Of a stretch of DNA of 64,000 bases, positions 1 through 64,000 are shown piece after piece. The first letter of the stretch is position 1. Each line of letters opens with the position of its first letter. Origin of the DNA: Bacteroidales bacterium (lineage in GTDB: Bacteria > Bacteroidota > Bacteroidia > Bacteroidales > P3); assembly GCA_017934545.1 (NCBI GenBank), contig JAGBJI010000012.1, positions 1 through 64,000 on the forward strand, read 5' to 3'. The position numbers and the translations under genes are program-made. Below the pieces are notes generated by a model that saw nothing but the letters and a program-made list of their open reading frames with translations, ran no database searches and had not been told where the DNA came from.

Positions 1-124
1 AAAGAATCCTTACACGCTACACTTTTGGTTTTTTTTCTTTCCGTCTTCTTTATTACAATGACCTTTCCTTCCCTCTACGGTCCTCTCCGCTTCCTCTTCA
101 GCGTTTCTTCCCGTTTTGGAGTTG

Positions 125-156
125 CAAAATTACTACCTTTTCCTATTCTGACCAAA
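125..156 (-). promoter_or_regulatory. Bacteroidetes-type promoter
   Basis: On the minus strand TAATTTTG (125-132) fits the -7 consensus TAnnTTTG and TTTG (153-156) fits the -33 box, with a 20-bp spacer. It faces left and should drive a gene that lies beyond the window. Confidence 0.6.
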
Positions 157-364
157 TATTTTACAATATTTTTTTCAGTTTTTTTAATCTTTCAATACTT
201 AACTGCATGATTTTGTTTAACAAAAACATTGAAATTATTTACTCCGCAAGCATTTTATAATACAATGTTTTAATGCAACAGCACATCAAAATTCACGTTA
301 AAACGCCGTAAAAATTCTGTTTTCCGTTGCCAAACGGCACAAAAACAAAACATCTTCTGAATTC

Positions 365-481
365 GTTTTTGCCGAACGGCGTTTCAGTAATAAAAAAAGC
401 AGGTTTTTTCACTCAAAAAAAGTGGTTTTTTAATAGAAAAAACCACTTTTTTTGACCGTTAAAACGTCCTTCGGCAAAAAC
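365..481. repeat. Nested inverted-repeat intergenic element (word variant 1)
   Basis: Three short cores, GCAGG (399-403), GTGG (422-425) and CCAC (443-446), are each preceded by six or seven A and followed by six or seven T, at roughly 22-bp steps. The last two form a perfect 17-bp stem (415-431 with 437-453). Outside them an imperfect inverted repeat pairs GTTTTTGCCGAACGGCGTTT (from 365) with AAACGTCCTTCGGCAAAAAC (to about 481). It belongs structurally with the other 22-bp-spaced intergenic elements in this window but uses different core words. Function unknown. Confidence 0.6.
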
Positions 482-540
482 AAAACGTCGCCCGGCAAGT
501 TTTTTTTCGTTTTTAACAACGTCAGAAATCGCATGATAAA

Positions 541-568
541 TAAAAAAGGGAAGCAAAATTTGCTTCCC
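541..568 (-). terminator. Rho-independent terminator of the M16 peptidase gene
   Basis: A 10-bp stem of GGGAAGCAAA with TTTGCTTCCC (548-568) is followed on the minus strand by a run of six T. It sits 28 bp after the M16 stop codon. Confidence 0.8.
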
Positions 569-595
569 TACCATGAAATATGAAAACATTTAAAA

Positions 596-3433
596 TTATT
601 TCTTCAATGTTTCAGGCATTAAACGCACTTTTACATATTCGTCATGTTTCAAATATTTTGCAGCGGCAGCCTTTACATCGTCTGCAGTTATTGAATTGAC
701 CATGTTTTTGTATGCGTCCATGCTTGTAATGTTTGTATTGTAGATTTTAGAACCTGCCAATACGCTTGCCCAGAATGAATTGGATGAACTGTATTGCGAT
801 TCCCTTCTCTTGATTAACTGTTCTTTGGCTTTTGCAAGGTTAACTTCGTCAACGCCTTCGTTAATCATATTATCGCAAATCTCCCATGTTGCTTTCTCAA
901 CCAATTCTACGTTTTTAGGAGCCAAAGTATAGTATGCAGTCATTGAAAATTCAGGTTCAGGCAACAAATCGTAATTTACACCCAAGTATGGAGAATAAGT
1001 TGCACCCAATTCTTCACGTATTTTTTCAGTGGCTTTAATTTGAAGTATTTCACCCATGATGTCTATCGTTCTCTTTTCTTTTTCAGTGTTGGTAAACGCT
1101 CTTTGGGTCAAAATAACCATCGTTGATTTGTCTTCCGTTCCCTTGTATACAACGTCGTCAACAACGCCTTTGGCAAATTTAGGCTCTACGTTTTTCCAAT
1201 TTTCAGTCTTTCCATCAGAAGGCAATCCGCCTATGTATTTAGCAACAAGTTCTTTGGTTGAATCCATACCGAAGTTACCTACGATAACAAAGGTAAAGTC
1301 GCTTGCAGAATTAAATCTTTCGCGGAATATTTTGTACATCTTGTCAATGTTCAAAGCATTCAACTGTTTTTCAGTCGGTATTTGAACGGTACGTTTGTCG
1401 TTAGGGAATGCTGATTTGTGCATTTGCAAACTGAATTGTATTTCAGGAGAATTTTGCAATGCTGACAACTGCGATTTCAACTGCGAAACTTTTGTTTCCA
1501 AAACTTCTTTGTCTTTTCTCGGAGCGGTAAAGTACATATAATAATATTGCAACAAAAGTTCAAAATCTTTAACTGCACATGTTCCGCTTACACCTTCACG
1601 CAAATCGCTTATATAAGGTTCGGTTCCGAATGTATGTTTTTGTTGGAATTTTTGCAATTGGTTGTGGTCCATCTCGCCTATACCGCTGCCGTCTATAATG
1701 GATGCAGCCATCTGTGCGTTCAATACCATATCGTCAGGGTACAATGACGTTCCTCCGTTAGAGAAACAGTTTACAAGTATTTCGTTGTCGGAGAATGTTG
1801 TAGGTTTCAACAACACCGTTGCACCGTTTGAAAGTTTCAATTCAGTGTAACCGAATTCGTCGTTCTTGGTTTCGCTTGTTATCTTACCGCCTTTTACGTT
1901 TGCTGCAAAGAAAGGTACTTCTTTGTATGTGTCAACATAAGGTTTGGTTTTCATGTTTTCTGCATCAAGGATAACTTTCTTTACCTGTTCAACGGTAGGA
2001 ACTTTCTTTGATTCAGGCATGGTAACATAGCAAACTATGTTTTCTTTGGTAATCCATTGTTTTGCCAATGCGTTTACTTCGTCCAATGTGATTCCGTCAA
2101 TCAACGCTTTAGCCCAACGGTATTCAGCTCTTGCACCCGGTGCAGGCGTTTTGTCAAGGAAATTGTCTATATATTGTGCTGCAAGAACGCTTGAATTTAC
2201 TTTGTTTGCATTCTTTGATGCCTGTTCGTACTTATCCAACACGCTCTCTTTTGCCCTTTCAAATTCGGTTGCAAGAAATCCGTGTTGCAACACTCTTTGG
2301 TTTTCTTCCATCAAAACTTTCAATGCTTCCAATGCTTTGCCGTCTTTAGCCATTCCGAAAACAACGTATCCGCCTACGCTGCGTGCCAAACCCATCATTG
2401 ACGGTGAATAACCGGCCTGTGCAGCCAAATAAGGACAGTCTTTCTTGTCTGCTTTCTCGCTCAAACGGTTTTGAAGCATGTTTTCATACAAATTAACCAT
2501 AAGTTCCTGCTCACGGAAATCGCCGACAGTCTTCATTTGTTTTGCAGGGTGTTTATAGAAAACAACCATTGTGGTAGATGTTGCTTCTTTATCGGTTGCA
2601 ACGGCAATCAACGGTTCTTTGTTGTCTGGGACTTCTATTTCCGGACGGTTAAGAGGTTCAGACGGATTGGTTTCCATTGAAAAGTAATCCTTAACCTTTT
2701 GTTCCATCTCATCAGCATCAAAATCTCCTACGATAATGATAGCCTGATTGTCCGGACGGTACCATTTCTTGTAGAAATTACGTATTGACGAATATTTGAA
2801 GTTCTGCAAATTTTCCACCGTACCGATAGGCAGACGGTCTGCATACTTACTTCCTTTCAATATAACGGGCAATGTCTTCTGACGCATACGGTCATCGGCA
2901 CCTCTGCCCATACGCCATTCTTCAATAATGACTCCTCTTTCGTCATCAATTTGCTTATCGGTCATAAGCATTCCGTTAGCCCAACCGCCTAAAACTTTCA
3001 ATCCTAAATTGAAAAGTTCGGGTTTGTCGGTCGGCAACGTCAACTCGTAAACGGTTTGGTCAAATCCTGTGTAAGCATTGTCATCTCTTCCGAATGTTAT
3101 ACCCTCTTTTTGCAATGCGTCGGTCAGGTCATTACCCGGAAATTGTCTGGTTCCGTTGAATCCCATATGCTCCGTAAAGTGAGCCAATCCCCTTTGGTCT
3201 TCTTCTTCCAACACAGAACCTGCATTGACTGCAAGACGGAATTCAGCGCGGTTCTCAGGTTTTTTGTTTGTTTTTATATAGTACGTCATTCCGTTGTCAA
3301 GTTTGCCGTAACGGACTGTACTTTCAAGTTTCATCTCCTGCTGAAGATCAACTTTTGACGACTTGTTTTGGGCAAAAATTGCAGAACCCATCAACAAGCA
3401 AAAACTAATTACTAAAAAACTTTTTCTTTTCAT
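596..3433 (-). CDS. M16 family zinc peptidase (insulinase/pitrilysin type), exported
   Basis: Likely periplasmic or outer-membrane-associated zinc endopeptidase of 945 residues. Residues 1-21 form a signal peptide ending in IFAQ. The inverted zinc motif HxxEH is seen as HFTEH at residues 85-89, with a downstream acidic stretch (DERGVIIEE) that supplies the third ligand in the family. The length fits the usual two-half M16 architecture, an active N-terminal half and a C-terminal half lacking the motif (compare PqqL). It is a single-gene transcript: a strong terminator lies just behind it and about 100 bp separate it from rimM. Substrate cannot be told from sequence; peptide degradation is plausible beside the S46 peptidase 5 kb away. 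Confidence 0.9.
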   Translation of the reverse strand: MKRKSFLVISFCLLMGSAIFAQNKSSKVDLQQEMKLESTVRYGKLDNGMTYYIKTNKKPENRAEFRLAVNAGSVLEEEDQRGLAHFTEHMGFNGTRQFPGNDLTDALQKEGITFGRDDNAYTGFDQTVYELTLPTDKPELFNLGLKVLGGWANGMLMTDKQIDDERGVIIEEWRMGRGADDRMRQKTLPVILKGSKYADRLPIGTVENLQNFKYSSIRNFYKKWYRPDNQAIIIVGDFDADEMEQKVKDYFSMETNPSEPLNRPEIEVPDNKEPLIAVATDKEATSTTMVVFYKHPAKQMKTVGDFREQELMVNLYENMLQNRLSEKADKKDCPYLAAQAGYSPSMMGLARSVGGYVVFGMAKDGKALEALKVLMEENQRVLQHGFLATEFERAKESVLDKYEQASKNANKVNSSVLAAQYIDNFLDKTPAPGARAEYRWAKALIDGITLDEVNALAKQWITKENIVCYVTMPESKKVPTVEQVKKVILDAENMKTKPYVDTYKEVPFFAANVKGGKITSETKNDEFGYTELKLSNGATVLLKPTTFSDNEILVNCFSNGGTSLYPDDMVLNAQMAASIIDGSGIGEMDHNQLQKFQQKHTFGTEPYISDLREGVSGTCAVKDFELLLQYYYMYFTAPRKDKEVLETKVSQLKSQLSALQNSPEIQFSLQMHKSAFPNDKRTVQIPTEKQLNALNIDKMYKIFRERFNSASDFTFVIVGNFGMDSTKELVAKYIGGLPSDGKTENWKNVEPKFAKGVVDDVVYKGTEDKSTMVILTQRAFTNTEKEKRTIDIMGEILQIKATEKIREELGATYSPYLGVNYDLLPEPEFSMTAYYTLAPKNVELVEKATWEICDNMINEGVDEVNLAKAKEQLIKRRESQYSSSNSFWASVLAGSKIYNTNITSMDAYKNMVNSITADDVKAAAAKYLKHDEYVKVRLMPETLKK

Positions 3434-3537
3434 TGAACATTATATTATTTATTGTTAGTATCAAATCAATTTAAAAATGCAAAATAACAACTTTTTTCAC
3501 AAACAGACAAGTATTTGCGTAAAATTTATCAGCCGCT

Positions 3538-4056
3538 TTAAAGATAAATATCAATCAATCCGTCAGGTGCCTGTATGTTTATAATGCGTTTTTCCCTGTC
3601 TACAGACTTGATAATATCATCAACCAACGGTATCAATATCTCTTTGCCGCCGTGGTCTATAAACATTATGGGCTGGGTTGTATTGTCTATAATGTCTGTT
3701 ATATGTCCTATGTTGCCTTTTTCTTTGTCTGCAACTTCAAAACCTATAACTTCATGGAAATAAAACTGATTGTCCGTAAGCGGAGGGAGCATTGACAGGG
3801 GCAGATACAGGTCTTTGCCGACCAATGCTTCGGATTCTTCGGCCGTAACGTCGTTGAACTTGACTACAAATTTATTTCCGTGGTAACGTATGGACGATAT
3901 AGTGTATTCAACCAACCTTTTATTGATTTCAATATACAAAGAATCCAAGTCTTCGTACTTTTGAACGTCGTCAACGTCAAAAAACACGACCAATTCTCCC
4001 TTATAAGAAAACGGCTTTACTATCTTACCCAAGTAAAAACACTCATCTTTTGTCAT
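3538..4056 (-). CDS. rimM: Ribosome maturation factor RimM
   Basis: A 172-residue protein that in the family binds uS19 and helps 30S head maturation. The N-terminal RimM domain begins with CFYLGKIVKPFSYKGEL, and the C-terminal PRC-barrel part carries FYFHEVIGFEV and ILIPLVDDII. Length matches the family. It follows rpsP on the same strand, the usual rpsP-rimM pairing, and has no promoter of its own in the 148-bp gap, so it is probably co-transcribed through the hairpin at 4129-4167. Confidence 0.93.
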   Translation of the reverse strand: MTKDECFYLGKIVKPFSYKGELVVFFDVDDVQKYEDLDSLYIEINKRLVEYTISSIRYHGNKFVVKFNDVTAEESEALVGKDLYLPLSMLPPLTDNQFYFHEVIGFEVADKEKGNIGHITDIIDNTTQPIMFIDHGGKEILIPLVDDIIKSVDREKRIINIQAPDGLIDIYL

Positions 4057-4114
4057 CGTTGCTATTCTTTATCATTATATTATAACACTTCAGGGCATAA
4101 AAAAGTTACACCGC

Positions 4115-4167
4115 CGTTAAAAAAAAGTAAAAGCATGTATTTGTCATGTAAACAAAAACATGCTTTT
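4115..4167 (-). terminator. Terminator-like hairpin between rpsP and rimM
   Basis: AAAAGCATGT (4129-4138) pairs with ACATGCTTTT (4158-4167). On the minus strand the stem is followed by a run of eight T at 4119-4126. It lies inside the rpsP-rimM pair, so it may only partly stop transcription and so keep rpsP expressed above rimM (inference). Confidence 0.55.
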
Positions 4168-4204
4168 GCATATCATACCGTCTGTATGTAACAATTTACA
4201 TATG

Positions 4205-4741
4205 TTATTCTTCGGTTGCAGGTGCTTCAGCTTCCGTTTGCGGTTGTTCTTCTTCCGCTGGTTTTGCAGCATCTGCTTCAGCCTGTGCTTTTTTCTTTGC
4301 TATTGCTTCGGCACGTTTTGCGTTTACGTCTGCCTCTGCTTTAAGCAATTGTTTTCTTGCTTCTTTTTCGGAAACTTCTTTCTTTGATTTTTCCGATTCA
4401 ATTTTCTTTGATTTGTTTTCAAACCATTCATCAAAACGTTTTTGTGCCACTTCTTCGGTGAAAGCACCTTTTTCTACGCCTATCTGCAAGTGTCTTTTGT
4501 ACAAAATTCCTTTATAACGGAACAATGAACGTACGGTATCTGTAGGTTGAGCTCCGTTTTTAAGCCAATAACATGCCCTGTCGCAGTCTACGTCCACGGT
4601 TGCAGGGGATGTCAAAGGATTGTATGTTCCTAATTTCTCAATAAATTTTCCGTCACGTGCTGCACGAGCATCCGCAATTACTATATGGTAAAACGGTTGA
4701 TTCTTTTTACCATGTCTTTGTAATCTTATTTTTACTGCCAT
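4205..4741 (-). CDS. rpsP: 30S ribosomal protein bS16 with long acidic/Ala-rich tail
   Basis: Residues 1 to about 90 are a standard bS16 domain ([20 protein letters not shown], then GTYNPL). The protein is 178 residues where most bacterial bS16 proteins have 80-90. The extra 85 or so residues are charged and low in complexity, first Lys/Glu-rich, then Ala/Glu-rich, and end in [18 protein letters not shown]. Similar extensions are known in Bacteroidetes bS16. A well-formed promoter lies just upstream and rimM follows. Confidence 0.95.
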
Positions 4742-4774
4742 CTCTTTATTAAAATATTAAATGTTTATAATTTG

Positions 4775-4805
4775 CAAAATTACAATAAGTTTTCTTTCTG
4801 ACAAA
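4775..4805 (-). promoter_or_regulatory. Promoter of rpsP-rimM
   Basis: Minus strand: TTTG (4802-4805), a 19-bp spacer, TAATTTTG (4775-4782). A near-ideal Bacteroidetes primary-sigma promoter about 34 bp before the rpsP start codon. Confidence 0.8.
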
Positions 4806-4829
4806 ATTTTAGCCTTACTTTTTTCAAAA

Positions 4830-6494
4830 CTACTGTTCAAAAAGTGCATTCAAATCCACGTCTTCTTCAGTCACCCATCCTTTGCGTACGTTGAGCGTTT
4901 TAGGCATATATTTCACTCTTTCAGGCGGTAAACCGCTGTCAAAATTGCCTCCGTTATACTTTTTGTCCGAATTTTTGTCCTCTATGATGCGGACTTTATA
5001 CTTTCCCTCTTTTAAATTCACAAATTCCGCCGTTGCCGCTGCACCCTTTGTCCTAACAACCGTATCCCTCAAGGCATTGTTCTGCACGTCCGTCAAGGTC
5101 AGAATATAACTTTGTTCCGCCGTGTCTACCGATGACAAATTCAAACGCAGGCTTCCGTAACTGTCCTTTGTATCCGTAACAAAACCCGTTCGCAAAGTGT
5201 CGTTATAATATCCTTCATAAGTGTACAAAACCGCACTGTCTATATATAAGGTATATTGTCCGCCCTCTTTCAAAACTGCATCCGAAACCATACGTTTAGG
5301 GTCTGAAGTATCAAAAACAAAGTTTACTTTCATTGTATCAACGCTGTCATAACACAAAGCCTGTATTGACGCAGTGTTTTCTGTGTTTACAATCTGCGAA
5401 AGCCTTAATGCCAAAGGTTTAAAATAAGAAAGAGTATCGGTTTCAAGGCTTAAGAAAAGCTTGTCCTTAGTGTCTTTTTTCTTTTTTCTGCGTGTATTTG
5501 CCGTTAAATTTATTTTTTCCTCAAACCCGTTGTCATCATAAACCACTGCATCTAACGTGTCAAACACCGCAGCCGACTTTGAAACCACCGTAACCGTGTC
5601 CCGTTTGCCATTCATGTAAACGCCGTATTGCGAAGGCTGAAGCAACGGCTTTTCTATTTTAACCTTAAACCCCTCACCTACCGCAACGGAAAACACCAAT
5701 CTGAACTCACGGTCGGAAAGCAACTCCGAAGCCGTCAACTTTTGCACCGTATCTTCGGCGGTATTGTAATAAATAATGTCCGTTCGGTTTGCAACTTTGT
5801 CCGACGTGTCTTCCTTAACTTCCGTTACCGTTACGTCCAACTGTCCGTAGCCTTCGGTGGGCAAATCGTAAAGCATGTTTTGGTTCATATCCTCAAAAGC
5901 CAACGCAGTATACTGTCCCTGTTTTATGTTTTTGAAATAAAACCGCCCCGAAGAATCCGTCCGCGTTATGTAGTCAGGCAAATTGGTGCGTATGTATTCA
6001 CGCTCTGTATTACGGTAAAGGCTTACGAATTTATTAGCCTCGGGCTTTAATGTATAGGCATTGACAACTTTTCCCCTGTAAGACAACGAATCTATGGTTT
6101 CGCCCGTTGAAAAAGCAAAAGCAAAATGGTTCAAACGGTTGCCCTCGTTGAAATCCGTAATCGCATCGCCGAAATCAAATATATAGGTGGTGTTTTCCTC
6201 CAAAGAATCTATATCCTTAATATATAAGGTACGCAGTTTACTGCCCACAGTGGGCTTTTTTTTCAACGGCGGAGATACTATGAGTTTGCCCGTTGCATTG
6301 TCCAAAACAATATATTCGTCAAATTCTATCTCTATTTTGTTGCCTTGAAACTCCAAAGCGTTTATCGGCGGATTTGATTTCACATACACGGGAGGCTTTA
6401 TATCCCTTTCGCCTCCGGAAGGTGTAACTATTCTTGCACACGAACACAATGCAATGCAACAAATCAAAAACACAACCTTATATACCGTCTTCAT
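4830..6494 (-). CDS. Lipoprotein with N-terminal Big_5 (SbsA Ig-like) domain
   Basis: A 554-residue protein. I place the start at the ATG giving MKTVYKVVFLICCIALCSC: a -7 box (TATTTTTG) overlaps the longer upstream start, so those codons are untranscribed, and the chosen start gives a clean lipoprotein signal with lipobox ALCSC. After the Cys comes ARIVTPSGGERDIKPP, common to Bacteroidetes Ig-like lipoproteins, then an Ig-like domain (about residues 30-130) and further beta-rich regions including a carboxypeptidase-regulatory-like fold (SSGRFYFKNIKQGQYTALAF). Probably anchored in the outer membrane. Function unknown; no enzyme motif seen. Confidence 0.8.
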   Translation of the reverse strand: MKTVYKVVFLICCIALCSCARIVTPSGGERDIKPPVYVKSNPPINALEFQGNKIEIEFDEYIVLDNATGKLIVSPPLKKKPTVGSKLRTLYIKDIDSLEENTTYIFDFGDAITDFNEGNRLNHFAFAFSTGETIDSLSYRGKVVNAYTLKPEANKFVSLYRNTEREYIRTNLPDYITRTDSSGRFYFKNIKQGQYTALAFEDMNQNMLYDLPTEGYGQLDVTVTEVKEDTSDKVANRTDIIYYNTAEDTVQKLTASELLSDREFRLVFSVAVGEGFKVKIEKPLLQPSQYGVYMNGKRDTVTVVSKSAAVFDTLDAVVYDDNGFEEKINLTANTRRKKKKDTKDKLFLSLETDTLSYFKPLALRLSQIVNTENTASIQALCYDSVDTMKVNFVFDTSDPKRMVSDAVLKEGGQYTLYIDSAVLYTYEGYYNDTLRTGFVTDTKDSYGSLRLNLSSVDTAEQSYILTLTDVQNNALRDTVVRTKGAAATAEFVNLKEGKYKVRIIEDKNSDKKYNGGNFDSGLPPERVKYMPKTLNVRKGWVTEEDVDLNALFEQ

Positions 6495-6559
6495 TTTGTT
6501 CAATTTGTTCAGAATCATTTTGCAAAAATACAAAATAAAGAATTGCTTTATGCATTCAC

Positions 6560-6602
6560 CGAAAAAAAATACATATGTTTTTTCATTTTACTTTCTGAAA
6601 AC
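6560..6602. repeat. CATATG intergenic element, one-core remnant
   Basis: A single CATATG core (6572-6577) sits between an A-tract and a T-tract and is followed by CTTTCTGAAAAC, the same right-hand end as in the larger elements. It lies between two minus-strand genes. Confidence 0.65.
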
Positions 6603-6668
6603 AAATTGTAAGTATTTGAAACCGTTGCTGTGTTTGCGGGTATCATTTCCGTATAATTAAAAAACAAA

Positions 6669-7244
6669 TTATTGCAATGCACAACAAGTGATAAAAAGTT
6701 CGGTTTGAGAATCGTAACTGCTTGTAATCAACGCATCATATGCCGTATAACTTTGATTCAATTCAAATCTTAAAGGAGCTAAATTCAACGTTGAGAAATT
6801 TCCAGCAATGCCCGTTCCCGTCATTTTGACGTATGCCTCTTTTATAGTCCACAACTGCGTAAACGCCTTGTCATAGTCCGCCTGTGAGGTCTTATTCAGA
6901 TAATCAGTTTCGGCGGGGTGGAAAAACCTTTGTGCCAACTGTCGTTTTCCCTGCCTTAAATATTCTATGTCAACGCCTATTCGGGTGTTATGAACGGCAA
7001 CGGCAATATAATTTTTTGTGTCGGAAACGGAGAAATGCACCTTATTATTATATAGGAAATAGGGCTTGCCTTTTTCTTCCCGTGCAATTGTGAAATCAAA
7101 ATCACAACCCTCTGCCTTAAGAATTGAAATCAAAAATTTTTCTCCTAATATTGATATATTCTTATGTTGCATCAGCGAATTGTCCCACCCGAATAGGTTT
7201 TTCAACTCTTCAACCGTCGCTGTCTTTATAATAGGTGCCGGCAT
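6669..7244 (-). CDS. 4'-phosphopantetheinyl transferase (Sfp type)
   Basis: Transfers the phosphopantetheine arm from CoA to acyl carrier protein or another carrier. The 191-residue protein shows the family signatures: GVDIE at residues 90-94 (D92 and E94 as the expected Mg ligands) and WTIKEAYVKMTG from W132, with K135 and E136. The stretch VHFSVSDTKNY before the first motif fits the usual N(L)SH position. The short length is normal for bacterial Sfp-like enzymes. It stands alone; FKBP lies upstream behind its own terminator. Which carrier it serves is not shown; as no biosynthetic cluster is near, fatty-acid ACP is likely. Confidence 0.88.
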   Translation of the reverse strand: MPAPIIKTATVEELKNLFGWDNSLMQHKNISILGEKFLISILKAEGCDFDFTIAREEKGKPYFLYNNKVHFSVSDTKNYIAVAVHNTRIGVDIEYLRQGKRQLAQRFFHPAETDYLNKTSQADYDKAFTQLWTIKEAYVKMTGTGIAGNFSTLNLAPLRFELNQSYTAYDALITSSYDSQTELFITCCALQ

Positions 7245-7279
7245 ATTTTAATGATTGTTTATACCAAAAACAAATGAAA

Positions 7280-7320
7280 ACAGAAAAGACCTTAAAGATA
7301 TTTAAGTCTTTAAGGCCTTT
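7280..7320 (-). terminator. Terminator after the FKBP gene
   Basis: A 14-bp stem, AAAGACCTTAAAGA (7285-7298) with TCTTTAAGGCCTTT (7307-7320), has one mismatch. On the minus strand the stem runs into TTTTCTGTTTTC. It also contains the end-motif word CAGAAAAG. Confidence 0.7.
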
Positions 7321-7335
7321 CAATTAAGTAAATTA

Positions 7336-7956
7336 CTATTCTATAGCTAAAAGTTCAACTTCAAATATCAACGTACTGCCTGCAGGAATGTCGCCGACGG
7401 GCTGGTCGCCGTAAGCCAAATCGGAAGGAATGAAAAATCTGGTCTTTCCGCCGGTTTTCATTGTCTGCAATCCTTCAGTCCAACCTGCAATGACTTGGTT
7501 TAACGGCAGACTTATAGGCTGACCTCTTTGAACCGAGGAGTCAAACACCGTTCCGTCAAGCAATGTACCGTGATAATGCACTTTTACAGTGTCGGTCGGT
7601 TTTGGATTGTTGCCGCTTCCCTCGGTCATAACCGTGTATTGCAACCCCGAAGGTGTTTCAATGACATTGGGCTGATTACGGTTGTTTGCCAAAAATTCCC
7701 TGCCTGCTTTTTTGTTTTCTGCGGATTGTCTTTCTATACGCTCCTGTTGTTTGTGTTGCATTTGGTGTTGCCAAGCGTGCATCACCCTTGCCTTTTCGTC
7801 ATCGGTCATCATATTGGACGACTTTCCAGCAAGTTTGTCACGCATAGCCTCAATCATTATGTCAACATTTACATCCATCTCTTCGTTCATAATACTGCGT
7901 GCCATGTCTTCGCCTATGATGAACGATACTTTATCCCTGTCGTTATTTAACTGCAT
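7336..7956 (-). CDS. FKBP-type peptidyl-prolyl cis-trans isomerase
   Basis: A 206-residue protein with an N-terminal helical dimerisation part (residues 1-95, rich in Met, Gln and Glu) and a C-terminal FKBP domain (ETPSGLQYTVMTEG to the end, with VKVHYHGTLLDGTVFDSS and VIAGWTEGLQTMKTGGK). The layout is that of FklB/FkpA/Mip proteins. There is no signal peptide, so it should be cytoplasmic like FklB. The C-terminus ends exactly at the FKBP fold (LIFEVELLAIE). It is transcribed after, and separately from, the S46 peptidase gene. Confidence 0.92.
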   Translation of the reverse strand: MQLNNDRDKVSFIIGEDMARSIMNEEMDVNVDIMIEAMRDKLAGKSSNMMTDDEKARVMHAWQHQMQHKQQERIERQSAENKKAGREFLANNRNQPNVIETPSGLQYTVMTEGSGNNPKPTDTVKVHYHGTLLDGTVFDSSVQRGQPISLPLNQVIAGWTEGLQTMKTGGKTRFFIPSDLAYGDQPVGDIPAGSTLIFEVELLAIE

Positions 7957-8033
7957 TTTTTGTTATCTCCTTTTCAGTTTACAAAAGGGCTTTGCGGACG
8001 TTTTCCGTTCGTAAAGCCCTTTATGAATTACAT

Positions 8034-10205
8034 TTATTTAACTATTTTCAACTCGTCAATAAGTCTTTGACAGTTTGCAAACTTGTCTATGATAAACAAA
8101 ACATATCTTGCGTCAACGCAAATGGTTCTTTGCAATTCGGGTTCAAAGGCTATATCGCCCGACATTGCTTCCCAATTGCCGTCAAATGCCAATCCGATAA
8201 GTTCTCCTTCAGCATTTATAACAGGAGAACCTGAATTGCCGCCCGTAATGTCGTTGTTGGTTAAGAAATTGACTATAAGTTTGCCGTCTTTGTCAGCATA
8301 TTGTCCGTAGTCTTTGGCTGCGTACAATTCTTTAAGCTTGGACGGAACTATGAATTCGTCGTTTGACGGGTCTTCTTTTTCCATCACGCCCTCAAGCGTT
8401 GTGGTATAATCGTAATGAATAGCGTCTGCAGGATAATAATCCAACACCGAACCGTAAGTCATACGCATTGTGAAGTTTGCGTCAGGGTAACGTACCAAAT
8501 CAGGGTCCATTTCACGCAACGCCATAACGAAATTCTGTCTTGCATCGGCGAACTTCACCTGTGCTTTTTGCGTATCTTCGTCTTGGTTTACCAACGCTTC
8601 ATATATTGCCATAACCACTTGACACATCAAATCTTTATTCAAAGTCTTGGATTTTGGGTTTGCAATAAATTTGTTGTAATTGCTTTCGTTGGCAAATACG
8701 CTCTTTTTGAATATTTGTTCGGTTAACTTGTCAACGCCTCCTGCTTTTGCAATCAATTCTTTTATTGTTTTTATCTGGCAATCGGCAGGCAAATCGTTTT
8801 CCATCTGCAACAATGCACGGAAAAGGTCTTTTTCGGTTTCTTGGTCATAGGATTTGAAATGCTCTTGTGCAGAAGCCTTCAAAGTTTCAATCATATTCTT
8901 GTCAAGTTTGTTCATTGACTCGGCAAAGATTATGTTCATAGATTGACGGAATGCCAACATGCCGCGTTTGGACATGTAAAGACCTAAATTGTGATACCAA
9001 GAACTTCTGTTGGCAGGTGAAGACGATACCGTACGTGAAGCATTACGCAAATCTTTTATCAAATCTTTGTACTGTTCGGTCTTCTCTCCGCCGTTTTCAA
9101 TCCACTCCTGCAAACGGTCTTCTATCGCCCGCTTTTTGTCAAACACGTGCAAACGTTTCAAACCGCGGCTTTCGCCCTGTTTGTTTTTCCACATATTCAT
9201 CATCGAAGCGTAATCCGACGCATATTGCAATCTGACTGCAGGGTCGGAATCCATATGCTGTTTCATCACGGGCAACATATACGAACCTGCTTTGTATATC
9301 GCTGGGTTGGAATTTTGCAATGTATTTTCTATTTCGTAGGAAGTCATGTATCTTTCCGTGCTTCCGGGATAACCCCAAATCATCGCAAAATCGTTTTTCT
9401 TTATTCCCTTGATATTTACGGGCAGATAATGTTTAGGTTTGTAAGGAACATTGTCCTTGCTGTACGCTGCAGGGTTGTTGTCCTTGTCTGCATAAACACG
9501 GAATATGGAAAAATCGCCCGTGTGACGAGGCCACATCCAGTTGTCCGTATCGCCGCCGTATTTACCTATTGACGACGGAGGTGCGCCTACCAAACGTACG
9601 TCGTTAAACACCTCATATATAAACATGTAATACTCATTTCCTTCAAAGAATTCTTTGACTTCAACGCGGTATTTTCCCTCCTCGCTGTACTCTTTTACCA
9701 ATGCGTCTATTTTGTTCTGAATATCCTGTGCGAATTGACTCTTGTTCATTGCCTTTGCGTTGTCGCCCAACACCTCTTTGGTAACGTCTTTCATCTCTTT
9801 AAGGAACGAAACGTACAATCCCTCAATAGGAATTTCTTCTTCGTAACTGTTTGCCCAAAAGCCGTTTGCCAAATAATCGTGTTCAACCGTTGAAGATGTT
9901 GCAATGGCATCGTAACCGCAGTGATGATTTGTAAACATCAGTCCGTTCGGAGAAACAATTTCGCCCGTACAGAAGTTACCCATCTGAACGATAGCGTCTT
10001 TAAGCGATGAATGGTTTATGCTGTACAAATCGTCAGCCGTAAGTTTCAAACCCAATGCCTTCATATCAGTGTAGTTCAACTGCTTGAAAAACATAGGCAA
10101 CCACATTCCCTCATCGGGAGGTGTCACAGGTTTGGGACCGGGTGCCGCAAAAGCCATCACGCCTGCAAGCAACAGTCCCGCCATAGTCATGATTGATTTT
10201 TTCAT
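8034..10205 (-). CDS. S46 dipeptidyl-peptidase, DPP7-like
   Basis: Exported serine exopeptidase that removes dipeptides from oligopeptide N-termini. Signal peptide 1-21 (GVMAFAAPGPKP); NHHC at 93-96 holds the catalytic His; TGDFSIFR holds the Asp; GGNSGSP gives the nucleophile S658. Full length (723 residues). Eighteen residues after the nucleophile is G676 in FDGNWE. From published work on Porphyromonas, Gly here goes with DPP7 (hydrophobic P1) and Arg with DPP11 (Asp/Glu P1), so I call DPP7-like. It has its own promoter (10268-10298). It suggests that the organism feeds on peptides. Confidence 0.92.
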   Translation of the reverse strand: MKKSIMTMAGLLLAGVMAFAAPGPKPVTPPDEGMWLPMFFKQLNYTDMKALGLKLTADDLYSINHSSLKDAIVQMGNFCTGEIVSPNGLMFTNHHCGYDAIATSSTVEHDYLANGFWANSYEEEIPIEGLYVSFLKEMKDVTKEVLGDNAKAMNKSQFAQDIQNKIDALVKEYSEEGKYRVEVKEFFEGNEYYMFIYEVFNDVRLVGAPPSSIGKYGGDTDNWMWPRHTGDFSIFRVYADKDNNPAAYSKDNVPYKPKHYLPVNIKGIKKNDFAMIWGYPGSTERYMTSYEIENTLQNSNPAIYKAGSYMLPVMKQHMDSDPAVRLQYASDYASMMNMWKNKQGESRGLKRLHVFDKKRAIEDRLQEWIENGGEKTEQYKDLIKDLRNASRTVSSSPANRSSWYHNLGLYMSKRGMLAFRQSMNIIFAESMNKLDKNMIETLKASAQEHFKSYDQETEKDLFRALLQMENDLPADCQIKTIKELIAKAGGVDKLTEQIFKKSVFANESNYNKFIANPKSKTLNKDLMCQVVMAIYEALVNQDEDTQKAQVKFADARQNFVMALREMDPDLVRYPDANFTMRMTYGSVLDYYPADAIHYDYTTTLEGVMEKEDPSNDEFIVPSKLKELYAAKDYGQYADKDGKLIVNFLTNNDITGGNSGSPVINAEGELIGLAFDGNWEAMSGDIAFEPELQRTICVDARYVLFIIDKFANCQRLIDELKIVK

Positions 10206-10267
10206 ACAATAAATTTATTAAAATTGTGTTAAATATTTTTCCGTTTATCTCTTATCAAAACAAAGTG

Positions 10268-10298
10268 CAAAGTTACATATTTTTATCCGTCAGGCAAA
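10268..10298 (-). promoter_or_regulatory. Promoter of the S46 peptidase gene
   Basis: Minus strand: TTTG (10295-10298), 19-bp spacer, TAACTTTG (10268-10275); 63 bp before the start codon. Confidence 0.75.
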
Positions 10299-10310
10299 AT
10301 TTTTAAACTC

Positions 10311-10432
10311 TTTTCAGAAAAGAGAAATAAAAAAACATATGTATTTTTTCAAAAAAACATATGAATTTTAATCAAAAAACATATGTTTTTTACTTCAAAT
10401 ACATATGTTTTTTCAAAACGGATTCAGAAAAC
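10311..10432. repeat. CATATG intergenic element, four cores
   Basis: CATATG at 10336, 10358, 10380 and 10402, exactly 22 bp apart, each with an A-tract to the left and mostly a T-tract to the right. Bounded by TTTTCAGAAAAG on the left and GATTCAGAAAAC on the right; two more TTTTCTGAAAA / TTTTCAGAAAA copies follow to about 10476. Lies between divergent genes. Confidence 0.85.
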
Positions 10433-10544
10433 AATTTTTTCTTTTCTGAAAACGATTTTTTCTTTTCAGAAAAGAGTTTTGAAAATCCGGTGTTCTTTTT
10501 TGACGTTTTAAAGCGTTTTGTCCAATTTTTTGCCGACACACTTC

Positions 10545-10688
10545 TGACACACATCTGTTTTTTACAATATATTATCAATTAACGTTTTACAAAAGTGACA
10601 CACATTGACACACATTTTTTATATAAACTTATTTTGATAAAAAATCTTTAATAGAAAATAAGTGTGTCAATGTGTGCCATGTGTGCCA
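10545..10688. repeat. TGACACACAT repeat cluster with 15-bp inverted repeat
   Basis: TGACACACAT occurs at 10545-10554, 10596-10605 and 10606-10615. Inverted versions follow: GTGTGTCA and ATGTGTGCCA twice (10662-10688). CACACATTGACACAC (10599-10613) and its exact complement (10662-10676) are 48 bp apart. This could be a binding-site cluster or a long stem-loop; nothing ties it to a known family. Confidence 0.6.
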
Positions 10689-10808
10689 GTATTTCGGTAA
10701 TATATTTTAAATCAACTACTTCAATAATTCACCGTCACACTTATTGAAAATCAATTGCAAAAACACGAAAAACAATTCATCGGTTATTGACCTCAAAAAA
10801 GTAAAAAG

Positions 10809-10844
10809 AAAAAAGACAACTTTTAAATAAAACTTGTCTTTTTT
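10809..10844. terminator. Bidirectional terminator-like hairpin
   Basis: AAAAAAGACAACTTTT pairs with AAAACTTGTCTTTTTT with one mismatch; an A-run precedes and a T-run follows, so it can act on both strands. No gene ends near it on either strand, which hints at an unannotated transcript or a lost gene. Confidence 0.55.
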
Positions 10845-10952
10845 CCTTTATGAAATCAACCGTATTAAAACACTATTTCAAAATACCCGAATCTTCACCG
10901 ATTCTGACAAACGCCGCAACGCATTTATTCAAAGGCTCTCTTTTTAATATTT

Positions 10953-10986
10953 TTTGTCCATGAAACCTAAAAATTTTGTACTTTTG
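10953..10986 (+). promoter_or_regulatory. Promoter upstream of the receptor / ATPase-remnant leader
   Basis: TTTG (10953-10956), 22-bp spacer, TACTTTTG (10979-10986). The surrounding DNA resembles the promoter region of the ATPase gene at 14695, including the spacer length. Confidence 0.55.
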
Positions 10987-11016
10987 CACTTTAAAACAAG
11001 GTAAAAATGAACGTTT

Positions 11017-11106
11017 ATGTATATTTCTAAAATTTTTAACACATTTAAAACGCTTGTAAACGCAACAAGTCGGAATAATAGACAATACCTTTACAATAAG
11101 ATTACA
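11017..11106 (+). pseudogene. 5' fragment of an AAA-ATPase gene, paralog of the one at 14695
   Basis: Reading from the ATG at 11017 gives MYISKIFNTFKTLVNATS and then QYLYNKI. The intact ATPase starts MDISEVFDTSRTLVNATS and then RYLYDKI. The similarity also covers the promoter DNA (about 10960-11010 against 14640-14690) and fades after about 11106. The frame runs on through ITSIILIISSLGGGT to a stop at 11146-11148. So the first 30 or so codons of an ATPase copy are left, now joined to what looks like the hydrophobic core of the receptor's signal peptide. Seen in sequence; how the joint arose is inference. Confidence 0.7.
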
Positions 11107-11133
11107 TCTATTATTCTCATTATAAGTTCTTTA

Positions 11134-11141
11134 GGGGGGGG
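11134..11141 (+). repeat. Eight-G homopolymer in receptor leader (candidate phase-variation tract)
   Basis: Eight consecutive G in an otherwise AT-rich region. The frame upstream encodes a signal-peptide-like stretch (ITSIILIISSLG); the frame downstream encodes YINAQTVRG and the receptor. The two join only when the number of G is a multiple of three (6 or 9). With eight, translation stops at 11146-11148. Slippage of such tracts is a known on/off switch for surface proteins in other bacteria. Confidence 0.7.
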
Positions 11142-13472
11142 TACATAAATGCCCAGACAGTTCGCGGAACAGTTAAAGACGTTCTTACAGGCGGGCCGTT
11201 ACCTTACGCAACAGTTGTCATAATTTCGCCTGACAGCACAATAAACAACAATCTTGCAGCAATAACAGATACAAACGGAGTATTTAAGATAAACAATGTT
11301 CCTGCGGGACGTTACTCCGTTGAGGCAAAATATGTAGGCTATGAACCGCAACGTATGGTTGAAGTTTTGGTTGCAGGTTCAAAGACAACGGTGCTGAATT
11401 TCGGATTGTTGGAGTTGGCTACGCAGTTGGAAGGCGTGACAATAAAATCTGTAATCAATAAGTCACGTTCCCAAAATCCTACCGCCGTAGCGGGAGCAAT
11501 GATGATAAGCGTGGAAGAAGCGGAAAGGTTCGCAGGAAGTTTTGACGGCATTGAAAGAGTTGTAAAACGATATGCCGGAACTACGGGTTCGGTGAATAAT
11601 GCAGGCATATCCACTCATAGCAATCCGCCTACGGCTACCATGTTCAGAGTTGAAGGCGTTGAGATTATAACTCCTGCACATTTTTACGGCATGGGTACAC
11701 ACGGCACGGGAGACGTATCCGCTTTTCATACGAATCTTTTAGCCAACAGTGATTATTACACTGCCGCCGCTCCTGCAGAGATGGGTAATACTATGGGCGG
11801 TGTGATGGATATTTCCTTACGTTCGGGCAACAGTGAAAATTATGAACACTCTGTAAAGCTCTCCACATTAGGGTTGGACTTAACGAGCGAGGGACCTTTA
11901 TCCAAAAACGGAAGCAGTTACATTATTTCGTACCGTTACGGTCTGACAAAAATGATGAATGATTTGGGATGGGGAATATTGGAGGGTGACCAATCAGATT
12001 ATCAAGACTTATCACTTAAGTTAAATTTTCCTATCGGTAAGTCTTCCAATTTAAGCCTATGGGGAATAGGTATATTTGATGAATGTTATATGGATTGGGA
12101 CAGTTGGAAAGAAGAATGGAATACATTATATGACCAGAATGATTTTTTGAGTAAAGTAAATAACATGACGGCAGGTGCAACCTACGATGCTAATTTAGGC
12201 AAAGGCTGGAGATGGAAAACGAATTTTGTTGCTTCATACCGCAAAAGCAATATTGCGGACAGATATGCTATATACGCAACAGACGGACAAATATTGACAA
12301 ATGAGAATCATTATGATTTGGATTTTGCTCCCGCAACTCCTTTCGTACAGTTTGATAACGAAACCTTATGGCTTACTTTTGCAACATCTGTACAAAAAAG
12401 ATTCTCTTCACATAATTTCTTAAAGGCAGGAGCTTCTTTAAGACATATAGATTATTATCAAAAACTGCAACGTGCCGCTACCTTTTATACAGGAGTTTTA
12501 TTGCCTGTTAACAATACTGACAGGAATATGGAACAAGTGGATGCTTACGTTACTGATAATCTGCGTTACGGTAAATTTACATTTAATGCAGGCTTACATC
12601 TCTCGGGTTGGACGTTATCTGACGATTGGACATTGCAACCCCGTGTGTCTGCAGAATATAAGCCTAAAGACAATCACGCAATAGCGTTCGGTTACGGTAT
12701 GACTACCTTTATTGAGTATTATGATACTTATTTTGCAGTCAAAGATAATCAGAATTTAAAACCTATGCGTTCCAATCAATTTGTACTTAACTACAGTTGG
12801 CAACCGTCTTTGTCTTATTCTTTTAAAACAGAGGCTTGGTTTGAGAGTCAAAATGCAGTTCCTGTCAGCGATGTATCTACCTATACATCACTTAACCGCC
12901 GTTTGTTCTACACTGACCAGGCTCTTGTCAATGAAGGCAAAGGCAGAAACTACGGTATAAGTATCGGAGCGGAACATTATATGACTGACGGGGTGTATTG
13001 GCTTATCAACGGTGCATTGTACAAATGCGAGTACAAAGCCATTGACCGTGTTTGGCGGTCTACGCTTTACGACAGGGGATGGACGGCAAACATTGTCGGC
13101 GGAAAAGAATGGAAGATAAAAAATAAAAACATTCTCTCCTTCAATGTTGCATTTACTGCTATGGGAGGTTTACGACAGACTCCTTTTGACGATAATACTT
13201 CAGCACAACTTTACGCTGAGGGTTCTCCTTATGTTGCCTATTATGACAGTCAGGCTATGAAAAACCATACTGATGCAGTTTTAGATTTATCCGCAAATAT
13301 CTCTTACCGTATTCACGGCAAAAAAACAGACCATATAATAGGGTGTGATTTCATAAACATACTTGCACAGAAAGAGCCGTTGCAAGAGTATTACAACTAC
13401 CGCACCCACAAAGTACAGACAATAATGTCCTGTTATACCTTACCTAATATAAGTTACACCATAATATTTTAA
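11142..13472 (+). CDS. TonB-dependent outer-membrane receptor, out of frame with its signal peptide here
   Basis: From NAQ (11148-11156), a typical end of a signal peptide, the frame is open to 13472, about 772 residues of mature protein. Order: carboxypeptidase-regulatory-like domain (TVRGTVKDVLTGGPLPYATV to about residue 90), plug (GVTIKSVINKS to VMDISLRSGN), then a 22-strand-type barrel ending in SYTIIF. No ATG lies in frame before 11355, which is inside the first domain, so as sequenced no full receptor is made; one base lost (G7 would not do) is not enough, since G6 or G9 is needed. Adding one G restores a signal-peptide frame starting at 11017. Likely imports a siderophore, glycan or peptide; ligand unknown. 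Pairs with the DUF4421 gene 14 bp on. Confidence 0.85.
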   Translation, partial: YINAQTVRGTVKDVLTGGPLPYATVVIISPDSTINNNLAAITDTNGVFKINNVPAGRYSVEAKYVGYEPQRMVEVLVAGSKTTVLNFGLLELATQLEGVTIKSVINKSRSQNPTAVAGAMMISVEEAERFAGSFDGIERVVKRYAGTTGSVNNAGISTHSNPPTATMFRVEGVEIITPAHFYGMGTHGTGDVSAFHTNLLANSDYYTAAAPAEMGNTMGGVMDISLRSGNSENYEHSVKLSTLGLDLTSEGPLSKNGSSYIISYRYGLTKMMNDLGWGILEGDQSDYQDLSLKLNFPIGKSSNLSLWGIGIFDECYMDWDSWKEEWNTLYDQNDFLSKVNNMTAGATYDANLGKGWRWKTNFVASYRKSNIADRYAIYATDGQILTNENHYDLDFAPATPFVQFDNETLWLTFATSVQKRFSSHNFLKAGASLRHIDYYQKLQRAATFYTGVLLPVNNTDRNMEQVDAYVTDNLRYGKFTFNAGLHLSGWTLSDDWTLQPRVSAEYKPKDNHAIAFGYGMTTFIEYYDTYFAVKDNQNLKPMRSNQFVLNYSWQPSLSYSFKTEAWFESQNAVPVSDVSTYTSLNRRLFYTDQALVNEGKGRNYGISIGAEHYMTDGVYWLINGALYKCEYKAIDRVWRSTLYDRGWTANIVGGKEWKIKNKNILSFNVAFTAMGGLRQTPFDDNTSAQLYAEGSPYVAYYDSQAMKNHTDAVLDLSANISYRIHGKKTDHIIGCDFINILAQKEPLQEYYNYRTHKVQTIMSCYTLPNISYTIIF

Positions 13473-13486
13473 TTGTTATAATTATA

Positions 13487-14557
13487 ATGAAAAAGATATA
13501 TTTCATAACTGCATTGTTACTTATACCTGCCATTGTTTCTGCACAGAAAATACCTGATGATAATAAACAAAATAAAACATCTTGGTTTCAAAACACTATA
13601 AAGGCTATAGGGCAGACTATAGACGAATGGACTATAGAAGGAATTGATACTAACTATGTAGCATTGCCGCATTACGGTTGGCAGGCAGCGGTAACTGCCA
13701 ACTTTGCGGGAATCAACATGGGCGTGCTGGGACATAACATCCCTACTTACGGGTCTATTGACATTGATATGAATTCCAAGTTAAGCGGACAGACAAGTAT
13801 TTCTTTAGGTTACAGAATATTTTCCTGGGATTATTCGTTTGATATAGCTAACGGCTACAGCAGTGATTTTAATCTGTCATGGCTTGATAACTCATGGGGA
13901 ATTGAATACCGCAGTCATACAACTAAAGGATTGAGCGGTACGCTTGACGCTTCCGCCACGGCAGGTAATTTGCCCGTAAAGGAAAATGACACCCGTTTGA
14001 GGGCAACAATAATAAACGGATATTATGTTTTCAACTCCGAAAGATATTCCTTACCTGCTGCAATGGAGCAATCATTAGTACAACGTAAGTCCGCAGGCTC
14101 GCTTACTGCATACATACTGTATCTTTCAGCCACATTGGAAGCAAACAATTCAAACTTGGTTACCATGCTCGGCGGAATGAAAAAGGTAGAGTTTTATCAG
14201 ACAGCCATAGGATTGGGTTACGGTTACAACTATACACCAAACGAAGGACGGCTGCTTATTCATGCTTCCGCAGCACCGCTGTTAGTATTTTTCAACAAGA
14301 ACTTTATCACCGCAGATTATGCTTTCCCTCTTACAGACGGTTCATACTATCATGTAGATATGCTCAAAGAAGTAAAGACAAAACACAACTATTTCCTTAC
14401 AGGTGTAGCCCGTGCATCAATATTTTATCATATCACCCCGCGTATATACTTTGGTTGTGCAGCACTTATAAATAATATCCGATTTGACAGTGACAGCGGA
14501 GTGGAGATAAAGATGAATGATTGGATTGCAAACGCCACCATCGGCATACGTTTCTAA
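13487..14557 (+). CDS. DUF4421-like outer-membrane barrel protein
   Basis: A 356-residue exported protein with signal peptide 1-19 (ITALLLIPAIVSAQ). After it come IDTNYVALPHYGWQA and many alternating hydrophobic strands (SLGYRIFSWDYSF, GIEYRSHTTKGL, AIGLGYGYNYTP), ending in ATIGIRF, as expected of an outer-membrane beta-barrel. The overall pattern resembles Bacteroidetes DUF4421 proteins; that name is from memory and is moderate in confidence. It begins 14 bp after the TonB receptor with no promoter between, so the two are one operon and share the receptor's switch if that is real. Confidence 0.65.
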   Translation: MKKIYFITALLLIPAIVSAQKIPDDNKQNKTSWFQNTIKAIGQTIDEWTIEGIDTNYVALPHYGWQAAVTANFAGINMGVLGHNIPTYGSIDIDMNSKLSGQTSISLGYRIFSWDYSFDIANGYSSDFNLSWLDNSWGIEYRSHTTKGLSGTLDASATAGNLPVKENDTRLRATIINGYYVFNSERYSLPAAMEQSLVQRKSAGSLTAYILYLSATLEANNSNLVTMLGGMKKVEFYQTAIGLGYGYNYTPNEGRLLIHASAAPLLVFFNKNFITADYAFPLTDGSYYHVDMLKEVKTKHNYFLTGVARASIFYHITPRIYFGCAALINNIRFDSDSGVEIKMNDWIANATIGIRF

Positions 14558-14600
14558 AGACCGTAACTATTCCTATTTTGTAGATTGTTTTAACAAAACT

Positions 14601-14649
14601 GTTTCTTCAAAGATACAATTTTTATTATTTTTTGTATCTTTAAAGAAAC
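14601..14649. repeat. 18-bp inverted repeat overlapping the ATPase promoter
   Basis: GTTTCTTCAAAGATACAA (14601-14618) pairs with TTGTATCTTTAAAGAAAC (14632-14649) with one mismatch and a 13-nt loop. The right arm covers the -33 box of the ATPase promoter. It may end transcription of the DUF4421 gene, regulate the ATPase, or both. Confidence 0.6.
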
Positions 14650-14664
14650 AATTTTGTAATTTTG
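14631..14664 (+). promoter_or_regulatory. Promoter of the AAA ATPase gene
   Basis: TTTG (14631-14634), 22-bp spacer, TAATTTTG (14657-14664), 30 bp before the ATG. Overlaps the inverted repeat at 14601-14649. Confidence 0.65.
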
Positions 14665-14694
14665 CAGATTGAAATAAGATAAATACGAACGGTT

Positions 14695-15894
14695 ATGGAT
14701 ATTTCGGAAGTTTTTGATACATCTCGGACACTTGTAAATGCAACAAGTTTGGAAAAGAAACGATACCTTTACGATAAAATTGCATGGGATTTGCCTATGA
14801 TTTGTATTAAAGGTGCCAGAGGCATAGGTAAAACAACTATAATGTTGCAACGCATCAAAGAGAATTACAAAAACAATAAGGCGGTGTATGTTTCGCTGGA
14901 CAACCTCTATTTTTCGGAGAATAGATTGATGGATTTGGTTTCTTATCATTACAAACACGGCGGTACTCACATATTTATAGATGAAGTCCACCGTTATCCT
15001 TACAACAATTGGGTACAAGAGTTAAAAAACATCTATGATTCTTTTCCTGATTACCATATTGTATTTACAGGCTCTTCACTTTTAAAGATTGATATGTCGG
15101 TTGCTGACCTTTCAAGGCGGTGTATTTTTTATAATATGCACGGAATGTCATTCAGAGAGTATCTTTCTTTTGAAAATATTGCAGAATTTGACAGCGTTAC
15201 GTTGGAAGATATTTTTAATAATGCAACCGAACTTTGCAATAATATAAATAAAAAGATAAAACCGTTACAATACTTCAGTGAATACTTACAAAACGGTTAT
15301 TATCCGTTTTATCATAAGTATGAACCTATGTATAAACAGGCGTTGCAGCAAATAATCAACACCATAATTGAAACGGATTTGCAAATAACCGAAAAAATAG
15401 AAACGGTAACGGTAAATAAGTTCAAGCGGTTGTTAGTTATATTATCCAAGATGATACCTTTTACTCCTAACATCACAAAACTCGGGCAGAGTATAGAGGC
15501 TACAAGAAAGCAAACCTATATGATGTTGAATACTTTGGATAAAGCGGCACTTATACGCAATCTTTATTCCGGCAAAGAGGAATTGAATCAATTAAACAAG
15601 CCCGAAAAAATTTATTTTGAGAATACTAATTTTCTTTTTGCATTGACTACTAATGCCGAAATCGGAAATGTGAGAGAAACTTTCTTTGCTAATCAACTCA
15701 GCGAGGGACATCAATTAAGTTTTTCTGGTAACGGCGATTTTCTTATTGACAACAAATACACCATAGAGGTTGGTGGAAAAAACAAATCATTTGAACAAAT
15801 AAAAGACTTGCCCGATTCATACTTGGCAATCGATGATACAGAATACAATTCCTTCAACAAAATTCCTCTTTGGTTATTCGGCTTTTTGTATTAA
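14695..15894 (+). CDS. AAA family ATPase (archaeal-type ATPase / DUF4143-like)
   Basis: A 399-residue ATPase. Walker A GARGIGKT at 40-47, Walker B THIFIDE at 91-97 followed by VHRY, and a sensor-like VFTGSSLL around 123-130. The C-terminal part (from about residue 220) has a winged-helix-like stretch (ATRKQTYMMLNTLDKAALI) and a nuclease-like end (EVGGKNKSFEQI) as in ATPases with a DUF4143 domain. These genes are numerous in Bacteroidales and their role is unknown; a link to mobile DNA or toxin-antitoxin-like behaviour is often guessed. A decayed copy of the 5' end of a paralog lies 3.7 kb upstream, so the family has moved or duplicated here. Confidence 0.85.
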   Translation: MDISEVFDTSRTLVNATSLEKKRYLYDKIAWDLPMICIKGARGIGKTTIMLQRIKENYKNNKAVYVSLDNLYFSENRLMDLVSYHYKHGGTHIFIDEVHRYPYNNWVQELKNIYDSFPDYHIVFTGSSLLKIDMSVADLSRRCIFYNMHGMSFREYLSFENIAEFDSVTLEDIFNNATELCNNINKKIKPLQYFSEYLQNGYYPFYHKYEPMYKQALQQIINTIIETDLQITEKIETVTVNKFKRLLVILSKMIPFTPNITKLGQSIEATRKQTYMMLNTLDKAALIRNLYSGKEELNQLNKPEKIYFENTNFLFALTTNAEIGNVRETFFANQLSEGHQLSFSGNGDFLIDNKYTIEVGGKNKSFEQIKDLPDSYLAIDDTEYNSFNKIPLWLFGFLY

Positions 15895-15914
15895 ATAGAG
15901 TGATATATTTTTCT

Positions 15915-15922
15915 TAACTTTG
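15915..15922 (+). promoter_or_regulatory. -7 box directly before the DUF1848 gene
   Basis: TAACTTTG followed by CAG; the start codon at 15931 is only eight bases further on, so the mRNA should have almost no leader. No clear -33 TTTG is seen. Confidence 0.5.
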
Positions 15923-15930
15923 CAGTTGCT

Positions 15931-16995
15931 ATGGGCTGGGAGAAAATAAATATTATACGGGATAACGGAGAAGAAGTACAGGCACAGGCTCCTGTTATCG
16001 TTTCTGCAAGCAGGAGTACGGATATTCCTGCGTTTTACTGTGATTGGTTTTTTGACAGATTGCAAGAAGGTTACTCCGCTTGGACTAATCCTTTCAACGG
16101 AGTAAAGAGTTATATTTCTTATGCAAAGACCCGCTTCATTGTCTTTTGGTCAAAGAATCCTGAACCGTTATTACAACATCTTGATATATTAAAAGAAAAG
16201 AATACCAAGTGTTATATACAATATACTTTGAATGATTACGAAAACGAGAAGTTGGAAAAAGGTGTCCCTGCGTTAAGTAAAAGAATTAAAACGTTCAAAT
16301 CTTTGGTTGAAAAGTTAGGCAATGGCAGCGTTGTGTGGAGATTTGACCCTTTGATATTAACTGATGCAACTGACGAGGCATTGCTGCTAAAGAAAATAGA
16401 GAATATCGGCGATGAGTTGTTGGGTTATACGGATAAACTTGTGTTTAGTTTTGCGGATATTTCTTCTTACCGCAAGGTTAAAAGCAATCTGGAGCATAAT
16501 AACGTAAGTTATAAGGAATGGACGCCGCAACAGATGAATGATTTTGCAGGAAAACTCTCCGAATTGAATAAACGCAAATGGAACTACACGCTTGCAACCT
16601 GCGGAGAGGCGATTGATTTGGATAAATACGGCATTGCGCACAATCATTGCGTAGATGATGATTTGATGATTAAACTTGCGTATGACGATAAGGTATTAAT
16701 GAATTTTTTAGGTGCGGAGATAAAACAAAGAGAAGCAGACTTGTTCGGAGAAAGTGCCGTACCGCAGAATGCAATTATTATAAATAAAGATTTATATGCA
16801 GTAAAAACGAAAAACAATAAGGACAAAGGACAACGCCAACACTGCGGATGTATGATAAGTAAGGATATAGGACAATATAATACCTGTCCGCACTTATGCG
16901 AATACTGTTACGCAAACGCAAGTAAGCAAACTGCGCTGAATAATTACTCAAAACACCAACAAAATCCGTATTCCGAAACAATTATAGGAGAATAA
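15931..16995 (+). CDS. DUF1848 family protein with C-terminal Cys cluster
   Basis: A 354-residue protein. The core VIVSASRSTDIPAFYCDWF and WTNPFNGVKSYIS and the later VVWRFDPLIL are typical of DUF1848, a family thought to resemble radical-SAM photoproduct-lyase-like TIM barrels. The C-terminus holds C305 and C307, then C319, C323 and C326 (CPHLCEYC), which likely bind an iron-sulfur cluster or zinc. Biochemical function is unknown. The next gene starts 6 bp after the stop, so the two are co-translated. First gene of a three-gene unit with a methyltransferase-like and a membrane protein. Confidence 0.8.
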   Translation: MGWEKINIIRDNGEEVQAQAPVIVSASRSTDIPAFYCDWFFDRLQEGYSAWTNPFNGVKSYISYAKTRFIVFWSKNPEPLLQHLDILKEKNTKCYIQYTLNDYENEKLEKGVPALSKRIKTFKSLVEKLGNGSVVWRFDPLILTDATDEALLLKKIENIGDELLGYTDKLVFSFADISSYRKVKSNLEHNNVSYKEWTPQQMNDFAGKLSELNKRKWNYTLATCGEAIDLDKYGIAHNHCVDDDLMIKLAYDDKVLMNFLGAEIKQREADLFGESAVPQNAIIINKDLYAVKTKNNKDKGQRQHCGCMISKDIGQYNTCPHLCEYCYANASKQTALNNYSKHQQNPYSETIIGE

Positions 16996-17001
16996 AAGAC
17001 T

Positions 17002-17877
17002 ATGGAACAAGATACAAGTTACGCATTACAAGTAAAATATTTAAAAGATATATCTTTTCAAAAGATAAGAGGCATTGCAAAGAATTTTTGTCAGAACTTA
17101 CCAAAAGAAGTAAGCGATGAATTGTACGAACAATTGGAAAGAGGCTGTGATTTGATTACTACCGAACCGCAGTTGCAACAATATATTTATTCTTTCGGTA
17201 ATATGCACGAGGCGAAACTTAACCTTGCCTTTGATAATGTGCCTAATGATATTTTTGATAACGAAGATATTGCCATTATTGACTACGGTTGCGGTCAGGC
17301 AATGGCAACTATGGTTTTGGCGGACTATATAAGAAAGAATAACTACAATATTGATAACATCAAAAACATCACTCTTATTGAACCGTCGCAAAAAGCATTG
17401 GACAGAGCGGAACTGCACGCCTCTTGTTTCTATCCTCCGACAACGCAAATCAAACCTGTCAATAAGTATATTGACGATTTGACCAAGGAAGACTTATATC
17501 AAGAACATTCTTTGGTAATCCATCTGTTTTCAAATATATTAGACGTTGATGTATTCTCATTGGAACAACTTGCCGACACAATAAAAGAAAGCAAATATCA
17601 ATCTGAATTATTTATTTGCGTAGGTCCATACTTCGGAGAGTTCTCTGACAGACAAGAAAGGTTTGATTATTTTTCAGAATTATTGTGTTATAATAAAATA
17701 TATTCTGAACGATACTGCAAAGGGGAATGGTCGGATAAGTGGACTTGCTCGGTGGATATTATTAAACACACTAATTATAATTACGATAAACTTCCTAACG
17801 AAGTTAAATTCAAAAACGAAAGACCTCTTGCTTTATTTAAGGCTATGAATTGCTATACTGGCAAACTTTGTCTATAA
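17002..17877 (+). CDS. Methyltransferase-like protein (SAM-binding fold), unknown substrate
   Basis: A 291-residue protein with a Rossmann-type motif I, IIDYGCGQAMATMVLADYI (D94 to A100), and ITLIEPSQKALDRAELH as the usual motif II acidic end, so it probably binds S-adenosylmethionine. The N-terminal 85 residues are helical. No substrate-specific motif is recognised. It lies 6 bp after the DUF1848 gene and its last 28 bp overlap the next frame. The ending TGKLCL comes straight after a well-packed stretch, so the protein may be complete, or it may continue in the next frame by frameshift. Confidence 0.6.
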   Translation: MEQDTSYALQVKYLKDISFQKIRGIAKNFCQNLPKEVSDELYEQLERGCDLITTEPQLQQYIYSFGNMHEAKLNLAFDNVPNDIFDNEDIAIIDYGCGQAMATMVLADYIRKNNYNIDNIKNITLIEPSQKALDRAELHASCFYPPTTQIKPVNKYIDDLTKEDLYQEHSLVIHLFSNILDVDVFSLEQLADTIKESKYQSELFICVGPYFGEFSDRQERFDYFSELLCYNKIYSERYCKGEWSDKWTCSVDIIKHTNYNYDKLPNEVKFKNERPLALFKAMNCYTGKLCL

Positions 17878-18410
17878 TCAACGGCAAAGACGGCGGCAGA
17901 TACGACGAAGACGGCAACATCAAAGATTATGCGAGAGTTCGCTTTGCCACTTACTACGATAGAAGCGGCAACAAACAATCTCTACGAGTAACCTCATCGT
18001 TGTGGGTAAAAGACAAAGACGGCAACGATGTAATGTCTGATGAACAGTTACGTCAATGCATTACTTCTCTTATTGTTGTTGAATCTTTAGATAGACAAGC
18101 ATATGAACAATACGGTAAAAAACAATACCATAATCTTTTGTGTCTAAATAATAAGAATATCCATAAAAAAGAAGGAAGCAATCTTCATAATAATAAACTT
18201 AAGACTTTGGATTTGTCAAAGATAGATTTAGATGTTCTAAAAAAGCAAAGTGAAGAAAGTTTAGATAGATTAAAACAAATAGAGAGATTAAAACCTTTAC
18301 CTCAAATGAAACCTAAAAAAGATGATGATTTTGATTTTAATTTATTAGTTGGGTTATTTATTTTTTTGTTAGTACTAATAGTAGCGACCTGTTCTGGAGC
18401 ATTTAATTAA
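17850..18410 (+). CDS. Hypothetical protein with C-terminal membrane anchor
   Basis: Open frame of up to 186 codons with no ATG near its start; the best start is a TTG at 17850 or 17868, inside the end of the methyltransferase-like gene. The N-terminal 75 residues (IINGKDGGRYDEDGN, YARVRFATYYDRSGNKQ) look like a compact beta domain; then comes a Lys/Asn/Glu-rich linker and one membrane segment (LLVGLFIFLLVLIVATC) with almost nothing after it, so a tail-anchored protein facing the cytoplasm. I do not recognise the family. Either a coupled third gene or the C-terminal part of the previous one after a frameshift. Confidence 0.5.
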   Translation: MLYWQTLSIINGKDGGRYDEDGNIKDYARVRFATYYDRSGNKQSLRVTSSLWVKDKDGNDVMSDEQLRQCITSLIVVESLDRQAYEQYGKKQYHNLLCLNNKNIHKKEGSNLHNNKLKTLDLSKIDLDVLKKQSEESLDRLKQIERLKPLPQMKPKKDDDFDFNLLVGLFIFLLVLIVATCSGAFN

Positions 18411-18585
18411 GCAATAATATTACAAAATATATACTATAAATTCAACAAACGAGAAAACATATTATATTTTTATAAAGAATAATTTCCGTTAATAACACCT
18501 TAAATAATACACTTTATCAGAGTTATTAACAGGCAATGTCAGTAAATAAAAGATTATAAATTCTACTGATACTTCTTTCTTGTTG

Positions 18586-18617
18586 TACTTTTGCAAAGTA
18601 AAACAAATTAAAGGAGA
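18586..18617 (+). promoter_or_regulatory. -7 box and Shine-Dalgarno of the orphan gene
   Basis: TACTTTTG (18586-18593) is followed by AAGGAGA (18611-18617) eight bases before the ATG at 18625. A strong Shine-Dalgarno is unusual for Bacteroidetes genes and sets the start codon. Confidence 0.6.
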
Positions 18618-18624
18618 GAATATT

Positions 18625-19374
18625 ATGAACAAATATGCAAAAGGAATTTTTATAACAAAAGTAGGAACTGAGATTATAAAACAAAGACTTAATGAAATAA
18701 TAGAAGATTCTAAAAAGTATGCACCTAATAATTCTATGCGACGGAATTTATACAAGAGTATTTGTCATCAATTAATCCAACTATTTGATAACTATTTTGA
18801 AAATAATATTTGGAGTGTCAGCAATTGCAGAGAAATGTTGTGTAATATGTACTTTTCAGATAATATAGAGCAGTTACAATTTAAAGAAGCATATGTAAAA
18901 GGAATTTTAGTGGAACTGAAAATAATGCTTAATAATATGATACCATTAAACCATTTACCGTCTTGTAGCGATAAGTTTGAAATCAAGGGGAAAGACATTG
19001 TTTTAAAATCTATAAAGAATATTTCACAAAATGATATAATATCAAAATTTACTTCTGTTATTAATTTAGTAGATAAAGCGGGAGATGTTTCAAGAATTAA
19101 TAATATTGCTTCATTCTATATGCCAATTTATAATGAATTAAACAGATTAATTTATGAAGAAAATTGGACACTATCTTCTATAGAACAACACTTATTGTTA
19201 AGAGTAAAAGCAGAGTTGAGTTATTGCTATCTTGCAGCAGTAAAAACCGGCATTGAGATTGCACAAGAAGTTAAAGATTTAATTAAAAATGAAGACCAAG
19301 CTAAAAATTATATAAACAAATACTCACAATCAGACTATAATTTTAATAGTTACTTACTTTCACCGCAAATTTAA
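18625..19374 (+). CDS. Hypothetical protein, AT-rich orphan
   Basis: A 249-residue, mostly helical soluble protein beginning MNKYAKGIFITKVG. I reject the longer start because a -7 box and Shine-Dalgarno lie within it. No signal peptide, membrane segment or known motif. The gene is visibly richer in A and T than its neighbours (runs of AAT, AAA, ATT codons), which suggests recent acquisition. It stands alone: 214 bp after the membrane-protein frame, and convergent with the MATE gene. Function not assignable. Confidence 0.7.
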   Translation: MNKYAKGIFITKVGTEIIKQRLNEIIEDSKKYAPNNSMRRNLYKSICHQLIQLFDNYFENNIWSVSNCREMLCNMYFSDNIEQLQFKEAYVKGILVELKIMLNNMIPLNHLPSCSDKFEIKGKDIVLKSIKNISQNDIISKFTSVINLVDKAGDVSRINNIASFYMPIYNELNRLIYEENWTLSSIEQHLLLRVKAELSYCYLAAVKTGIEIAQEVKDLIKNEDQAKNYINKYSQSDYNFNSYLLSPQI

Positions 19375-19534
19375 GAAAATAAAATCTTTGTTTGTGGGTA
19401 AAATTTACAGAACTTAAAAGAAAATCATCAATTTTAAGTTTAAAGTTTTGTAGAATACTAAAAATATAAAGAGAATTTTGTGAAATAAAAACAATAATAA
19501 ATTGCAATATCCCTGCCGACAGTACCCTATTACC

Positions 19535-20869
19535 TTAATAATTATACCGTGATTGGTATTTTTTCAACAGCGTTATTGCCAAGCCAAGTGACAATATCTC
19601 GGCGACCCAAACGGAAAACCAAATACTTTCTGCACCGAACAGCAAAGGCAAAACAAATACCGCCGAAGTTTCAAATACTAACGCACGCACCGTTGATATA
19701 ACCGCTGAAACAAAACCGTTGTTCAATGCGGTAAAGAACGAAGATGCGTAGAAATTGAACCCTACTATTATATAGGACACGCCGTATATCATAAAAGCTT
19801 TGCGTGTCAGGGCGAACAATTGTGCATCGTAACCGACAAAGAGTTGTGCTAACGGATAGGCAAGCAATTCCAAGCAAACGGTAAGCACAATGCCTAAAGC
19901 AAAAACTAATTTGACGCTTCTGTGAAATACATTTCTCAATTCATTATGATTCTTTGCCCCGTAGTTGTAGCTGATTATCGGAGCGGTTCCTATTGCGTAG
20001 CCGAGAAACACTGCAAAGAAAATAAACTGTACATACATTATCACGCCGAATGCAGCGACCCCGTTTTCGCCTATATATTTCATCAGTTGAAAATTATAAC
20101 ACATGGCAACTATAGAGCCTGATATGTTGGCAAAGAACTCGCTCATACCGTTGTAAAGCGTTTGTAATAAAGCCTTACCGTCAAAAGATGTTTTGACAAA
20201 GCGAAGCAATGAAGTGTTAGGAAAAGCGAAATAAACCAAAGGTATCAACCCGCCTGCCGCTTGTGAAACCGCCGTAGCGATTGCCGCACCCGAAAGCCCC
20301 ATATCACAAACCACTATCAACAAATAATCCAGCACGATATTCATCACCCCTGCCACCACTGTGATTTGCAATCCCAATTTCGGCTTTTCGGACGCTACGA
20401 TAATAGGTTGAAACATGTTTTGCAGTATAAAACAAGGCAATGCCGTAAGAATCAGCCTTCCGTAATGCACACAATGCTTCACCATATCGCCTTTAGCCCC
20501 CAAAAGCACGGCAACATCTTCCAAAAAAACGATACCGAACAAGGCGATAACAATTCCTGCACAAAAACCGAAGAGAGTTATCAATGAAAAAATGCGGTTG
20601 GCTTTGCATCTGTCGCCTTCACCAATGGTTTTGGCGACCAATGCACTTCCGCCCGTGCCGAGCATAAATCCCAATACACCCAGCAGCATTAAAAACGGCA
20701 TAATAAAGTTCACGGCTGCGAATTGTGTTTTGCCGACAAAATTTGATACGAACACGCCGTCAACTACGCCGTATACGGACGTGAACACCATCATTACAAT
20801 TGACGGAATAGTAAACCGAATCAATTTTCTGTAACCGAAACTGTCCGAAAGTTGTATTGCCTGTGCCAT
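19535..20869 (-). CDS. MATE family efflux transporter
   Basis: A 444-residue inner-membrane protein with about 12 membrane segments, starting with SFGYRKLIRFTIPSIVMMVFTSVYGVVDGVFVSN, the usual MATE first helix. The two homologous halves are clear (second half from about residue 230, SEFFANISGSIVAMCYNFQL). Exports cationic compounds in exchange for Na+ or H+ in known members; the substrate here is unknown. Single gene. A -7 box on the minus strand (TATCTTTG, 20929-20936) lies 60 bp upstream. The C-terminus (LLKKYQSRYNY) is short, unlike the second MATE of this window, which carries a peptidase. Confidence 0.9.
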   Translation of the reverse strand: MAQAIQLSDSFGYRKLIRFTIPSIVMMVFTSVYGVVDGVFVSNFVGKTQFAAVNFIMPFLMLLGVLGFMLGTGGSALVAKTIGEGDRCKANRIFSLITLFGFCAGIVIALFGIVFLEDVAVLLGAKGDMVKHCVHYGRLILTALPCFILQNMFQPIIVASEKPKLGLQITVVAGVMNIVLDYLLIVVCDMGLSGAAIATAVSQAAGGLIPLVYFAFPNTSLLRFVKTSFDGKALLQTLYNGMSEFFANISGSIVAMCYNFQLMKYIGENGVAAFGVIMYVQFIFFAVFLGYAIGTAPIISYNYGAKNHNELRNVFHRSVKLVFALGIVLTVCLELLAYPLAQLFVGYDAQLFALTRKAFMIYGVSYIIVGFNFYASSFFTALNNGFVSAVISTVRALVFETSAVFVLPLLFGAESIWFSVWVAEILSLGLAITLLKKYQSRYNY

Positions 20870-21281
20870 AAAGCCGTTTATGCCTTTATCCTACTCAATT
20901 ACGTTTATACTTTTTTGCAATAAAAATGCAAAGATACGCAAATTAACCCGAACAATCCCCTACTCTTCCGCCGACAAAGCATTTATTACAATTATATCTT
21001 TACTTTTTACAATTGATGCTTTACACTTTGCCGTATTATTTTCAGAATCCGTTTTCAAAAAACATATGTATTTTTTCAAAAAAACATATGAATTTTTATA
21101 AAAAAACATATGTTTTTCGTTTCAAAAACATATGTTTTTTATTTTTACTTTCTGAAAAGAATTTTTTACGGCGGCATTTTTTCGGAGGTATTGCGTCGTT
21201 TGAGTATAAATTTATTCAGCAAATACAACAGTTTAAATAATTTTTTGTACCTTTGCACACCGATATACAAAACATTAACAT
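20870..21281. other. Intergenic region between MATE and rsfS genes
   Basis: Divergent promoters lie at the two ends: minus-strand TATCTTTG at 20929-20936 and plus-strand TACCTTTG at 21248-21255. Between them is a four-core CATATG element (21039-21159). Nothing else recognised. Confidence 0.6.
21039..21159. repeat. CATATG intergenic element, four cores
   Basis: CATATG at 21063, 21085, 21107 and 21129, spaced by exactly 22 bp, with A-tracts left and T-tracts right. Bounded by TTTTCAGAATCCG and CTTTCTGAAAAG. Nearly identical to the elements at 29402, 56513 and 10311. Confidence 0.88.
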
Positions 21282-21656
21282 ATGACTTTAGACAGAAAAG
21301 CATCGCAGTTGTTGTCCAAAATAGCGGTAAAAGCCATACAGGACAAACTCGGCAAAGACATAACCCTGATAGATTTTGAAGGAATCAACGGTTCATTGTT
21401 TGATTTTTACGTTATATGCACCGCCAATTCACCTTCGCATGCCGACACTTTGGCAGAGTATATAAGGGAAAAAGTAAAACAAGAGATGAAACTCATACCC
21501 CATTCCGAAGAAGGCCTGCAAAATTGCAATTGGGTGTTATTGGATTATTTTGACGTAATCATTCACATCTTCTTACCCGAAGCAAGAGAGTTTTACAATA
21601 TAGAAAACATGTGGAAAGACGTCAAAACAACGCATTATCCTAACGTTAACGAATAA
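21282..21656 (+). CDS. rsfS: Ribosome silencing factor RsfS
   Basis: A 124-residue protein that in the family binds uL14 on the 50S subunit and blocks subunit joining in slow growth. Seen: ITLIDFEGINGSLFDFYVICTA and GLQNCNWVLLDYFDVIIHIF, then EAREFYNIENMW, all standard RsfS/Iojap signatures. The stop is 5 bp before ftsH. It leads the run rsfS-ftsH-LUD-cdsA-psd, an arrangement often seen in Bacteroidales. Confidence 0.95.
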   Translation: MTLDRKASQLLSKIAVKAIQDKLGKDITLIDFEGINGSLFDFYVICTANSPSHADTLAEYIREKVKQEMKLIPHSEEGLQNCNWVLLDYFDVIIHIFLPEAREFYNIENMWKDVKTTHYPNVNE

Positions 21657-21661
21657 ATTTT

Positions 21662-23722
21662 ATGGCAGACAAAAAAAATAAACAGTTCAAAGTCAATCCT
21701 ACACAGGGAGATAAAAAGAAATTCAACATCTCCTGGATATATATAGCGGTATTGATAATTATTTTCGTCATATATATAAGCGGCGACAGACAGAGCAACG
21801 TCAACCGCGAGATAGGCTGGGACAAGTTGCAAAAAGTATTGGTTCAAAAAGATTATTCAAAAATTACCGTAGTCAATAACGAGTTTGCGGAGATAACCAT
21901 AAAGACCGACGCCATAAGGCGTGACACCATGTACAACGACTTGGTGCATACCGACGGAGGCATGTTTTCGGACAACAAAACGGATTTGTCCAAACTCAAT
22001 GCGATTTATATCTACAAGTTTGTCAACTACGAAGATTTCCGCGACCAGTTAAAAACGGTGGAAAACCAATGGATAGCACAGGATACTACGGACAAAGCCC
22101 TGACGGAATTGCAAAAACAGGAGGTTATAGCCTCGGACAGAATAAATATTTTGAGTGAAAAACGCCGCAGTTTGTTATCCGAAAACATGTATTTCATACT
22201 TTACATTGCGGGAATCATACTTTTGTGGGTTGTTTTCTTCAGAATGATGGGACGCGGAGCGGGTGCCGCAAGCGGAGGAATAGGCAATATTTTCTCCGTA
22301 GGCCGAAGCAAAGCCAAACTTTACGAAAAAGGCAAGAACGTGGAGGTAACCTTCGCCGATGTGGCGGGATTGGAAGAAGCCAAAGTGGAGGTCATGGAGA
22401 TTGTGGACTTTTTGAAAAACCCTGACAAATACACCAAGCTCGGCGGAAAGATACCTAAAGGAGCGTTGTTGGTAGGTCCTCCGGGTACGGGTAAGACCTT
22501 GTTGGCAAAAGCCGTGGCAGGAGAAGCCAAAGTTCCGTTCTTTTCCATGAGCGGAAGCGATTTTGTGGAAATGTTTGTCGGTGTGGGAGCCTCAAGGGTG
22601 AGAGATTTGTTCGCCAATGCCAAGAGTAAAGCCCCGTGTATAATATTTATAGACGAAATAGACGCAATAGGCCGTGCAAGAGGCAAGACTTTGGCAAGCG
22701 GAGCTAACGACGAACGAGAAAACACTCTCAACCAATTGCTGACGGAGATGGACGGATTTTCAACCAATGCGGGAGTTATCATCTTGGCTGCCACAAACCG
22801 TGCGGAGATATTAGACCCTGCCCTTTTGCGTGCAGGAAGATTTGACCGTCAGATATACGTTGAATTGCCGGGAGTGAAAGAAAGAAAGGCTATATTTGAC
22901 GTACACATGAAAAATCTTAAGTTCAACGCCTCTGAAGTCAATGTTGAGTTTTTGGCAAAACAGACTCCAGGATTTTCGGGTGCGGACATAGCCAACATAT
23001 GCAACGAAGCAGTGTTGATAGCAGCCCGTCATAACAACCAGACTATAGGATGGCAGGATTTCCTTGACGCTATAGACCGCATAGTAGGCGGAATGGAGAA
23101 AAAGAGTAAGATAATCACCCCTAACGAAAAGAAACGCATAGCTTACCATGAGGCAGGCCACGCTTCCGTTTCGTGGTTAAGGGAGTTTGCAAATCCGCTT
23201 ATAAAAGTGACGATTGTACCAAGGGGGCAGGCATTGGGTGCTGCATGGTACGTACCTGAAGAACGTCAGATTACAACCAAATCCCAATTGACCGACCAAA
23301 TGATTTCGCTTTTGGGCGGACGTGCAAGCGAAGAGATAATCTTCGGAGAAGTGTCCACCGGAGCGTTGAACGATTTGGAAAGAGCCACAAAAATGGCAAT
23401 GTCAATGATAACTTACTACGGACTGGACAGTGAAATAGGCAACATATCTTACTATGATTCTTCGCCAGAAAGGGAATACACCATAGGCAAACCTTACAGT
23501 GAGAAAACGGCACAACTTATAGACAAACAAGTTCACGATTTGATAGAATCCATTTATCAACAGGCGAAAGAATTGTTACTGTCCCACAAAGACCAATTGA
23601 CACAACTGGCCGAGCTTTTGATAGAAAAAGAAGTTATCTTCCGAGAAGACGTTGAACAAATCTTCGGTCCGCGTCAGTGGGAAGACAACGTGGAAGGTAT
23701 CAAAGACATGGTAACAAACTGA
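21662..23722 (+). CDS. ftsH: ATP-dependent zinc metalloprotease FtsH
   Basis: Membrane-bound quality-control protease of 686 residues. Two membrane segments (about 24-40 and 178-194) flank a periplasmic domain that is larger than in E. coli FtsH. Then the AAA domain with Walker A GPPGTGKT from G272, Walker B IIFIDEIDAIG and the arginine-finger region LRAGRFDRQIY, then the M41 peptidase with HEAGH at 496-500 and the downstream Asp in NDLERATKMA. Complete. Starts 5 bp after rsfS. Confidence 0.97.
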   Translation: MADKKNKQFKVNPTQGDKKKFNISWIYIAVLIIIFVIYISGDRQSNVNREIGWDKLQKVLVQKDYSKITVVNNEFAEITIKTDAIRRDTMYNDLVHTDGGMFSDNKTDLSKLNAIYIYKFVNYEDFRDQLKTVENQWIAQDTTDKALTELQKQEVIASDRINILSEKRRSLLSENMYFILYIAGIILLWVVFFRMMGRGAGAASGGIGNIFSVGRSKAKLYEKGKNVEVTFADVAGLEEAKVEVMEIVDFLKNPDKYTKLGGKIPKGALLVGPPGTGKTLLAKAVAGEAKVPFFSMSGSDFVEMFVGVGASRVRDLFANAKSKAPCIIFIDEIDAIGRARGKTLASGANDERENTLNQLLTEMDGFSTNAGVIILAATNRAEILDPALLRAGRFDRQIYVELPGVKERKAIFDVHMKNLKFNASEVNVEFLAKQTPGFSGADIANICNEAVLIAARHNNQTIGWQDFLDAIDRIVGGMEKKSKIITPNEKKRIAYHEAGHASVSWLREFANPLIKVTIVPRGQALGAAWYVPEERQITTKSQLTDQMISLLGGRASEEIIFGEVSTGALNDLERATKMAMSMITYYGLDSEIGNISYYDSSPEREYTIGKPYSEKTAQLIDKQVHDLIESIYQQAKELLLSHKDQLTQLAELLIEKEVIFREDVEQIFGPRQWEDNVEGIKDMVTN

Positions 23723-23767
23723 AAACGGCGTATTATTTATTGCAACTCATAACCATAACCCCGCAAA

Positions 23768-24352
23768 ATGAAAAACAGTTCGGAAAAAGAGAAAATATTA
23801 AAATTGTTAAGAGGCTCTCTTTTGAACAGGGACAAGCAAATCTCTACCGTAGAAACGCATGAGGAGATTTTTACTCCTTGCAATGACGACCCGGTTATGG
23901 TGTTTGCCGAAAAATTATCTATGGACGGGGGAATTTTTGTTTATTGCCAAAACGAACAGGAGCTGTTCAGCAAGTTAAAAAACTTGGCTTCGTACAGACA
24001 ATGGGACCAATACAACGCCTATTCTGCCTCTTTGTGCAGTTATTTGCAGAACAATCAACTGAAATCTTCGCTTGCCGATTCGTCAGTATCGGTAGGTATC
24101 TCCCTGTGTCAAGGTATTGTCGCCCCGACGGGCAGCATTATCATCACCTCAACGCAGGGTGCGGGTGACACATTGATACATTTTCCGCAGATAATGATTG
24201 TTATAGCCATGACTTCGCAGATTTACACTTCGTACAAACAAATTCTGAATCTCATGCCACCCACTTTGCCGCAGTGGATACTGTCCATAAGGTCGGGCAA
24301 ACTGATAAAGGAAGAAATAAAAGAACTTTATCTTTTCGTAGTTGACGAATAA
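23768..24352 (+). CDS. LUD domain protein (LutC/YkgG-like)
   Basis: A 194-residue soluble protein with the LUD fold pattern: SVSVGISLCQGIVAPTGSII and STQGAGDTLIHFPQIMIVIA near the middle, and LPQWILSIRSGK near the C-terminus. LutC relatives serve in lactate oxidation with LutA and LutB, but those are not here; in Bacteroidetes this copy sits between ftsH and cdsA, and its role there is not known to me. Starts 45 bp after ftsH, same operon. Confidence 0.8.
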   Translation: MKNSSEKEKILKLLRGSLLNRDKQISTVETHEEIFTPCNDDPVMVFAEKLSMDGGIFVYCQNEQELFSKLKNLASYRQWDQYNAYSASLCSYLQNNQLKSSLADSSVSVGISLCQGIVAPTGSIIITSTQGAGDTLIHFPQIMIVIAMTSQIYTSYKQILNLMPPTLPQWILSIRSGKLIKEEIKELYLFVVDE

Positions 24353-24390
24353 ACACAGTATGTTTTAATATTTTTCAGCCAATACATCAC

Positions 24391-25206
24391 ATGAACAATT
24401 TAACCAAACGCGCAATCACAGGTACAATATATGTATTAAGCGTCATAGCCGCAATATTTATCCACCCAATATGCTGTGCCGTTTATTTTTTAATTATTTC
24501 TGCAATCGGATTGTGGGAATTCTTTAACGTAGCAGGCAAAAAGAATATCGTAGCAGACAGAATCACGGCAATAGGACTTGGTTTGCTTACATACTCTTGT
24601 ATATTGCTTTTATCACAAGGTGAATTTCAAACCGCAAAAAGAGTTCTTGCCATAGCAATAATAGGTGTTATTATAATATTTGTCAATGAAATGTACCGCA
24701 AAAGTGAAAACCCGTTCACCAATATTGCTTACACGCTGACGGGAGTGTTTTACGTTGCCGTGCCTTTGGCTTTGACCAATTGGATTGTAAACTTCAACGG
24801 CACGTATTCACCGATGGTGCTGATGAGTGTATTTATCTTTGCATGGTGTAATGATACTTTTGCTTACCTTACGGGAATGAAACTCGGCAAACACAAACTT
24901 TTTGAACGTATATCCCCGAAAAAAACTTGGGAAGGTTGGATTGGCGGATTTGTTTTTACTGTTATTGCCGCTTTTATTGTGTCTTGGTTTTCTGATGCAC
25001 TTGCTTTGGCGGATTTTATTGCCATTGCGGTAATAACAAGTGTAGTGGGAACTTTCGGCGATTTGACGGAAAGCATGTTTAAACGGCAAATGCAAGTCAA
25101 AGACAGCGGAAATATTTTGCCAGGACACGGCGGAATATTAGACCGTTTTGACATTTTACTGCTTGTAATCCCCGCCGTAGTTTGCTATTTTCTGATTAGA
25201 TTTTAA
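24391..25206 (+). CDS. cdsA: Phosphatidate cytidylyltransferase
   Basis: Makes CDP-diacylglycerol from phosphatidate and CTP in the inner membrane. 271 residues with seven or eight membrane segments, and the family signature near the C-terminus: GDLTESMFKRQMQVKDSG and then LPGHGGILDRFD. Length is normal. Followed 42 bp on by psd, which acts two steps later in phosphatidylethanolamine synthesis; the intermediate pssA is not in this window. Confidence 0.95.
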   Translation: MNNLTKRAITGTIYVLSVIAAIFIHPICCAVYFLIISAIGLWEFFNVAGKKNIVADRITAIGLGLLTYSCILLLSQGEFQTAKRVLAIAIIGVIIIFVNEMYRKSENPFTNIAYTLTGVFYVAVPLALTNWIVNFNGTYSPMVLMSVFIFAWCNDTFAYLTGMKLGKHKLFERISPKKTWEGWIGGFVFTVIAAFIVSWFSDALALADFIAIAVITSVVGTFGDLTESMFKRQMQVKDSGNILPGHGGILDRFDILLLVIPAVVCYFLIRF

Positions 25207-25248
25207 TCAAATACACAATATAATATAGTATATTAAACAATTAATACA

Positions 25249-25899
25249 ATGTATATCCACAAAGAAGGTTACAAGATTTCGTTTATCACGCTTATATGTT
25301 TCGTCATACTTACCTGCGTTATTATGATATTTTCGCACGGTTGGATTAAATGGGCATTGGAACTAATGGTTTTCGCCGTAAGTTTCTTTATTATACGTTT
25401 TTTCCGTATTCCCAACCGCGAACTTACTGACAATCCTAACAAAGTATTGGCGTCTGCCGACGGCACAATTGTAGTTGTGGAACAGGTGTTTGAGAATGAA
25501 TACCTGAATTGTGACTGCTTGCAAATCTCAACATTCATGTCACCGAACAACGTTCACGTTAACCGATACCCGATTTCAGGAAAAATCGTCTACCAAAAGT
25601 ATTATGACGGCAAAAAACTCTACGCTAAAAACCCTAAATCCTCACTTTTGAACGAACGGACAAGCGTTTGCATAGAACACGAAAGCGGTAAAAAAGTATT
25701 GGTGCGTCAAATTGCGGGAGCATTGGCACGCAGAATTGTCTGCTATGCAAAGGAAGGTGAAATTGTAAAGCAAGGACAGGAGTTGGGATTCATAAAATTC
25801 GGCTCACGCGTTGACTTACTGATTCCTTTGGAAAGCGAAGTACACGTTGAAATAGAAGACAAAGTGCGTGCGGCACAAAGTGTTATAGCCACACTGTAA
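25249..25899 (+). CDS. psd: Phosphatidylserine decarboxylase proenzyme
   Basis: A 216-residue enzyme of the short (Psd-related) type that makes phosphatidylethanolamine. An N-terminal hairpin of two membrane segments (residues 13-45) is followed by the catalytic domain: FMSPNNVHVNRYP with the active-site His and GFIKFGSRVDLLIP, where the proenzyme is expected to split between Gly and Ser to form the pyruvoyl group. In the longer E. coli enzyme the motif is LGST; the short family has GS(R/T) as here. Operon with cdsA. Confidence 0.92.
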   Translation: MYIHKEGYKISFITLICFVILTCVIMIFSHGWIKWALELMVFAVSFFIIRFFRIPNRELTDNPNKVLASADGTIVVVEQVFENEYLNCDCLQISTFMSPNNVHVNRYPISGKIVYQKYYDGKKLYAKNPKSSLLNERTSVCIEHESGKKVLVRQIAGALARRIVCYAKEGEIVKQGQELGFIKFGSRVDLLIPLESEVHVEIEDKVRAAQSVIATL

Positions 25900-25977
25900 C
25901 AAACAACCGTATAGTTTTTTGCTTTTACGGCGGCAAAACACAACCTCATCTGCGTTTTCTTGTAATTACAATTAATT

Positions 25978-26721
25978 ATGAAGAAAAAACACTTCCTGCA
26001 AGGCGAACATAAAACGGGTATAACCGCCGTTATCTGTCTGCTTATAGGAGCATTGGCCGCAGTAATGTATCTGTATTTAAGTAACAATACCGTATTTATC
26101 ATCAAGGACAACTCATCTTTTCAGTCTGAAAACACAAACAAAAACAATTCTAAATACAATTCAGCCAAACAAAAATACAATTCCAAACGGTACAATATAT
26201 TTAACTACTATTATTCCGACAAAAATTCAAAACCGAAAACACAAGTCATTCACACCGATACGCTGCCCGACACATACAAAGAAGGATTTTACAAAATAGA
26301 TAAGACTTCCGCTGACGACATAATCTTGGATTTAAACTCTTGTGATACGCTTGACTTGCAAATGTTACGCGGAATAGGACCTGTATACTCACGCAGAATA
26401 TGCAATTACCGCAACAAATTGGGCGGATACGTTGCCTTGAACCAATTAAAAGAAGTTTACGGAATGACGGACACACTGTACAAAAAGATAAAGCCGCACT
26501 TTATAGTCAAAAACTCCGAACCTTACCGCAAGATAAACGTCAACTCGCAAAACATAAAAGAACTTGCATCACATCCTTATATAGATTGGTACTTGGCAAA
26601 AGAGATTATACTCTTCAGAAACAACCACGGAGAAATAAAAGATATAAACATGCTTAAAGCCGTTCACCTTATGAACGACTCATTGTTTGAAAAACTGCGT
26701 CCGTATATGGATATAAAATAA
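25978..26721 (+). CDS. Helix-hairpin-helix protein with N-terminal membrane anchor (ComEA-like)
   Basis: A 247-residue protein with one membrane segment at 15-37 (ITAVICLLIGALAAVMYLY), a Lys/Asn/Ser-rich linker, and two helix-hairpin-helix units: DLNSCDTLDLQMLRGIGPVYSRR with YVALNQLKEVYGM, and the weaker NVNSQNIKELASHPYIDWYLA. Such proteins may bind DNA outside the membrane (ComEA) but in Bacteroidetes this class is widespread and untested. Last gene of the rsfS-psd run, 78 bp after psd. A strong terminator follows. Confidence 0.8.
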   Translation: MKKKHFLQGEHKTGITAVICLLIGALAAVMYLYLSNNTVFIIKDNSSFQSENTNKNNSKYNSAKQKYNSKRYNIFNYYYSDKNSKPKTQVIHTDTLPDTYKEGFYKIDKTSADDIILDLNSCDTLDLQMLRGIGPVYSRRICNYRNKLGGYVALNQLKEVYGMTDTLYKKIKPHFIVKNSEPYRKINVNSQNIKELASHPYIDWYLAKEIILFRNNHGEIKDINMLKAVHLMNDSLFEKLRPYMDIK

Positions 26722-26750
26722 CGTACGGCGTAAAAAAAAGCCGTACGTTA
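26719..26750. terminator. Bidirectional terminator between the HhH gene and topA
   Basis: TAACGTACGGC (26719-26729) pairs perfectly with GCCGTACGTTA (26740-26750) across an A-rich 10-nt loop. It serves two genes that face each other. Confidence 0.75.
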
Positions 26751-26778
26751 TAATAATGTATTGATAAATGTCCAAGTT

Positions 26779-29244
26779 TTAGTTTTTGTTTATTATTTCC
26801 GCAACATCCTGTTCGGTTAAATTTTCATGGTTTTTACCTTTTGGCAATTTGTAGTTGGTATTGTTATACTTCAAATACTCACCGTAACGGCCTTTAAACA
26901 CCTGCGCCCCGTTTGAAAATTCTTTCAACGGCGGTACGCTCTGACTTTGTTTTTTACCGTTTACAATATCTATCGCCGTCTGGGCATTTAACTCCTGCAC
27001 GTTTGTGCCTTTAGGTATACGGAAGTTCTTTTCCTTGTATGAAAGATACAATCCGAACCTGCCGTATTTCAATTCAATTTTTTCACCGTCGTATTCCGCT
27101 ACGATTTTAGGCAAATCCTTGGCAATGTTTTCCTTTTCAAGTTTTTTCTCTATCTCTTTGATTGCCGTATCAAGCGTCACGGTGTAAGGGTCTTCGGATT
27201 TAGGCAGCGATACATTCTTGTCGTTCCACTTTACATATGCACCGAACCGTCCCGTATTGGCAATCACGTCTTTTGATTGGTATTGTCCCAACAATCTTGG
27301 CAAATCAAACAAGGTTAAAGCTTCCTGCAACGTTATCGTGGAAATGCTTTGCGTAGGGCGGAGCGAAGAAAACTGCGGTTTTTCGTCGTCCTGAACGTCG
27401 CCCAACTGCACCATAGCACCGTATCTGCCTATTTTGGCGTAAACATTTCTGCCGCTTTTCGGGTCAATACCCAACAATCTTTCGCCCTTTTGCTTTTCGG
27501 AGTTTTCTTTCGTATCGTTTACCTCCTGCATAAACGGAGAATAAAAGTTTTCCATCATCTTGTGCCAATCTTCGTTGCCCTGTGCAATGCGGTCGAACTG
27601 ACTTTCGGCATCGGCGGTGAAATTGTACGAAAGTATATCAGTGAAATTGTCAACCAAAAACTTGTTTACAATCACGCCAATATCGGTCGGAGCAAGTTTG
27701 TTGGTTTCTTTGCCGTAGTTTTCACTCTCTTTTTTCGCAGTCAACTCACCGTTGCAAAGCGTTATAACGTCAACTTCCCTTACCTGTGCGGCAAGCGACC
27801 GTTTGGAAACGTATTCACGTTTTTGTATGGTGGTGATTGTCGGAGCGTAAGTTGACGGACGGCCTATACCCAAATCCTCCAAACGTTTGACAAGCGTGGC
27901 TTCGTTGTAACGCGGAGGCTGTTGGTTGAACATCTGCCTTGCCGTACACTGTTCCAACAACAGTTGGCTGCCGTTTTTTATGTCCGGAATCAACGTGTAT
28001 TCGTCTTCACCCGTTTCGTCTTCGTCAACGCTGACCTGATACAACTTCAAAAATCCGTCAAACAAGACTATCTCGGCCTGCGATATGAATTTTTCTTCCG
28101 TATTGCTTATTTCAATGGTTATAACCGTCTTCTCCAATTTGGCATCAGCCATCTGCGAAGCCGTCATACGCTTCCAAATCAAAGCATAAAGTCGGCTTTG
28201 ATAACTGTCACCCGATATGGTTTGAACCGACATTGAGGTCGGACGTATGGCTTCGTGTGCTTCCTGAGCTCCTTTGCTCTTGGTGGCAAAACGGCGCGAT
28301 TTCAAATATTCTTTGCCGAACATTGACGGGATTATTTCTTTGGCCTGATTGATTGCATAATCGCTCAAATTGACCGAATCCGTCCTCATGTAAGTTATCA
28401 ATCCAGCTTCGTACAATTGCTGTGCTACGGTCATGGTCTGCGAAACTGAAAAGCCGAGTTTGCGTGAGGATTCCTGCTGCAATGTTGACGTAGTAAACGG
28501 AGGTGCAGGCGAACGTTTTTCGGGTTTTTTCTCAACGGAACAAACTTTAAATGTTGCCTTGTTGCATTTTTCCAAGAATTTATATGCTTCCTGCTCGGTT
28601 TTGAACTTGCCGTCAAGCGTTGCTTTCAACACGGATTTGTTATCTTCGGTGTGAAAAACGGCAGACACTTTGTAAACATAAGAATATTCAAAGTTTTGTA
28701 TCTCTTCTTCTTTTTCCACTATCAGACGTACTGCCACGCTCTGCACTCTTCCCGCCGACAGTCCGGGTTTTATCTTACGCCAAAGCACGGGAGAAATCTC
28801 ATAACCCACTATCCTGTCCAACACTCTTCTTGCCTGCTGGGCATTAACCAAATTGGTGTCAATCTCTCTCGGGTTGGCAACGGCGTTAAGTATGGCTGAT
28901 TTTGTGATTTCGTTAAAAACTATACGCTTGGTGTCTTTTTTCTTCAGATTCAATGTTTCGTTCAAATGCCATGCAATAGCCTCTCCTTCGCGGTCTTCAT
29001 CACTTGCCAACCAAACAGTCTTGGCTTGTTTTACGGCATCTTTCAGTTCTTTGACAACTTTTTTCTTATCGTCGGGTATTATGTAGTTAGGCTCAAAACC
29101 GTTGTTAACGTCTATGCCCAACTCTTTCTTATCCAAGTCGCGTATATGCCCGTAAGAAGACATAACTTTGTAATTTTCCCCTAAATATTTCTCTATTGTT
29201 TTGGCTTTTGCCGGGGACTCCACTATCACTAAATTATCTGCCAT
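26779..29244 (-). CDS. topA: DNA topoisomerase I
   Basis: Type IA topoisomerase of 821 residues that relaxes negative supercoils. The Toprim domain opens with NLVIVESPAKAKTIEKYLG and has DEDREGEAIAWHL; the active-site Tyr is in GLITYMRTDSV. In place of zinc fingers the C-terminus has four repeats of the pattern GR(Y/F)Gxxx(K/Q), for instance GRFGAYVKWNDKNVSLPK and GRYGEYLKYNNTNYKLPKG. I use the second of two adjacent ATGs (MADNL); the first adds one residue. Promoter -7 box on the minus strand at 29272-29279 (TAATTTTG). Confidence 0.95.
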   Translation of the reverse strand: MADNLVIVESPAKAKTIEKYLGENYKVMSSYGHIRDLDKKELGIDVNNGFEPNYIIPDDKKKVVKELKDAVKQAKTVWLASDEDREGEAIAWHLNETLNLKKKDTKRIVFNEITKSAILNAVANPREIDTNLVNAQQARRVLDRIVGYEISPVLWRKIKPGLSAGRVQSVAVRLIVEKEEEIQNFEYSYVYKVSAVFHTEDNKSVLKATLDGKFKTEQEAYKFLEKCNKATFKVCSVEKKPEKRSPAPPFTTSTLQQESSRKLGFSVSQTMTVAQQLYEAGLITYMRTDSVNLSDYAINQAKEIIPSMFGKEYLKSRRFATKSKGAQEAHEAIRPTSMSVQTISGDSYQSRLYALIWKRMTASQMADAKLEKTVITIEISNTEEKFISQAEIVLFDGFLKLYQVSVDEDETGEDEYTLIPDIKNGSQLLLEQCTARQMFNQQPPRYNEATLVKRLEDLGIGRPSTYAPTITTIQKREYVSKRSLAAQVREVDVITLCNGELTAKKESENYGKETNKLAPTDIGVIVNKFLVDNFTDILSYNFTADAESQFDRIAQGNEDWHKMMENFYSPFMQEVNDTKENSEKQKGERLLGIDPKSGRNVYAKIGRYGAMVQLGDVQDDEKPQFSSLRPTQSISTITLQEALTLFDLPRLLGQYQSKDVIANTGRFGAYVKWNDKNVSLPKSEDPYTVTLDTAIKEIEKKLEKENIAKDLPKIVAEYDGEKIELKYGRFGLYLSYKEKNFRIPKGTNVQELNAQTAIDIVNGKKQSQSVPPLKEFSNGAQVFKGRYGEYLKYNNTNYKLPKGKNHENLTEQDVAEIINKN

Positions 29245-29401
29245 CACTTATAGTATTTGATTAAGAAGTTGCAAAATTACAATAATAAATAATAAAACAA
29301 CATTATTTTTTAACAGTTTTTGACTTATCCCCCGCCCTTTTTGCATGAAAACGCCCCGCTTACGCCGATAATTTTTCCCGTTTCACAAAAGGAAAAATCC
29401 T

Positions 29402-29521
29402 TTTCTGAATCCGTTTTTAAAAAACATATGTATTTTTTCAAAAAAACATATGAATTTTAATCAAAAAACATATGTTTTTCGTTTCAAAAACATATGTTTT
29501 TTATTTTTCGATTCTGAAAAC
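29402..29521. repeat. CATATG intergenic element, four cores
   Basis: CATATG at 29425, 29447, 29469 and 29491, exactly 22 bp apart. Bounded by TTTTCTGAATCCG and GATTCTGAAAAC. Almost the same sequence as the element at 21039. Confidence 0.88.
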
Positions 29522-29604
29522 AATTTATTTTCTATTGTGCTTGACCTACCCTTTGGTCACATTATTCAAAGTTTACGGAGAATTGATTTTTTCAAAATAA
29601 AATA

Positions 29605-29634
29605 TTGTCATCTGAAAAAAAAGTTTTATGTTTG
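29605..29634 (+). promoter_or_regulatory. Promoter of the DUF349 gene
   Basis: TTG (29605-29607), 19-bp spacer, TATGTTTG (29627-29634); about 100 bp before the start codon. Confidence 0.6.
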
Positions 29635-29733
29635 CAAAATCTTTCAAAAGAAAGACAGTGAATTAACTAATATTTATTAACCGAAAACTCCTTGGTTTAA
29701 GGAGCATGAACAACAAACTGTAAAACATAAATT

Positions 29734-31614
29734 ATGGACACAGAAAATAATGTTGAACAAACTAACCTGCAACCTGCACAAGCAGCCAATCCTCCGCAGG
29801 AAACACTTGATGCGGTTATCGCCCAATATTCTTCGCTTACAAGGGAAGAATTAACGCAGGAATTAAAGAACTTGCTCAATGCAAACGATTTTGAGCAGAT
29901 GAGATTGAGAATTCCGTTGATTCGCAACGCTTTTTCAGCCTTACCGAAACCGCAACCAGAAGAACCGACGGTATCGGAAGAAGAAACGCAAAATGCCGAA
30001 GCACAAAACGCAGAACCCGTAGAGCAGGTTCAACGCGACACGGTGGAAGAAGAATTTTTCAAACTGTATGCCCTTTACAAAGAAAAGCGTCAGCAGTATC
30101 TTCAGGCCGAAGAAGAGAAAAAGCAGGAGAACCTCAGCAAGAAGAAATCCTTGCTTGAAGAGTTGAAACAATTGCTTGAAAGCGAAAAATCGCTCAAAGA
30201 AATATACGACGATTTCAACGCTATTCAGGAAAAATGGAAAAACGTAGGCAACGTTCCTCATTCCGAAGTCAATAATTTATGGGAAAGCTATCATTTCCTT
30301 ATAGAAAAGTTTTATGAAAAAGTCAAAATCAACCGCGAGTTGAGGGACTTGGACATGAAGAAAAATCTGGAAGAAAAACTTATTCTTTGCGAAAAAGCCG
30401 AAGAATTGCTTTTAAGCGAAGACATAAACAACAGTTTCCAGATGTTACAGGAGTATCACAAAGCATGGAAAGAAATCGGACCCGTACCTTCGGACAAAAA
30501 CGACGAAGTATGGGAGCGATTCAAAAAAGCATCCGATGATATCAATGCAAGAAGAAAAGAATATTACGAAAAACGTTCTTCGGAATACGAAGAGAATTAC
30601 AAACTTAAACAGGCTTTGGTAGAGCAGGCCGAAGAAATAAACTCACACCAACGCACCAAACTTTCGGATTGGAACAAAGACGGTGAGTTGATGAGCCAAT
30701 TGGTTGAGAAATGGAAAACCGTAGGTCCTGTTTTACGCCAATACAGCGAAGATATTTGGAACAAATTCAAAGCCCAAAAAGACGGATTCTTTGAAGCAAG
30801 GAAAGAAGCCTTTGCTCAAAACAAAAAAATTGAAGAAGACAATTACAGCAAAAAAGTTTCCATCTGCGAAAGAGCCGAACAGATAGTAAAGCGTACTGAT
30901 TTTGACCAAGCAACAAAAGAACTGAAAGCCTTGCAGGAAGATTGGAAAAAGATAGGTTATGTAAGAAAAAGTCTTTCAGACCAGATTTGGTTGCGTTTCA
31001 GAGCGGCTTGCGACGAGTTTTTCAAACTTAAGAGCGAAGCATACATGCAAACACATCAAGAGGTTGAGCAAAACATAAGCAAGAAAGAAGCCTTGATTGA
31101 AGAATTGAAGCAATATCAATTCACCGAAGACAAAGTTCAGAACGTTGAAGCGTTGAAAGATTTCCAAAAACGTTGGTTTGAAGTCGGCTTTACGCCTAAA
31201 CAGGAACGCACGAAGTTGCAAAAACAATGGGACGACATAATTTCCGAGAACAAAACCAAGTTGCAAATTTCCGCTGCGGAGATTGCACAGGGACATTCCC
31301 GCTTTTTGCAAAATTTAGACCTGACCGCAGGTTCGGCAAAGAAGTCTTTGAAACAACGTATTGCCGCCTTGGAAAAACAAATTGACAGTGTGGAAAACAA
31401 TCTTGAGTTTTTGGCATCAAGCAAAAATGCAGAGATTCTTAAAAAAGAATTTGAAAACAAAATCAACCGCCTGAAAGAAGAGAAAAATGAGTTGTTCAAA
31501 TGTTTGAAAGACCTTAACGAACCGAAGCAAAAAGCCACTTTACAACAAGAACAACCCACTCAAACAGAAGCCGTTGAGCAAGACAAAAACATAAAAAGCG
31601 AAGAAAATAATTAA
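29734..31614 (+). CDS. DUF349 repeat protein
   Basis: A 626-residue cytoplasmic protein, charged and nearly all helical. After an acidic N-terminus it carries about five DUF349 units, each a three-helix bundle recognised by W(K/E)xxGxVP or similar (EKWKNVGNVPHSEVNNLWESY, KAWKEIGPVPSDKNDEVWERF, EKWKTVGPVLRQYSEDIWNKF, EDWKKIGYVRKSLSDQIWLRF, KRWFEVGFTPKQERTKLQKQW). The C-terminus is a coiled coil and a Gln/Glu-rich tail. The family is universal in Bacteroidetes; function is not established. Own promoter. Confidence 0.88.
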   Translation: MDTENNVEQTNLQPAQAANPPQETLDAVIAQYSSLTREELTQELKNLLNANDFEQMRLRIPLIRNAFSALPKPQPEEPTVSEEETQNAEAQNAEPVEQVQRDTVEEEFFKLYALYKEKRQQYLQAEEEKKQENLSKKKSLLEELKQLLESEKSLKEIYDDFNAIQEKWKNVGNVPHSEVNNLWESYHFLIEKFYEKVKINRELRDLDMKKNLEEKLILCEKAEELLLSEDINNSFQMLQEYHKAWKEIGPVPSDKNDEVWERFKKASDDINARRKEYYEKRSSEYEENYKLKQALVEQAEEINSHQRTKLSDWNKDGELMSQLVEKWKTVGPVLRQYSEDIWNKFKAQKDGFFEARKEAFAQNKKIEEDNYSKKVSICERAEQIVKRTDFDQATKELKALQEDWKKIGYVRKSLSDQIWLRFRAACDEFFKLKSEAYMQTHQEVEQNISKKEALIEELKQYQFTEDKVQNVEALKDFQKRWFEVGFTPKQERTKLQKQWDDIISENKTKLQISAAEIAQGHSRFLQNLDLTAGSAKKSLKQRIAALEKQIDSVENNLEFLASSKNAEILKKEFENKINRLKEEKNELFKCLKDLNEPKQKATLQQEQPTQTEAVEQDKNIKSEENN

Positions 31615-31631
31615 ATTTCGCCGCAAAAATA

Positions 31632-31661
31632 TTGTCAATTAAAAAAATAATAGTAATTTTG
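31632..31661 (+). promoter_or_regulatory. Promoter of rpmE2
   Basis: TTG (31632-31634), 19-bp spacer, TAATTTTG (31654-31661). Gives a leader of about 50 nt before the L31 start. Confidence 0.65.
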
Positions 31662-31718
31662 CAACTTGATTTTTGCAATGAATTATAAAGAGTTATAACT
31701 TAAAATAATTATACAATA

Positions 31719-31985
31719 ATGAAGAAAGATATTCATCCACAGAATTACAGGCTTTGTGCATTCAAAGATATGTCAAACGACCAAGTTTTTTTGACACGTT
31801 CTTGTGCGAACAGCAAAGAAAACATTACAATAGACGGAGTGGAATATCCGTTGATAAAACTTGAAATATCCAACACTTCACATCCGTTCTTCACGGGTAA
31901 AGTTAAATTGGTGGATACTGCCGGTATGGTTGACAAGTACATGAGTAAGTACAAAAACCGCAAACCATTAGGCAATAACAAATAA
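31719..31985 (+). CDS. rpmE2: 50S ribosomal protein bL31 type B
   Basis: An 88-residue bL31 (MKKDIHPQNYRLCAFKDMSN, then NTSHPFFTGK). It lacks the two CxxC pairs that bind zinc in type A, so it is the zinc-independent form, which in other bacteria replaces type A in zinc shortage but in Bacteroidetes is often the only copy. A clear terminator follows at 32007-32045. Confidence 0.95.
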   Translation: MKKDIHPQNYRLCAFKDMSNDQVFLTRSCANSKENITIDGVEYPLIKLEISNTSHPFFTGKVKLVDTAGMVDKYMSKYKNRKPLGNNK

Positions 31986-32006
31986 TTTTAATGTTGTCAA
32001 ATGCAG

Positions 32007-32045
32007 TAAGCCTTCCCTTAAAAAGAGAAGGCTTATTTTTATTTT
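32007..32045 (+). terminator. Terminator of rpmE2
   Basis: TAAGCCTTC (32007-32015) pairs with GAAGGCTTA (32027-32035), followed by TTTTTATTTT. Confidence 0.85.
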
Positions 32046-32187
32046 CTGATTTTTATACAATATATTCAGAATTAAAACTGATTAATTCTACTTCCGCTGA
32101 AATTATGACGGCCGTTTACTGACGGTAAATTCTGTTTTGAATATACACAATCTCGTATCTGCAAAAATCAAATGATGATACAAAACA

Positions 32188-32226
32188 ATACGTACATAAT
32201 TTGCCGTCGGCAAATTATGTACGTAT
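32188..32226 (-). terminator. 39-bp near-perfect palindrome, terminator of the DHS-like gene
   Basis: ATACGTACATAATTTGCCG (32188-32206) and its exact complement (32208-32226) are separated by one base. On the minus strand it follows the DHS-like stop by 27 bp and is followed by TGTTTTGT. The stem is unusually long and symmetrical. Confidence 0.55.
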
Positions 32227-32253
32227 AATATTAATTACTGATTGTATTGATTT

Positions 32254-33276
32254 TTATTTAAACAATTTTGAGAATTCTCTCTTCTTTCTGTTTTGCCATT
32301 CTCCTTTATGATAAACATAAGAGGCAATCAACGGCAACACAGTAGTCGCTTCAGCATAAACCATTTGTTCATACGTAGGCGAAACTTTGCCCCAAGAGCC
32401 GGCTTCTTTCAATGTTGAAGACGAGCATGCGCCGTCGCGTACGTCAGCAACCGTTATCTGAACCGCATATTTATGCATTTCAACTTCATCATGTCCCAAA
32501 ACTTCGGCACAAACCACCGTATCCTGTGCAAAATTCTTCGGTGTACCGCCGCCAATCATAAACAGACCGGTCGTACCTGCCGCAATCTTGATGTTAGTCA
32601 ACTCTAAAAAGTCTTTAACCGAATCTATGCTGACATGTTTGTCGGGATTAGCCACCTGATGCATCACTAAACCGAAACCTGCAGAGCAATCGCTGAACGC
32701 AGGACAGAAAATAGGGACATTGTTCTCGTAACAAACCTGAATAAGTGAGTCTTTCTTCTTGGCATTGCCCGCTGCAAGCCATTTACCTATCTCTTTGATA
32801 AATTCCCTTGACGAATAAGGACGCGGTTCCAACGTATCAGCAATTTCTTTTATGGTTCTGTCGCAGATTTGCAACTCTTCTTCATCAATAAATGTGTCAT
32901 AAATTCTGTCAACATAGTTATCCCTCAACTCCATGTCGCTGATAAACGGAGTACCTTTGTAATGTTTGAATCCCAAGGCTTCAAACAAATCCATGTCTAT
33001 TATTGACGCACCGGTAGAAACAACACAGTCTATCATATTGTTGCGTACCATGTCAACATAAACTTGCATACATCCTGCAGCAGAAGTACTGCCGGCCAAG
33101 GTCAGTATAGTTGAACACTCCTTGTCTTCCATCATCATCTCAAAGATATGTGCTGCGTCAGCAGTGTCACGCGATGCGAAAGACATTTTACTCATTGCGT
33201 TGATTAATTCAGTAGAATCAATCTTTTTAATGTCAATGTGTTCAATGGTTTGGCTCAATAATTCTTGCTTTGTCAT
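32254..33276 (-). CDS. Deoxyhypusine-synthase family protein
   Basis: A 340-residue NAD-dependent enzyme of the deoxyhypusine synthase fold. GGGTPKNFAQDT matches the active-site Lys region of the family (GGGVPKHH) and EAGSWGKV matches its late SWGK motif. Bacteria have no eIF5A, so protein hypusination is not expected; bacterial relatives are thought to act on free polyamines (homospermidine-like chemistry) or spermidine synthesis. I choose the start at MTKQELL because a -7-like TATTTTTG lies over the longer start. No polyamine gene is adjacent. Confidence 0.85.
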   Translation of the reverse strand: MTKQELLSQTIEHIDIKKIDSTELINAMSKMSFASRDTADAAHIFEMMMEDKECSTILTLAGSTSAAGCMQVYVDMVRNNMIDCVVSTGASIIDMDLFEALGFKHYKGTPFISDMELRDNYVDRIYDTFIDEEELQICDRTIKEIADTLEPRPYSSREFIKEIGKWLAAGNAKKKDSLIQVCYENNVPIFCPAFSDCSAGFGLVMHQVANPDKHVSIDSVKDFLELTNIKIAAGTTGLFMIGGGTPKNFAQDTVVCAEVLGHDEVEMHKYAVQITVADVRDGACSSSTLKEAGSWGKVSPTYEQMVYAEATTVLPLIASYVYHKGEWQNRKKREFSKLFK

Positions 33277-33375
33277 CTTTGTTGTAAATAATTTTTTTAT
33301 TATTATTTTGCAAAAATACAAATTTTTTGTGTTTTTTTGCGTTATAGTGGTAAATATTTATAATACAAAAGATTT

Positions 33376-34242
33376 ATGTTCACTAAAATACAAATCAAAA
33401 ACGCAATTATATGCTCCCTCTTGGCATTATTCGCATTGGGATGCAGCGAAAAGCAAAGAGAAATCACGGACATGCAAAACCGTACGGTCAAACTGCCCGT
33501 TTCAATTGACAGAGTTGTCTGTTTGTCACCCGGAATTACGGAACTTATGTATGAATTTGGTATAGAAGACAAGTTGGTAGGAAGAAGTTCTTTTTGCCGT
33601 CTGCCGCAACAGGTTATGTCCCTGCCTGAAATGGGCGGCATGTACAAACTTGACACTGCGGCTATACGGCAAATCAACCCGGATTTGGTATTGGCCTCAA
33701 GCATTCTTCCGTGGGACGCACGCCGCTTTCTGGCAAGAAACAATATCCCCGTTGTGATATTTAAAGACAATACGGTCTTTGAAGATATTTTCCCTGCAAT
33801 AGAACTTATGGGCAAGGTGTTCAATCTGCAATCCAAAGCAGAGGAAATAAAAAACACCACGCAGCAAAGGCTTTCCGCACTTAACAGAAGCAATAAGCCG
33901 AGCGGCAAGACAGTTTATTTTGCCATAAGATTTGACAACAAAGCCAACCTTACAGTAAACGGCAAACATTTAACGGGGGATTTGCTCACCAAAGCAGGAC
34001 TTAAAAACATTGCCCAGCAGGACAACGACATGGTCTTTTCGCTTGAAGAGTTAATATCCGCAGACCCCGAATATATCTTTGTGATGAAATCCAACTATGA
34101 TAAGTTTATAAACACTTATCCGTACAATCAACTGAATGCGGTTGTAAACAAAAAGGTTTTCGCCGTAGACGAAAACCTTTTGAATCCTCTTTCCTTAAGC
34201 AACCTTAAGGCCGTTGAAGAGTTTGAAAAGCTGACCGATTGA
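33376..34242 (+). CDS. Periplasmic substrate-binding lipoprotein, BtuF/FhuD-like
   Basis: A 288-residue lipoprotein. Signal with lipobox ALGC at residue 23, then the TroA/BtuF-type fold: RVVCLSPGITELMYEFGIEDKLVG, PDLVLAS and a long connecting helix. Binds a cobalamin, haem or iron-siderophore in the family; the ligand is not determined. No permease or ATPase lies next to it, which is unusual, so its transporter partner must be elsewhere. A cobalamin role would suit the B12-dependent mutase at 50.4 kb (inference). The gene ends 5 bp from the convergent MFS gene. Confidence 0.8.
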   Translation: MFTKIQIKNAIICSLLALFALGCSEKQREITDMQNRTVKLPVSIDRVVCLSPGITELMYEFGIEDKLVGRSSFCRLPQQVMSLPEMGGMYKLDTAAIRQINPDLVLASSILPWDARRFLARNNIPVVIFKDNTVFEDIFPAIELMGKVFNLQSKAEEIKNTTQQRLSALNRSNKPSGKTVYFAIRFDNKANLTVNGKHLTGDLLTKAGLKNIAQQDNDMVFSLEELISADPEYIFVMKSNYDKFINTYPYNQLNAVVNKKVFAVDENLLNPLSLSNLKAVEEFEKLTD

Positions 34243-34247
34243 TTCGT

Positions 34248-35444
34248 TTACTTTCTTTTCAATGATTTTACGGCAAAAAAGCCGACTATAACCGCACCTA
34301 CAATAAACAAAAGGGAGGTTGTCTTAAGCATATCGCCCAATCCTACAATCGGGGCTACTATTCCGCCGACCAAAAATCCGCTTGCTCCCAATGCAGCCGA
34401 CGCTACGCCTGCATTGCTCCGCTCACTGTCCAACGCTATTGCCGTAGGCACGGGTTGCAACAGTCCGAAGGAAAACATCAACATCACAAACGTCACCTCC
34501 ACCAAGACTATTGAATGCACAACATTGAGTGTTACAACCGACAACAAGGCTGCAAACAACATTATCAACGCACCGTATTTTATGCTTTTCTTGCCCTGCA
34601 AATGTCCCGCCGCAGCACAACCGGCCGCTATTGCCAAAGCATTCAAGGCAAAACACAGACTGAACATCAACGAACTCAACCCGAACGTCACCTGAAGTAT
34701 AAACGACGACGCCGATATATAAGTAAACAAAACGAAAGCCGAAAACATATATATACCGAAATGAATCATGTAAATACGGTTGCTTAACAGGTTTTTGTAA
34801 TTGACAAACGACGAAACCAACGGCAGTTTCAAACGGTTGCGGTATGACAAAGACTCTCTTATACGCATGCTTAAAGCGGTAAGTATCAACCCTATTGCCA
34901 ACAACACCCAGAATATAAACTTCCATGTTGAGAACGAAAGTATAATACCTCCGATTATCGGAGCGGCAACGGGTGCTATGCCGTTCACTGCGGCAATCAT
35001 GGAAATAAATTGCGTAAGTCTTTCGCCCGAATACAAGTCGGTGGCGATACTTCTTGACAACACTATACCGCCTGCACCTGCCATGCCCTGAAACAGACGC
35101 ATCAGGTTAAAGGTATGTATATTGGGCGAAAAGATGCAGCACACCGTGGAAACCAAATACAACAAAAGCGAGGATATAAGCAAACGTTTTCTGCCGTATT
35201 TATCGCTTACGGGGCCTATAATTATCTGTCCTATTGCCAAACCGAACATTGACATGGTCAAACTCAACTGTGCTGCGGAATTGGTAGTAGAGAACTGCTT
35301 GGCAAGCGAAGGCAACGCAGGCAGATACATATCCGTCACAAACGGACCGAACGCCGAAAGAAATCCGAGCGTGATTAACAAATACCGATACAACTGTTTC
35401 TTGGTTTTGGCTATGTGTACATAAGTGTTTTTTGTGTTTTCCAT
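34248..35444 (-). CDS. Bcr/CflA-type MFS drug exporter
   Basis: A 398-residue, 12-segment inner-membrane protein. The start at MENTKNTYV is chosen since the upstream 31 codons have no hydrophobic or conserved content. TDMYLPALPSLAKQF in helix 1, DKYGRKRLL in the loop 2-3 and GMAGAGGIVLSRSIATDLYSG in helix 4-5 are typical of Bcr/CflA multidrug transporters. A -7 box (TAATTTTG, 35739-35746 on the minus strand) would give a leader of nearly 290 nt; I see no known riboswitch in it. Confidence 0.9.
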   Translation of the reverse strand: MENTKNTYVHIAKTKKQLYRYLLITLGFLSAFGPFVTDMYLPALPSLAKQFSTTNSAAQLSLTMSMFGLAIGQIIIGPVSDKYGRKRLLISSLLLYLVSTVCCIFSPNIHTFNLMRLFQGMAGAGGIVLSRSIATDLYSGERLTQFISMIAAVNGIAPVAAPIIGGIILSFSTWKFIFWVLLAIGLILTALSMRIRESLSYRNRLKLPLVSSFVNYKNLLSNRIYMIHFGIYMFSAFVLFTYISASSFILQVTFGLSSLMFSLCFALNALAIAAGCAAAGHLQGKKSIKYGALIMLFAALLSVVTLNVVHSIVLVEVTFVMLMFSFGLLQPVPTAIALDSERSNAGVASAALGASGFLVGGIVAPIVGLGDMLKTTSLLFIVGAVIVGFFAVKSLKRK

Positions 35445-36047
35445 ATATTGTTTTATATTTATAAAATACTGTTTCAATGCTTTGCCGTCAAAGCGGCGGC
35501 ATATTTTTTTGTTTCTCTTTGCATGTTTTGTTTGCATGCAATTGCTGCAAAAGCAAACAATGCGTAAAAAATATTAATACAAAGTGATGAAAATTGTGTA
35601 ATTGAAGAAAAAATGTCAGTCATACCACAAACAAAGGGAAATGATTGCTAAGGCCTCTTGTTTTTCAAACAAAAAGCATGTACCGATATGACTTGTCTGC
35701 AATTTACCCCTGTACATTATATATGTATTTTGACTTTGCAAAATTACAAAATATTCACTTTTTACGGATTAAATTAATTCTTTTTTTTCTCCCTTTATCT
35801 TTTATCAGCATCTCCCTTTCATTTAGCCCGAATATTTAAAAAAGTAAAAAATCCAATTCAGAAAGTAAAATGAAAAAACATATGTATTTTTTCAAAAAAA
35901 CATATGTTTTTTATTTTTAGATTCTGAAAACAACTGTCTGCACGGTATATATACACTTGTAAAAGCGGGTGGTTGAATTTTTTTTACAGTAGGTATGATA
36001 TTTTTTAGTATCTTTGCACATAATTAAACAATCATATTTTTTACACT
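35445..36047. other. Intergenic region between MFS and alpha/beta-hydrolase genes
   Basis: Holds the long leader of the MFS gene with its -7 box at 35739-35746 (minus), a two-core CATATG element (35857-35931), and a plus-strand -7 box TATCTTTG (36009-36016) for the hydrolase operon. No gene seen. Confidence 0.6.
35857..35931. repeat. CATATG intergenic element, two cores (contracted)
   Basis: CATATG at 35879 and 35901, 22 bp apart. Bounded by TTCAGAAAGT and GATTCTGAAAAC. It equals the first and last units of the four-core form, as if the two middle units had been lost by recombination between repeats. Confidence 0.85.
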
Positions 36048-36851
36048 ATGAAGCACAGTACTTTTGAATTCAGGGGAAAGACCATCAATTACAGGGACGA
36101 AGGCAGCGGCAATGAATGTATAGTCTTTCTTCACGGCTACATGAATTCCCTTCAGGTATGGGAAAAATACGTTTTGGACTACATGTCTTCAATGCGGGTT
36201 GTGGCAGTGGATTTGATAGGCCACGGAGAAAGCCAGACAATAGAAGAAGTGTCTTCAATGGAGTTGCAGGCCGAAATGGTTAAAGAACTTTTGGATTTTT
36301 TACATATAAGATATTGTGTCATGTGCGGACACAGCATGGGCGGAATGATAACTTTGGCTTTTGCACAGATGTATCCGCAACTGTTAAAAGGCTATTGCCT
36401 TATGAATTCACAGGCATTGGCAGACAGCGAAAAAGGCAAACAAAACCGTTTGCGTGCATGCGAAATAATCAATTCTGACAAGATAAAATTCATTGTTGAT
36501 TTTATACCCAATTTGTTTGAGAAAGAAAACCGTATAAAATACGCAGGGGAAATTGAGGATTTGAAATCCATTGCTTTAGGCACTTCTTCCGAAGGAATAA
36601 TTGCTGCACAGAAAGGCATGATTCAACGCAGGGACCGCTGCGACGTACTTGCCAATAGCACATGTCCCGTTTTGTTTATCTCGGGAAAATATGATATCCG
36701 CATAGATGTTGAAACTCTTTACGCCCAAGCATGCTTCCCTTCCCACAGTGAAACCATGATTTTGCCTACAGGGCATATGTCTTTTATCGAAGAGGAACAA
36801 AAAGTTAAGATAAGGCTGAAAGATTTTGTCCGTATGTGCTTTACCGTCTGA
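36048..36851 (+). CDS. Alpha/beta-hydrolase
   Basis: A 267-residue soluble hydrolase. Oxyanion motif FLHGYMNSLQVW, nucleophile in GHSMGGM (Ser at about residue 97), catalytic Asp in SGKYDIRI and His in PTGHMSF. No signal peptide. Such enzymes include esterases and MenH-like or BioH-like proteins; the substrate cannot be told. It is 3 bp before the MATE-M23 gene, so the two are co-transcribed. Confidence 0.88.
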   Translation: MKHSTFEFRGKTINYRDEGSGNECIVFLHGYMNSLQVWEKYVLDYMSSMRVVAVDLIGHGESQTIEEVSSMELQAEMVKELLDFLHIRYCVMCGHSMGGMITLAFAQMYPQLLKGYCLMNSQALADSEKGKQNRLRACEIINSDKIKFIVDFIPNLFEKENRIKYAGEIEDLKSIALGTSSEGIIAAQKGMIQRRDRCDVLANSTCPVLFISGKYDIRIDVETLYAQACFPSHSETMILPTGHMSFIEEEQKVKIRLKDFVRMCFTV

Positions 36852-36854
36852 AAA

Positions 36855-39800
36855 ATGGATTTTACCAAGGGTGCGATAACCAAAAATATTTTTTTGTTCA
36901 GCATTCCACTGATACTCGGCAACCTTTTCCAACAACTGTATACGCTTGTCAACAGTGCATTTGTGGGAAGTTATCTCGGGGTAAGCGAACTTGCCGCCGT
37001 CGGAGCGTGCTATCCCGTGGTGTTTTTCATAACTTCCATGATTTTAGGCATAGGAACGGGCGGCAGCGTGGTGGTTTCGCACCATTACGGAGCCAAAAAC
37101 TTTAAGTGCATACATGACATTATCAGTACGTTTTATATATTTTTCACAGTATTGGGACTGCTTGTCTGTGCGTTGAGCATAATCTTTGCCGACAAAATCT
37201 TTTGCCTGCTGAACATGCAGGCCGATGTCCGCATGTATGCCGTACAATATTTCCGCATATACATGGCGGGAATGTTTTTCTCGGTACTGTTTCACTCTGC
37301 GGTGAGCATTTTAAGGGGATTGGGCGACTCGGTAACGCAGCTTTATTTCCTTATTCCAGCCAATATTCTCAACGCCGTGTTGTCGTACGTGTTTATCGTC
37401 CGCATGCATTGGGGTATTGAATCGTCGGCAGTGGCAAGTTTAATTTCCCAATTCATTGCTTTTGCGGGCATTTTCTCGTATCTGCCGCACAAAAACGAAT
37501 ACGTAAAACTGCCGTTCAAACATATGGTGTTTGACAAACATTATTTCAAAGACATTATCTCTATAGGCATTCCTACGGGTATACAACAAAGCGTGGTGTC
37601 TTTGACACAGATACTTATATTGTGGCTTGTGGTGGGTTTCGGAACAGATGCCACGGCGGCATATTCGGCAGCCATGCGTATAGAGTCCATAGCCCTTTTG
37701 TTCGTTTTAAACATTTCGCAGGCGTTGACCTCTTGCACAGGCATGAATATAGGAGCTGGGTTAGTGCAAAGGGCAAAGAGCGGATTTAAGTCTTCATTGA
37801 AGATAATGGGCGGCGTTTCCGTTGTAACGATGGCGGTTTTCTGCGGATTGGGCAGGCAGTTGATGGGTTTGTTTACAGACAGTGAGGCGGTAATCAGCAT
37901 AGGCACACAATATTTATTGGTTTCTGGGCTGTTCTGGTTTGTTTTCTGCCATCAGATGATGTACACCGCTTTTTTCAGAGGTGCAGGCAAGGCTACGGTT
38001 ACTATGGTTATCAGCATATTGTCGCTGTGGATTGTCAGGTATCCTGTATCTTATTGGTTGAGTTTAAAGTATAATACTATGGGAATATGGATGGGAGCCC
38101 CTGTTGCGTGGTTGACGGGCGTGATTATTTATTTGATTGTGTTCAAATCTGACAAATGGTACAACAAAAACATGGTAAAAACTTTTATCTTTGCCGTAAT
38201 CATGGCTTCGGGGTTGTTTTCCTGCTCTCCGAAGGCACAACAGCAAAGCACAACGGCGGTAAACGATGATGAAATTCAGAAGTTGCATGCCTTGTATCCG
38301 CAGGATGCTTTCATTTCTCCGCTGAAAATTCCGCTTACTCTTGCAGGAACTTTCGCCGAATTGCGTGGGTCGCACTTCCATTCGGGCATTGACATCCGTA
38401 CAAACGAAACAACGGGTTACGCAGTCATAGCCCCTGCCGACGGATACGTATCACGTATAAAAATACAAGCCTACGGAGGAGGAAAAAATCTGTACATAAC
38501 CCACCCCAACGGCTATACAACGGTTTATATGCACCTGAGCCAATATTCAGGTAAGATTGGGGAGTTTGTAAAACAATATCAATATGGCAAACATTGCTAT
38601 ACATTTGATTATACTTTCACAAAACCGCAAATTTATGTAAAACGCGGCGACACTATAGCCTTAAGCGGTGAAACGGGAATGGTACAAGGACCTCATCTTC
38701 ACTTTGAAATCCGTGACACAAAGACCGAACAACCCATCAATCCGTTGCTTTTCGGGTTGCAGGTTAAGGATTCCACTCCGCCTTACATACAATCTTTGGC
38801 TTTAACTCCGTACAAAAATTCTTCCGTTGAGGGAAAACAATCCGCAAAGATTATAAACATAAGCAGTGATACTTCGTTTCATCAGGGCGATACCGTGGAA
38901 TGTTCCGGCAACGTGTATTTTTCCGTCCTTGCATACGACCCTTCGTTCCGCTCCACCATGCGTAACGGAGTATGGAAAACGGAATTGCTTGTCGGCGATA
39001 CGGTGATTTTTTCCCACCATGTAGAGAAATTTTCTTTCAATGATTACGGTTATGTAGATGCAACGATAAACTATCCGCTATACATTCAGAGCGGCAAACG
39101 CTATCTTTGCTCAAAACAAAAAGAAAACGGCATTTTGCCGTTCAACACTTATAAAAATAAAGGTATACTTTGCGTAAAAACCGACAGCATTTACAGAATT
39201 ACATGGCGGTTTTCAGATTTAAAAGCCAATAAATACGAATACTATTTCTTTGTAAAGGGGGTTGAGGATTCTGCATTGGTGAACAAAGAACAGAAAAAAC
39301 CTAACACAAAATTTTTCAATTGCAAAGACAAAAACATGTATACCGCTTCCGACGGAAGTATTTTCACCTTTCCGACAGGTGCGTTGTACGAAAGCATTGA
39401 TTTTTCTTATTCAAAAAGTCAGGGAAAGTTTTCCGACAAGCATACGCTGCACACTGTTTACGAGCCGGTCAGAAAAAAATTCAACATAAAGATAAAACCT
39501 TATAAAATAAATCAGAACTTAAAAAGCAAATACTTGATTGTAAAGACGGACAGTAAGGGAAGAATGTCTTCAATAGGCGGAGAACTTAAATCCGATTACG
39601 TAGAGGCTTCGGCAGGAAGTTTCGGTACTTACACAGTGTGGATGGATACCGTCGCTCCTGTGATAAAAGCCGTGAATTTCAAGACAAACAAAACGCTTAC
39701 ATCCAAACAAAAAACCTTGAAAATCAAAATCAGTGACAATCTTTCGGGCATCAATTCTTACAATGCCTATCTTAACGGACAATGGATTCTGACCGAGTTT

Positions 39801-39950
39801 GACGGAAAACGCTCAATGTTGACATATAATATAGATAAACATATGAAAAAAGGGAAAAATACGCTTAAAATTGTAGTTTCCGATGCAAAAGGAAATACAA
39901 AAACCGCCGTTTTTTCCGTACATAACAGTATTGAAAGAGCAACAAAATGA
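36855..39950 (+). CDS. MATE transporter fused in frame to M23 metallopeptidase lipoprotein
   Basis: One open frame of 1031 residues. Residues 1-435 are a complete 12-segment MATE exporter (NIFLFSIPLILGNLFQQLYT), ending in VFKSDKWYNKN. From M440 a lipoprotein-like signal follows (MVKTFIFAVIMASGLFSC, Cys457), then an M23/LytM domain with H509xxxD513 in HFHSGID, MHLS, and HLHFE at 615-619, then Ig-like beta domains. As a fusion, the signal would act as a 13th helix and put the peptidase in the periplasm, which fits MATE topology. Alternatively the ATG at 38172 starts a separate 592-residue lipoprotein. The codon count between the parts shows no stop and no overlap. Confidence 0.85.
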   Translation: MDFTKGAITKNIFLFSIPLILGNLFQQLYTLVNSAFVGSYLGVSELAAVGACYPVVFFITSMILGIGTGGSVVVSHHYGAKNFKCIHDIISTFYIFFTVLGLLVCALSIIFADKIFCLLNMQADVRMYAVQYFRIYMAGMFFSVLFHSAVSILRGLGDSVTQLYFLIPANILNAVLSYVFIVRMHWGIESSAVASLISQFIAFAGIFSYLPHKNEYVKLPFKHMVFDKHYFKDIISIGIPTGIQQSVVSLTQILILWLVVGFGTDATAAYSAAMRIESIALLFVLNISQALTSCTGMNIGAGLVQRAKSGFKSSLKIMGGVSVVTMAVFCGLGRQLMGLFTDSEAVISIGTQYLLVSGLFWFVFCHQMMYTAFFRGAGKATVTMVISILSLWIVRYPVSYWLSLKYNTMGIWMGAPVAWLTGVIIYLIVFKSDKWYNKNMVKTFIFAVIMASGLFSCSPKAQQQSTTAVNDDEIQKLHALYPQDAFISPLKIPLTLAGTFAELRGSHFHSGIDIRTNETTGYAVIAPADGYVSRIKIQAYGGGKNLYITHPNGYTTVYMHLSQYSGKIGEFVKQYQYGKHCYTFDYTFTKPQIYVKRGDTIALSGETGMVQGPHLHFEIRDTKTEQPINPLLFGLQVKDSTPPYIQSLALTPYKNSSVEGKQSAKIINISSDTSFHQGDTVECSGNVYFSVLAYDPSFRSTMRNGVWKTELLVGDTVIFSHHVEKFSFNDYGYVDATINYPLYIQSGKRYLCSKQKENGILPFNTYKNKGILCVKTDSIYRITWRFSDLKANKYEYYFFVKGVEDSALVNKEQKKPNTKFFNCKDKNMYTASDGSIFTFPTGALYESIDFSYSKSQGKFSDKHTLHTVYEPVRKKFNIKIKPYKINQNLKSKYLIVKTDSKGRMSSIGGELKSDYVEASAGSFGTYTVWMDTVAPVIKAVNFKTNKTLTSKQKTLKIKISDNLSGINSYNAYLNGQWILTEFDGKRSMLTYNIDKHMKKGKNTLKIVVSDAKGNTKTAVFSVHNSIERATK

Positions 39951-40012
39951 TTTTTTATTTAGTTGATATATAACAACATCAATATTAAGTAGGAAAATTT
40001 TTTAATAAAAAA

Positions 40013-40044
40013 TTTGGCAGGTATAGAAAAATGTAGTAATTTTG
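40013..40044 (+). promoter_or_regulatory. Promoter of tRNA-Lys
   Basis: TTTG (40013-40016), 20-bp spacer, TAATTTTG (40037-40044), 14 bp before the tRNA. Confidence 0.75.
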
Positions 40045-40058
40045 CAATCTCAAAACGG

Positions 40059-40131
40059 GACTAATTAGCTCAGCAGGTAGAGCACATCCCTTTTAAGGAT
40101 GGGGTCCTGGGTTCGAATCCCAGATTAGTCA
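40059..40131 (+). tRNA. tRNA-Lys (anticodon UUU)
   Basis: 73 nt. Acceptor stem GACTAAT with ATTAGTC and discriminator A; D arm AGCTCAGCAGGTAGAGC; anticodon stem CATCC/GGATG with loop CTTTTAA, anticodon TTT; T arm CTGGGTTCGAATCCCAG. CCA is not encoded. Followed by a terminator at 40179-40212. Confidence 0.96.
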
Positions 40132-40178
40132 CAAAAAGAAAATTAATAATTAACAAAGTTTCATAATAATTGGGTTTT

Positions 40179-40212
40179 GCCTTCCGTTCAATTCAGAACG
40201 GGAGGCTTTTTA
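40179..40212 (+). terminator. Terminator of tRNA-Lys
   Basis: GCCTTCCGTTC (40179-40189) pairs with GAACGGGAGGC (40196-40206), then TTTTTATTTC. Confidence 0.8.
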
Positions 40213-40293
40213 TTTCACAATATTTATTTATCTTTGCAGATTGAAAAACATTGAACACTGAATTAACCGACATTGAATTTAATATTAAACGCA

Positions 40294-40623
40294 ATGATTG
40301 ACATAAAAGATTTTGACAAAGTAGATATCCGCATAGGCACTGTAGTAAATGCAGTCTTAAATCCTAAAGCGAAAAAGCCGGCATATAAAATCACCGTAGA
40401 TTTCGGCGGAAATATCGGAGTGAAAACTTCTTCGGCACAAATAACTTCGCTGTATACCGCAGAAGAACTTACAGGCAAACAAGTGGTATGCGTGATTAAT
40501 CTTCCGCCGCGGCGGATTGCGGATGTAAAAAGCGAAATATTGATATTAGGATGCCAAACTGATAAAGGTGTAGTCATATTGCAACCGCAGCAAACAGTGG
40601 AAAACGGCAGCAAAGTGTTTTAA
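40294..40623 (+). CDS. tRNA-binding protein, CsaA family
   Basis: A 109-residue OB-fold protein (MIDIKDFDKVDIRIGTVV, KITVDFGGNIGVKTSSAQIT, VVCVINLPPRRIADVKSE) that matches CsaA and the C-terminal tRNA-binding domain of MetRS. In Bacillus, CsaA acts as an export-related chaperone. I start at the ATG for MIDIKDF, seven codons inside the longest frame, as the family begins there. Stand-alone dimer expected. Confidence 0.88.
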   Translation: MIDIKDFDKVDIRIGTVVNAVLNPKAKKPAYKITVDFGGNIGVKTSSAQITSLYTAEELTGKQVVCVINLPPRRIADVKSEILILGCQTDKGVVILQPQQTVENGSKVF

Positions 40624-40661
40624 TCTTTTTATTTTTTCACAAAAAACAATACTTATATATT

Positions 40662-40994
40662 ATGATTATAGATTTTTCCCTTACACAAGTCACAAAAATT
40701 GATAATTTCAAAGGCGGGAACAAGGAGATTTATTCCAAGATGTTCACCGACGAAGACAACAAAATAATGCTTTCCGTTCTTAAACCCGGTGCTTCCATCG
40801 GTTATCATACGCATGAAGACAACTGTGAAGTGATTTTTATGATTAAAGGTTCGGCTTTAATCAACTTTGACGGCAATACAGAGCGTTTGCAAAGCGGTCA
40901 GGCGTTCTATTGTCCCAAAGGACATTCACACGATATGATTAACGACACACAGGACGAGATTATGTTTTTTGCCGTAGTGCCTCAACTGCGGTAA
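40662..40994 (+). CDS. Cupin-domain protein
   Basis: A 110-residue single-cupin protein. Motif 1 is seen as GYHTHEDNCEVIFMIKGSALI (His-x-His and Glu as metal ligands) and motif 2 as FYCPKGHSHDMIND. A small metal-binding beta-barrel with unknown substrate. Follows the CsaA-like gene by 38 bp, same strand; stop 13 bp from the convergent TPR gene. Confidence 0.82.
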   Translation: MIIDFSLTQVTKIDNFKGGNKEIYSKMFTDEDNKIMLSVLKPGASIGYHTHEDNCEVIFMIKGSALINFDGNTERLQSGQAFYCPKGHSHDMINDTQDEIMFFAVVPQLR

Positions 40995-41007
40995 AAACCC
41001 AAAAAGA

Positions 41008-43227
41008 TTAAGATTTAATCTTCTGAAATTTTATTAAATGTTTCTTATACGACTTTAAGAAATATTTAAACCACTTGTCGTTCATATATTTGTCGTTCAT
41101 TCTGTACGATTGTTCTATTTTGTCTTGCCGTTTCATCTGCTCAAAACTCATCATCTTTCCTATTCTTTGCTGTGCTTTTTTGGTGTATTTGGATTTATAG
41201 CCCAATTCTTTCAACGCTCCGAGCGATTCAACGGCACCTTCGTATTGTTTGTACTTAATCAATTCGTCCGTAATCTTGATTGCCAACTTGTCGTTGCCCG
41301 TCTGTGCAATGATTTGTCTTAACGGAGTATGGTTAACACTCATTTCGCTCAACTTATGGGTATAATAAAAATGCTCCAACTTGGCATATTCCACAAAATA
41401 TTTGTTGGTATCGCCCTGTGCAAGCAAATCTTCCGTTGTTTCTTTCTGACGCACATACTGCAAAGGCTCTTCTATCTGACGTTTTAAACTCCTTATACGC
41501 GATTTATCCAACCTGCATTCATTGTTGCCTTTTATTTGCATGGCTTTGTTTATATGAATCTCGGCGGAATAAAAATCATTTTTGCGTATGCAATCCAATA
41601 TGTCGTAAACTATTACGTTGATTTCTTCCTGTTTTTTCTGACAAACTTTGTTGTCTATTGCCCGGAGATAAGAGTTCATTATACGCACCACTGCCGTATC
41701 CTGCTTCATACCGTAAGCCTCAAGCAAATCGTCTGTAAGGGCTACCAAAGAATCAGCCTGCTTTACGTCGCCTTGGAATATTGCATACTCGGCACGCGAC
41801 ATTCTTTTGGCCGTTATCTCCCGTATAGCACGTTGATACATCTGTTCAACGGCTTGTTTGTCGCCTTCCATCTTGGCTAAACGGTTGGCTTTCTCCAATA
41901 CCTCAAGTGCTTTCTCGTAATTGTTGACCTGCATAAACTGACGGGTTTCAAAAAACTTGTCGTCAACGGCTTTGTCTATGGTTTTGGTCTTGTTGACGCT
42001 GACCGCAACGCTTTGCGAAGGATGTTCGTTTTGCGAAGACGGTATATATTCCTTTTCTATTTGCTCCACCGCTTCTTCGGCCACTGTCATTGTATCAACG
42101 ATATATTCTTTGTAATCAATACTGTAACCGTTGTTTTGTGCCGTTTGTTCAATTGAATCCAACACAGGGTCGGTTATGTTGATGCTTCCGTTCAAAAGAG
42201 CAATCTGTTGCAACACTCCGCTTTCGTATTCCCCGCCAATCATCTGGCTGAGTTCTTTAGCTTTTAACAGCAAATCCGTTTTGGCTTCGCTGTTTTTGGC
42301 TTCCGTCATGGATTTGGCCTGTTTGATGTATCCGTCAACGACCGTGCGTACAATTTGTTCAAACGATGCAGTGTCGCTTATGCCCTCTTTGTTGCGTTGG
42401 AAATAGTCGTAAGTGTTTTTAACAAAGTCCCCCGCCACTTTCAACTCACCTTTGCTGATGGCTTTTTGCGTTATGTCTATATGGTTGTCGTATATTCCTT
42501 TTTGGCAAATTTCAATATTTTTCTTTACTATGCCTTGTTTGCATATGTTGAAATTGTCCTTTGCACACCATGTATCCAATTCTTTCAGAATATCGTACGC
42601 ATAAGCATATTTTCCCTGCTTGATAAAGGACATGGATTCCAAAAGATTTTTGTCGTAAGTGTAAGACAACAGATTCTTGCACATCTGCTCCTGCTCCGCC
42701 GTAGGATTCATGCCGTTGATTATTGCAGTCAGGCGGTCGGTGGTTTGAACTATCTGCCCGCTGTCAAGACTTATTTTGCACAGTTCGTAATGTGCCATAA
42801 TGTTGTCGGGCTTTACCGCCACTGCTTTGTGCAAACAAGTGTAGGCTTCATTGGTTTTGCCGTTGGAAAGCAAACTTACGGCTTTGGAATAATACATCCT
42901 TGAAGCACGGGGAGCCAAGAAGTCAACGACTTCCTTGTTTTGCTCAACCAAATTTTTAAGTTCAAACAATTTGGCATATATATCTTTGTCAGCGGAATAG
43001 CGTTCGTTTTCTTCCGCAAACTGCTCTGCTTTTTCCAATTGGTAACGGTAAACCGAAATCATGTCAATGTTTTCGGCCGAAATAGCGGAAACGGTTTTTA
43101 TATGCTTGTCAAAACCCTCGGTTAACAGTTTTTTTTGAGCTTGGGACAAAACCTGTGCATCCGCACACACTGCCTGCAAAATTGCTGCAAGCACAACAAT
43201 GAATCTGAATATCTTTGATTTAATCAT
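41008..43227 (-). CDS. Exported TPR-like repeat protein
   Basis: A 739-residue protein with signal peptide 1-24 (AAILQAVCADA) and almost wholly helical content. Tetratricopeptide-like units are visible (AVSLLSNGKTNEAYTCLHKAVAVKPDN; FMQVNNYEKALEVLEKANRLAKME). No enzyme motif. Periplasmic scaffold function is likely but not shown. Similar large TPR proteins are common in Bacteroidetes. Single gene. Confidence 0.7.
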   Translation of the reverse strand: MIKSKIFRFIVVLAAILQAVCADAQVLSQAQKKLLTEGFDKHIKTVSAISAENIDMISVYRYQLEKAEQFAEENERYSADKDIYAKLFELKNLVEQNKEVVDFLAPRASRMYYSKAVSLLSNGKTNEAYTCLHKAVAVKPDNIMAHYELCKISLDSGQIVQTTDRLTAIINGMNPTAEQEQMCKNLLSYTYDKNLLESMSFIKQGKYAYAYDILKELDTWCAKDNFNICKQGIVKKNIEICQKGIYDNHIDITQKAISKGELKVAGDFVKNTYDYFQRNKEGISDTASFEQIVRTVVDGYIKQAKSMTEAKNSEAKTDLLLKAKELSQMIGGEYESGVLQQIALLNGSINITDPVLDSIEQTAQNNGYSIDYKEYIVDTMTVAEEAVEQIEKEYIPSSQNEHPSQSVAVSVNKTKTIDKAVDDKFFETRQFMQVNNYEKALEVLEKANRLAKMEGDKQAVEQMYQRAIREITAKRMSRAEYAIFQGDVKQADSLVALTDDLLEAYGMKQDTAVVRIMNSYLRAIDNKVCQKKQEEINVIVYDILDCIRKNDFYSAEIHINKAMQIKGNNECRLDKSRIRSLKRQIEEPLQYVRQKETTEDLLAQGDTNKYFVEYAKLEHFYYTHKLSEMSVNHTPLRQIIAQTGNDKLAIKITDELIKYKQYEGAVESLGALKELGYKSKYTKKAQQRIGKMMSFEQMKRQDKIEQSYRMNDKYMNDKWFKYFLKSYKKHLIKFQKIKS

Positions 43228-43290
43228 AACGCCGTTTATTTAAAAAGCAAAGGTAATATAAAAAAATTAATTTCTGACTCCAATTCCGCC

Positions 43291-43374
43291 CTTTCAGAAA
43301 AGAATCTTAAAAAAATCAGATTTTTTGACCGAAAAAACCTATTTTTTTACTGCAAAAAATGTGATTTTTTTGAC
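43291..43374. repeat. 22-bp-spaced intergenic element (word variant 2)
   Basis: Three cores, TCAGA (43316-43320), CCTAT (43338-43342) and TGTGA (43360-43364), each with six or seven A before and T after. Their centres are exactly 22 bp apart. The left end is CTTTCAGAAAAG, as in the CATATG elements. Lies between two minus-strand genes. Confidence 0.75.
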
Positions 43375-43479
43375 ATTACTTTCGCAAGGGGCAAAAACAT
43401 AATGCGAAGGGGCGGCAGCAAAACTGCAAAGGGCAAAAATACAACGACAGAGTAAAACCGTCAAACAAAAAAAAGAAGG

Positions 43480-44439
43480 TTACGAATCGCCGTTGCGGAT
43501 AAAGGTATTGTTATCAAAATCAGGTATGACGCTGTCGGTAGAGGTCAAATCCTGCGAATAAATCTTGTGAAAACCCAAAGAAAGAGCAAAGTCCAGCACT
43601 TCGTTGTATTCCTTTTCGGTTATCTTGCGGTTAAGATTTGAATACGGCATTTGAAAAGGCGGATTGTACTGCGACATAAGCGACAAAGTAACGTTCGGCG
43701 ATAGTTCCCAAGCTATCTCGTCCAACACTTTTTTGCTGTTATCCGTGCATCCGGGCAAAATCAAGTGTCGTATTATCAGTCCGCTTTCTATGTTGCCGTC
43801 TATGTCGGTAAGAACGGACGAACCTTTTTGTCGGTACATCTCCTTGATTGCCGCTTTGGCTTTTTGAGAATAATCACGCACCGACGAATACTTCCGTCCC
43901 AACTCTTTGTCTGCATATTTCCAATCGGGCAGATATACGTCAACCGTTCCTTCTAACCCCTCCAACGTCTGTACATCTTCGTATCCGCCGCAGTTGTAGA
44001 CAATTTTTGGGAACAATCCCCTGTTGTTAACCTCTCTGATTAAGGCTTTCATAACGGGAAGTTGGTGCGTGGGCGACACAAATCCGAGTACGTTTTCGGA
44101 AGTTTGCAATACCTCTGTTATCTTGTCCGTAACCTCTGTCACGGTCGGGTAAAGATTTTTGGTATCAAGCGTATTGCACGATATTCTGTGGTTTTGGCAA
44201 AACAGGCATTGGCTGTTGCAATGCGAAAAAAATACATTGGTCACGCCTTTACTCCGGCTCAAAACAGGTTCTTCGCCTTTGTGGTTTATCACCAAGGCTA
44301 TTGCAAGGGATAAATCCAGCCTGCAAAACCCCTTTTCGCCTTTCAGACGGTTTACCCCGCACTTGTGCGGGCAAAGGGTGCAACATTGCAATTGACGGAT
44401 TTCCTCCGAAGTTAAACAGTTTAACAATTCATTGTCCAT
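43480..44439 (-). CDS. Radical SAM protein, AmrS-like
   Basis: A 319-residue enzyme with the radical-SAM iron-sulfur motif CxxxCxxC as C74, C78 and C81 in HCNSQCLFCQN, preceded by a second Cys group (CCTLCPHKCGVNRLKGEKGFC) as in pyruvate formate-lyase-activating-like and AmrS proteins. Later VYLPDWKYADKELG fits the same group. Substrate not known. It shares an operon with the RNase H gene, 5 bp away. Confidence 0.85.
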   Translation of the reverse strand: MDNELLNCLTSEEIRQLQCCTLCPHKCGVNRLKGEKGFCRLDLSLAIALVINHKGEEPVLSRSKGVTNVFFSHCNSQCLFCQNHRISCNTLDTKNLYPTVTEVTDKITEVLQTSENVLGFVSPTHQLPVMKALIREVNNRGLFPKIVYNCGGYEDVQTLEGLEGTVDVYLPDWKYADKELGRKYSSVRDYSQKAKAAIKEMYRQKGSSVLTDIDGNIESGLIIRHLILPGCTDNSKKVLDEIAWELSPNVTLSLMSQYNPPFQMPYSNLNRKITEKEYNEVLDFALSLGFHKIYSQDLTSTDSVIPDFDNNTFIRNGDS

Positions 44440-44444
44440 GGATT

Positions 44445-45104
44445 CTATTTTTTACGGCCGAAATCCGCAGGAATCTCGCTCCATCTTTCCGTATCCCACT
44501 TGAGAATTTGCGTTGTATAGGTATTGTTTGCCAGCCATTGCTCGGCACGGTGTATATACTCAAACAAATCGTGCGTTTTGGCATTGTCTTCAAGCTTGGT
44601 TTTGCATTTTTTCTGCATGACCCATTTCATTGCATTGACAGAATCGGTGTACAAAGGCTGGGGTAAGTTGTGGCGTTTTAAGTACGAAAGTCCGTGAACC
44701 AACGCCAAAAATTCGCCTATATTGTTCGTACCGTACGGATGACGGTAATAAAAGATTTGTTTTCCAGTCAAAATATGCACACCTCTGTATTCCATCACAC
44801 CGGGATTGCCGCTGCATGCAGCGTCTACGCACAACGAATCAATAACGGGCAATTGTCCTTGGTTGAACTCGTCTTTCAACCTTGCGGCAATATTGTTTGG
44901 TTGTGCGGAATCCTCTTCTTTTTTTATTTTAAAGTAATCGTAATACGGATTTTCATATGCTTGTTGTGCCTGAGTTTTGGTTTCAAACGATTTATATCGT
45001 GCCTGATGAAATCCTTCTATGCTTTTGCGGCATTCTTCCCACGATGTAAAGATACCTTTTTTTCTTCCCGACCAAACTACGTAATATTTTGTTTTTTTAG
45101 CCAT
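44445..45104 (-). CDS. rnhA: Ribonuclease H with N-terminal viroplasmin-like domain
   Basis: A 219-residue enzyme that removes RNA from RNA-DNA hybrids. N-terminal RNA/DNA-hybrid binding domain (YYVVWSGRKKGIFTSWEECRKSIEGF to about residue 50) and a C-terminal RNase H domain with its acidic residues in SLCVDAACSGNPG, GEFLALVHGL and LYTDSVNAMKWV. Length fits the Bacteroidetes form. Lies 28 bp after the long type IX cargo gene and 5 bp before the radical-SAM gene. Confidence 0.92.
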   Translation of the reverse strand: MAKKTKYYVVWSGRKKGIFTSWEECRKSIEGFHQARYKSFETKTQAQQAYENPYYDYFKIKKEEDSAQPNNIAARLKDEFNQGQLPVIDSLCVDAACSGNPGVMEYRGVHILTGKQIFYYRHPYGTNNIGEFLALVHGLSYLKRHNLPQPLYTDSVNAMKWVMQKKCKTKLEDNAKTHDLFEYIHRAEQWLANNTYTTQILKWDTERWSEIPADFGRKK

Positions 45105-45132
45105 AGCGTTGTTTTGCAGTATTGTGTTGGTT

Positions 45133-48100
45133 TCAGCGTATGAGTGTTATATCGCCTCCGCTTACATAAGTTTTGCCGCCCATGCAATGCACTTCCAACT
45201 TATAGAAATACACGCCCGAACTGCATTCATTGTTGCGGTACTTGCCGTCCCAACAGTCTTCGTTTTTTTCGGTTGCGAACACACATTCGCCCCATCGGTC
45301 ATAAATTCTGAAATCTACGGATTCTATATACTCCCCGCTTACACATACTATGTCGTTTTTGCCGTCTGCATTGGGCGTAAAAGCATTAGGGACGAATATA
45401 TTGGGTTTGCCGCACTGCACGTACTCAACCTCAACGCTTACACTGTCCGATTTCTTGCAGCCTTTTCCGTCAAAAACGTCCACGTAAAAGACAGTGTTTT
45501 CGTACGCCGTGCCTTTGGTAGTGTTGGATTGCGGGGTTTTAAGGTGTTTTGACGGTGTCCAACTGTATTTAAAGCCCGGAATATAGGTTGAACTCAAGGT
45601 TATGGTCTGTCCGTCGTAGATATGTACGGGGTCAACCGATACTTCAATGTCCGCAAGTTTATCTTCATAAGTTATTTCCGTACTGTCAACGGCCGAACAT
45701 CCGTTTTTATCGGTAACTGTCAGCGTATAAACACCCGAACACAAGTCTTCAATGTTTTTGGTCTGCTTTTGGTTGCTCCAAGAATAATAATACGGCGTTT
45801 CACCTCCGCTTACAGTTGTGTTTATCTTTGCAGAACATCCTTCAGGGCAAGGATTAATCGTTTTGTCAAACGCAATCAGCACCGTGTCCTGCACTCCTAC
45901 GGTTATGGTTTTGGTAAGCGAACAGTTGTTATTGTCAGTTACCGTCACCGTATACTCACCTTGACACAAATCTTTTATGAAACTAGTGTCCTGTCCCGTG
46001 TTCCAAAGGTAAGAAAACGGTGCTACGCCCATAGTCGGAATTATATTTACCCCTCCGTTGCACACAGTGTTGCATTTGGCATCAGTTATCGCCGATGAAA
46101 AAGCCACGGCCTGCGAAGCCGAAATGTTAAAACTCTTGGTTACGGTGCAGGCATCGTCGTTGTTATACACCTTTACAGTGTATGAACCTTGCGGAAGATT
46201 GCCCACAAAATTAGTATCCTTGTCCGAACATGACCATTGATAGTGGATATTTGAGGTATAATTGCAAGTTATTTCAGCCCATCCGTTGTTCTGTCCTGCA
46301 CATCCTTCGTTTTGATAAGTAAGCGTTACCTCTGGACCCGAATAATCCAAGATTATACTGTCCTGTCCCATACATCCGTTGGCATAAAAACGTACGTACA
46401 ACCGCTTATGGGCGGTGTCGTCTACGGTAACTGCGGTATTGTTTTGCGACAAAAGAATCGGTTTATTGAAATCCTGCGTCCACGAACACTCAAACGTACG
46501 GTTCATAACGTCGGGCAGAGTGTACGTATAGGGCAAAGAACAGAAATGAAGCGTATCGGGAAGATAACTTTCCATAGTATCAATGTCAACAAAACGGTAT
46601 ATGGTGTCCGTACAACCGCCGCTCGTCACCGTAACTGTGAACAATGTCGGCGATGAAACAACGGCATACGGATTTGAACCCGTACTGTCGTTAAGCAAAG
46701 AGGCGGGCGACCACGAGAAAGTAACGTCACCGCCGTCGTACAATGCCAAATTCTCAAACCCGATGTGCAACGGCTTTTGTTCGCATGTGGTCAGAGTGTC
46801 GGCAAACCACGCAGAATTGTTCAAAATAAGGACGTTCTTTGCTACCGTATCGCTTGTCTGACAACCGTTTTGTGAATACGCCGACATAGTTACGGTATAC
46901 AATCCCGCATTGTTGTATTTGTGGGTAGGATTTTTAAGATTTACTTTCGCCGAACCGTCACCGAAATCCCACACGAACGATTCTCCGCGTGAATAATTCT
47001 TAAAAGACAATTCCGATTGGCTGCATGATACGGGCAAAGTTTCAAAATCAGCGACGGCAAAGTCGTTGTTGATGCTGAATTTTGTAGAACTCATGTTGCA
47101 GTTTGTTGCATTGTTGGTAGTGGAATATGCACCTGAAGTCACAGGAAAGCCGTTTGTGCCGTTACAAGAAGCACATACCGTAAGGTAAAACGCACCGTAG
47201 CGGTCAAAACGCGAAGTTCCTCCGTCCACGTGGTCATTGCCTTGATACGCAACTTCGCTTTTCTCCCCGAAAAACGTAGCATAGTTCAGTGCCGTTGCGT
47301 CTTTTTCCATACACATTATATAAAAATCCGCTCCGTCCGTTGTTTTCATGTAAGCATCCGCCGTTGTCTCCAAATCAAATGTGCCTAAAGGCTGTTGCGA
47401 GAGTATATACTTGAATTGTCTTCCCCATCCTGCACAATAAATTCTGCCGCACATGTCAATATTAAAGCCGGATGGCGAAATATTGATACGGTTGTCACCC
47501 GTTCCGAATACGGTTGAAAAAATCAAAGTGTCCAAATTCTTTCCCAACTTGGCAACGAACTGCCCGCTGCCGGGTTTTGCATACTGTGCATTGTGGATAA
47601 GAGCCGAACCTTTTGCCTTGGTCTGACCGAAAATATAAGGAGTGTATTCTTTGTCCAAGCGTACGAAAAATGCTTGGTCGTACTGGTCTGAACCGAAATA
47701 AGTACATGCTTCCAACACCATGCCATTTGCCGAAACCAATGCAACGAATGCGTCGGTCGTTCCGCCGTTGAACGCCGTTTTGTACGCACCCTGTTTTACG
47801 GGAAAGTTACCCGAACACGTTCCTCCGCATACATAGGCACGGTTGTTGGCGTCCAAATCTATTGAATAGGCTGCGTCGCACGAGTTTCCGCCCAAATACG
47901 ACGAATAAATCAGAGTTGACAGGTTTCTGTCCATCTTAAAAACCACCGCATCCTGTTTTCCGCCGCTTGCAGGCTGAAAACTGCCTGTTGTAACGGGAAA
48001 ATTGTTTGAGAAAGTGCAGGATGCTATATATATGTTGTTGTTCTTATCCGCTGTTATCTCACCTCTTGCACAGTCACCGTAGTTTGCATAGAGCGAATCG

Positions 48101-49353
48101 TTGCCGAAATACACTTTATTGAACGCCGTAACGGCATATTCCTGCGTTATGTTGATTCCGTCGTTCTCGCTGCCGCCCATAAATGTGGAAGAAATTATTT
48201 TGTTTCCCTCCGCACTCAAAGTGGTTATGAATATATCTATACCTTTAGGATAATTGATGCTTGTTTCGTACGTAAGGGAATCGCCGCCCATGAAATACTT
48301 TTGGTAACATCCCTCTGTAATGGGAAAATCTTTGCTGCCCGTTGTACCGAAAACAACTACTTCGTTGTTATTGTTAACAACCATTGAGTGCGGCATCTCG
48401 GCTAACGTTCCTCCCAAGTAAGTTGAAAAAATCATGTTCTGACCCGTTGAGTCGTACTTTGTGATTACGCAATCCGCATTACCGCTGAAAATCTTTTCAT
48501 ACGCCCCTTCGGTTGTAGGATATTCGCCTCCGAAGGTTATGCCTCCGCTTATCATCAGATAGTGTTTATCATAGCACGAAGTCATACCCCAATTGTCAGA
48601 ATGTGAACCCGAATATGTGGAAAATATAAGTCCCGGGTCTATCACCAAGTCTGCACTCGGGTCAAATGTTTCCACATCATAACTTACCAAAAAGCCGCTG
48701 TCTGTCCGCTCAATAACATATTGTGCGGGTATGAATACTTTTTTGCCGTCTATGTACTGAAAAACTATAAGACTGTCTTCGTTTATCTCACCGCAGGATG
48801 TGACAACTATAAGTTTGCCGTTGCGTAAAAACACCTCTTCCGCACCTTTGTACAAAGTTTTTATGTCTTTGGTTCTTCCGTTGGGGTGAACAATGTAACT
48901 GTGCTTGGGCGAAGAGTTTTGAGAACTTATTTCCCAATCTACATAAGGGTATACACCGTTGTACGTTATGCTTTCAAAACCTCGTACATCGCACGCATGC
49001 TTACTTTTGTCATTACCCAAAAAATAGTTTGTATAACCTGACATTTTCTCTCCCGTACTTACACTTGCAGCATGGCTGTTGTAAGGATAAATACCCAGCA
49101 CTGCGAATTTTTCTTTGCCGTCTGTCTGCCTTTCCACCCCGTGCGGATGGAAGTATACGTTGTTGCTGTCAAGTACGGTAATGCTCAAACCCCGAAGGGT
49201 TGCATAAACACGGCCTTGGGTGAACGAACCTTTGAACAATATTTCCTTGTCCCATTGACCTTTGTTCTCTTCGTAACGCAGCATTCCGCCTTTTTGGGCA
49301 AAACCGCAAGTTATCACCGCCGTACAAACTAAAAACAGTATATATCTTTTCAT
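45133..49353 (-). CDS. Large type IX-secreted cell-surface protein with SBBP, PKD and SprB-like repeats
   Basis: A 1406-residue protein. Start at MKRYILFLVCTAVITCGFAQ; the earlier frame start gives no signal peptide. Order: N-terminal region, several SBBP beta-propeller-like repeats (ITKYDSTGQNMIFSTYLGG; VVFKMDRNLSTLIYSSYLGG), a PKD domain with FVWDFGDGS, three SprB-like repeats (for example GEYTVTVTDNNNCSLTKTI), and the gliding-motility/type IX CTD of type B (VPNAFTPNADGKND to the end). Such proteins cross the outer membrane by the type IX system and are attached to or released at the surface. No Por/Gld genes in the window. Confidence 0.9.
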   Translation of the reverse strand: MKRYILFLVCTAVITCGFAQKGGMLRYEENKGQWDKEILFKGSFTQGRVYATLRGLSITVLDSNNVYFHPHGVERQTDGKEKFAVLGIYPYNSHAASVSTGEKMSGYTNYFLGNDKSKHACDVRGFESITYNGVYPYVDWEISSQNSSPKHSYIVHPNGRTKDIKTLYKGAEEVFLRNGKLIVVTSCGEINEDSLIVFQYIDGKKVFIPAQYVIERTDSGFLVSYDVETFDPSADLVIDPGLIFSTYSGSHSDNWGMTSCYDKHYLMISGGITFGGEYPTTEGAYEKIFSGNADCVITKYDSTGQNMIFSTYLGGTLAEMPHSMVVNNNNEVVVFGTTGSKDFPITEGCYQKYFMGGDSLTYETSINYPKGIDIFITTLSAEGNKIISSTFMGGSENDGINITQEYAVTAFNKVYFGNDSLYANYGDCARGEITADKNNNIYIASCTFSNNFPVTTGSFQPASGGKQDAVVFKMDRNLSTLIYSSYLGGNSCDAAYSIDLDANNRAYVCGGTCSGNFPVKQGAYKTAFNGGTTDAFVALVSANGMVLEACTYFGSDQYDQAFFVRLDKEYTPYIFGQTKAKGSALIHNAQYAKPGSGQFVAKLGKNLDTLIFSTVFGTGDNRINISPSGFNIDMCGRIYCAGWGRQFKYILSQQPLGTFDLETTADAYMKTTDGADFYIMCMEKDATALNYATFFGEKSEVAYQGNDHVDGGTSRFDRYGAFYLTVCASCNGTNGFPVTSGAYSTTNNATNCNMSSTKFSINNDFAVADFETLPVSCSQSELSFKNYSRGESFVWDFGDGSAKVNLKNPTHKYNNAGLYTVTMSAYSQNGCQTSDTVAKNVLILNNSAWFADTLTTCEQKPLHIGFENLALYDGGDVTFSWSPASLLNDSTGSNPYAVVSSPTLFTVTVTSGGCTDTIYRFVDIDTMESYLPDTLHFCSLPYTYTLPDVMNRTFECSWTQDFNKPILLSQNNTAVTVDDTAHKRLYVRFYANGCMGQDSIILDYSGPEVTLTYQNEGCAGQNNGWAEITCNYTSNIHYQWSCSDKDTNFVGNLPQGSYTVKVYNNDDACTVTKSFNISASQAVAFSSAITDAKCNTVCNGGVNIIPTMGVAPFSYLWNTGQDTSFIKDLCQGEYTVTVTDNNNCSLTKTITVGVQDTVLIAFDKTINPCPEGCSAKINTTVSGGETPYYYSWSNQKQTKNIEDLCSGVYTLTVTDKNGCSAVDSTEITYEDKLADIEVSVDPVHIYDGQTITLSSTYIPGFKYSWTPSKHLKTPQSNTTKGTAYENTVFYVDVFDGKGCKKSDSVSVEVEYVQCGKPNIFVPNAFTPNADGKNDIVCVSGEYIESVDFRIYDRWGECVFATEKNEDCWDGKYRNNECSSGVYFYKLEVHCMGGKTYVSGGDITLIR

Positions 49354-49470
49354 ATTTGTATATGAATCTTTATCCGTTTGACATTGTACAGGCAAATTTA
49401 CAAAAATATCTTTTAATATAACGCTGAATATCAAAATATTTTATATTTTTGCAAAAATATGCTTCATTCT

Positions 49471-50022
49471 ATGAATAAACTGTTTGCAATTATATCCGTA
49501 TTTGTTTTGATTGTCCTTAATGCTGATTTGCACGCCCAATTGATACAATACGGAATACGGACACAGACAGATGTCCGCAATGAATCCATGCCTTTTAAAA
49601 ATTTTTCCGTAGGTCCCGAGTTTGACATCAACATTCCCGTTGTCGGATTCGGACTCTCGGCGTCGGCGATGTTTTCTTTGCAAAATTTAGAGCCGCGTAC
49701 GGACAATGTATTGGACGGCACGTACGAATATATTTACATTCCGTTTAATTTCAAATGGCGTATAGGCAGCAAGGTATGCCGCGGGGTAATAGCGGCAGGG
49801 CCTTATATGATGTTTCCTTTAGGTTCCGACGTAAAAAAAGAAGCCCTTTTGGAATCAAATTCCGAAGCTTCGCTTTGGGGAGCTAATATTCAGGCGGGTA
49901 TAGAGTTGTTCGGAAAATGGCGGTTGTCCGTCGGATACAGAAGCGATGCCTATCAATCGTCGTTGGAAGACTTGCTGCACCACGCACACGGATTTTACAT
50001 AGACTTTTTCTACGCATTTTAA
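49471..50022 (+). CDS. Small outer-membrane beta-barrel protein
   Basis: A 183-residue exported protein starting MNKLFAIISVFVLIVLNADLHAQ. I prefer this start to the ATG at 49459, which is only eight bases after a -7 box (TATTTTTG, 49444-49451). Mature part has eight alternating strands (GFGLSASAMFSL, YIPFNFKWRIG, GVIAAGPYMMFPL, WRLSVGYRSDAYQ), ending in FYIDFFYAF, so an eight-strand barrel of the OmpA/PorT-like size is expected. Divergent from the type IX cargo gene, and both may be linked in function (inference). Confidence 0.75.
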   Translation: MNKLFAIISVFVLIVLNADLHAQLIQYGIRTQTDVRNESMPFKNFSVGPEFDINIPVVGFGLSASAMFSLQNLEPRTDNVLDGTYEYIYIPFNFKWRIGSKVCRGVIAAGPYMMFPLGSDVKKEALLESNSEASLWGANIQAGIELFGKWRLSVGYRSDAYQSSLEDLLHHAHGFYIDFFYAF

Positions 50023-50049
50023 CCGCTTTTTTGCGGTTTTTAAATTTTC

Positions 50050-50147
50050 TTTTCTGAAAGTAAAATTAAAAAACATATGTATTTTTTCAAAAAAACATAT
50101 GAATTTTAATAAAAAAACATATGTTTTTTTTTAATGGTTTCTGAAAA
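50050..50147. repeat. CATATG intergenic element, three cores
   Basis: CATATG at 50074, 50096 and 50118, each 22 bp apart. Bounded by TTTTCTGAAAGTAAAATT and GTTTCTGAAAAG. The fourth unit is replaced by a long T run and AATGG. Confidence 0.85.
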
Positions 50148-50324
50148 GGATTTTTATAAACGCAATTTAAAACTCAATATACCTTAATATATATAAGGTA
50201 AAATTTCTGTTGCGGAAAATAAAAATACGAGGCAGCGGTTTTAAATCCAAAAACCCGACCGTAAACATACAACACCGTACCGTCAAAGAATAAAAACACT
50301 TGCCTTAAATAAAAACTAAAAAAC

Positions 50325-50355
50325 TTGTTCAGTTTAAAATTATTTCATATCTTTG
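50325..50355 (+). promoter_or_regulatory. Promoter of the methylmalonyl-CoA mutase gene
   Basis: TTG (50325-50327), 20-bp spacer, TATCTTTG (50348-50355), 39 bp before the ATG. Confidence 0.65.
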
Positions 50356-50394
50356 CAACCTAAAGACACTGAAAAATAATAAAACACTATAACA

Positions 50395-52545
50395 ATGAGA
50401 CCTAATTTTGAAAACGTGGACTTCAAAAGTCCTTACAAGTATGAAAACTTCCACGATTGGGAGAAAAAAGCAGGTAACCAGAAGAATTGGATGACACCTG
50501 AACAGATATTAGTCAAACCGGCCTACGGTGCAAGCGACCTTGAGGGCATGGAACATTTGAATTATGCTGCAGGTGTTGCTCCTTTTTTAAGAGGTCCGTA
50601 TTCCACTATGTACGTTATGCGTCCTTGGACCATACGCCAATACGCCGGATTCTCAACGGCGGAAGAAAGTAATGCGTTTTACAGACGTAATATTGCCGCT
50701 GGACAAAAGGGATTGTCCGTTGCATTTGACCTGCCTACGCACCGAGGCTACGATTCCGACCATCCGAGAGTTGTGGGCGATGTCGGCAAAGCGGGAGTTG
50801 CCGTTGACAGTATATTGGACATGAAGATATTGTTTGACCAAATAGATTTGGGCAAGATGTCCGTATCAATGACGATGAACGGAGCGGTTTTGCCTGTTTT
50901 GTCTTTCTATATCATCGCCGCTGAAGAGCAAGGCGTTAAACAGGAACAACTTGCAGGTACGATACAAAACGATATTCTTAAGGAGTTTATGGTGCGTAAC
51001 ACCTATATCTACCCTCCTAAACCGTCCATGAAGATAATCGCCGACATCTTTTCTTACACTTCCAAGCATATGCCGAAGTTCAACTCCATCAGTATCTCGG
51101 GCTATCACATGCAGGAAGCTGGTGCTACTGCCGACATTGAGATGGCGTACACCTTGGCCGACGGTTTGGAATATATAAGGGCAGGTATCAACGCAGGAAT
51201 GACGGTTGACGATTTCGCACCGCGTCTGTCTTTCTTCTGGGCAATAGGAATGAATCATTTCATGGAGATTGCCAAGATGCGTGCAGCGAGAATGATTTGG
51301 GCTAAACTGGTAAACCAATTCAACCCGAAGAATCCTAAATCGCTTGCATTGCGTACCCACTCGCAGACATCGGGCTGGTCGCTTACAGAGCAAGACCCGT
51401 TCAACAATGTGGGAAGAACATGTATTGAAGCCATGGGTGCTGCATTGGGACATACGCAGTCGCTTCACACCAACGCATTGGACGAAGCCATCGCCTTGCC
51501 TACCGATTTCTCGGCACGTATTGCCCGCAACACGCAGATATATATACAGGAAGAAACCAACGTTTGCAGGTCTTTGGACCCTTGGGCAGGAAGCTATTAT
51601 GTTGAATCGCTTACCCACGAGTTGGCACACCGTGCTTGGGGTCATATACAGGAAGTTGAGAAGTTGGGAGGAATGGCCGCAGCAATAGAATCGGGCGTTC
51701 CGAAGATGAGAATAGAAGAGTCGTCGGCAAGAAAACAATCGCGTATAGACGCAGGAATAGACACTATCTTGGGCGTTAATAAATACAGATTGGAACATGA
51801 AGATGCCATCGACACGCTTGAAGTAGATAACACCGCAGTGCGTGAAGCCCAGATTAAACGTTTGGCAAAATTGCGTACTGAAAGAAACGAAGACGATTGC
51901 CAACAGGCACTTGAAACCTTGTCAAACTGTGCCGCATCGGGCGAAGGCAACTTGTTGGAGTTGAGCATTGACGCTGCAAGAAAGAGAGCTTCGTTAGGAG
52001 AAATTTCTTATGCATTAGAAAAACATTTCGGACGTTACAAAGCAAAAATAAATTTGATTTCAGGAGTGTACAGTCAAGATACAAAGAACAATGATAACTT
52101 CAAACGCGCCCAGCGTATGTGCGATGAGTTCGCCGAAATTGAAGGACGCAGACCGCGAATAATGATTGCCAAGATGGGACAGGACGGTCACGACCGCGGA
52201 GCCAAGGTTGTTGCAACGGGTTATGCCGACATAGGATTTGACGTTGACATGGGACCGTTGTTCCAAACACCTGAAGAAAGTGCAAAACAAGCAGTGGAGA
52301 ACGACGTTCATATTTTGGGAGTAAGTTCTTTGGCTGCAGGTCACAAGACATTGGTGCCTCAAGTCATCGAAGAATTGAAAAAATTGGGACGCGAGGACAT
52401 CATAGTGGTTGCAGGCGGCGTTATACCTCCGCAGGATTACCAATTCTTGTTCGACGCTGGCGTTGCGGCTGTATTCGGGCCGGGAACAAAGATTGCAGAC
52501 AGTGCTGAAAAAATGCTGGAATTGCTTTTGCAGGCAAGAAAATAA
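50395..52545 (+). CDS. Methylmalonyl-CoA mutase, large catalytic subunit
   Basis: A 716-residue cobalamin-dependent mutase that interconverts succinyl-CoA and R-methylmalonyl-CoA. The substrate domain is recognised by [26 protein letters not shown] and the C-terminal B12 domain by [20 protein letters not shown] (the His coordinates cobalt), SSLAAGH and VVAGGVIPP. The size equals the active alpha subunit (MutB/ScpA). In most Bacteroidales a mutA gene precedes it; the upstream gene here is unrelated. So the enzyme either pairs with a distant MutA or works as a homodimer like E. coli ScpA. Strong terminator follows. Confidence 0.95.
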
Positions 52546-52569
52546 AATGTGAGATTATTCTTTTCATGG

Positions 52570-52609
52570 AAACCGTTTGTACTTTGACTTTAAGACAAAC
52601 GGTTTTTTT
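52570..52609 (+). terminator. Terminator of the mutase gene
   Basis: AAACCGTTTGT (52570-52580) pairs with ACAAACGGTTT (52595-52605), with a run of seven T. Confidence 0.85.
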
Positions 52610-52681
52610 GTTTTGAAAGAATAAAAAAAATGATTGACTTTTTGTAAACTTATAAATTTATCTGCCGTATAAGTAATTGCA

Positions 52682-55042
52682 ATGAAGAAAGCCGTTGTTT
52701 ATATATTGCTCAATCTGATTTTGACGCATTTGGTCTACACCCAAAATGCGGAAAATCTGTCTTTGCCTTCGGACAGCGGCACTTGCTGCAAGACAGGATT
52801 GGTTTTAAGCGGCGGAGGTGCGAAAGGATTGGCACATATCGGCGTATTGAAAGCCTTTGAACAATACGGCATACCCATAGATTATATATGCGGCACGAGC
52901 ATGGGGGCAATCATCGGCGGTCTTTACGCCTCGGGCTACACTCCGCATGAGATTGAAGCGATTTTTTATTCGGACGAACTCAACGAATGGCTTTCCCAAA
53001 AGGTTGATGATAAGTATAAATCTTATGTACGCGTACCGCGTCAGGATGCATCGCTGTTAAACATCGGTTTGGACATAGACCGTAACTTCAAAGCCGACCT
53101 TCCTATGAGTTTAATCAACCCCGTGCAGATGGATTTTGCGTTTATGCAGTTCTTTACTTCGGCAAACGAAGTGTGCGGAGGCAACTACGACAAATTGATG
53201 ATACCATTTTTCTGTGTTGCAAGCGATGTCGGCAAGCGTGAACAGGTAATCATGCGGAGCGGAAACCTGGGACAATCCATCAGAGCGTCCATGACATTCC
53301 CTTTTGTGTTCTCTCCACTGAAACTGGGTGAGAGTCTGCTTTGCGACGGAGGCGTTTACAACAATTTTCCTGCACATGAGATGAAAGAGTTTTTCAATCC
53401 TGATGTGATGATTGGTGTAAAAGTTGCGGACAATTTCCAAGACCCGAACGAAGAAGACTTGCTTTTGTACATTGAAAATATGGTTGCATTGGACTCTAAA
53501 TACGAACTGCCGGGAGAAAAATCGGTTATGATTGAACCAGATATGAGTTTTGTTGCCATAATGGACTTCACCCAAAAGAAAGAATGTATAGACAGAGGTT
53601 ACCAAGCGGCATTGAAAAGCATTGAAAAGATACGCAGGTTCGTCAAAGACTCCGTAACTTCAGAGCAAAGGGAAGAAAAACGCAAAGCGTTTAATGAAAA
53701 GAAAAAACCTGAATCAATAGGCAATATAATCATTCACGGAGTTCCGCCGTCTGCACAGACACATCTTGAACGTATTTTGACAATGAATCTGCCTTTAAAC
53801 CGCATTACACTTGACAATATCAAAGCAAATTACCTTACCGTTGCCTCTTTGGCGGACATAAAATCGGTACAACCGACGGTATATTACGACAATTTTCTTC
53901 AATCTTATATATTGGATTTGAACGTAAAGACCAAAAACCTTCTTATAGCCAAAGTCGGCGGTATTCTTTCCACAGACCCAATCAGCAATATGTATGCAGG
54001 ATTGGAGTATAACTTTTTTCACCGATATTCGTACAGAATGCAGGTCAACGGATACTTCGGCCGTTACTATGCTTCGTCAATGCTGAACTTCAGAATGGAT
54101 TTTCCCAACAGGGTCCTGCCCTTTTATGCGGAAATGGAAGTGAATATAAACCGATGGAACTACTTTAGAAACCGAACGGGTCTGTTTGAATATTCGGCAA
54201 CCAACTACATGGTGGAAAGGGAAACCAATCTGCAGTTGCGGGCGGGCATTCCCACTACAAGACAAAGTAAATTGGTTGCCAAATTCGGTATAGGCGAATG
54301 CAGCGACAGGTATTTTAACAACAATGTAATTGTGAACACGGACACCAACGACGCAACCGTGTTCAGAAATATTGTCTTCGGAGTATCAAACGAGATGAAT
54401 ACACTGAACAACAATCAGATTCCGTCGGACGGAGCATACGCAAAACTCAATGCACAGATGGTTTCGGGTACGGAAGACTTTACTTCGGGAAGCAAGAATC
54501 AGCCCAATGCCGATTTTTCTTCATCACATTCGTGGGTGCAACTTGACTTGGAAACAAAGATATACCGCAAACTGACCCAAAAATATTCCTTCGGACTGTC
54601 GGCAAAGATATTCTATTCGTTCCAAGATTTGTTCCACACCTACAAAGCCTCGCTTTTGAACGCAGGGGTGTACACTCCGACAACGGAAACCTTTACTCGG
54701 TTTTACCCTGAATACCGTGCAAACCAATTTTTTGCCGCAGGCGGAGAACAAATACTTACTTTGGGTTCATCGTTTTTGGGAAATACTTCGTTAAGGTTAG
54801 GTTTTTACGGTTTTTTGCCGTTGAAAATCATCAAAGCAAACGAAGCCAACCTACCCTATTACGGCGGTTTCTTTGAAAAGATTTATGTCATAGGGGCATT
54901 GAGTTTCGTTACCGCAACGCCGCTTGGCAACATTGTTCTTTCATGTTCGTATACCCAAAGGGATGCAGGCTCATACAACCCTTGGAACGTGTCGTTGAGT
55001 TTCGGCAAAACCGTGTTTAACAACAAAAACATAGAAAAATAA
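52682..55042 (+). CDS. Patatin-like phospholipase with outer-membrane barrel (PlpD/RssA-BamA type)
   Basis: A 786-residue exported protein. Signal peptide to about residue 21, then a patatin domain with GGGAKG (44-49), the Ser-Asp dyad in GTSMG (S73) and DGG (D222), to about residue 320. A POTRA-like region (residues 345-420, [20 protein letters not shown]) and a C-terminal 16-strand-type barrel ([16 protein letters not shown] to [12 protein letters not shown]) follow, as in type Vd autotransporters. The patatin part is likely released or displayed through the barrel. Followed 5 bp on by the LolD-like ATPase gene. Confidence 0.9.
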
Positions 55043-55047
55043 AGATT

Positions 55048-55701
55048 ATGATAGAGGTAAAAAACATATACAAATCATACGGCAATCTGCATGTTTTGCA
55101 AGATATTTCTTTTGAAATAAAACAAGGGGAAATCGTTGCAGTTACGGGAGCGTCGGGTGCGGGAAAGACCACGCTGTTAAATATAATCGGAACGCTTGAC
55201 AAGGCCGACAAAGGCCAAGTGATTATAAACAACCGTAATATAACTACACTCAAGGACAAGGAGTTGTCGCTTTTCAGAAACAAGGAGATTGGATTTGTGT
55301 TTCAATTCCACTATCTGCTCAACGAATTTACGGCTTTGGAAAACACCGTTATGCCCGCAGTGCTGTACAAAGGCAATAAAAAAGAAGCGACACAAAAAGC
55401 AATGGAACTATTGGACTTGCTGTCCGTTGCGGATAAATGCAATAATTTTCCGTCCGAACTTTCGGGCGGGGAACAACAACGTATAGCCATTGCCCGTGCG
55501 TTGATTAACTCGCCCTCAATAGTGCTTGCAGACGAACCGAGCGGCAATTTGGACTCAAAAAACTCGCAGGCATTGTTTGATTTGTTCTTTTTGTTAAGGG
55601 AAAAATTCAACCAAACCTTTGTCATTGTGACCCACAGTGAACTGTTTGCCGACAAATCGGACCGCAAACTTATAATCTCCGACGGTAAAATCACGGAATA
55701 A
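55048..55701 (+). CDS. lolD: ABC transporter ATPase, LolD-like
   Basis: A 217-residue ATPase with Walker A GASGAGKT (34-41), Q-loop region FVFQFHYLLNEFTALEN, signature LSGGEQQRIAIARAL and Walker B SIVLADEPSGNLD. FQFHYLLNEFTALENV is typical of LolD, which powers release of lipoproteins from the inner membrane to LolA. No LolC/E permease is next to it, so MacB- or FtsE-like use is possible. Co-transcribed with the patatin gene. Confidence 0.78.
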   Translation: MIEVKNIYKSYGNLHVLQDISFEIKQGEIVAVTGASGAGKTTLLNIIGTLDKADKGQVIINNRNITTLKDKELSLFRNKEIGFVFQFHYLLNEFTALENTVMPAVLYKGNKKEATQKAMELLDLLSVADKCNNFPSELSGGEQQRIAIARALINSPSIVLADEPSGNLDSKNSQALFDLFFLLREKFNQTFVIVTHSELFADKSDRKLIISDGKITE

Positions 55702-55723
55702 CAACCGAAAACATTTAATCTAT

Positions 55724-56461
55724 ATGTCAAATATAATATACGGAATACGTCCTGTGACGGAAGCCTTGCGTCAAGGCAGGCAATTGGAAAAAATTCTTAT
55801 GCAAACCAACCTGTCGGGTGAGAACATGCGGCAGTTAAAAGACGAACTGCGGGCGTCAAATCAGAACGTAAAAATTCAATACGTACCTGCGGAAAAACTT
55901 AACGCCGTTGCCAAAGGTGCAAATCATCAGGGAGTGATTGCATACGGCTCTTTGATTGAATACAGTGCTTTGGAAGAAACCGTTATGCAGATTTTTGAAA
56001 AAGGGAAAGTGCCTTTTATCTTGTTTTTAGACCACTTGACCGACGTACGCAACCTCGGTGCGATAGCAAGAACTGCACAGTGTGCGGGCGTTGATTGCAT
56101 TATCATTCCCAACGAAGGTTCCGCCCAAATCAATTCCGATGCCGTCAAAACCAGTGCAGGAGCGTTGTTGAGAATACCTGTATGCAAATCATCCAACACC
56201 AAAACCACGCTCAATTTTTTGCGTCAAAGCGGTATAAAACTTTACTCTGCAAGCGAGAAAGCAAATCTTCTTTACACCCAAGCCGACATGCGTGAACCTT
56301 TGTGTCTGATTATGGGAGCGGAAGACAAAGGCGTGAGCAAGGAAGCAATAAAGATGTCGGACGCTTTAGTGAAAATACCGATGAACGGCGACATCGAATC
56401 TCTGAATGTGTCAGTTGCTGCAGGTGTGTTGATTTACGAAGTCATCAGACAAAGAAATTAA
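55724..56461 (+). CDS. rlmB: 23S rRNA 2'-O-methyltransferase RlmB (SpoU family)
   Basis: A 245-residue SPOUT-class methyltransferase that in the family modifies G2251 of 23S rRNA. N-terminal substrate-binding domain (IYGIRPVTEALRQGRQLEKI) and the knotted C-terminal domain with LFLDHLTDVRNLGAIARTA, LIMGAEDKGVS and IPMNGDIESLNVSVAAGVLIYE. Complete. Last gene of this plus-strand group; a CATATG element and the lpxA terminator follow. Confidence 0.93.
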   Translation: MSNIIYGIRPVTEALRQGRQLEKILMQTNLSGENMRQLKDELRASNQNVKIQYVPAEKLNAVAKGANHQGVIAYGSLIEYSALEETVMQIFEKGKVPFILFLDHLTDVRNLGAIARTAQCAGVDCIIIPNEGSAQINSDAVKTSAGALLRIPVCKSSNTKTTLNFLRQSGIKLYSASEKANLLYTQADMREPLCLIMGAEDKGVSKEAIKMSDALVKIPMNGDIESLNVSVAAGVLIYEVIRQRN

Positions 56462-56512
56462 ACTTTACTCAACGGTCGGTCACTGCATTTAAGCATACAC
56501 TCTCTTATATAA

Positions 56513-56632
56513 ATTCAGAAAACAGTTTGAAAAAACATATGTATTTTTTCAAAAAAACATATGAATTTTAATCAAAAAACATATGTTTTTCGTTTCAAAA
56601 ACATATGTTTTTTGATTTTTCTTTTCCGAAAA
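56513..56632. repeat. CATATG intergenic element, four cores
   Basis: CATATG at 56536, 56558, 56580 and 56602, all 22 bp apart. Bounded by ATTCAGAAAACAG and CTTTTCCGAAAAC. Lies between convergent genes (rlmB and lpxA). Confidence 0.88.
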
Positions 56633-56654
56633 CAATTCTCTTTTTTAAGTAAAT

Positions 56655-56700
56655 AAAAAATCCTTTTCGGATTTTTTGGCTTTGTTTTCCGAAAAGGATT
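56655..56700 (-). terminator. Terminator of lpxA
   Basis: AATCCTTTTCGGA (56659-56671) pairs with TCCGAAAAGGATT (56688-56700). On the minus strand TTTTTTATTTAC follows. The stem includes the TTTTCCGAAAA word that ends the neighbouring repeat. Confidence 0.8.
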
Positions 56701-56723
56701 GGAATTAAAACTTATTATTGTGA

Positions 56724-57497
56724 TTAATTGTAACCTTTTATCAAACCGCGGTCTGCACGCTCTATGAACGTTGCTATAATATTGGTGTATTTATTCTGTT
56801 TTCTTGCTTTTATCTCTTCCAATGCACGCGAATAAGTGTAGCCGCATTGGAATACGGTGTGATAAATATCGTGTATTTCGTTGATGTCTTCCTGCGAAAA
56901 GCCTCTTCGGTGCAATCCTACGGAGTTGATACCGCAATACGATGCGGGTTGTCTGCCCACTTTTATATAAGGAGGGACGTCTTTGTCCAACAAAGTTCCG
57001 CCCGACAGCATTGCGTGCTGACCGACATGCACAAATTGGTGTATGGCAGTAAGTCCGCCCGTAAGCACGAAGTCTTCTATTTCTATATGTCCTGCAAGTG
57101 TCGTGTTATTTGCCAGAACACAATGGTTGCCGATGACACAATCGTGGGCTATATGGGAGTATGCCATTATCAGATTGTCCGACCCGATGCGTGTGGTGCC
57201 GCGTGCAGCCGTACCTCTGTTGATTGTAACGTATTCCCTTATAGTGTTGTTGTTACCGATTTCAACGGTTGTGTATTCATTGTCAAATTTCAAATCCTGC
57301 GGAACTGCGGCTATGCTCGCACCAGGGAATATTCTGCAATTATTTCCTATTCTTGCTCCGGGAAAAATAACGGCTCCGCTTCCTATATAACAATTGTCCC
57401 CTATCACTACATCGTTGTGAATAACTGCAAACGGTTCTATCTGCACGTTTTTGCCTATCTGTGCTTGAGGGTTAAGTACATAAAGCTGATTGTTCAT
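56724..57497 (-). CDS. lpxA: UDP-N-acetylglucosamine acyltransferase LpxA
   Basis: First enzyme of lipid A synthesis; moves a 3-hydroxyacyl chain from ACP to UDP-GlcNAc. 257 residues with left-handed-helix hexapeptide repeats (IGKNVQIEPFAVIHNDVVIGDNCYIG) and the active-site region AYSHIAHDCVIGN. The C-terminal helical part is normal. It follows lpxC-fabZ by 31 bp on the same strand; this order is standard in Bacteroidetes. Confidence 0.95.
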   Translation of the reverse strand: MNNQLYVLNPQAQIGKNVQIEPFAVIHNDVVIGDNCYIGSGAVIFPGARIGNNCRIFPGASIAAVPQDLKFDNEYTTVEIGNNNTIREYVTINRGTAARGTTRIGSDNLIMAYSHIAHDCVIGNHCVLANNTTLAGHIEIEDFVLTGGLTAIHQFVHVGQHAMLSGGTLLDKDVPPYIKVGRQPASYCGINSVGLHRRGFSQEDINEIHDIYHTVFQCGYTYSRALEEIKARKQNKYTNIIATFIERADRGLIKGYN

Positions 57498-57528
57498 ATT
57501 TTTTATTTTTTGGATTGTCTTTTCTTCC

Positions 57529-58911
57529 TTATGCTTTGCTGACCATAGCCATCATTGTTGCCTCTACGCAGATTTTATTTCCCACATAAGCCGTACCTTT
57601 CATACGTACTATGCCGCGGCGTATAGGTTCGGTTTGCACAACTTTCAACAACAACGTGTCACCCGGTACAACTTTGTTACGGAATTTCACCTCTTCAAAT
57701 TTCATAAAGTAGGTGTTGTACTTTTCGTCCGGTTTTGCATCTTTCAAAACAAGCATTCCGCCTGTTTGACCCAACGCTTCCACGATAAGAACGCCCGGCA
57801 TAACGGGTTCTTCGGGGAAATGACCGTTGAAAAAGTCCTCATTGCCCGTAACGTTTTTCAATCCCACCACATAATCCGTGCCGACTTCCGTAATTTTGTC
57901 TATCATCAGCATAGGGAAACGGTGAGGCAGTCTTTTCTTTATCTCACATATGTCAAAGACAGGTTCTTTGTTCGGGTCGTAAACCGGAACGGAATCTATT
58001 GTATTCATACTGTTTTTTATTAATTTTGCGAAATTCGTGTTTGATTTGTGACCCGGCCTCAATATAATAAACTCTCCTTTTATGTTTTTTGCCGCAAGCG
58101 ATATATCGCCTACGAAATCCAAAAGTTTATGTCTTGCCGGCTCGTTCGGATATTGCAACTTAACGGTGTTCAACACACCATGCTCGGTATGGATATCCTC
58201 TTTGTTTTTGTTGAAAAACTTTCCGATTTTATCAGCCGTCGCATCGTCAATAGGTTTGTCTGCAAAAACGATGGCATTTGCCAAATCGCCGCCTTTTATC
58301 AAGTTGTTATCCAACAAAAATGCTATCTCCGAAAGAAAGACAAAGGTTCTGCATGAAGCAAAATCTGAATTGAACGCCTGCAATCCGTCCATTTCCGCCA
58401 TCTGTGTTCCGATTAAATCGGAATTGAAACTGATTGTTGATTTTACGGAAAAGTTTTCGGAAGGCAAGGCTATATATTCCGTCATTTTATCTTCCGATAT
58501 ATAATGGTACGGAACCTTTATTTCAAGGTATTGTTTTTCTTCTGAAAGTTCTTTTACACCTGCCTGTTCTATCAGCTGCACCCAATACTTGGCACTTCCG
58601 TCCAATATGGGCAACTCGCCGCAGTTGACCTCAATCCGCAAGTTGTCTATACCACTGGCAAACAATGCTGCAAGACAATGTTCAACCGTTGCAACGGTAG
58701 CATTGTTTTGAGTCAAAGAAGTACCACGCGAAGTGTCGGAAACATTCTCCGCAACGGCTTGTATTACAGGTTGGTTTTCAAGGTCGGTACGTACAAAATA
58801 AATACCTTCGCCGTCCTTTGCAGGCACCAGAGTTACATTGGACAGTTGCCCTGTATGCAATCCCCTGCCTTCAATATTCACTGTATTATTGAGTGTTCGT
58901 TGTCTGTCCAT
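57529..58911 (-). CDS. lpxC/fabZ: Bifunctional LpxC deacetylase / FabZ dehydratase
   Basis: A 460-residue fusion. Residues 1 to about 300 are LpxC (UDP-3-O-acyl-GlcNAc deacetylase): NIEGRGLHTGQ, TVEHCLAALFASGIDNLRIEV with a zinc His, and ARHKLLDFVGD. Residues about 310-460 are FabZ (3-hydroxyacyl-ACP dehydratase): PHRFPMLMIDKI and GHFPEEPVMPGVLIVEALGQ. The fusion is usual in Bacteroidetes. I start at MDRQRT: a promoter with -7 box at 58921-58928 rules out the 92 codons upstream and leaves a leader of only a few nucleotides. Confidence 0.95.
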   Translation of the reverse strand: MDRQRTLNNTVNIEGRGLHTGQLSNVTLVPAKDGEGIYFVRTDLENQPVIQAVAENVSDTSRGTSLTQNNATVATVEHCLAALFASGIDNLRIEVNCGELPILDGSAKYWVQLIEQAGVKELSEEKQYLEIKVPYHYISEDKMTEYIALPSENFSVKSTISFNSDLIGTQMAEMDGLQAFNSDFASCRTFVFLSEIAFLLDNNLIKGGDLANAIVFADKPIDDATADKIGKFFNKNKEDIHTEHGVLNTVKLQYPNEPARHKLLDFVGDISLAAKNIKGEFIILRPGHKSNTNFAKLIKNSMNTIDSVPVYDPNKEPVFDICEIKKRLPHRFPMLMIDKITEVGTDYVVGLKNVTGNEDFFNGHFPEEPVMPGVLIVEALGQTGGMLVLKDAKPDEKYNTYFMKFEEVKFRNKVVPGDTLLLKVVQTEPIRRGIVRMKGTAYVGNKICVEATMMAMVSKA

Positions 58912-58920
58912 ATTAGTTTG

Positions 58921-58951
58921 CAAAAGTACATATTTTTTGCGGTATGGCAAA
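58921..58951 (-). promoter_or_regulatory. Promoter of lpxC-fabZ-lpxA
   Basis: Minus strand: TTTG (58948-58951), 19-bp spacer, TACTTTTG (58921-58928). The start codon is 10 bp beyond the -7 box. Confidence 0.8.
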
Positions 58952-59061
58952 GATTTTGATAATACTTTTTTAGTCTGCAAGTAAAAAAAACAGGTAAAAA
59001 AGTCTGTTAAATAAATTTTTATAATTATTTTTGCAAAGTAAAAAGACAAAATCTCACTGAT

Positions 59062-59508
59062 ATGAAAAAGGTATTTGCAATAATGATGCTGTGTTTGTTC
59101 GGCATTAATCTTTATTCCCAGCAAAGCAAAGCGTGGTATCCTGCTTATTTTTCCAAAGATTACGCAGTGGTTGCAGTCAATGCACACACTACGGACGAAG
59201 AACTGCTGAAAATAAGAAAGGATATACTCAAATACACCTCTATCAGGTTCACCAATTTTGACGTCATACGGTCTGCAAACGGCGACATTTATTTTTTGTC
59301 CATGGAAGTTGACTGCCGTGACGGTTACAGCGGCAAAATATCACATGCCTTTGAACCGGGCGACACCACATACTACGGTTTCGTACGCGATTTTTCGCTC
59401 AACACATATAAAAAACCGTTCTTCATTGGCAATCTTTGTTCGCCTTATTCGGGCATCAACCACGTTGAAGAATATATCTTAAACAAGCAAAAAGAAGAGG
59501 AACAATAA
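59062..59508 (+). CDS. Small exported hypothetical protein
   Basis: A 148-residue protein with signal peptide 1-20 (MMLCLFGINLYSQQ). Two Cys in the mature part (CRDGYSG and NLCSPYSG) could form a disulfide. It ends in a charged tail. No family recognised. Divergent from lpxC, with a -7 box TATTTTTG at 59026-59033. Confidence 0.7.
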   Translation: MKKVFAIMMLCLFGINLYSQQSKAWYPAYFSKDYAVVAVNAHTTDEELLKIRKDILKYTSIRFTNFDVIRSANGDIYFLSMEVDCRDGYSGKISHAFEPGDTTYYGFVRDFSLNTYKKPFFIGNLCSPYSGINHVEEYILNKQKEEEQ

Positions 59509-59552
59509 TTTTTTTTGAAAACAATACATCCGATTCTGATTCGGCTTTTGCC

Positions 59553-59652
59553 GATTCAGAAAACAATCTTAAAAAAATAGGTTTTTTGTAGTAAAAAACC
59601 TATTTTTTTGATGCAAAAAACCTATTTTTTTTCAAACTCTTTTCAGAAAAGG
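59553..59652. repeat. 22-bp-spaced intergenic element (word variant 3)
   Basis: ATAGG (59577-59581), CCTAT (59599-59603) and CCTAT (59621-59625) with centres 22 bp apart, each with A-tract before and T-tract after. The first two form a hairpin. Bounded by GATTCAGAAAAC and TTTTCAGAAAAG, the same ends as the CATATG elements. Lies between convergent genes. Confidence 0.78.
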
Positions 59653-59733
59653 CAAAATTGTATTCTGAATCTACGGCGGTGTTCTCTGAATTTACCGACA
59701 CAATATCCGTATTCCGCACCGTCATACACACAC

Positions 59734-59774
59734 AAAAAAAGGGCATCTTTAGAACAAGATGCCCCTTAAAAAAA
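59734..59774. terminator. Bidirectional terminator after the hydrogenase operon
   Basis: GGGCATCTT (59741-59749) pairs with AAGATGCCC (59756-59764), with A/T runs on both sides. It serves the minus-strand hydrogenase operon. Confidence 0.85.
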
Positions 59775-59794
59775 AACATTGTTATGAAAAAATA

Positions 59795-60274
59795 TCAACG
59801 TTGATATTCTGCGATGATGTCTTTAACCTGGTCGGTTGTTATTCTTCCGTACACTTTGTCGCCTACCAATGCAACGGGAGCAAGTCCGCATGCACCCACG
59901 CAACGCAAACAGTTGATGGAGAATTTTCCGTCAGGCGTAGTTTCGCCGATATTGATACCCAATTGACGTTTGAATTCGTCCAAAATCTTTTCGCTTCCGC
60001 GTACATAACATGCCGTTCCCAAACATACGCTTATAGGATGTTCGCCTTTAGGTAACATTGTGAAGAATGAATAAAAGGTTACTATTCCGTATATATGTGC
60101 GGCACTGACATGGATTTGTTCTGCGATTAACTCCTGTACCTCTGCCGGTAAATAGCCGAAAGTGTTCTGCACTTCGTGCAGGATATTTATCGCTTCCCCA
60201 GCTTTGTTGCCGTGAGCGGCACAAATATCCTTTATCTTTTGTATTTTATTGTCGTCCAATTTTACTTTTGCCAT
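59795..60274 (-). CDS. hydC: Hydrogenase-associated NuoE-like [2Fe-2S] subunit
   Basis: A 159-residue thioredoxin-like ferredoxin of the NuoE/HndA/HydC family. Four cluster Cys are seen: CLGTACYVRG and, later, CLRCVGACGLAPV. The N-terminal helical part has VQNTFGYLPAEVQELIAE. It carries electrons between the flavin subunit and the hydrogenase. Last gene of the operon, 30 bp after hydA. Confidence 0.9.
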   Translation of the reverse strand: MAKVKLDDNKIQKIKDICAAHGNKAGEAINILHEVQNTFGYLPAEVQELIAEQIHVSAAHIYGIVTFYSFFTMLPKGEHPISVCLGTACYVRGSEKILDEFKRQLGINIGETTPDGKFSINCLRCVGACGLAPVALVGDKVYGRITTDQVKDIIAEYQR

Positions 60275-60304
60275 TTTTGTAAACGTTTTAAAAGTTAAAC
60301 AATC

Positions 60305-62089
60305 TTATTCCTTAACAAATTCAACCTTATCCGACTTGTCAAAATAGTGCGTGTGAAGCAAGTGATGCGATTTCTCTCCGCACGGTTCGCCCAAGTATTC
60401 TTTGTAAAGTTGTTGGATATAAGGATTTTCGTGCGATTTACGCAAAGGTTTGTCCTTATCTTCTTCGTAAATGGCTGCAAAACGTCTTTCAACTTTAGAG
60501 AAATCGCCGTGATGGTAAGGTTGACCTGCTCCTCCTACACATCCGCCCGGACAAGCCATGACTTCAATAGCGTGGAAGAACTCTTTGCCCTCTTTAACCT
60601 TATCCAAAAGTTTGCGGGCATTGCCCAAACCGTGTGCAATTCCTATATGGATAGGCGTTCCGTTGAAATCAACCGTTGCTTCCCTTACTCCGTCCATACC
60701 TCTCAACTCATTGAAATCAACTTTCTCCAATGTTTTGCCTGTAAACAACTCATAAGCGGTACGTGTTGCAGCTTCTATAACGCCGCCCGTAGCTCCGAAG
60801 ATAACAGCGGCTCCCGTACTTTCACCAAGCGGCTTGTCAAAGTCTTCTTCAGGCAATGAGTTGAAGTCAATGTTGAATTGTTTGATGAGTTCCGCCAACT
60901 CACGCGTGGTAAGCGAGTAATCAACGTCAGGGTTGCCGTCGGTTTTGAACTCATCTCTTTGACATTCAAATTTCTTTGCAACACAAGGCATGATACTTAC
61001 AACAACCATGTCCTCACGTTTTATTCCGAGTTTTTCAACCCAATAACTCTTTGCCACGGCTCCGAACATCTGCATAGGAGATTTTGCAGTGGACGGAATA
61101 TCCAACATATCAGGGTAATAAGTTTCAAAGAAGTTTACCCAACCCGGACAACATGAAGTCATAATCGGCAATTTCACCGACTTATCTCCTTTTATATATT
61201 TGTCAATACGTCCCAACATCTCCGTACCTTCTTCCATTATGGTAAGGTCTGCCGCAAAGTCAGTATCAAATACATAATCAAATCCTATTCTTCTAAGTGC
61301 TGCAGCCATCTTACCCGTAACTCTTGTTCCAGGAGTCAGACCGAACTCTTCGCCGATAGCCACACGGACTGCAGGAGCGGTCTGTACGACAACGGTTTTC
61401 TTCGGGTCATTCAAAGCATTGATAACTTGACGGGTATGGTCTACCTCTGCCAATGCTCCGACAGGACAAGCCTGAACGCATTGTCCGCACATAACGCAAG
61501 GAGATTTTGCAAGGTCTTGCTCAAATGCCGTTGCAACCACAGCCATAAATCCTCTGTTAACTGCAGACAACGCTCCTACTGTCTGCAATTTATTACATAC
61601 CGTTTCGCAACGGCGGCACATTATACATTTGTTAACATCCCTTATAATGGCAGGCGATAAATCTTTTCTGTATGTAGATTGCTCTCCCTTGAAAGTAATA
61701 TCTCTTATACCCAGTTCCTGTGCCAATGTCTGCAATTCGCACTTTCCGCTCTTGGCACAAGTAAGGCATGATGCAGGGTGGTCGCTGAGCATAAGCTCCA
61801 CTACAGTTCTTCTTGCATTGACTACTTTCAATGAATGCGTCTTAACAACCATTCCCTCGGATACATTGGTTGCGCAGGCAGGAGCTAAATTGCCTTTGCC
61901 CTCTACTTCAACCACGCAAACACGGCAGCATCCGGGCTTATTTTCTATGCCTTGTCCTTTAAGTTCATAATAACATAATGTAGGTATTTTAATTCCTATC
62001 GATGCGGCTGCTTTTAATATTGTAGTACCTTTAGCAACCTGTACCTGTTTGTTATCTATCGTTAAATTTACTAATTGTTCCATTTTCAA
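60305..62089 (-). CDS. hydA: [FeFe] hydrogenase catalytic subunit (HydA/HndD type)
   Basis: A 594-residue hydrogenase. N-terminal [2Fe-2S] domain (TLCYYELKG, CCRVCVVEV), a His-ligated cluster region (HPASCLTCAKSGKCELQ), two [4Fe-4S] sites (CIMCRRCETVC; CVMCGQCVQACP), then the H-cluster motifs L1 TSCCPGW, L2 MPCVAKKFE and L3 ACPGGCVGGAGQP, and a small-subunit tail. This is the M3 type of electron-bifurcating hydrogenases, which couple H2 to NAD(P)H and ferredoxin. All key residues are present. Maturases HydE/F/G are not in the window. Confidence 0.96.
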   Translation of the reverse strand: MKMEQLVNLTIDNKQVQVAKGTTILKAAASIGIKIPTLCYYELKGQGIENKPGCCRVCVVEVEGKGNLAPACATNVSEGMVVKTHSLKVVNARRTVVELMLSDHPASCLTCAKSGKCELQTLAQELGIRDITFKGEQSTYRKDLSPAIIRDVNKCIMCRRCETVCNKLQTVGALSAVNRGFMAVVATAFEQDLAKSPCVMCGQCVQACPVGALAEVDHTRQVINALNDPKKTVVVQTAPAVRVAIGEEFGLTPGTRVTGKMAAALRRIGFDYVFDTDFAADLTIMEEGTEMLGRIDKYIKGDKSVKLPIMTSCCPGWVNFFETYYPDMLDIPSTAKSPMQMFGAVAKSYWVEKLGIKREDMVVVSIMPCVAKKFECQRDEFKTDGNPDVDYSLTTRELAELIKQFNIDFNSLPEEDFDKPLGESTGAAVIFGATGGVIEAATRTAYELFTGKTLEKVDFNELRGMDGVREATVDFNGTPIHIGIAHGLGNARKLLDKVKEGKEFFHAIEVMACPGGCVGGAGQPYHHGDFSKVERRFAAIYEEDKDKPLRKSHENPYIQQLYKEYLGEPCGEKSHHLLHTHYFDKSDKVEFVKE

Positions 62090-62101
62090 TATCCTCCTAC
62101 A

Positions 62102-63895
62102 TTATTTTATACTGATTGCACCGAATTTACATTTCTCCATACAAGTACCGCATTTTATGCAGGCTTCTTGGTTTATTTGGTGGGCTTGCTTCTTTTCTCC
62201 CTTAATTGCATTTACCGGACAGTTTCTTGCACAAGCCGTACATCCGACACAAACCTCTGGATTTATTTCATATTTCATTAAAGCCTTACAAACACCTGCG
62301 CGGCATTTGTGTTCCTTTACGTGTTCTACGTATTCGTCCCAGAAATTATCCAATGTGGACAGCACAGGATTAGGAGAACTTTGACCAAGTCCGCAAAGAG
62401 ATGTATCTTTGATGACATGGGACAAATTTCTTAAGTTATCCAAGTCTTCCATTGAGCCTTTTCCTTGGGTAATTTTATCCAAAAGTTCGTACAAACGCTT
62501 GTTACCTATACGACAAGGAGTACACTTTCCGCAAGATTCCTCAACGGTGAAATCCAAATAAAACTTAGCGATGGAAACCATACAAGAACTTTCGTCCATT
62601 ATAACCATACCGCCAGACCCCATCATACTGCCTGCGTCGGATAAACTCTTGTAATCTATAGGTATGTCTAGGTGTTTTTCCGTTAAACATCCGCCCGAAG
62701 GACCTCCCGTTTGGATGGCTTTGAATTTCTTATCGCCTTTCATTCCTCCGCCTATCTCGTAGATAATCTCGCGGAGAGTTATTCCCATAGGAACTTCTAT
62801 CAAACCTACATTTTTTATCTGTCCTGCAAGAGCGAAAACCTTTGTACCTTTTGAGTTTTCCGTACCTATTGACGAAAACCAATCAGCACCTTTCAATATA
62901 ATAGCGGGAACATTGGCGTAAGTTTCCACATTGTTTACGTTTGTAGGCATTCCCAAATAACCTTTATCGCTTGTACGCGGCGGTTTCATAGTAGGTTCGC
63001 CTCTTAAACCTTCCATAGAATGGATAAGAGCCGTTGCTTCTCCGCAAACAAACGCTCCTGCCCCGTAACGGAGTTCTATGTCAAAGTTAAATCCCGTAGA
63101 GAAAATATCTTTACCCAACAATCCTTTCTCCCTTGCTTGGTCAAGTGCTATTTGCAAACGGTGTATTGCCAACGGATATTCGGCACGGATGTAAATAAGT
63201 CCTTTATCCGCTCCTACGGCATAGCCTGCTATAGCCATGGCTTCCAAAACAGAGTGCGGGTCGCCCTCAAGTATACTTCTGTCCATAAACGCACCGGGGT
63301 CACCTTCGTCAGCATTGCAGACAATATATTTCTGTTCAGCTTTGGATTTAGCCGTTGCAGCCCATTTTCTTCCCGTAGGGAATCCTGCACCGCCTCTTCC
63401 GCTTAAACCCGATGCAGATACAATCTCAATAACCTTTTCAGGCGTATATTCAGTCAAACATGTTGCAAGGGCTTTGTAACCGTCCAATGCAATATATTCT
63501 TCTATATTTTCAGGGTCAATTATTCCGCAGTTACGCAATGCTATGCGGACTTGCTTTTTATAAAAATCCGTATCCGTATCAAGCGGAGTTTTTTTGCCGT
63601 TGGACGGTTCCGTATAAAGCAAACGGTCAACCGTCCTGCCCTTTATAATGTGTTCATAAACTATTTCCTTGGCATCTTCAGGTTGAACTTTTACATAGAA
63701 AACATTATCCGGCATTATTTTAATAATCGGACCTGCCTCACAAAAACCAAAACATCCCGTCAAAACCACATTAACTTCATTCTCCAAACCCTCCTGTTGC
63801 AAATGGCTGCGAAGATTTGCTGCTATCTGCTCACTTTTTGAGGCTGAACATCCCGGTCCTCCGCAAACAAGGATGTGCATCTTATATTTAGTCAT
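62102..63895 (-). CDS. hydB: Hydrogenase NuoF-like flavin/NAD subunit (HydB type)
   Basis: A 597-residue subunit. An N-terminal [2Fe-2S] thioredoxin-like domain (GGPGCSASKSEQ, GCFGFCEAGP), FMN/NAD domain (GLSGRGGAGFPTGRKW, CNADEGDPGAFMDRSILEGDP), a [4Fe-4S] site CGKCTPC and a C-terminal two-cluster ferredoxin (CVGCTACARNCP, CIKCGTCMEKC). It oxidises or reduces NAD(P)H and splits the electrons. It lies 12 bp before hydA. Confidence 0.95.
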   Translation of the reverse strand: MTKYKMHILVCGGPGCSASKSEQIAANLRSHLQQEGLENEVNVVLTGCFGFCEAGPIIKIMPDNVFYVKVQPEDAKEIVYEHIIKGRTVDRLLYTEPSNGKKTPLDTDTDFYKKQVRIALRNCGIIDPENIEEYIALDGYKALATCLTEYTPEKVIEIVSASGLSGRGGAGFPTGRKWAATAKSKAEQKYIVCNADEGDPGAFMDRSILEGDPHSVLEAMAIAGYAVGADKGLIYIRAEYPLAIHRLQIALDQAREKGLLGKDIFSTGFNFDIELRYGAGAFVCGEATALIHSMEGLRGEPTMKPPRTSDKGYLGMPTNVNNVETYANVPAIILKGADWFSSIGTENSKGTKVFALAGQIKNVGLIEVPMGITLREIIYEIGGGMKGDKKFKAIQTGGPSGGCLTEKHLDIPIDYKSLSDAGSMMGSGGMVIMDESSCMVSIAKFYLDFTVEESCGKCTPCRIGNKRLYELLDKITQGKGSMEDLDNLRNLSHVIKDTSLCGLGQSSPNPVLSTLDNFWDEYVEHVKEHKCRAGVCKALMKYEINPEVCVGCTACARNCPVNAIKGEKKQAHQINQEACIKCGTCMEKCKFGAISIK

Positions 63896-63935
63896 ATAAA
63901 TATTTATATTAAGGTTAATAACTTCTTTAAGAAAT

Positions 63936-64000
63936 TTACGCTTTTAGGGTGTTTATAATAGCGTCTGCAGACTTCTTGTCAACATTTTCATATATTTTTG
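63936..64000 (-). CDS. 3' end of an upstream gene in the hydrogenase operon (partial)
   Basis: Minus-strand frame open from the edge to a TAA at 63936-63938, ending KIYENVDKKSADAIINTLKA. It is 40 bp before hydB. By analogy with hnd/hyd operons it could be the small thioredoxin-like [2Fe-2S] protein (HndB), but only 21 codons are visible, so this is a guess. Confidence 0.5.
   Translation of the reverse strand, partial: KIYENVDKKSADAIINTLKA

Follow-up and report, generated by a model that had tools for sequence, protein, structure and literature searches.

The nearest described element found for the repeats analyzed here is BrickBuilt of Porphyromonas gingivalis. According to its description (PMC4596501), it is a dispersed intergenic 23-nt direct repeat, present in 19 copies of 1 to 22.8 units, with ends closest to ISPg1/ISPg9 and target-site duplications (TSDs) at three of the four copies that have both ends. 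The CATATG elements described below appear to share with it the occurrence in Bacteroidales, the intergenic location, a near-helical direct repeat between ends with small inverted repeats, and a varying unit number. When the consensus published there is placed in tandem, a TCTCRTRTGAGA dyad (CATATG if R=A) appears together with a weaker second dyad 11.5 nt off. In contrast, the step is 22 and not 23, the BrickBuilt unit is not wholly palindromic, and the IS-like ends and TSDs belong to BrickBuilt, neither being seen in the CATATG elements.

The REP/BIME and REPIN families with RAYT, as described in PMC2817692, are high-copy short intergenic palindromes in regular, alternating orientation, and these features were found here as well. 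They differ from the present elements, for which no RAYT was found in the genome of origin (G000) or its sister species (G009), the unit is 22 bp long with A/T tracts, and copies also lie between divergent genes. MITEs are likewise short, AT-rich and intergenic with symmetric ends, whereas here no clear TSD and, in a search for Y1 transposases, no partner element were found. Probable iterons of phage origins carry CATATG in helical phase too, but inside replication-initiator-like genes, mostly at 11-bp steps and not dispersed. A 22-bp CATATG array in Bacteroidales was undescribed in the titles and abstract openings of the best-ranked open-licence literature matches. Similarly, no published account of the cross-lineage 22-bp grid and the sister-species core contrast reported below was found in the open-licence literature searched.

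Structure, census and placement of the element

CATATG occurs 38 times in the 64-kb window (the whole stretch of DNA analyzed) against 20.7 expected from base composition, and 22 of these 38 occurrences fall within seven intergenic sites holding 1, 4, 4, 4, 2, 3, and 4 cores (Table 1). The first-pass annotation had named these sites and reported a strict core spacing. All seven are present, and 15/15 adjacent core pairs are 22 bp apart, with ~0.02 such pairs expected by chance.

Table 1. Positions in the window of CATATG elements, arrays of the second repeat family and an adjoining row of dyads.
Feature	Positions	Strand	Description
Second-family array	370..490		three A6-core-T6 units (GCAGG, GTGG, CCAC), 21-22.5 bp, complementary arms
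One-core copy	6539..6610		core 6572; right end discernible
138-bp element, 33-bp ends	10303..10440	+	four CATATG cores 10336, 10358, 10380, 10402
TTTTCWGAAAA dyads	10440..10490		21-bp steps, adjoining the 10336 element
138-bp element	21030..21167	+	four CATATG cores 21063, 21085, 21107, 21129
138-bp element	29392..29529	+	cores 29425, 29447, 29469, 29491; divergent neighbours topoisomerase-like / DUF349
Two-core element	35846..35939	+	cores 35879, 35901; minus two units, ends discernible
Second-family array	43280..43395		cores TCAGA, CCTA, TGTGA; 21.5-22.5 bp
Three-core element	50041..50156	+	cores 50074, 50096, 50118; minus one 22-bp unit, ends discernible; upstream of methylmalonyl-CoA mutase-like gene
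138-bp element	56503..56640	+	cores 56536, 56558, 56580, 56602; convergent neighbours SpoU methylase-like / hexapeptide acyltransferase-like
Second-family array	59560..59665		cores TAGG, CCTA, CCTA; 21-22 bp

The family extends over the whole genome of 2,376,997 bases (14 contigs, listed contamination 8.1), in which 332 pairs and 215 triples of CATATG at 22 bp were counted, against 0 for the reversed control hexamer. Outside contig C4, which repeats C7 elements and was excluded from the counts, copies located via exact CATATG pairs gave a catalogue of at least 114 elements (104 four-core, 3 three-core, 4 two-core, and 3 one-core), i.e., ~1 copy per 19 kb. The 322 steps within the catalogued arrays measured 22 bp in 317 cases, 23 bp in 4 and 21 bp in 1. 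Since these 317 pairs and the 9 of three C4 elements account for 326 of the 332, about two elements lie outside the fetched stretches. A scan of the 64 palindromic hexamers, three in a row at periods 12-40, returned 205 matches at period 22, all of them CATATG, and 1 elsewhere; it covered 688,507 bases selected around elements and not a random sample. When the fetched sequence was searched with a profile, no decayed CATATG copies appeared below E 0.05, the matches being known elements and arrays of the second family. Density along contigs is uneven, its variance exceeding the mean two- to threefold. The arrays of C4 and C7 stand at a constant offset of 7440, hence ~189 kb is apparently present twice in the assembly; the end of C4 would fall next to an element.

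The element is ~138 bp long and consists of symmetric 33-bp ends flanking a 72-bp core array, conservation reaching 33 bp beyond the outer cores and being near background outside. Its consensus contains, in order, an A-rich end with TTTTCWGAA, a variable module, A6, four CATATG, T6, a variable module and the mirrored end, and the four cores are separated by three different 16-bp spacers. The ends are terminal inverted repeats with a mirrored, degenerate consensus at -33..-16 / +16..+33. Across 100 four-core copies, in which the value of 0 for the cores results from copy selection, non-consensus bases amount to 1.3% in the core-adjacent tracts, 22% at the spacer centres, 41% in the flank modules and 30% in the ends. 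The A-/T-tract flanks and shared TTCWGAA ends noted at the outset are thus real and conserved to ±33 bp, but the ends are variable. A single point-mutated core (C11:146293, recognized by eye in a copy of reduced core number) was found against 436 intact ones.

Among 95 four-core copies, 58 have an identical spacer 1 and 68 an identical spacer 2. Two of the 95 carry spacer 2 inverted, and spacer 3 is found both ways round (CGTTTC 24 / GAAACG 5, TTCTTC 8 / GAAGAA 3, and others). Copies with one, two or three cores correspond to losses in unit-sized steps. Given the inverted spacers and the missing units, units seem to flip or drop whole. TTTTCWGAAAA dyads at 21-bp steps, as in the window, were also observed at L044 (C7:250200) and L055 (C10:66410), with a CATATG array beside some of these rows; 13 of 54 such dyads lie at least 60 bp away from any array.

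Simple ORF calls place 39 of 105 elements between divergent, 51 between co-directional and 10 between convergent genes, with 4 within an ORF call and 1 at a contig edge. This is in line with the mixed gene context first noted in the window. Neither rarity elsewhere in the genome, nor another prevailing spacing, nor equal frequency inside genes, each of which had been put forward as counting against the family, was observed. Compared with the expectation from free intergenic length, 109 elements comprise 41 in divergent (35.8 expected), 55 in tandem (51.9), and 13 in convergent (21.4) context. Placement is therefore close to the prediction from free intergenic length, and an enrichment between divergent genes was not retained. 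An intrinsic terminator, which had already been judged insufficient to explain all sites, was rejected because the elements are not placed at 3' ends (13 convergent vs 41 divergent) and the stems are AT-rich. The median distance of the elements is 133 bp to start codons and 40 bp to stops, and their orientation is biased against the direction of co-directional genes (35/48, p 0.002).

Sister species, other Bacteroidales and a second repeat family

Of 121 family genomes, two carry the element type, namely G000 and G009, and a CATATG triple was absent from 60 relatives. The homologous elements of G009, recovered by DNA search, have the 22-bp step and A/T tracts around C....G with the cores CCTATG, CATAGG, and CCNNGG; none of the 70 cores first catalogued there is CATATG. 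Hence, CATATG is not universal as the core. In the four-core elements of G009, oriented by eye, core 1 is CCTATG and core 3 is CATAGG in 16/16, and core 2 has the CCNNGG form. As cores 2 and 4 vary, recognition of one core would not be absolute. For 5 of 18 G009 elements, counted by eye against ~2 from a hand estimate, a gene end of the type adjoining the element also adjoins one in G000, two of the five resting on weak protein matches (37%, 45%), and part of the element set may consequently be old.

In a sample of the order, CATATG triples occur in 4 of 393 genomes, G000 included. The control hexamer GTATAC forms 17 triples in G122, where arrays holding 5 to 7 cores keep the 22-bp step while their spacers diverge (L187-L190), and one three-core array in G035 (L196). 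A four-core scan of 84,980 species gave at least 73 stretches, with 65 Bacteroidales names, 1 Bacteroidetes and 7 others among the matches listed; 20 genomes chosen among these listed matches hold 2-77 CATATG triples each. Spacers are lineage-specific across organisms, a GAA-CATATG-TTC form being common to several Prevotella-type genomes, and G146, from the same order as G000, has an array resembling those in named Prevotella. At the spacer centre, 11 bp from the core dyad, 19 of 22 organisms have a dyad exceeding what composition predicts (10 of the 22 being represented by a single array each), the exceptions being Paludibacter, one Prevotellaceae MAG and RUG301. Plain near-identical tandem repeats holding CATATG were found in Psychrobacter (L084, L142) and in G223. 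The central CATATG unit has 0 matches in viral contigs. Six phage contigs (L154, L158, L160, L163, L164, L166) contain, within ORFs, CATATG cores spaced by 11 or 22 bp; 11 ORFs overlap such arrays, and 5 of the 6 scanned match replication initiator, replisome organizer, primosomal or DnaD-like PHROGs, so that the phage arrays look like origin iterons.

Besides, a second repeat family is present in G000. The fetched sequence contains 16 of its arrays, all lacking CATATG, and 14 have at least three A6-core-T6 units at ~22 bp. These arrays are mostly three-core, with mixed unit order and orientation, and their frequent cores are CCTA/TAGG, TCAGA/TCTGA, TGTGA/TCACA, GCAGG/CCTGC, and GTGG/CCAC. Further loci outside those of Table 1 are L021, L025, L033, L051, L059, L076, L077, and L176. 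The congeners G001 and G009 each yielded one three-unit array with different cores. The A6/T6 pattern abounds in G000 and these two congeners, against low levels in the 11 others; among 47 further relatives it is also high in G046, but its listed occurrences there differ from these arrays and consist of simple A/T runs.

Origin of the repeats and meaning of the 22-bp step

Spread by copying is well supported, since the internal order is shared at unrelated sites, only two species carry the element and the positions mostly differ. We favor, at roughly even chances, the reading that these are modular interspersed repeats of the BIME/BrickBuilt kind, copied into intergenic DNA, whose phased dyads form a platform for a putative oligomeric protein. 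On this reading, a non-coding repeat has spread by copying through the intergenic DNA of the G000 species and of one sister species. Each copy is a row of 22-bp units with a core dyad and, in most organisms, a second dyad 11 bp off. On such a 22-bp/11-bp grid the same face would be shown once every two helical turns, and a putative oligomeric dyad-binding protein would dock on the evenly spaced sites, either to move the element or to serve the host chromosome. Its specificity would drift along with the arrays, which could explain why the 22-bp step is kept while core and spacer letters differ by lineage; a platform protein would also account for a strict step together with freer spacers. The contrast between CATATG and CCTATG/CCNNGG in the sister species, as read from the sequences, suggests that protein specificity may change together with the arrays. 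Near-invariance of the cores could, instead of binding, stem from homogenization or recent spread. The first-pass annotation had considered that a nucleoid protein or a regulator array may bind.

A selfish non-autonomous MITE, mobilized by a DDE transposase and carrying an array without a role beyond transposition, would fit the symmetric 33-bp ends, the many copies, the restriction to two genomes of the family and the placement near free intergenic length, yet it appears unlikely. Some short words are in excess near the ends (for 2-mers, 11 vs 4.6 ± 1.8 at offset -2; for 3-mers, 9 vs 4.8 ± 1.9 at offset 1), but this involves one in ten of the 104 copies in a set of 98 offset/length tests, and words of at least 5 match in at most 1/104 copies at any offset. 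No clear TSD was found in these 104 copies at any of the offsets tested, where old ones could have decayed. Moreover, the cores are better conserved than the ends, the opposite of what end recognition alone predicts. The MITE-like origin initially offered thus holds as to a dispersed intergenic family, but the strict form, with TSDs and a partner transposon (sought as Y1 only), is unsupported. REP/RAYT membership was ruled out for G000, as no Y1 transposase (PF01797) was matched in G000, in G009 (69% complete) or in 12 other congeners. PF01797 was positive in 8 of 30 genomes, all of them array carriers outside the genus (8 of 16 such carriers; outside the genus the test covered array carriers), hence the RAYT test fails for G000 and not for the whole class. 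The Y1-positive carriers would also suit a folded single strand, i.e., an imperfect hairpin in RNA (terminator, stabilizer) or in ssDNA (HUH-type transposition), which we regard as quite improbable. In folding, 9/9 strands (6 from the CATATG family and 3 from the second family) outperformed each of 200 shuffles, with z ranging from -5.3 to -10.5, but any row of palindromes folds. The arms of the second family pair per locus, with a mean longest run of 12.1 vs 8.8 with other loci (14 arrays; p 1.5e-4, which is rough, the values not being independent), whereas CATATG-family flanks lack per-locus pairing (7.05 vs 7.50, p 0.97) and no hairpin covariation was found in that family. At positions 9, 10, and 13 the correlation is negative (z -4.1, -3.7, and -2.3) and pairing of spacer 1 with spacer 3 is below shuffled, two results that mixed interior/end orientation could also explain. 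In other species, spacer halves pair less than column-shuffled controls do in 12 of 22 organisms, the difference being within error for some; this result was set aside because mixed orientation can produce the same result. The lack of a Y1 match in G000 and G009 and the many copies between divergent genes further argue against folding.

The in-phase bending suggested at first would make the elements intrinsically curved DNA, with A- and T-tracts that alternate at intervals of ~11 bp and shape the chromosome or promoters. In a wedge model, G000 elements reach 1.24 vs 1.10 for shuffled sequences, their mean rank among tiles of the window being near the 91st percentile, and curvature drops when the period leaves 20-22; the best modelled period is, however, 21 and not 22. 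Among 20 other organisms, 6 lie at least 0.1 above their own shuffles (5 of the 6 from one or two arrays), but 9 with a 22-bp step lie below them. Bending is therefore partly supported by the model in G000, but the 22-bp step does not consistently serve it, and as an explanation it is very unlikely. A further doubt concerns the class itself: CATATG arrays elsewhere could be ordinary tandem repeats that contain this hexamer, and the cross-species class unreal. The reversed control hexamer gives one strong case (G122) vs three other CATATG genomes among 392, one of these three (G223) is a plain tandem repeat, and the species scan with its at least 73 stretches was run without a control hexamer. 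Against chance, several genomes keep cores and step while the spacers diverge, at many separate loci, and the second dyad recurs at the spacer centre in 19 of 22 organisms; such a chance origin seems a poor explanation, with little probability left to it.

Extending the platform reading, BrickBuilt and the present family may tentatively be seen, although this is rather doubtful, as local instances of a Bacteroidales-wide, fast-evolving addressing system, in which alternating-dyad arrays on a fixed 22-bp grid would be served by a dedicated, co-changing oligomeric protein. If a protein sets the step, the arrays could serve as bait for Bacteroidales proteins of a new class that bind the chromosome or move the element, and the core contrast of two close species would offer a natural test of protein/site co-change. 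Even if selfish, the elements would represent a repeat class without a transposase found here, relevant to assembly and gene regulation in the species.

Neighboring genes and other features of the window

Within 700 bp of the arrays, the ORFs of the fetched loci from 20 Bacteroidales names and G000 include no candidate for a cis-linked protein gene, and in the same loci no array position is convincingly conserved across organisms. The only gene family near arrays in 4 organisms is array read-through, the others occurring in at most two or three organisms. A tRNA is the sole Rfam match at gathering scores in the window, in which type IX secretion domains are also present. These domains, together with the Prevotella-like array of G146, point to a probable placement of the host in Bacteroidales. 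At 36855-39950, a 1031-aa ORF has an unusual pairing of a MatE match at its start with a peptidase M23 mid-protein.
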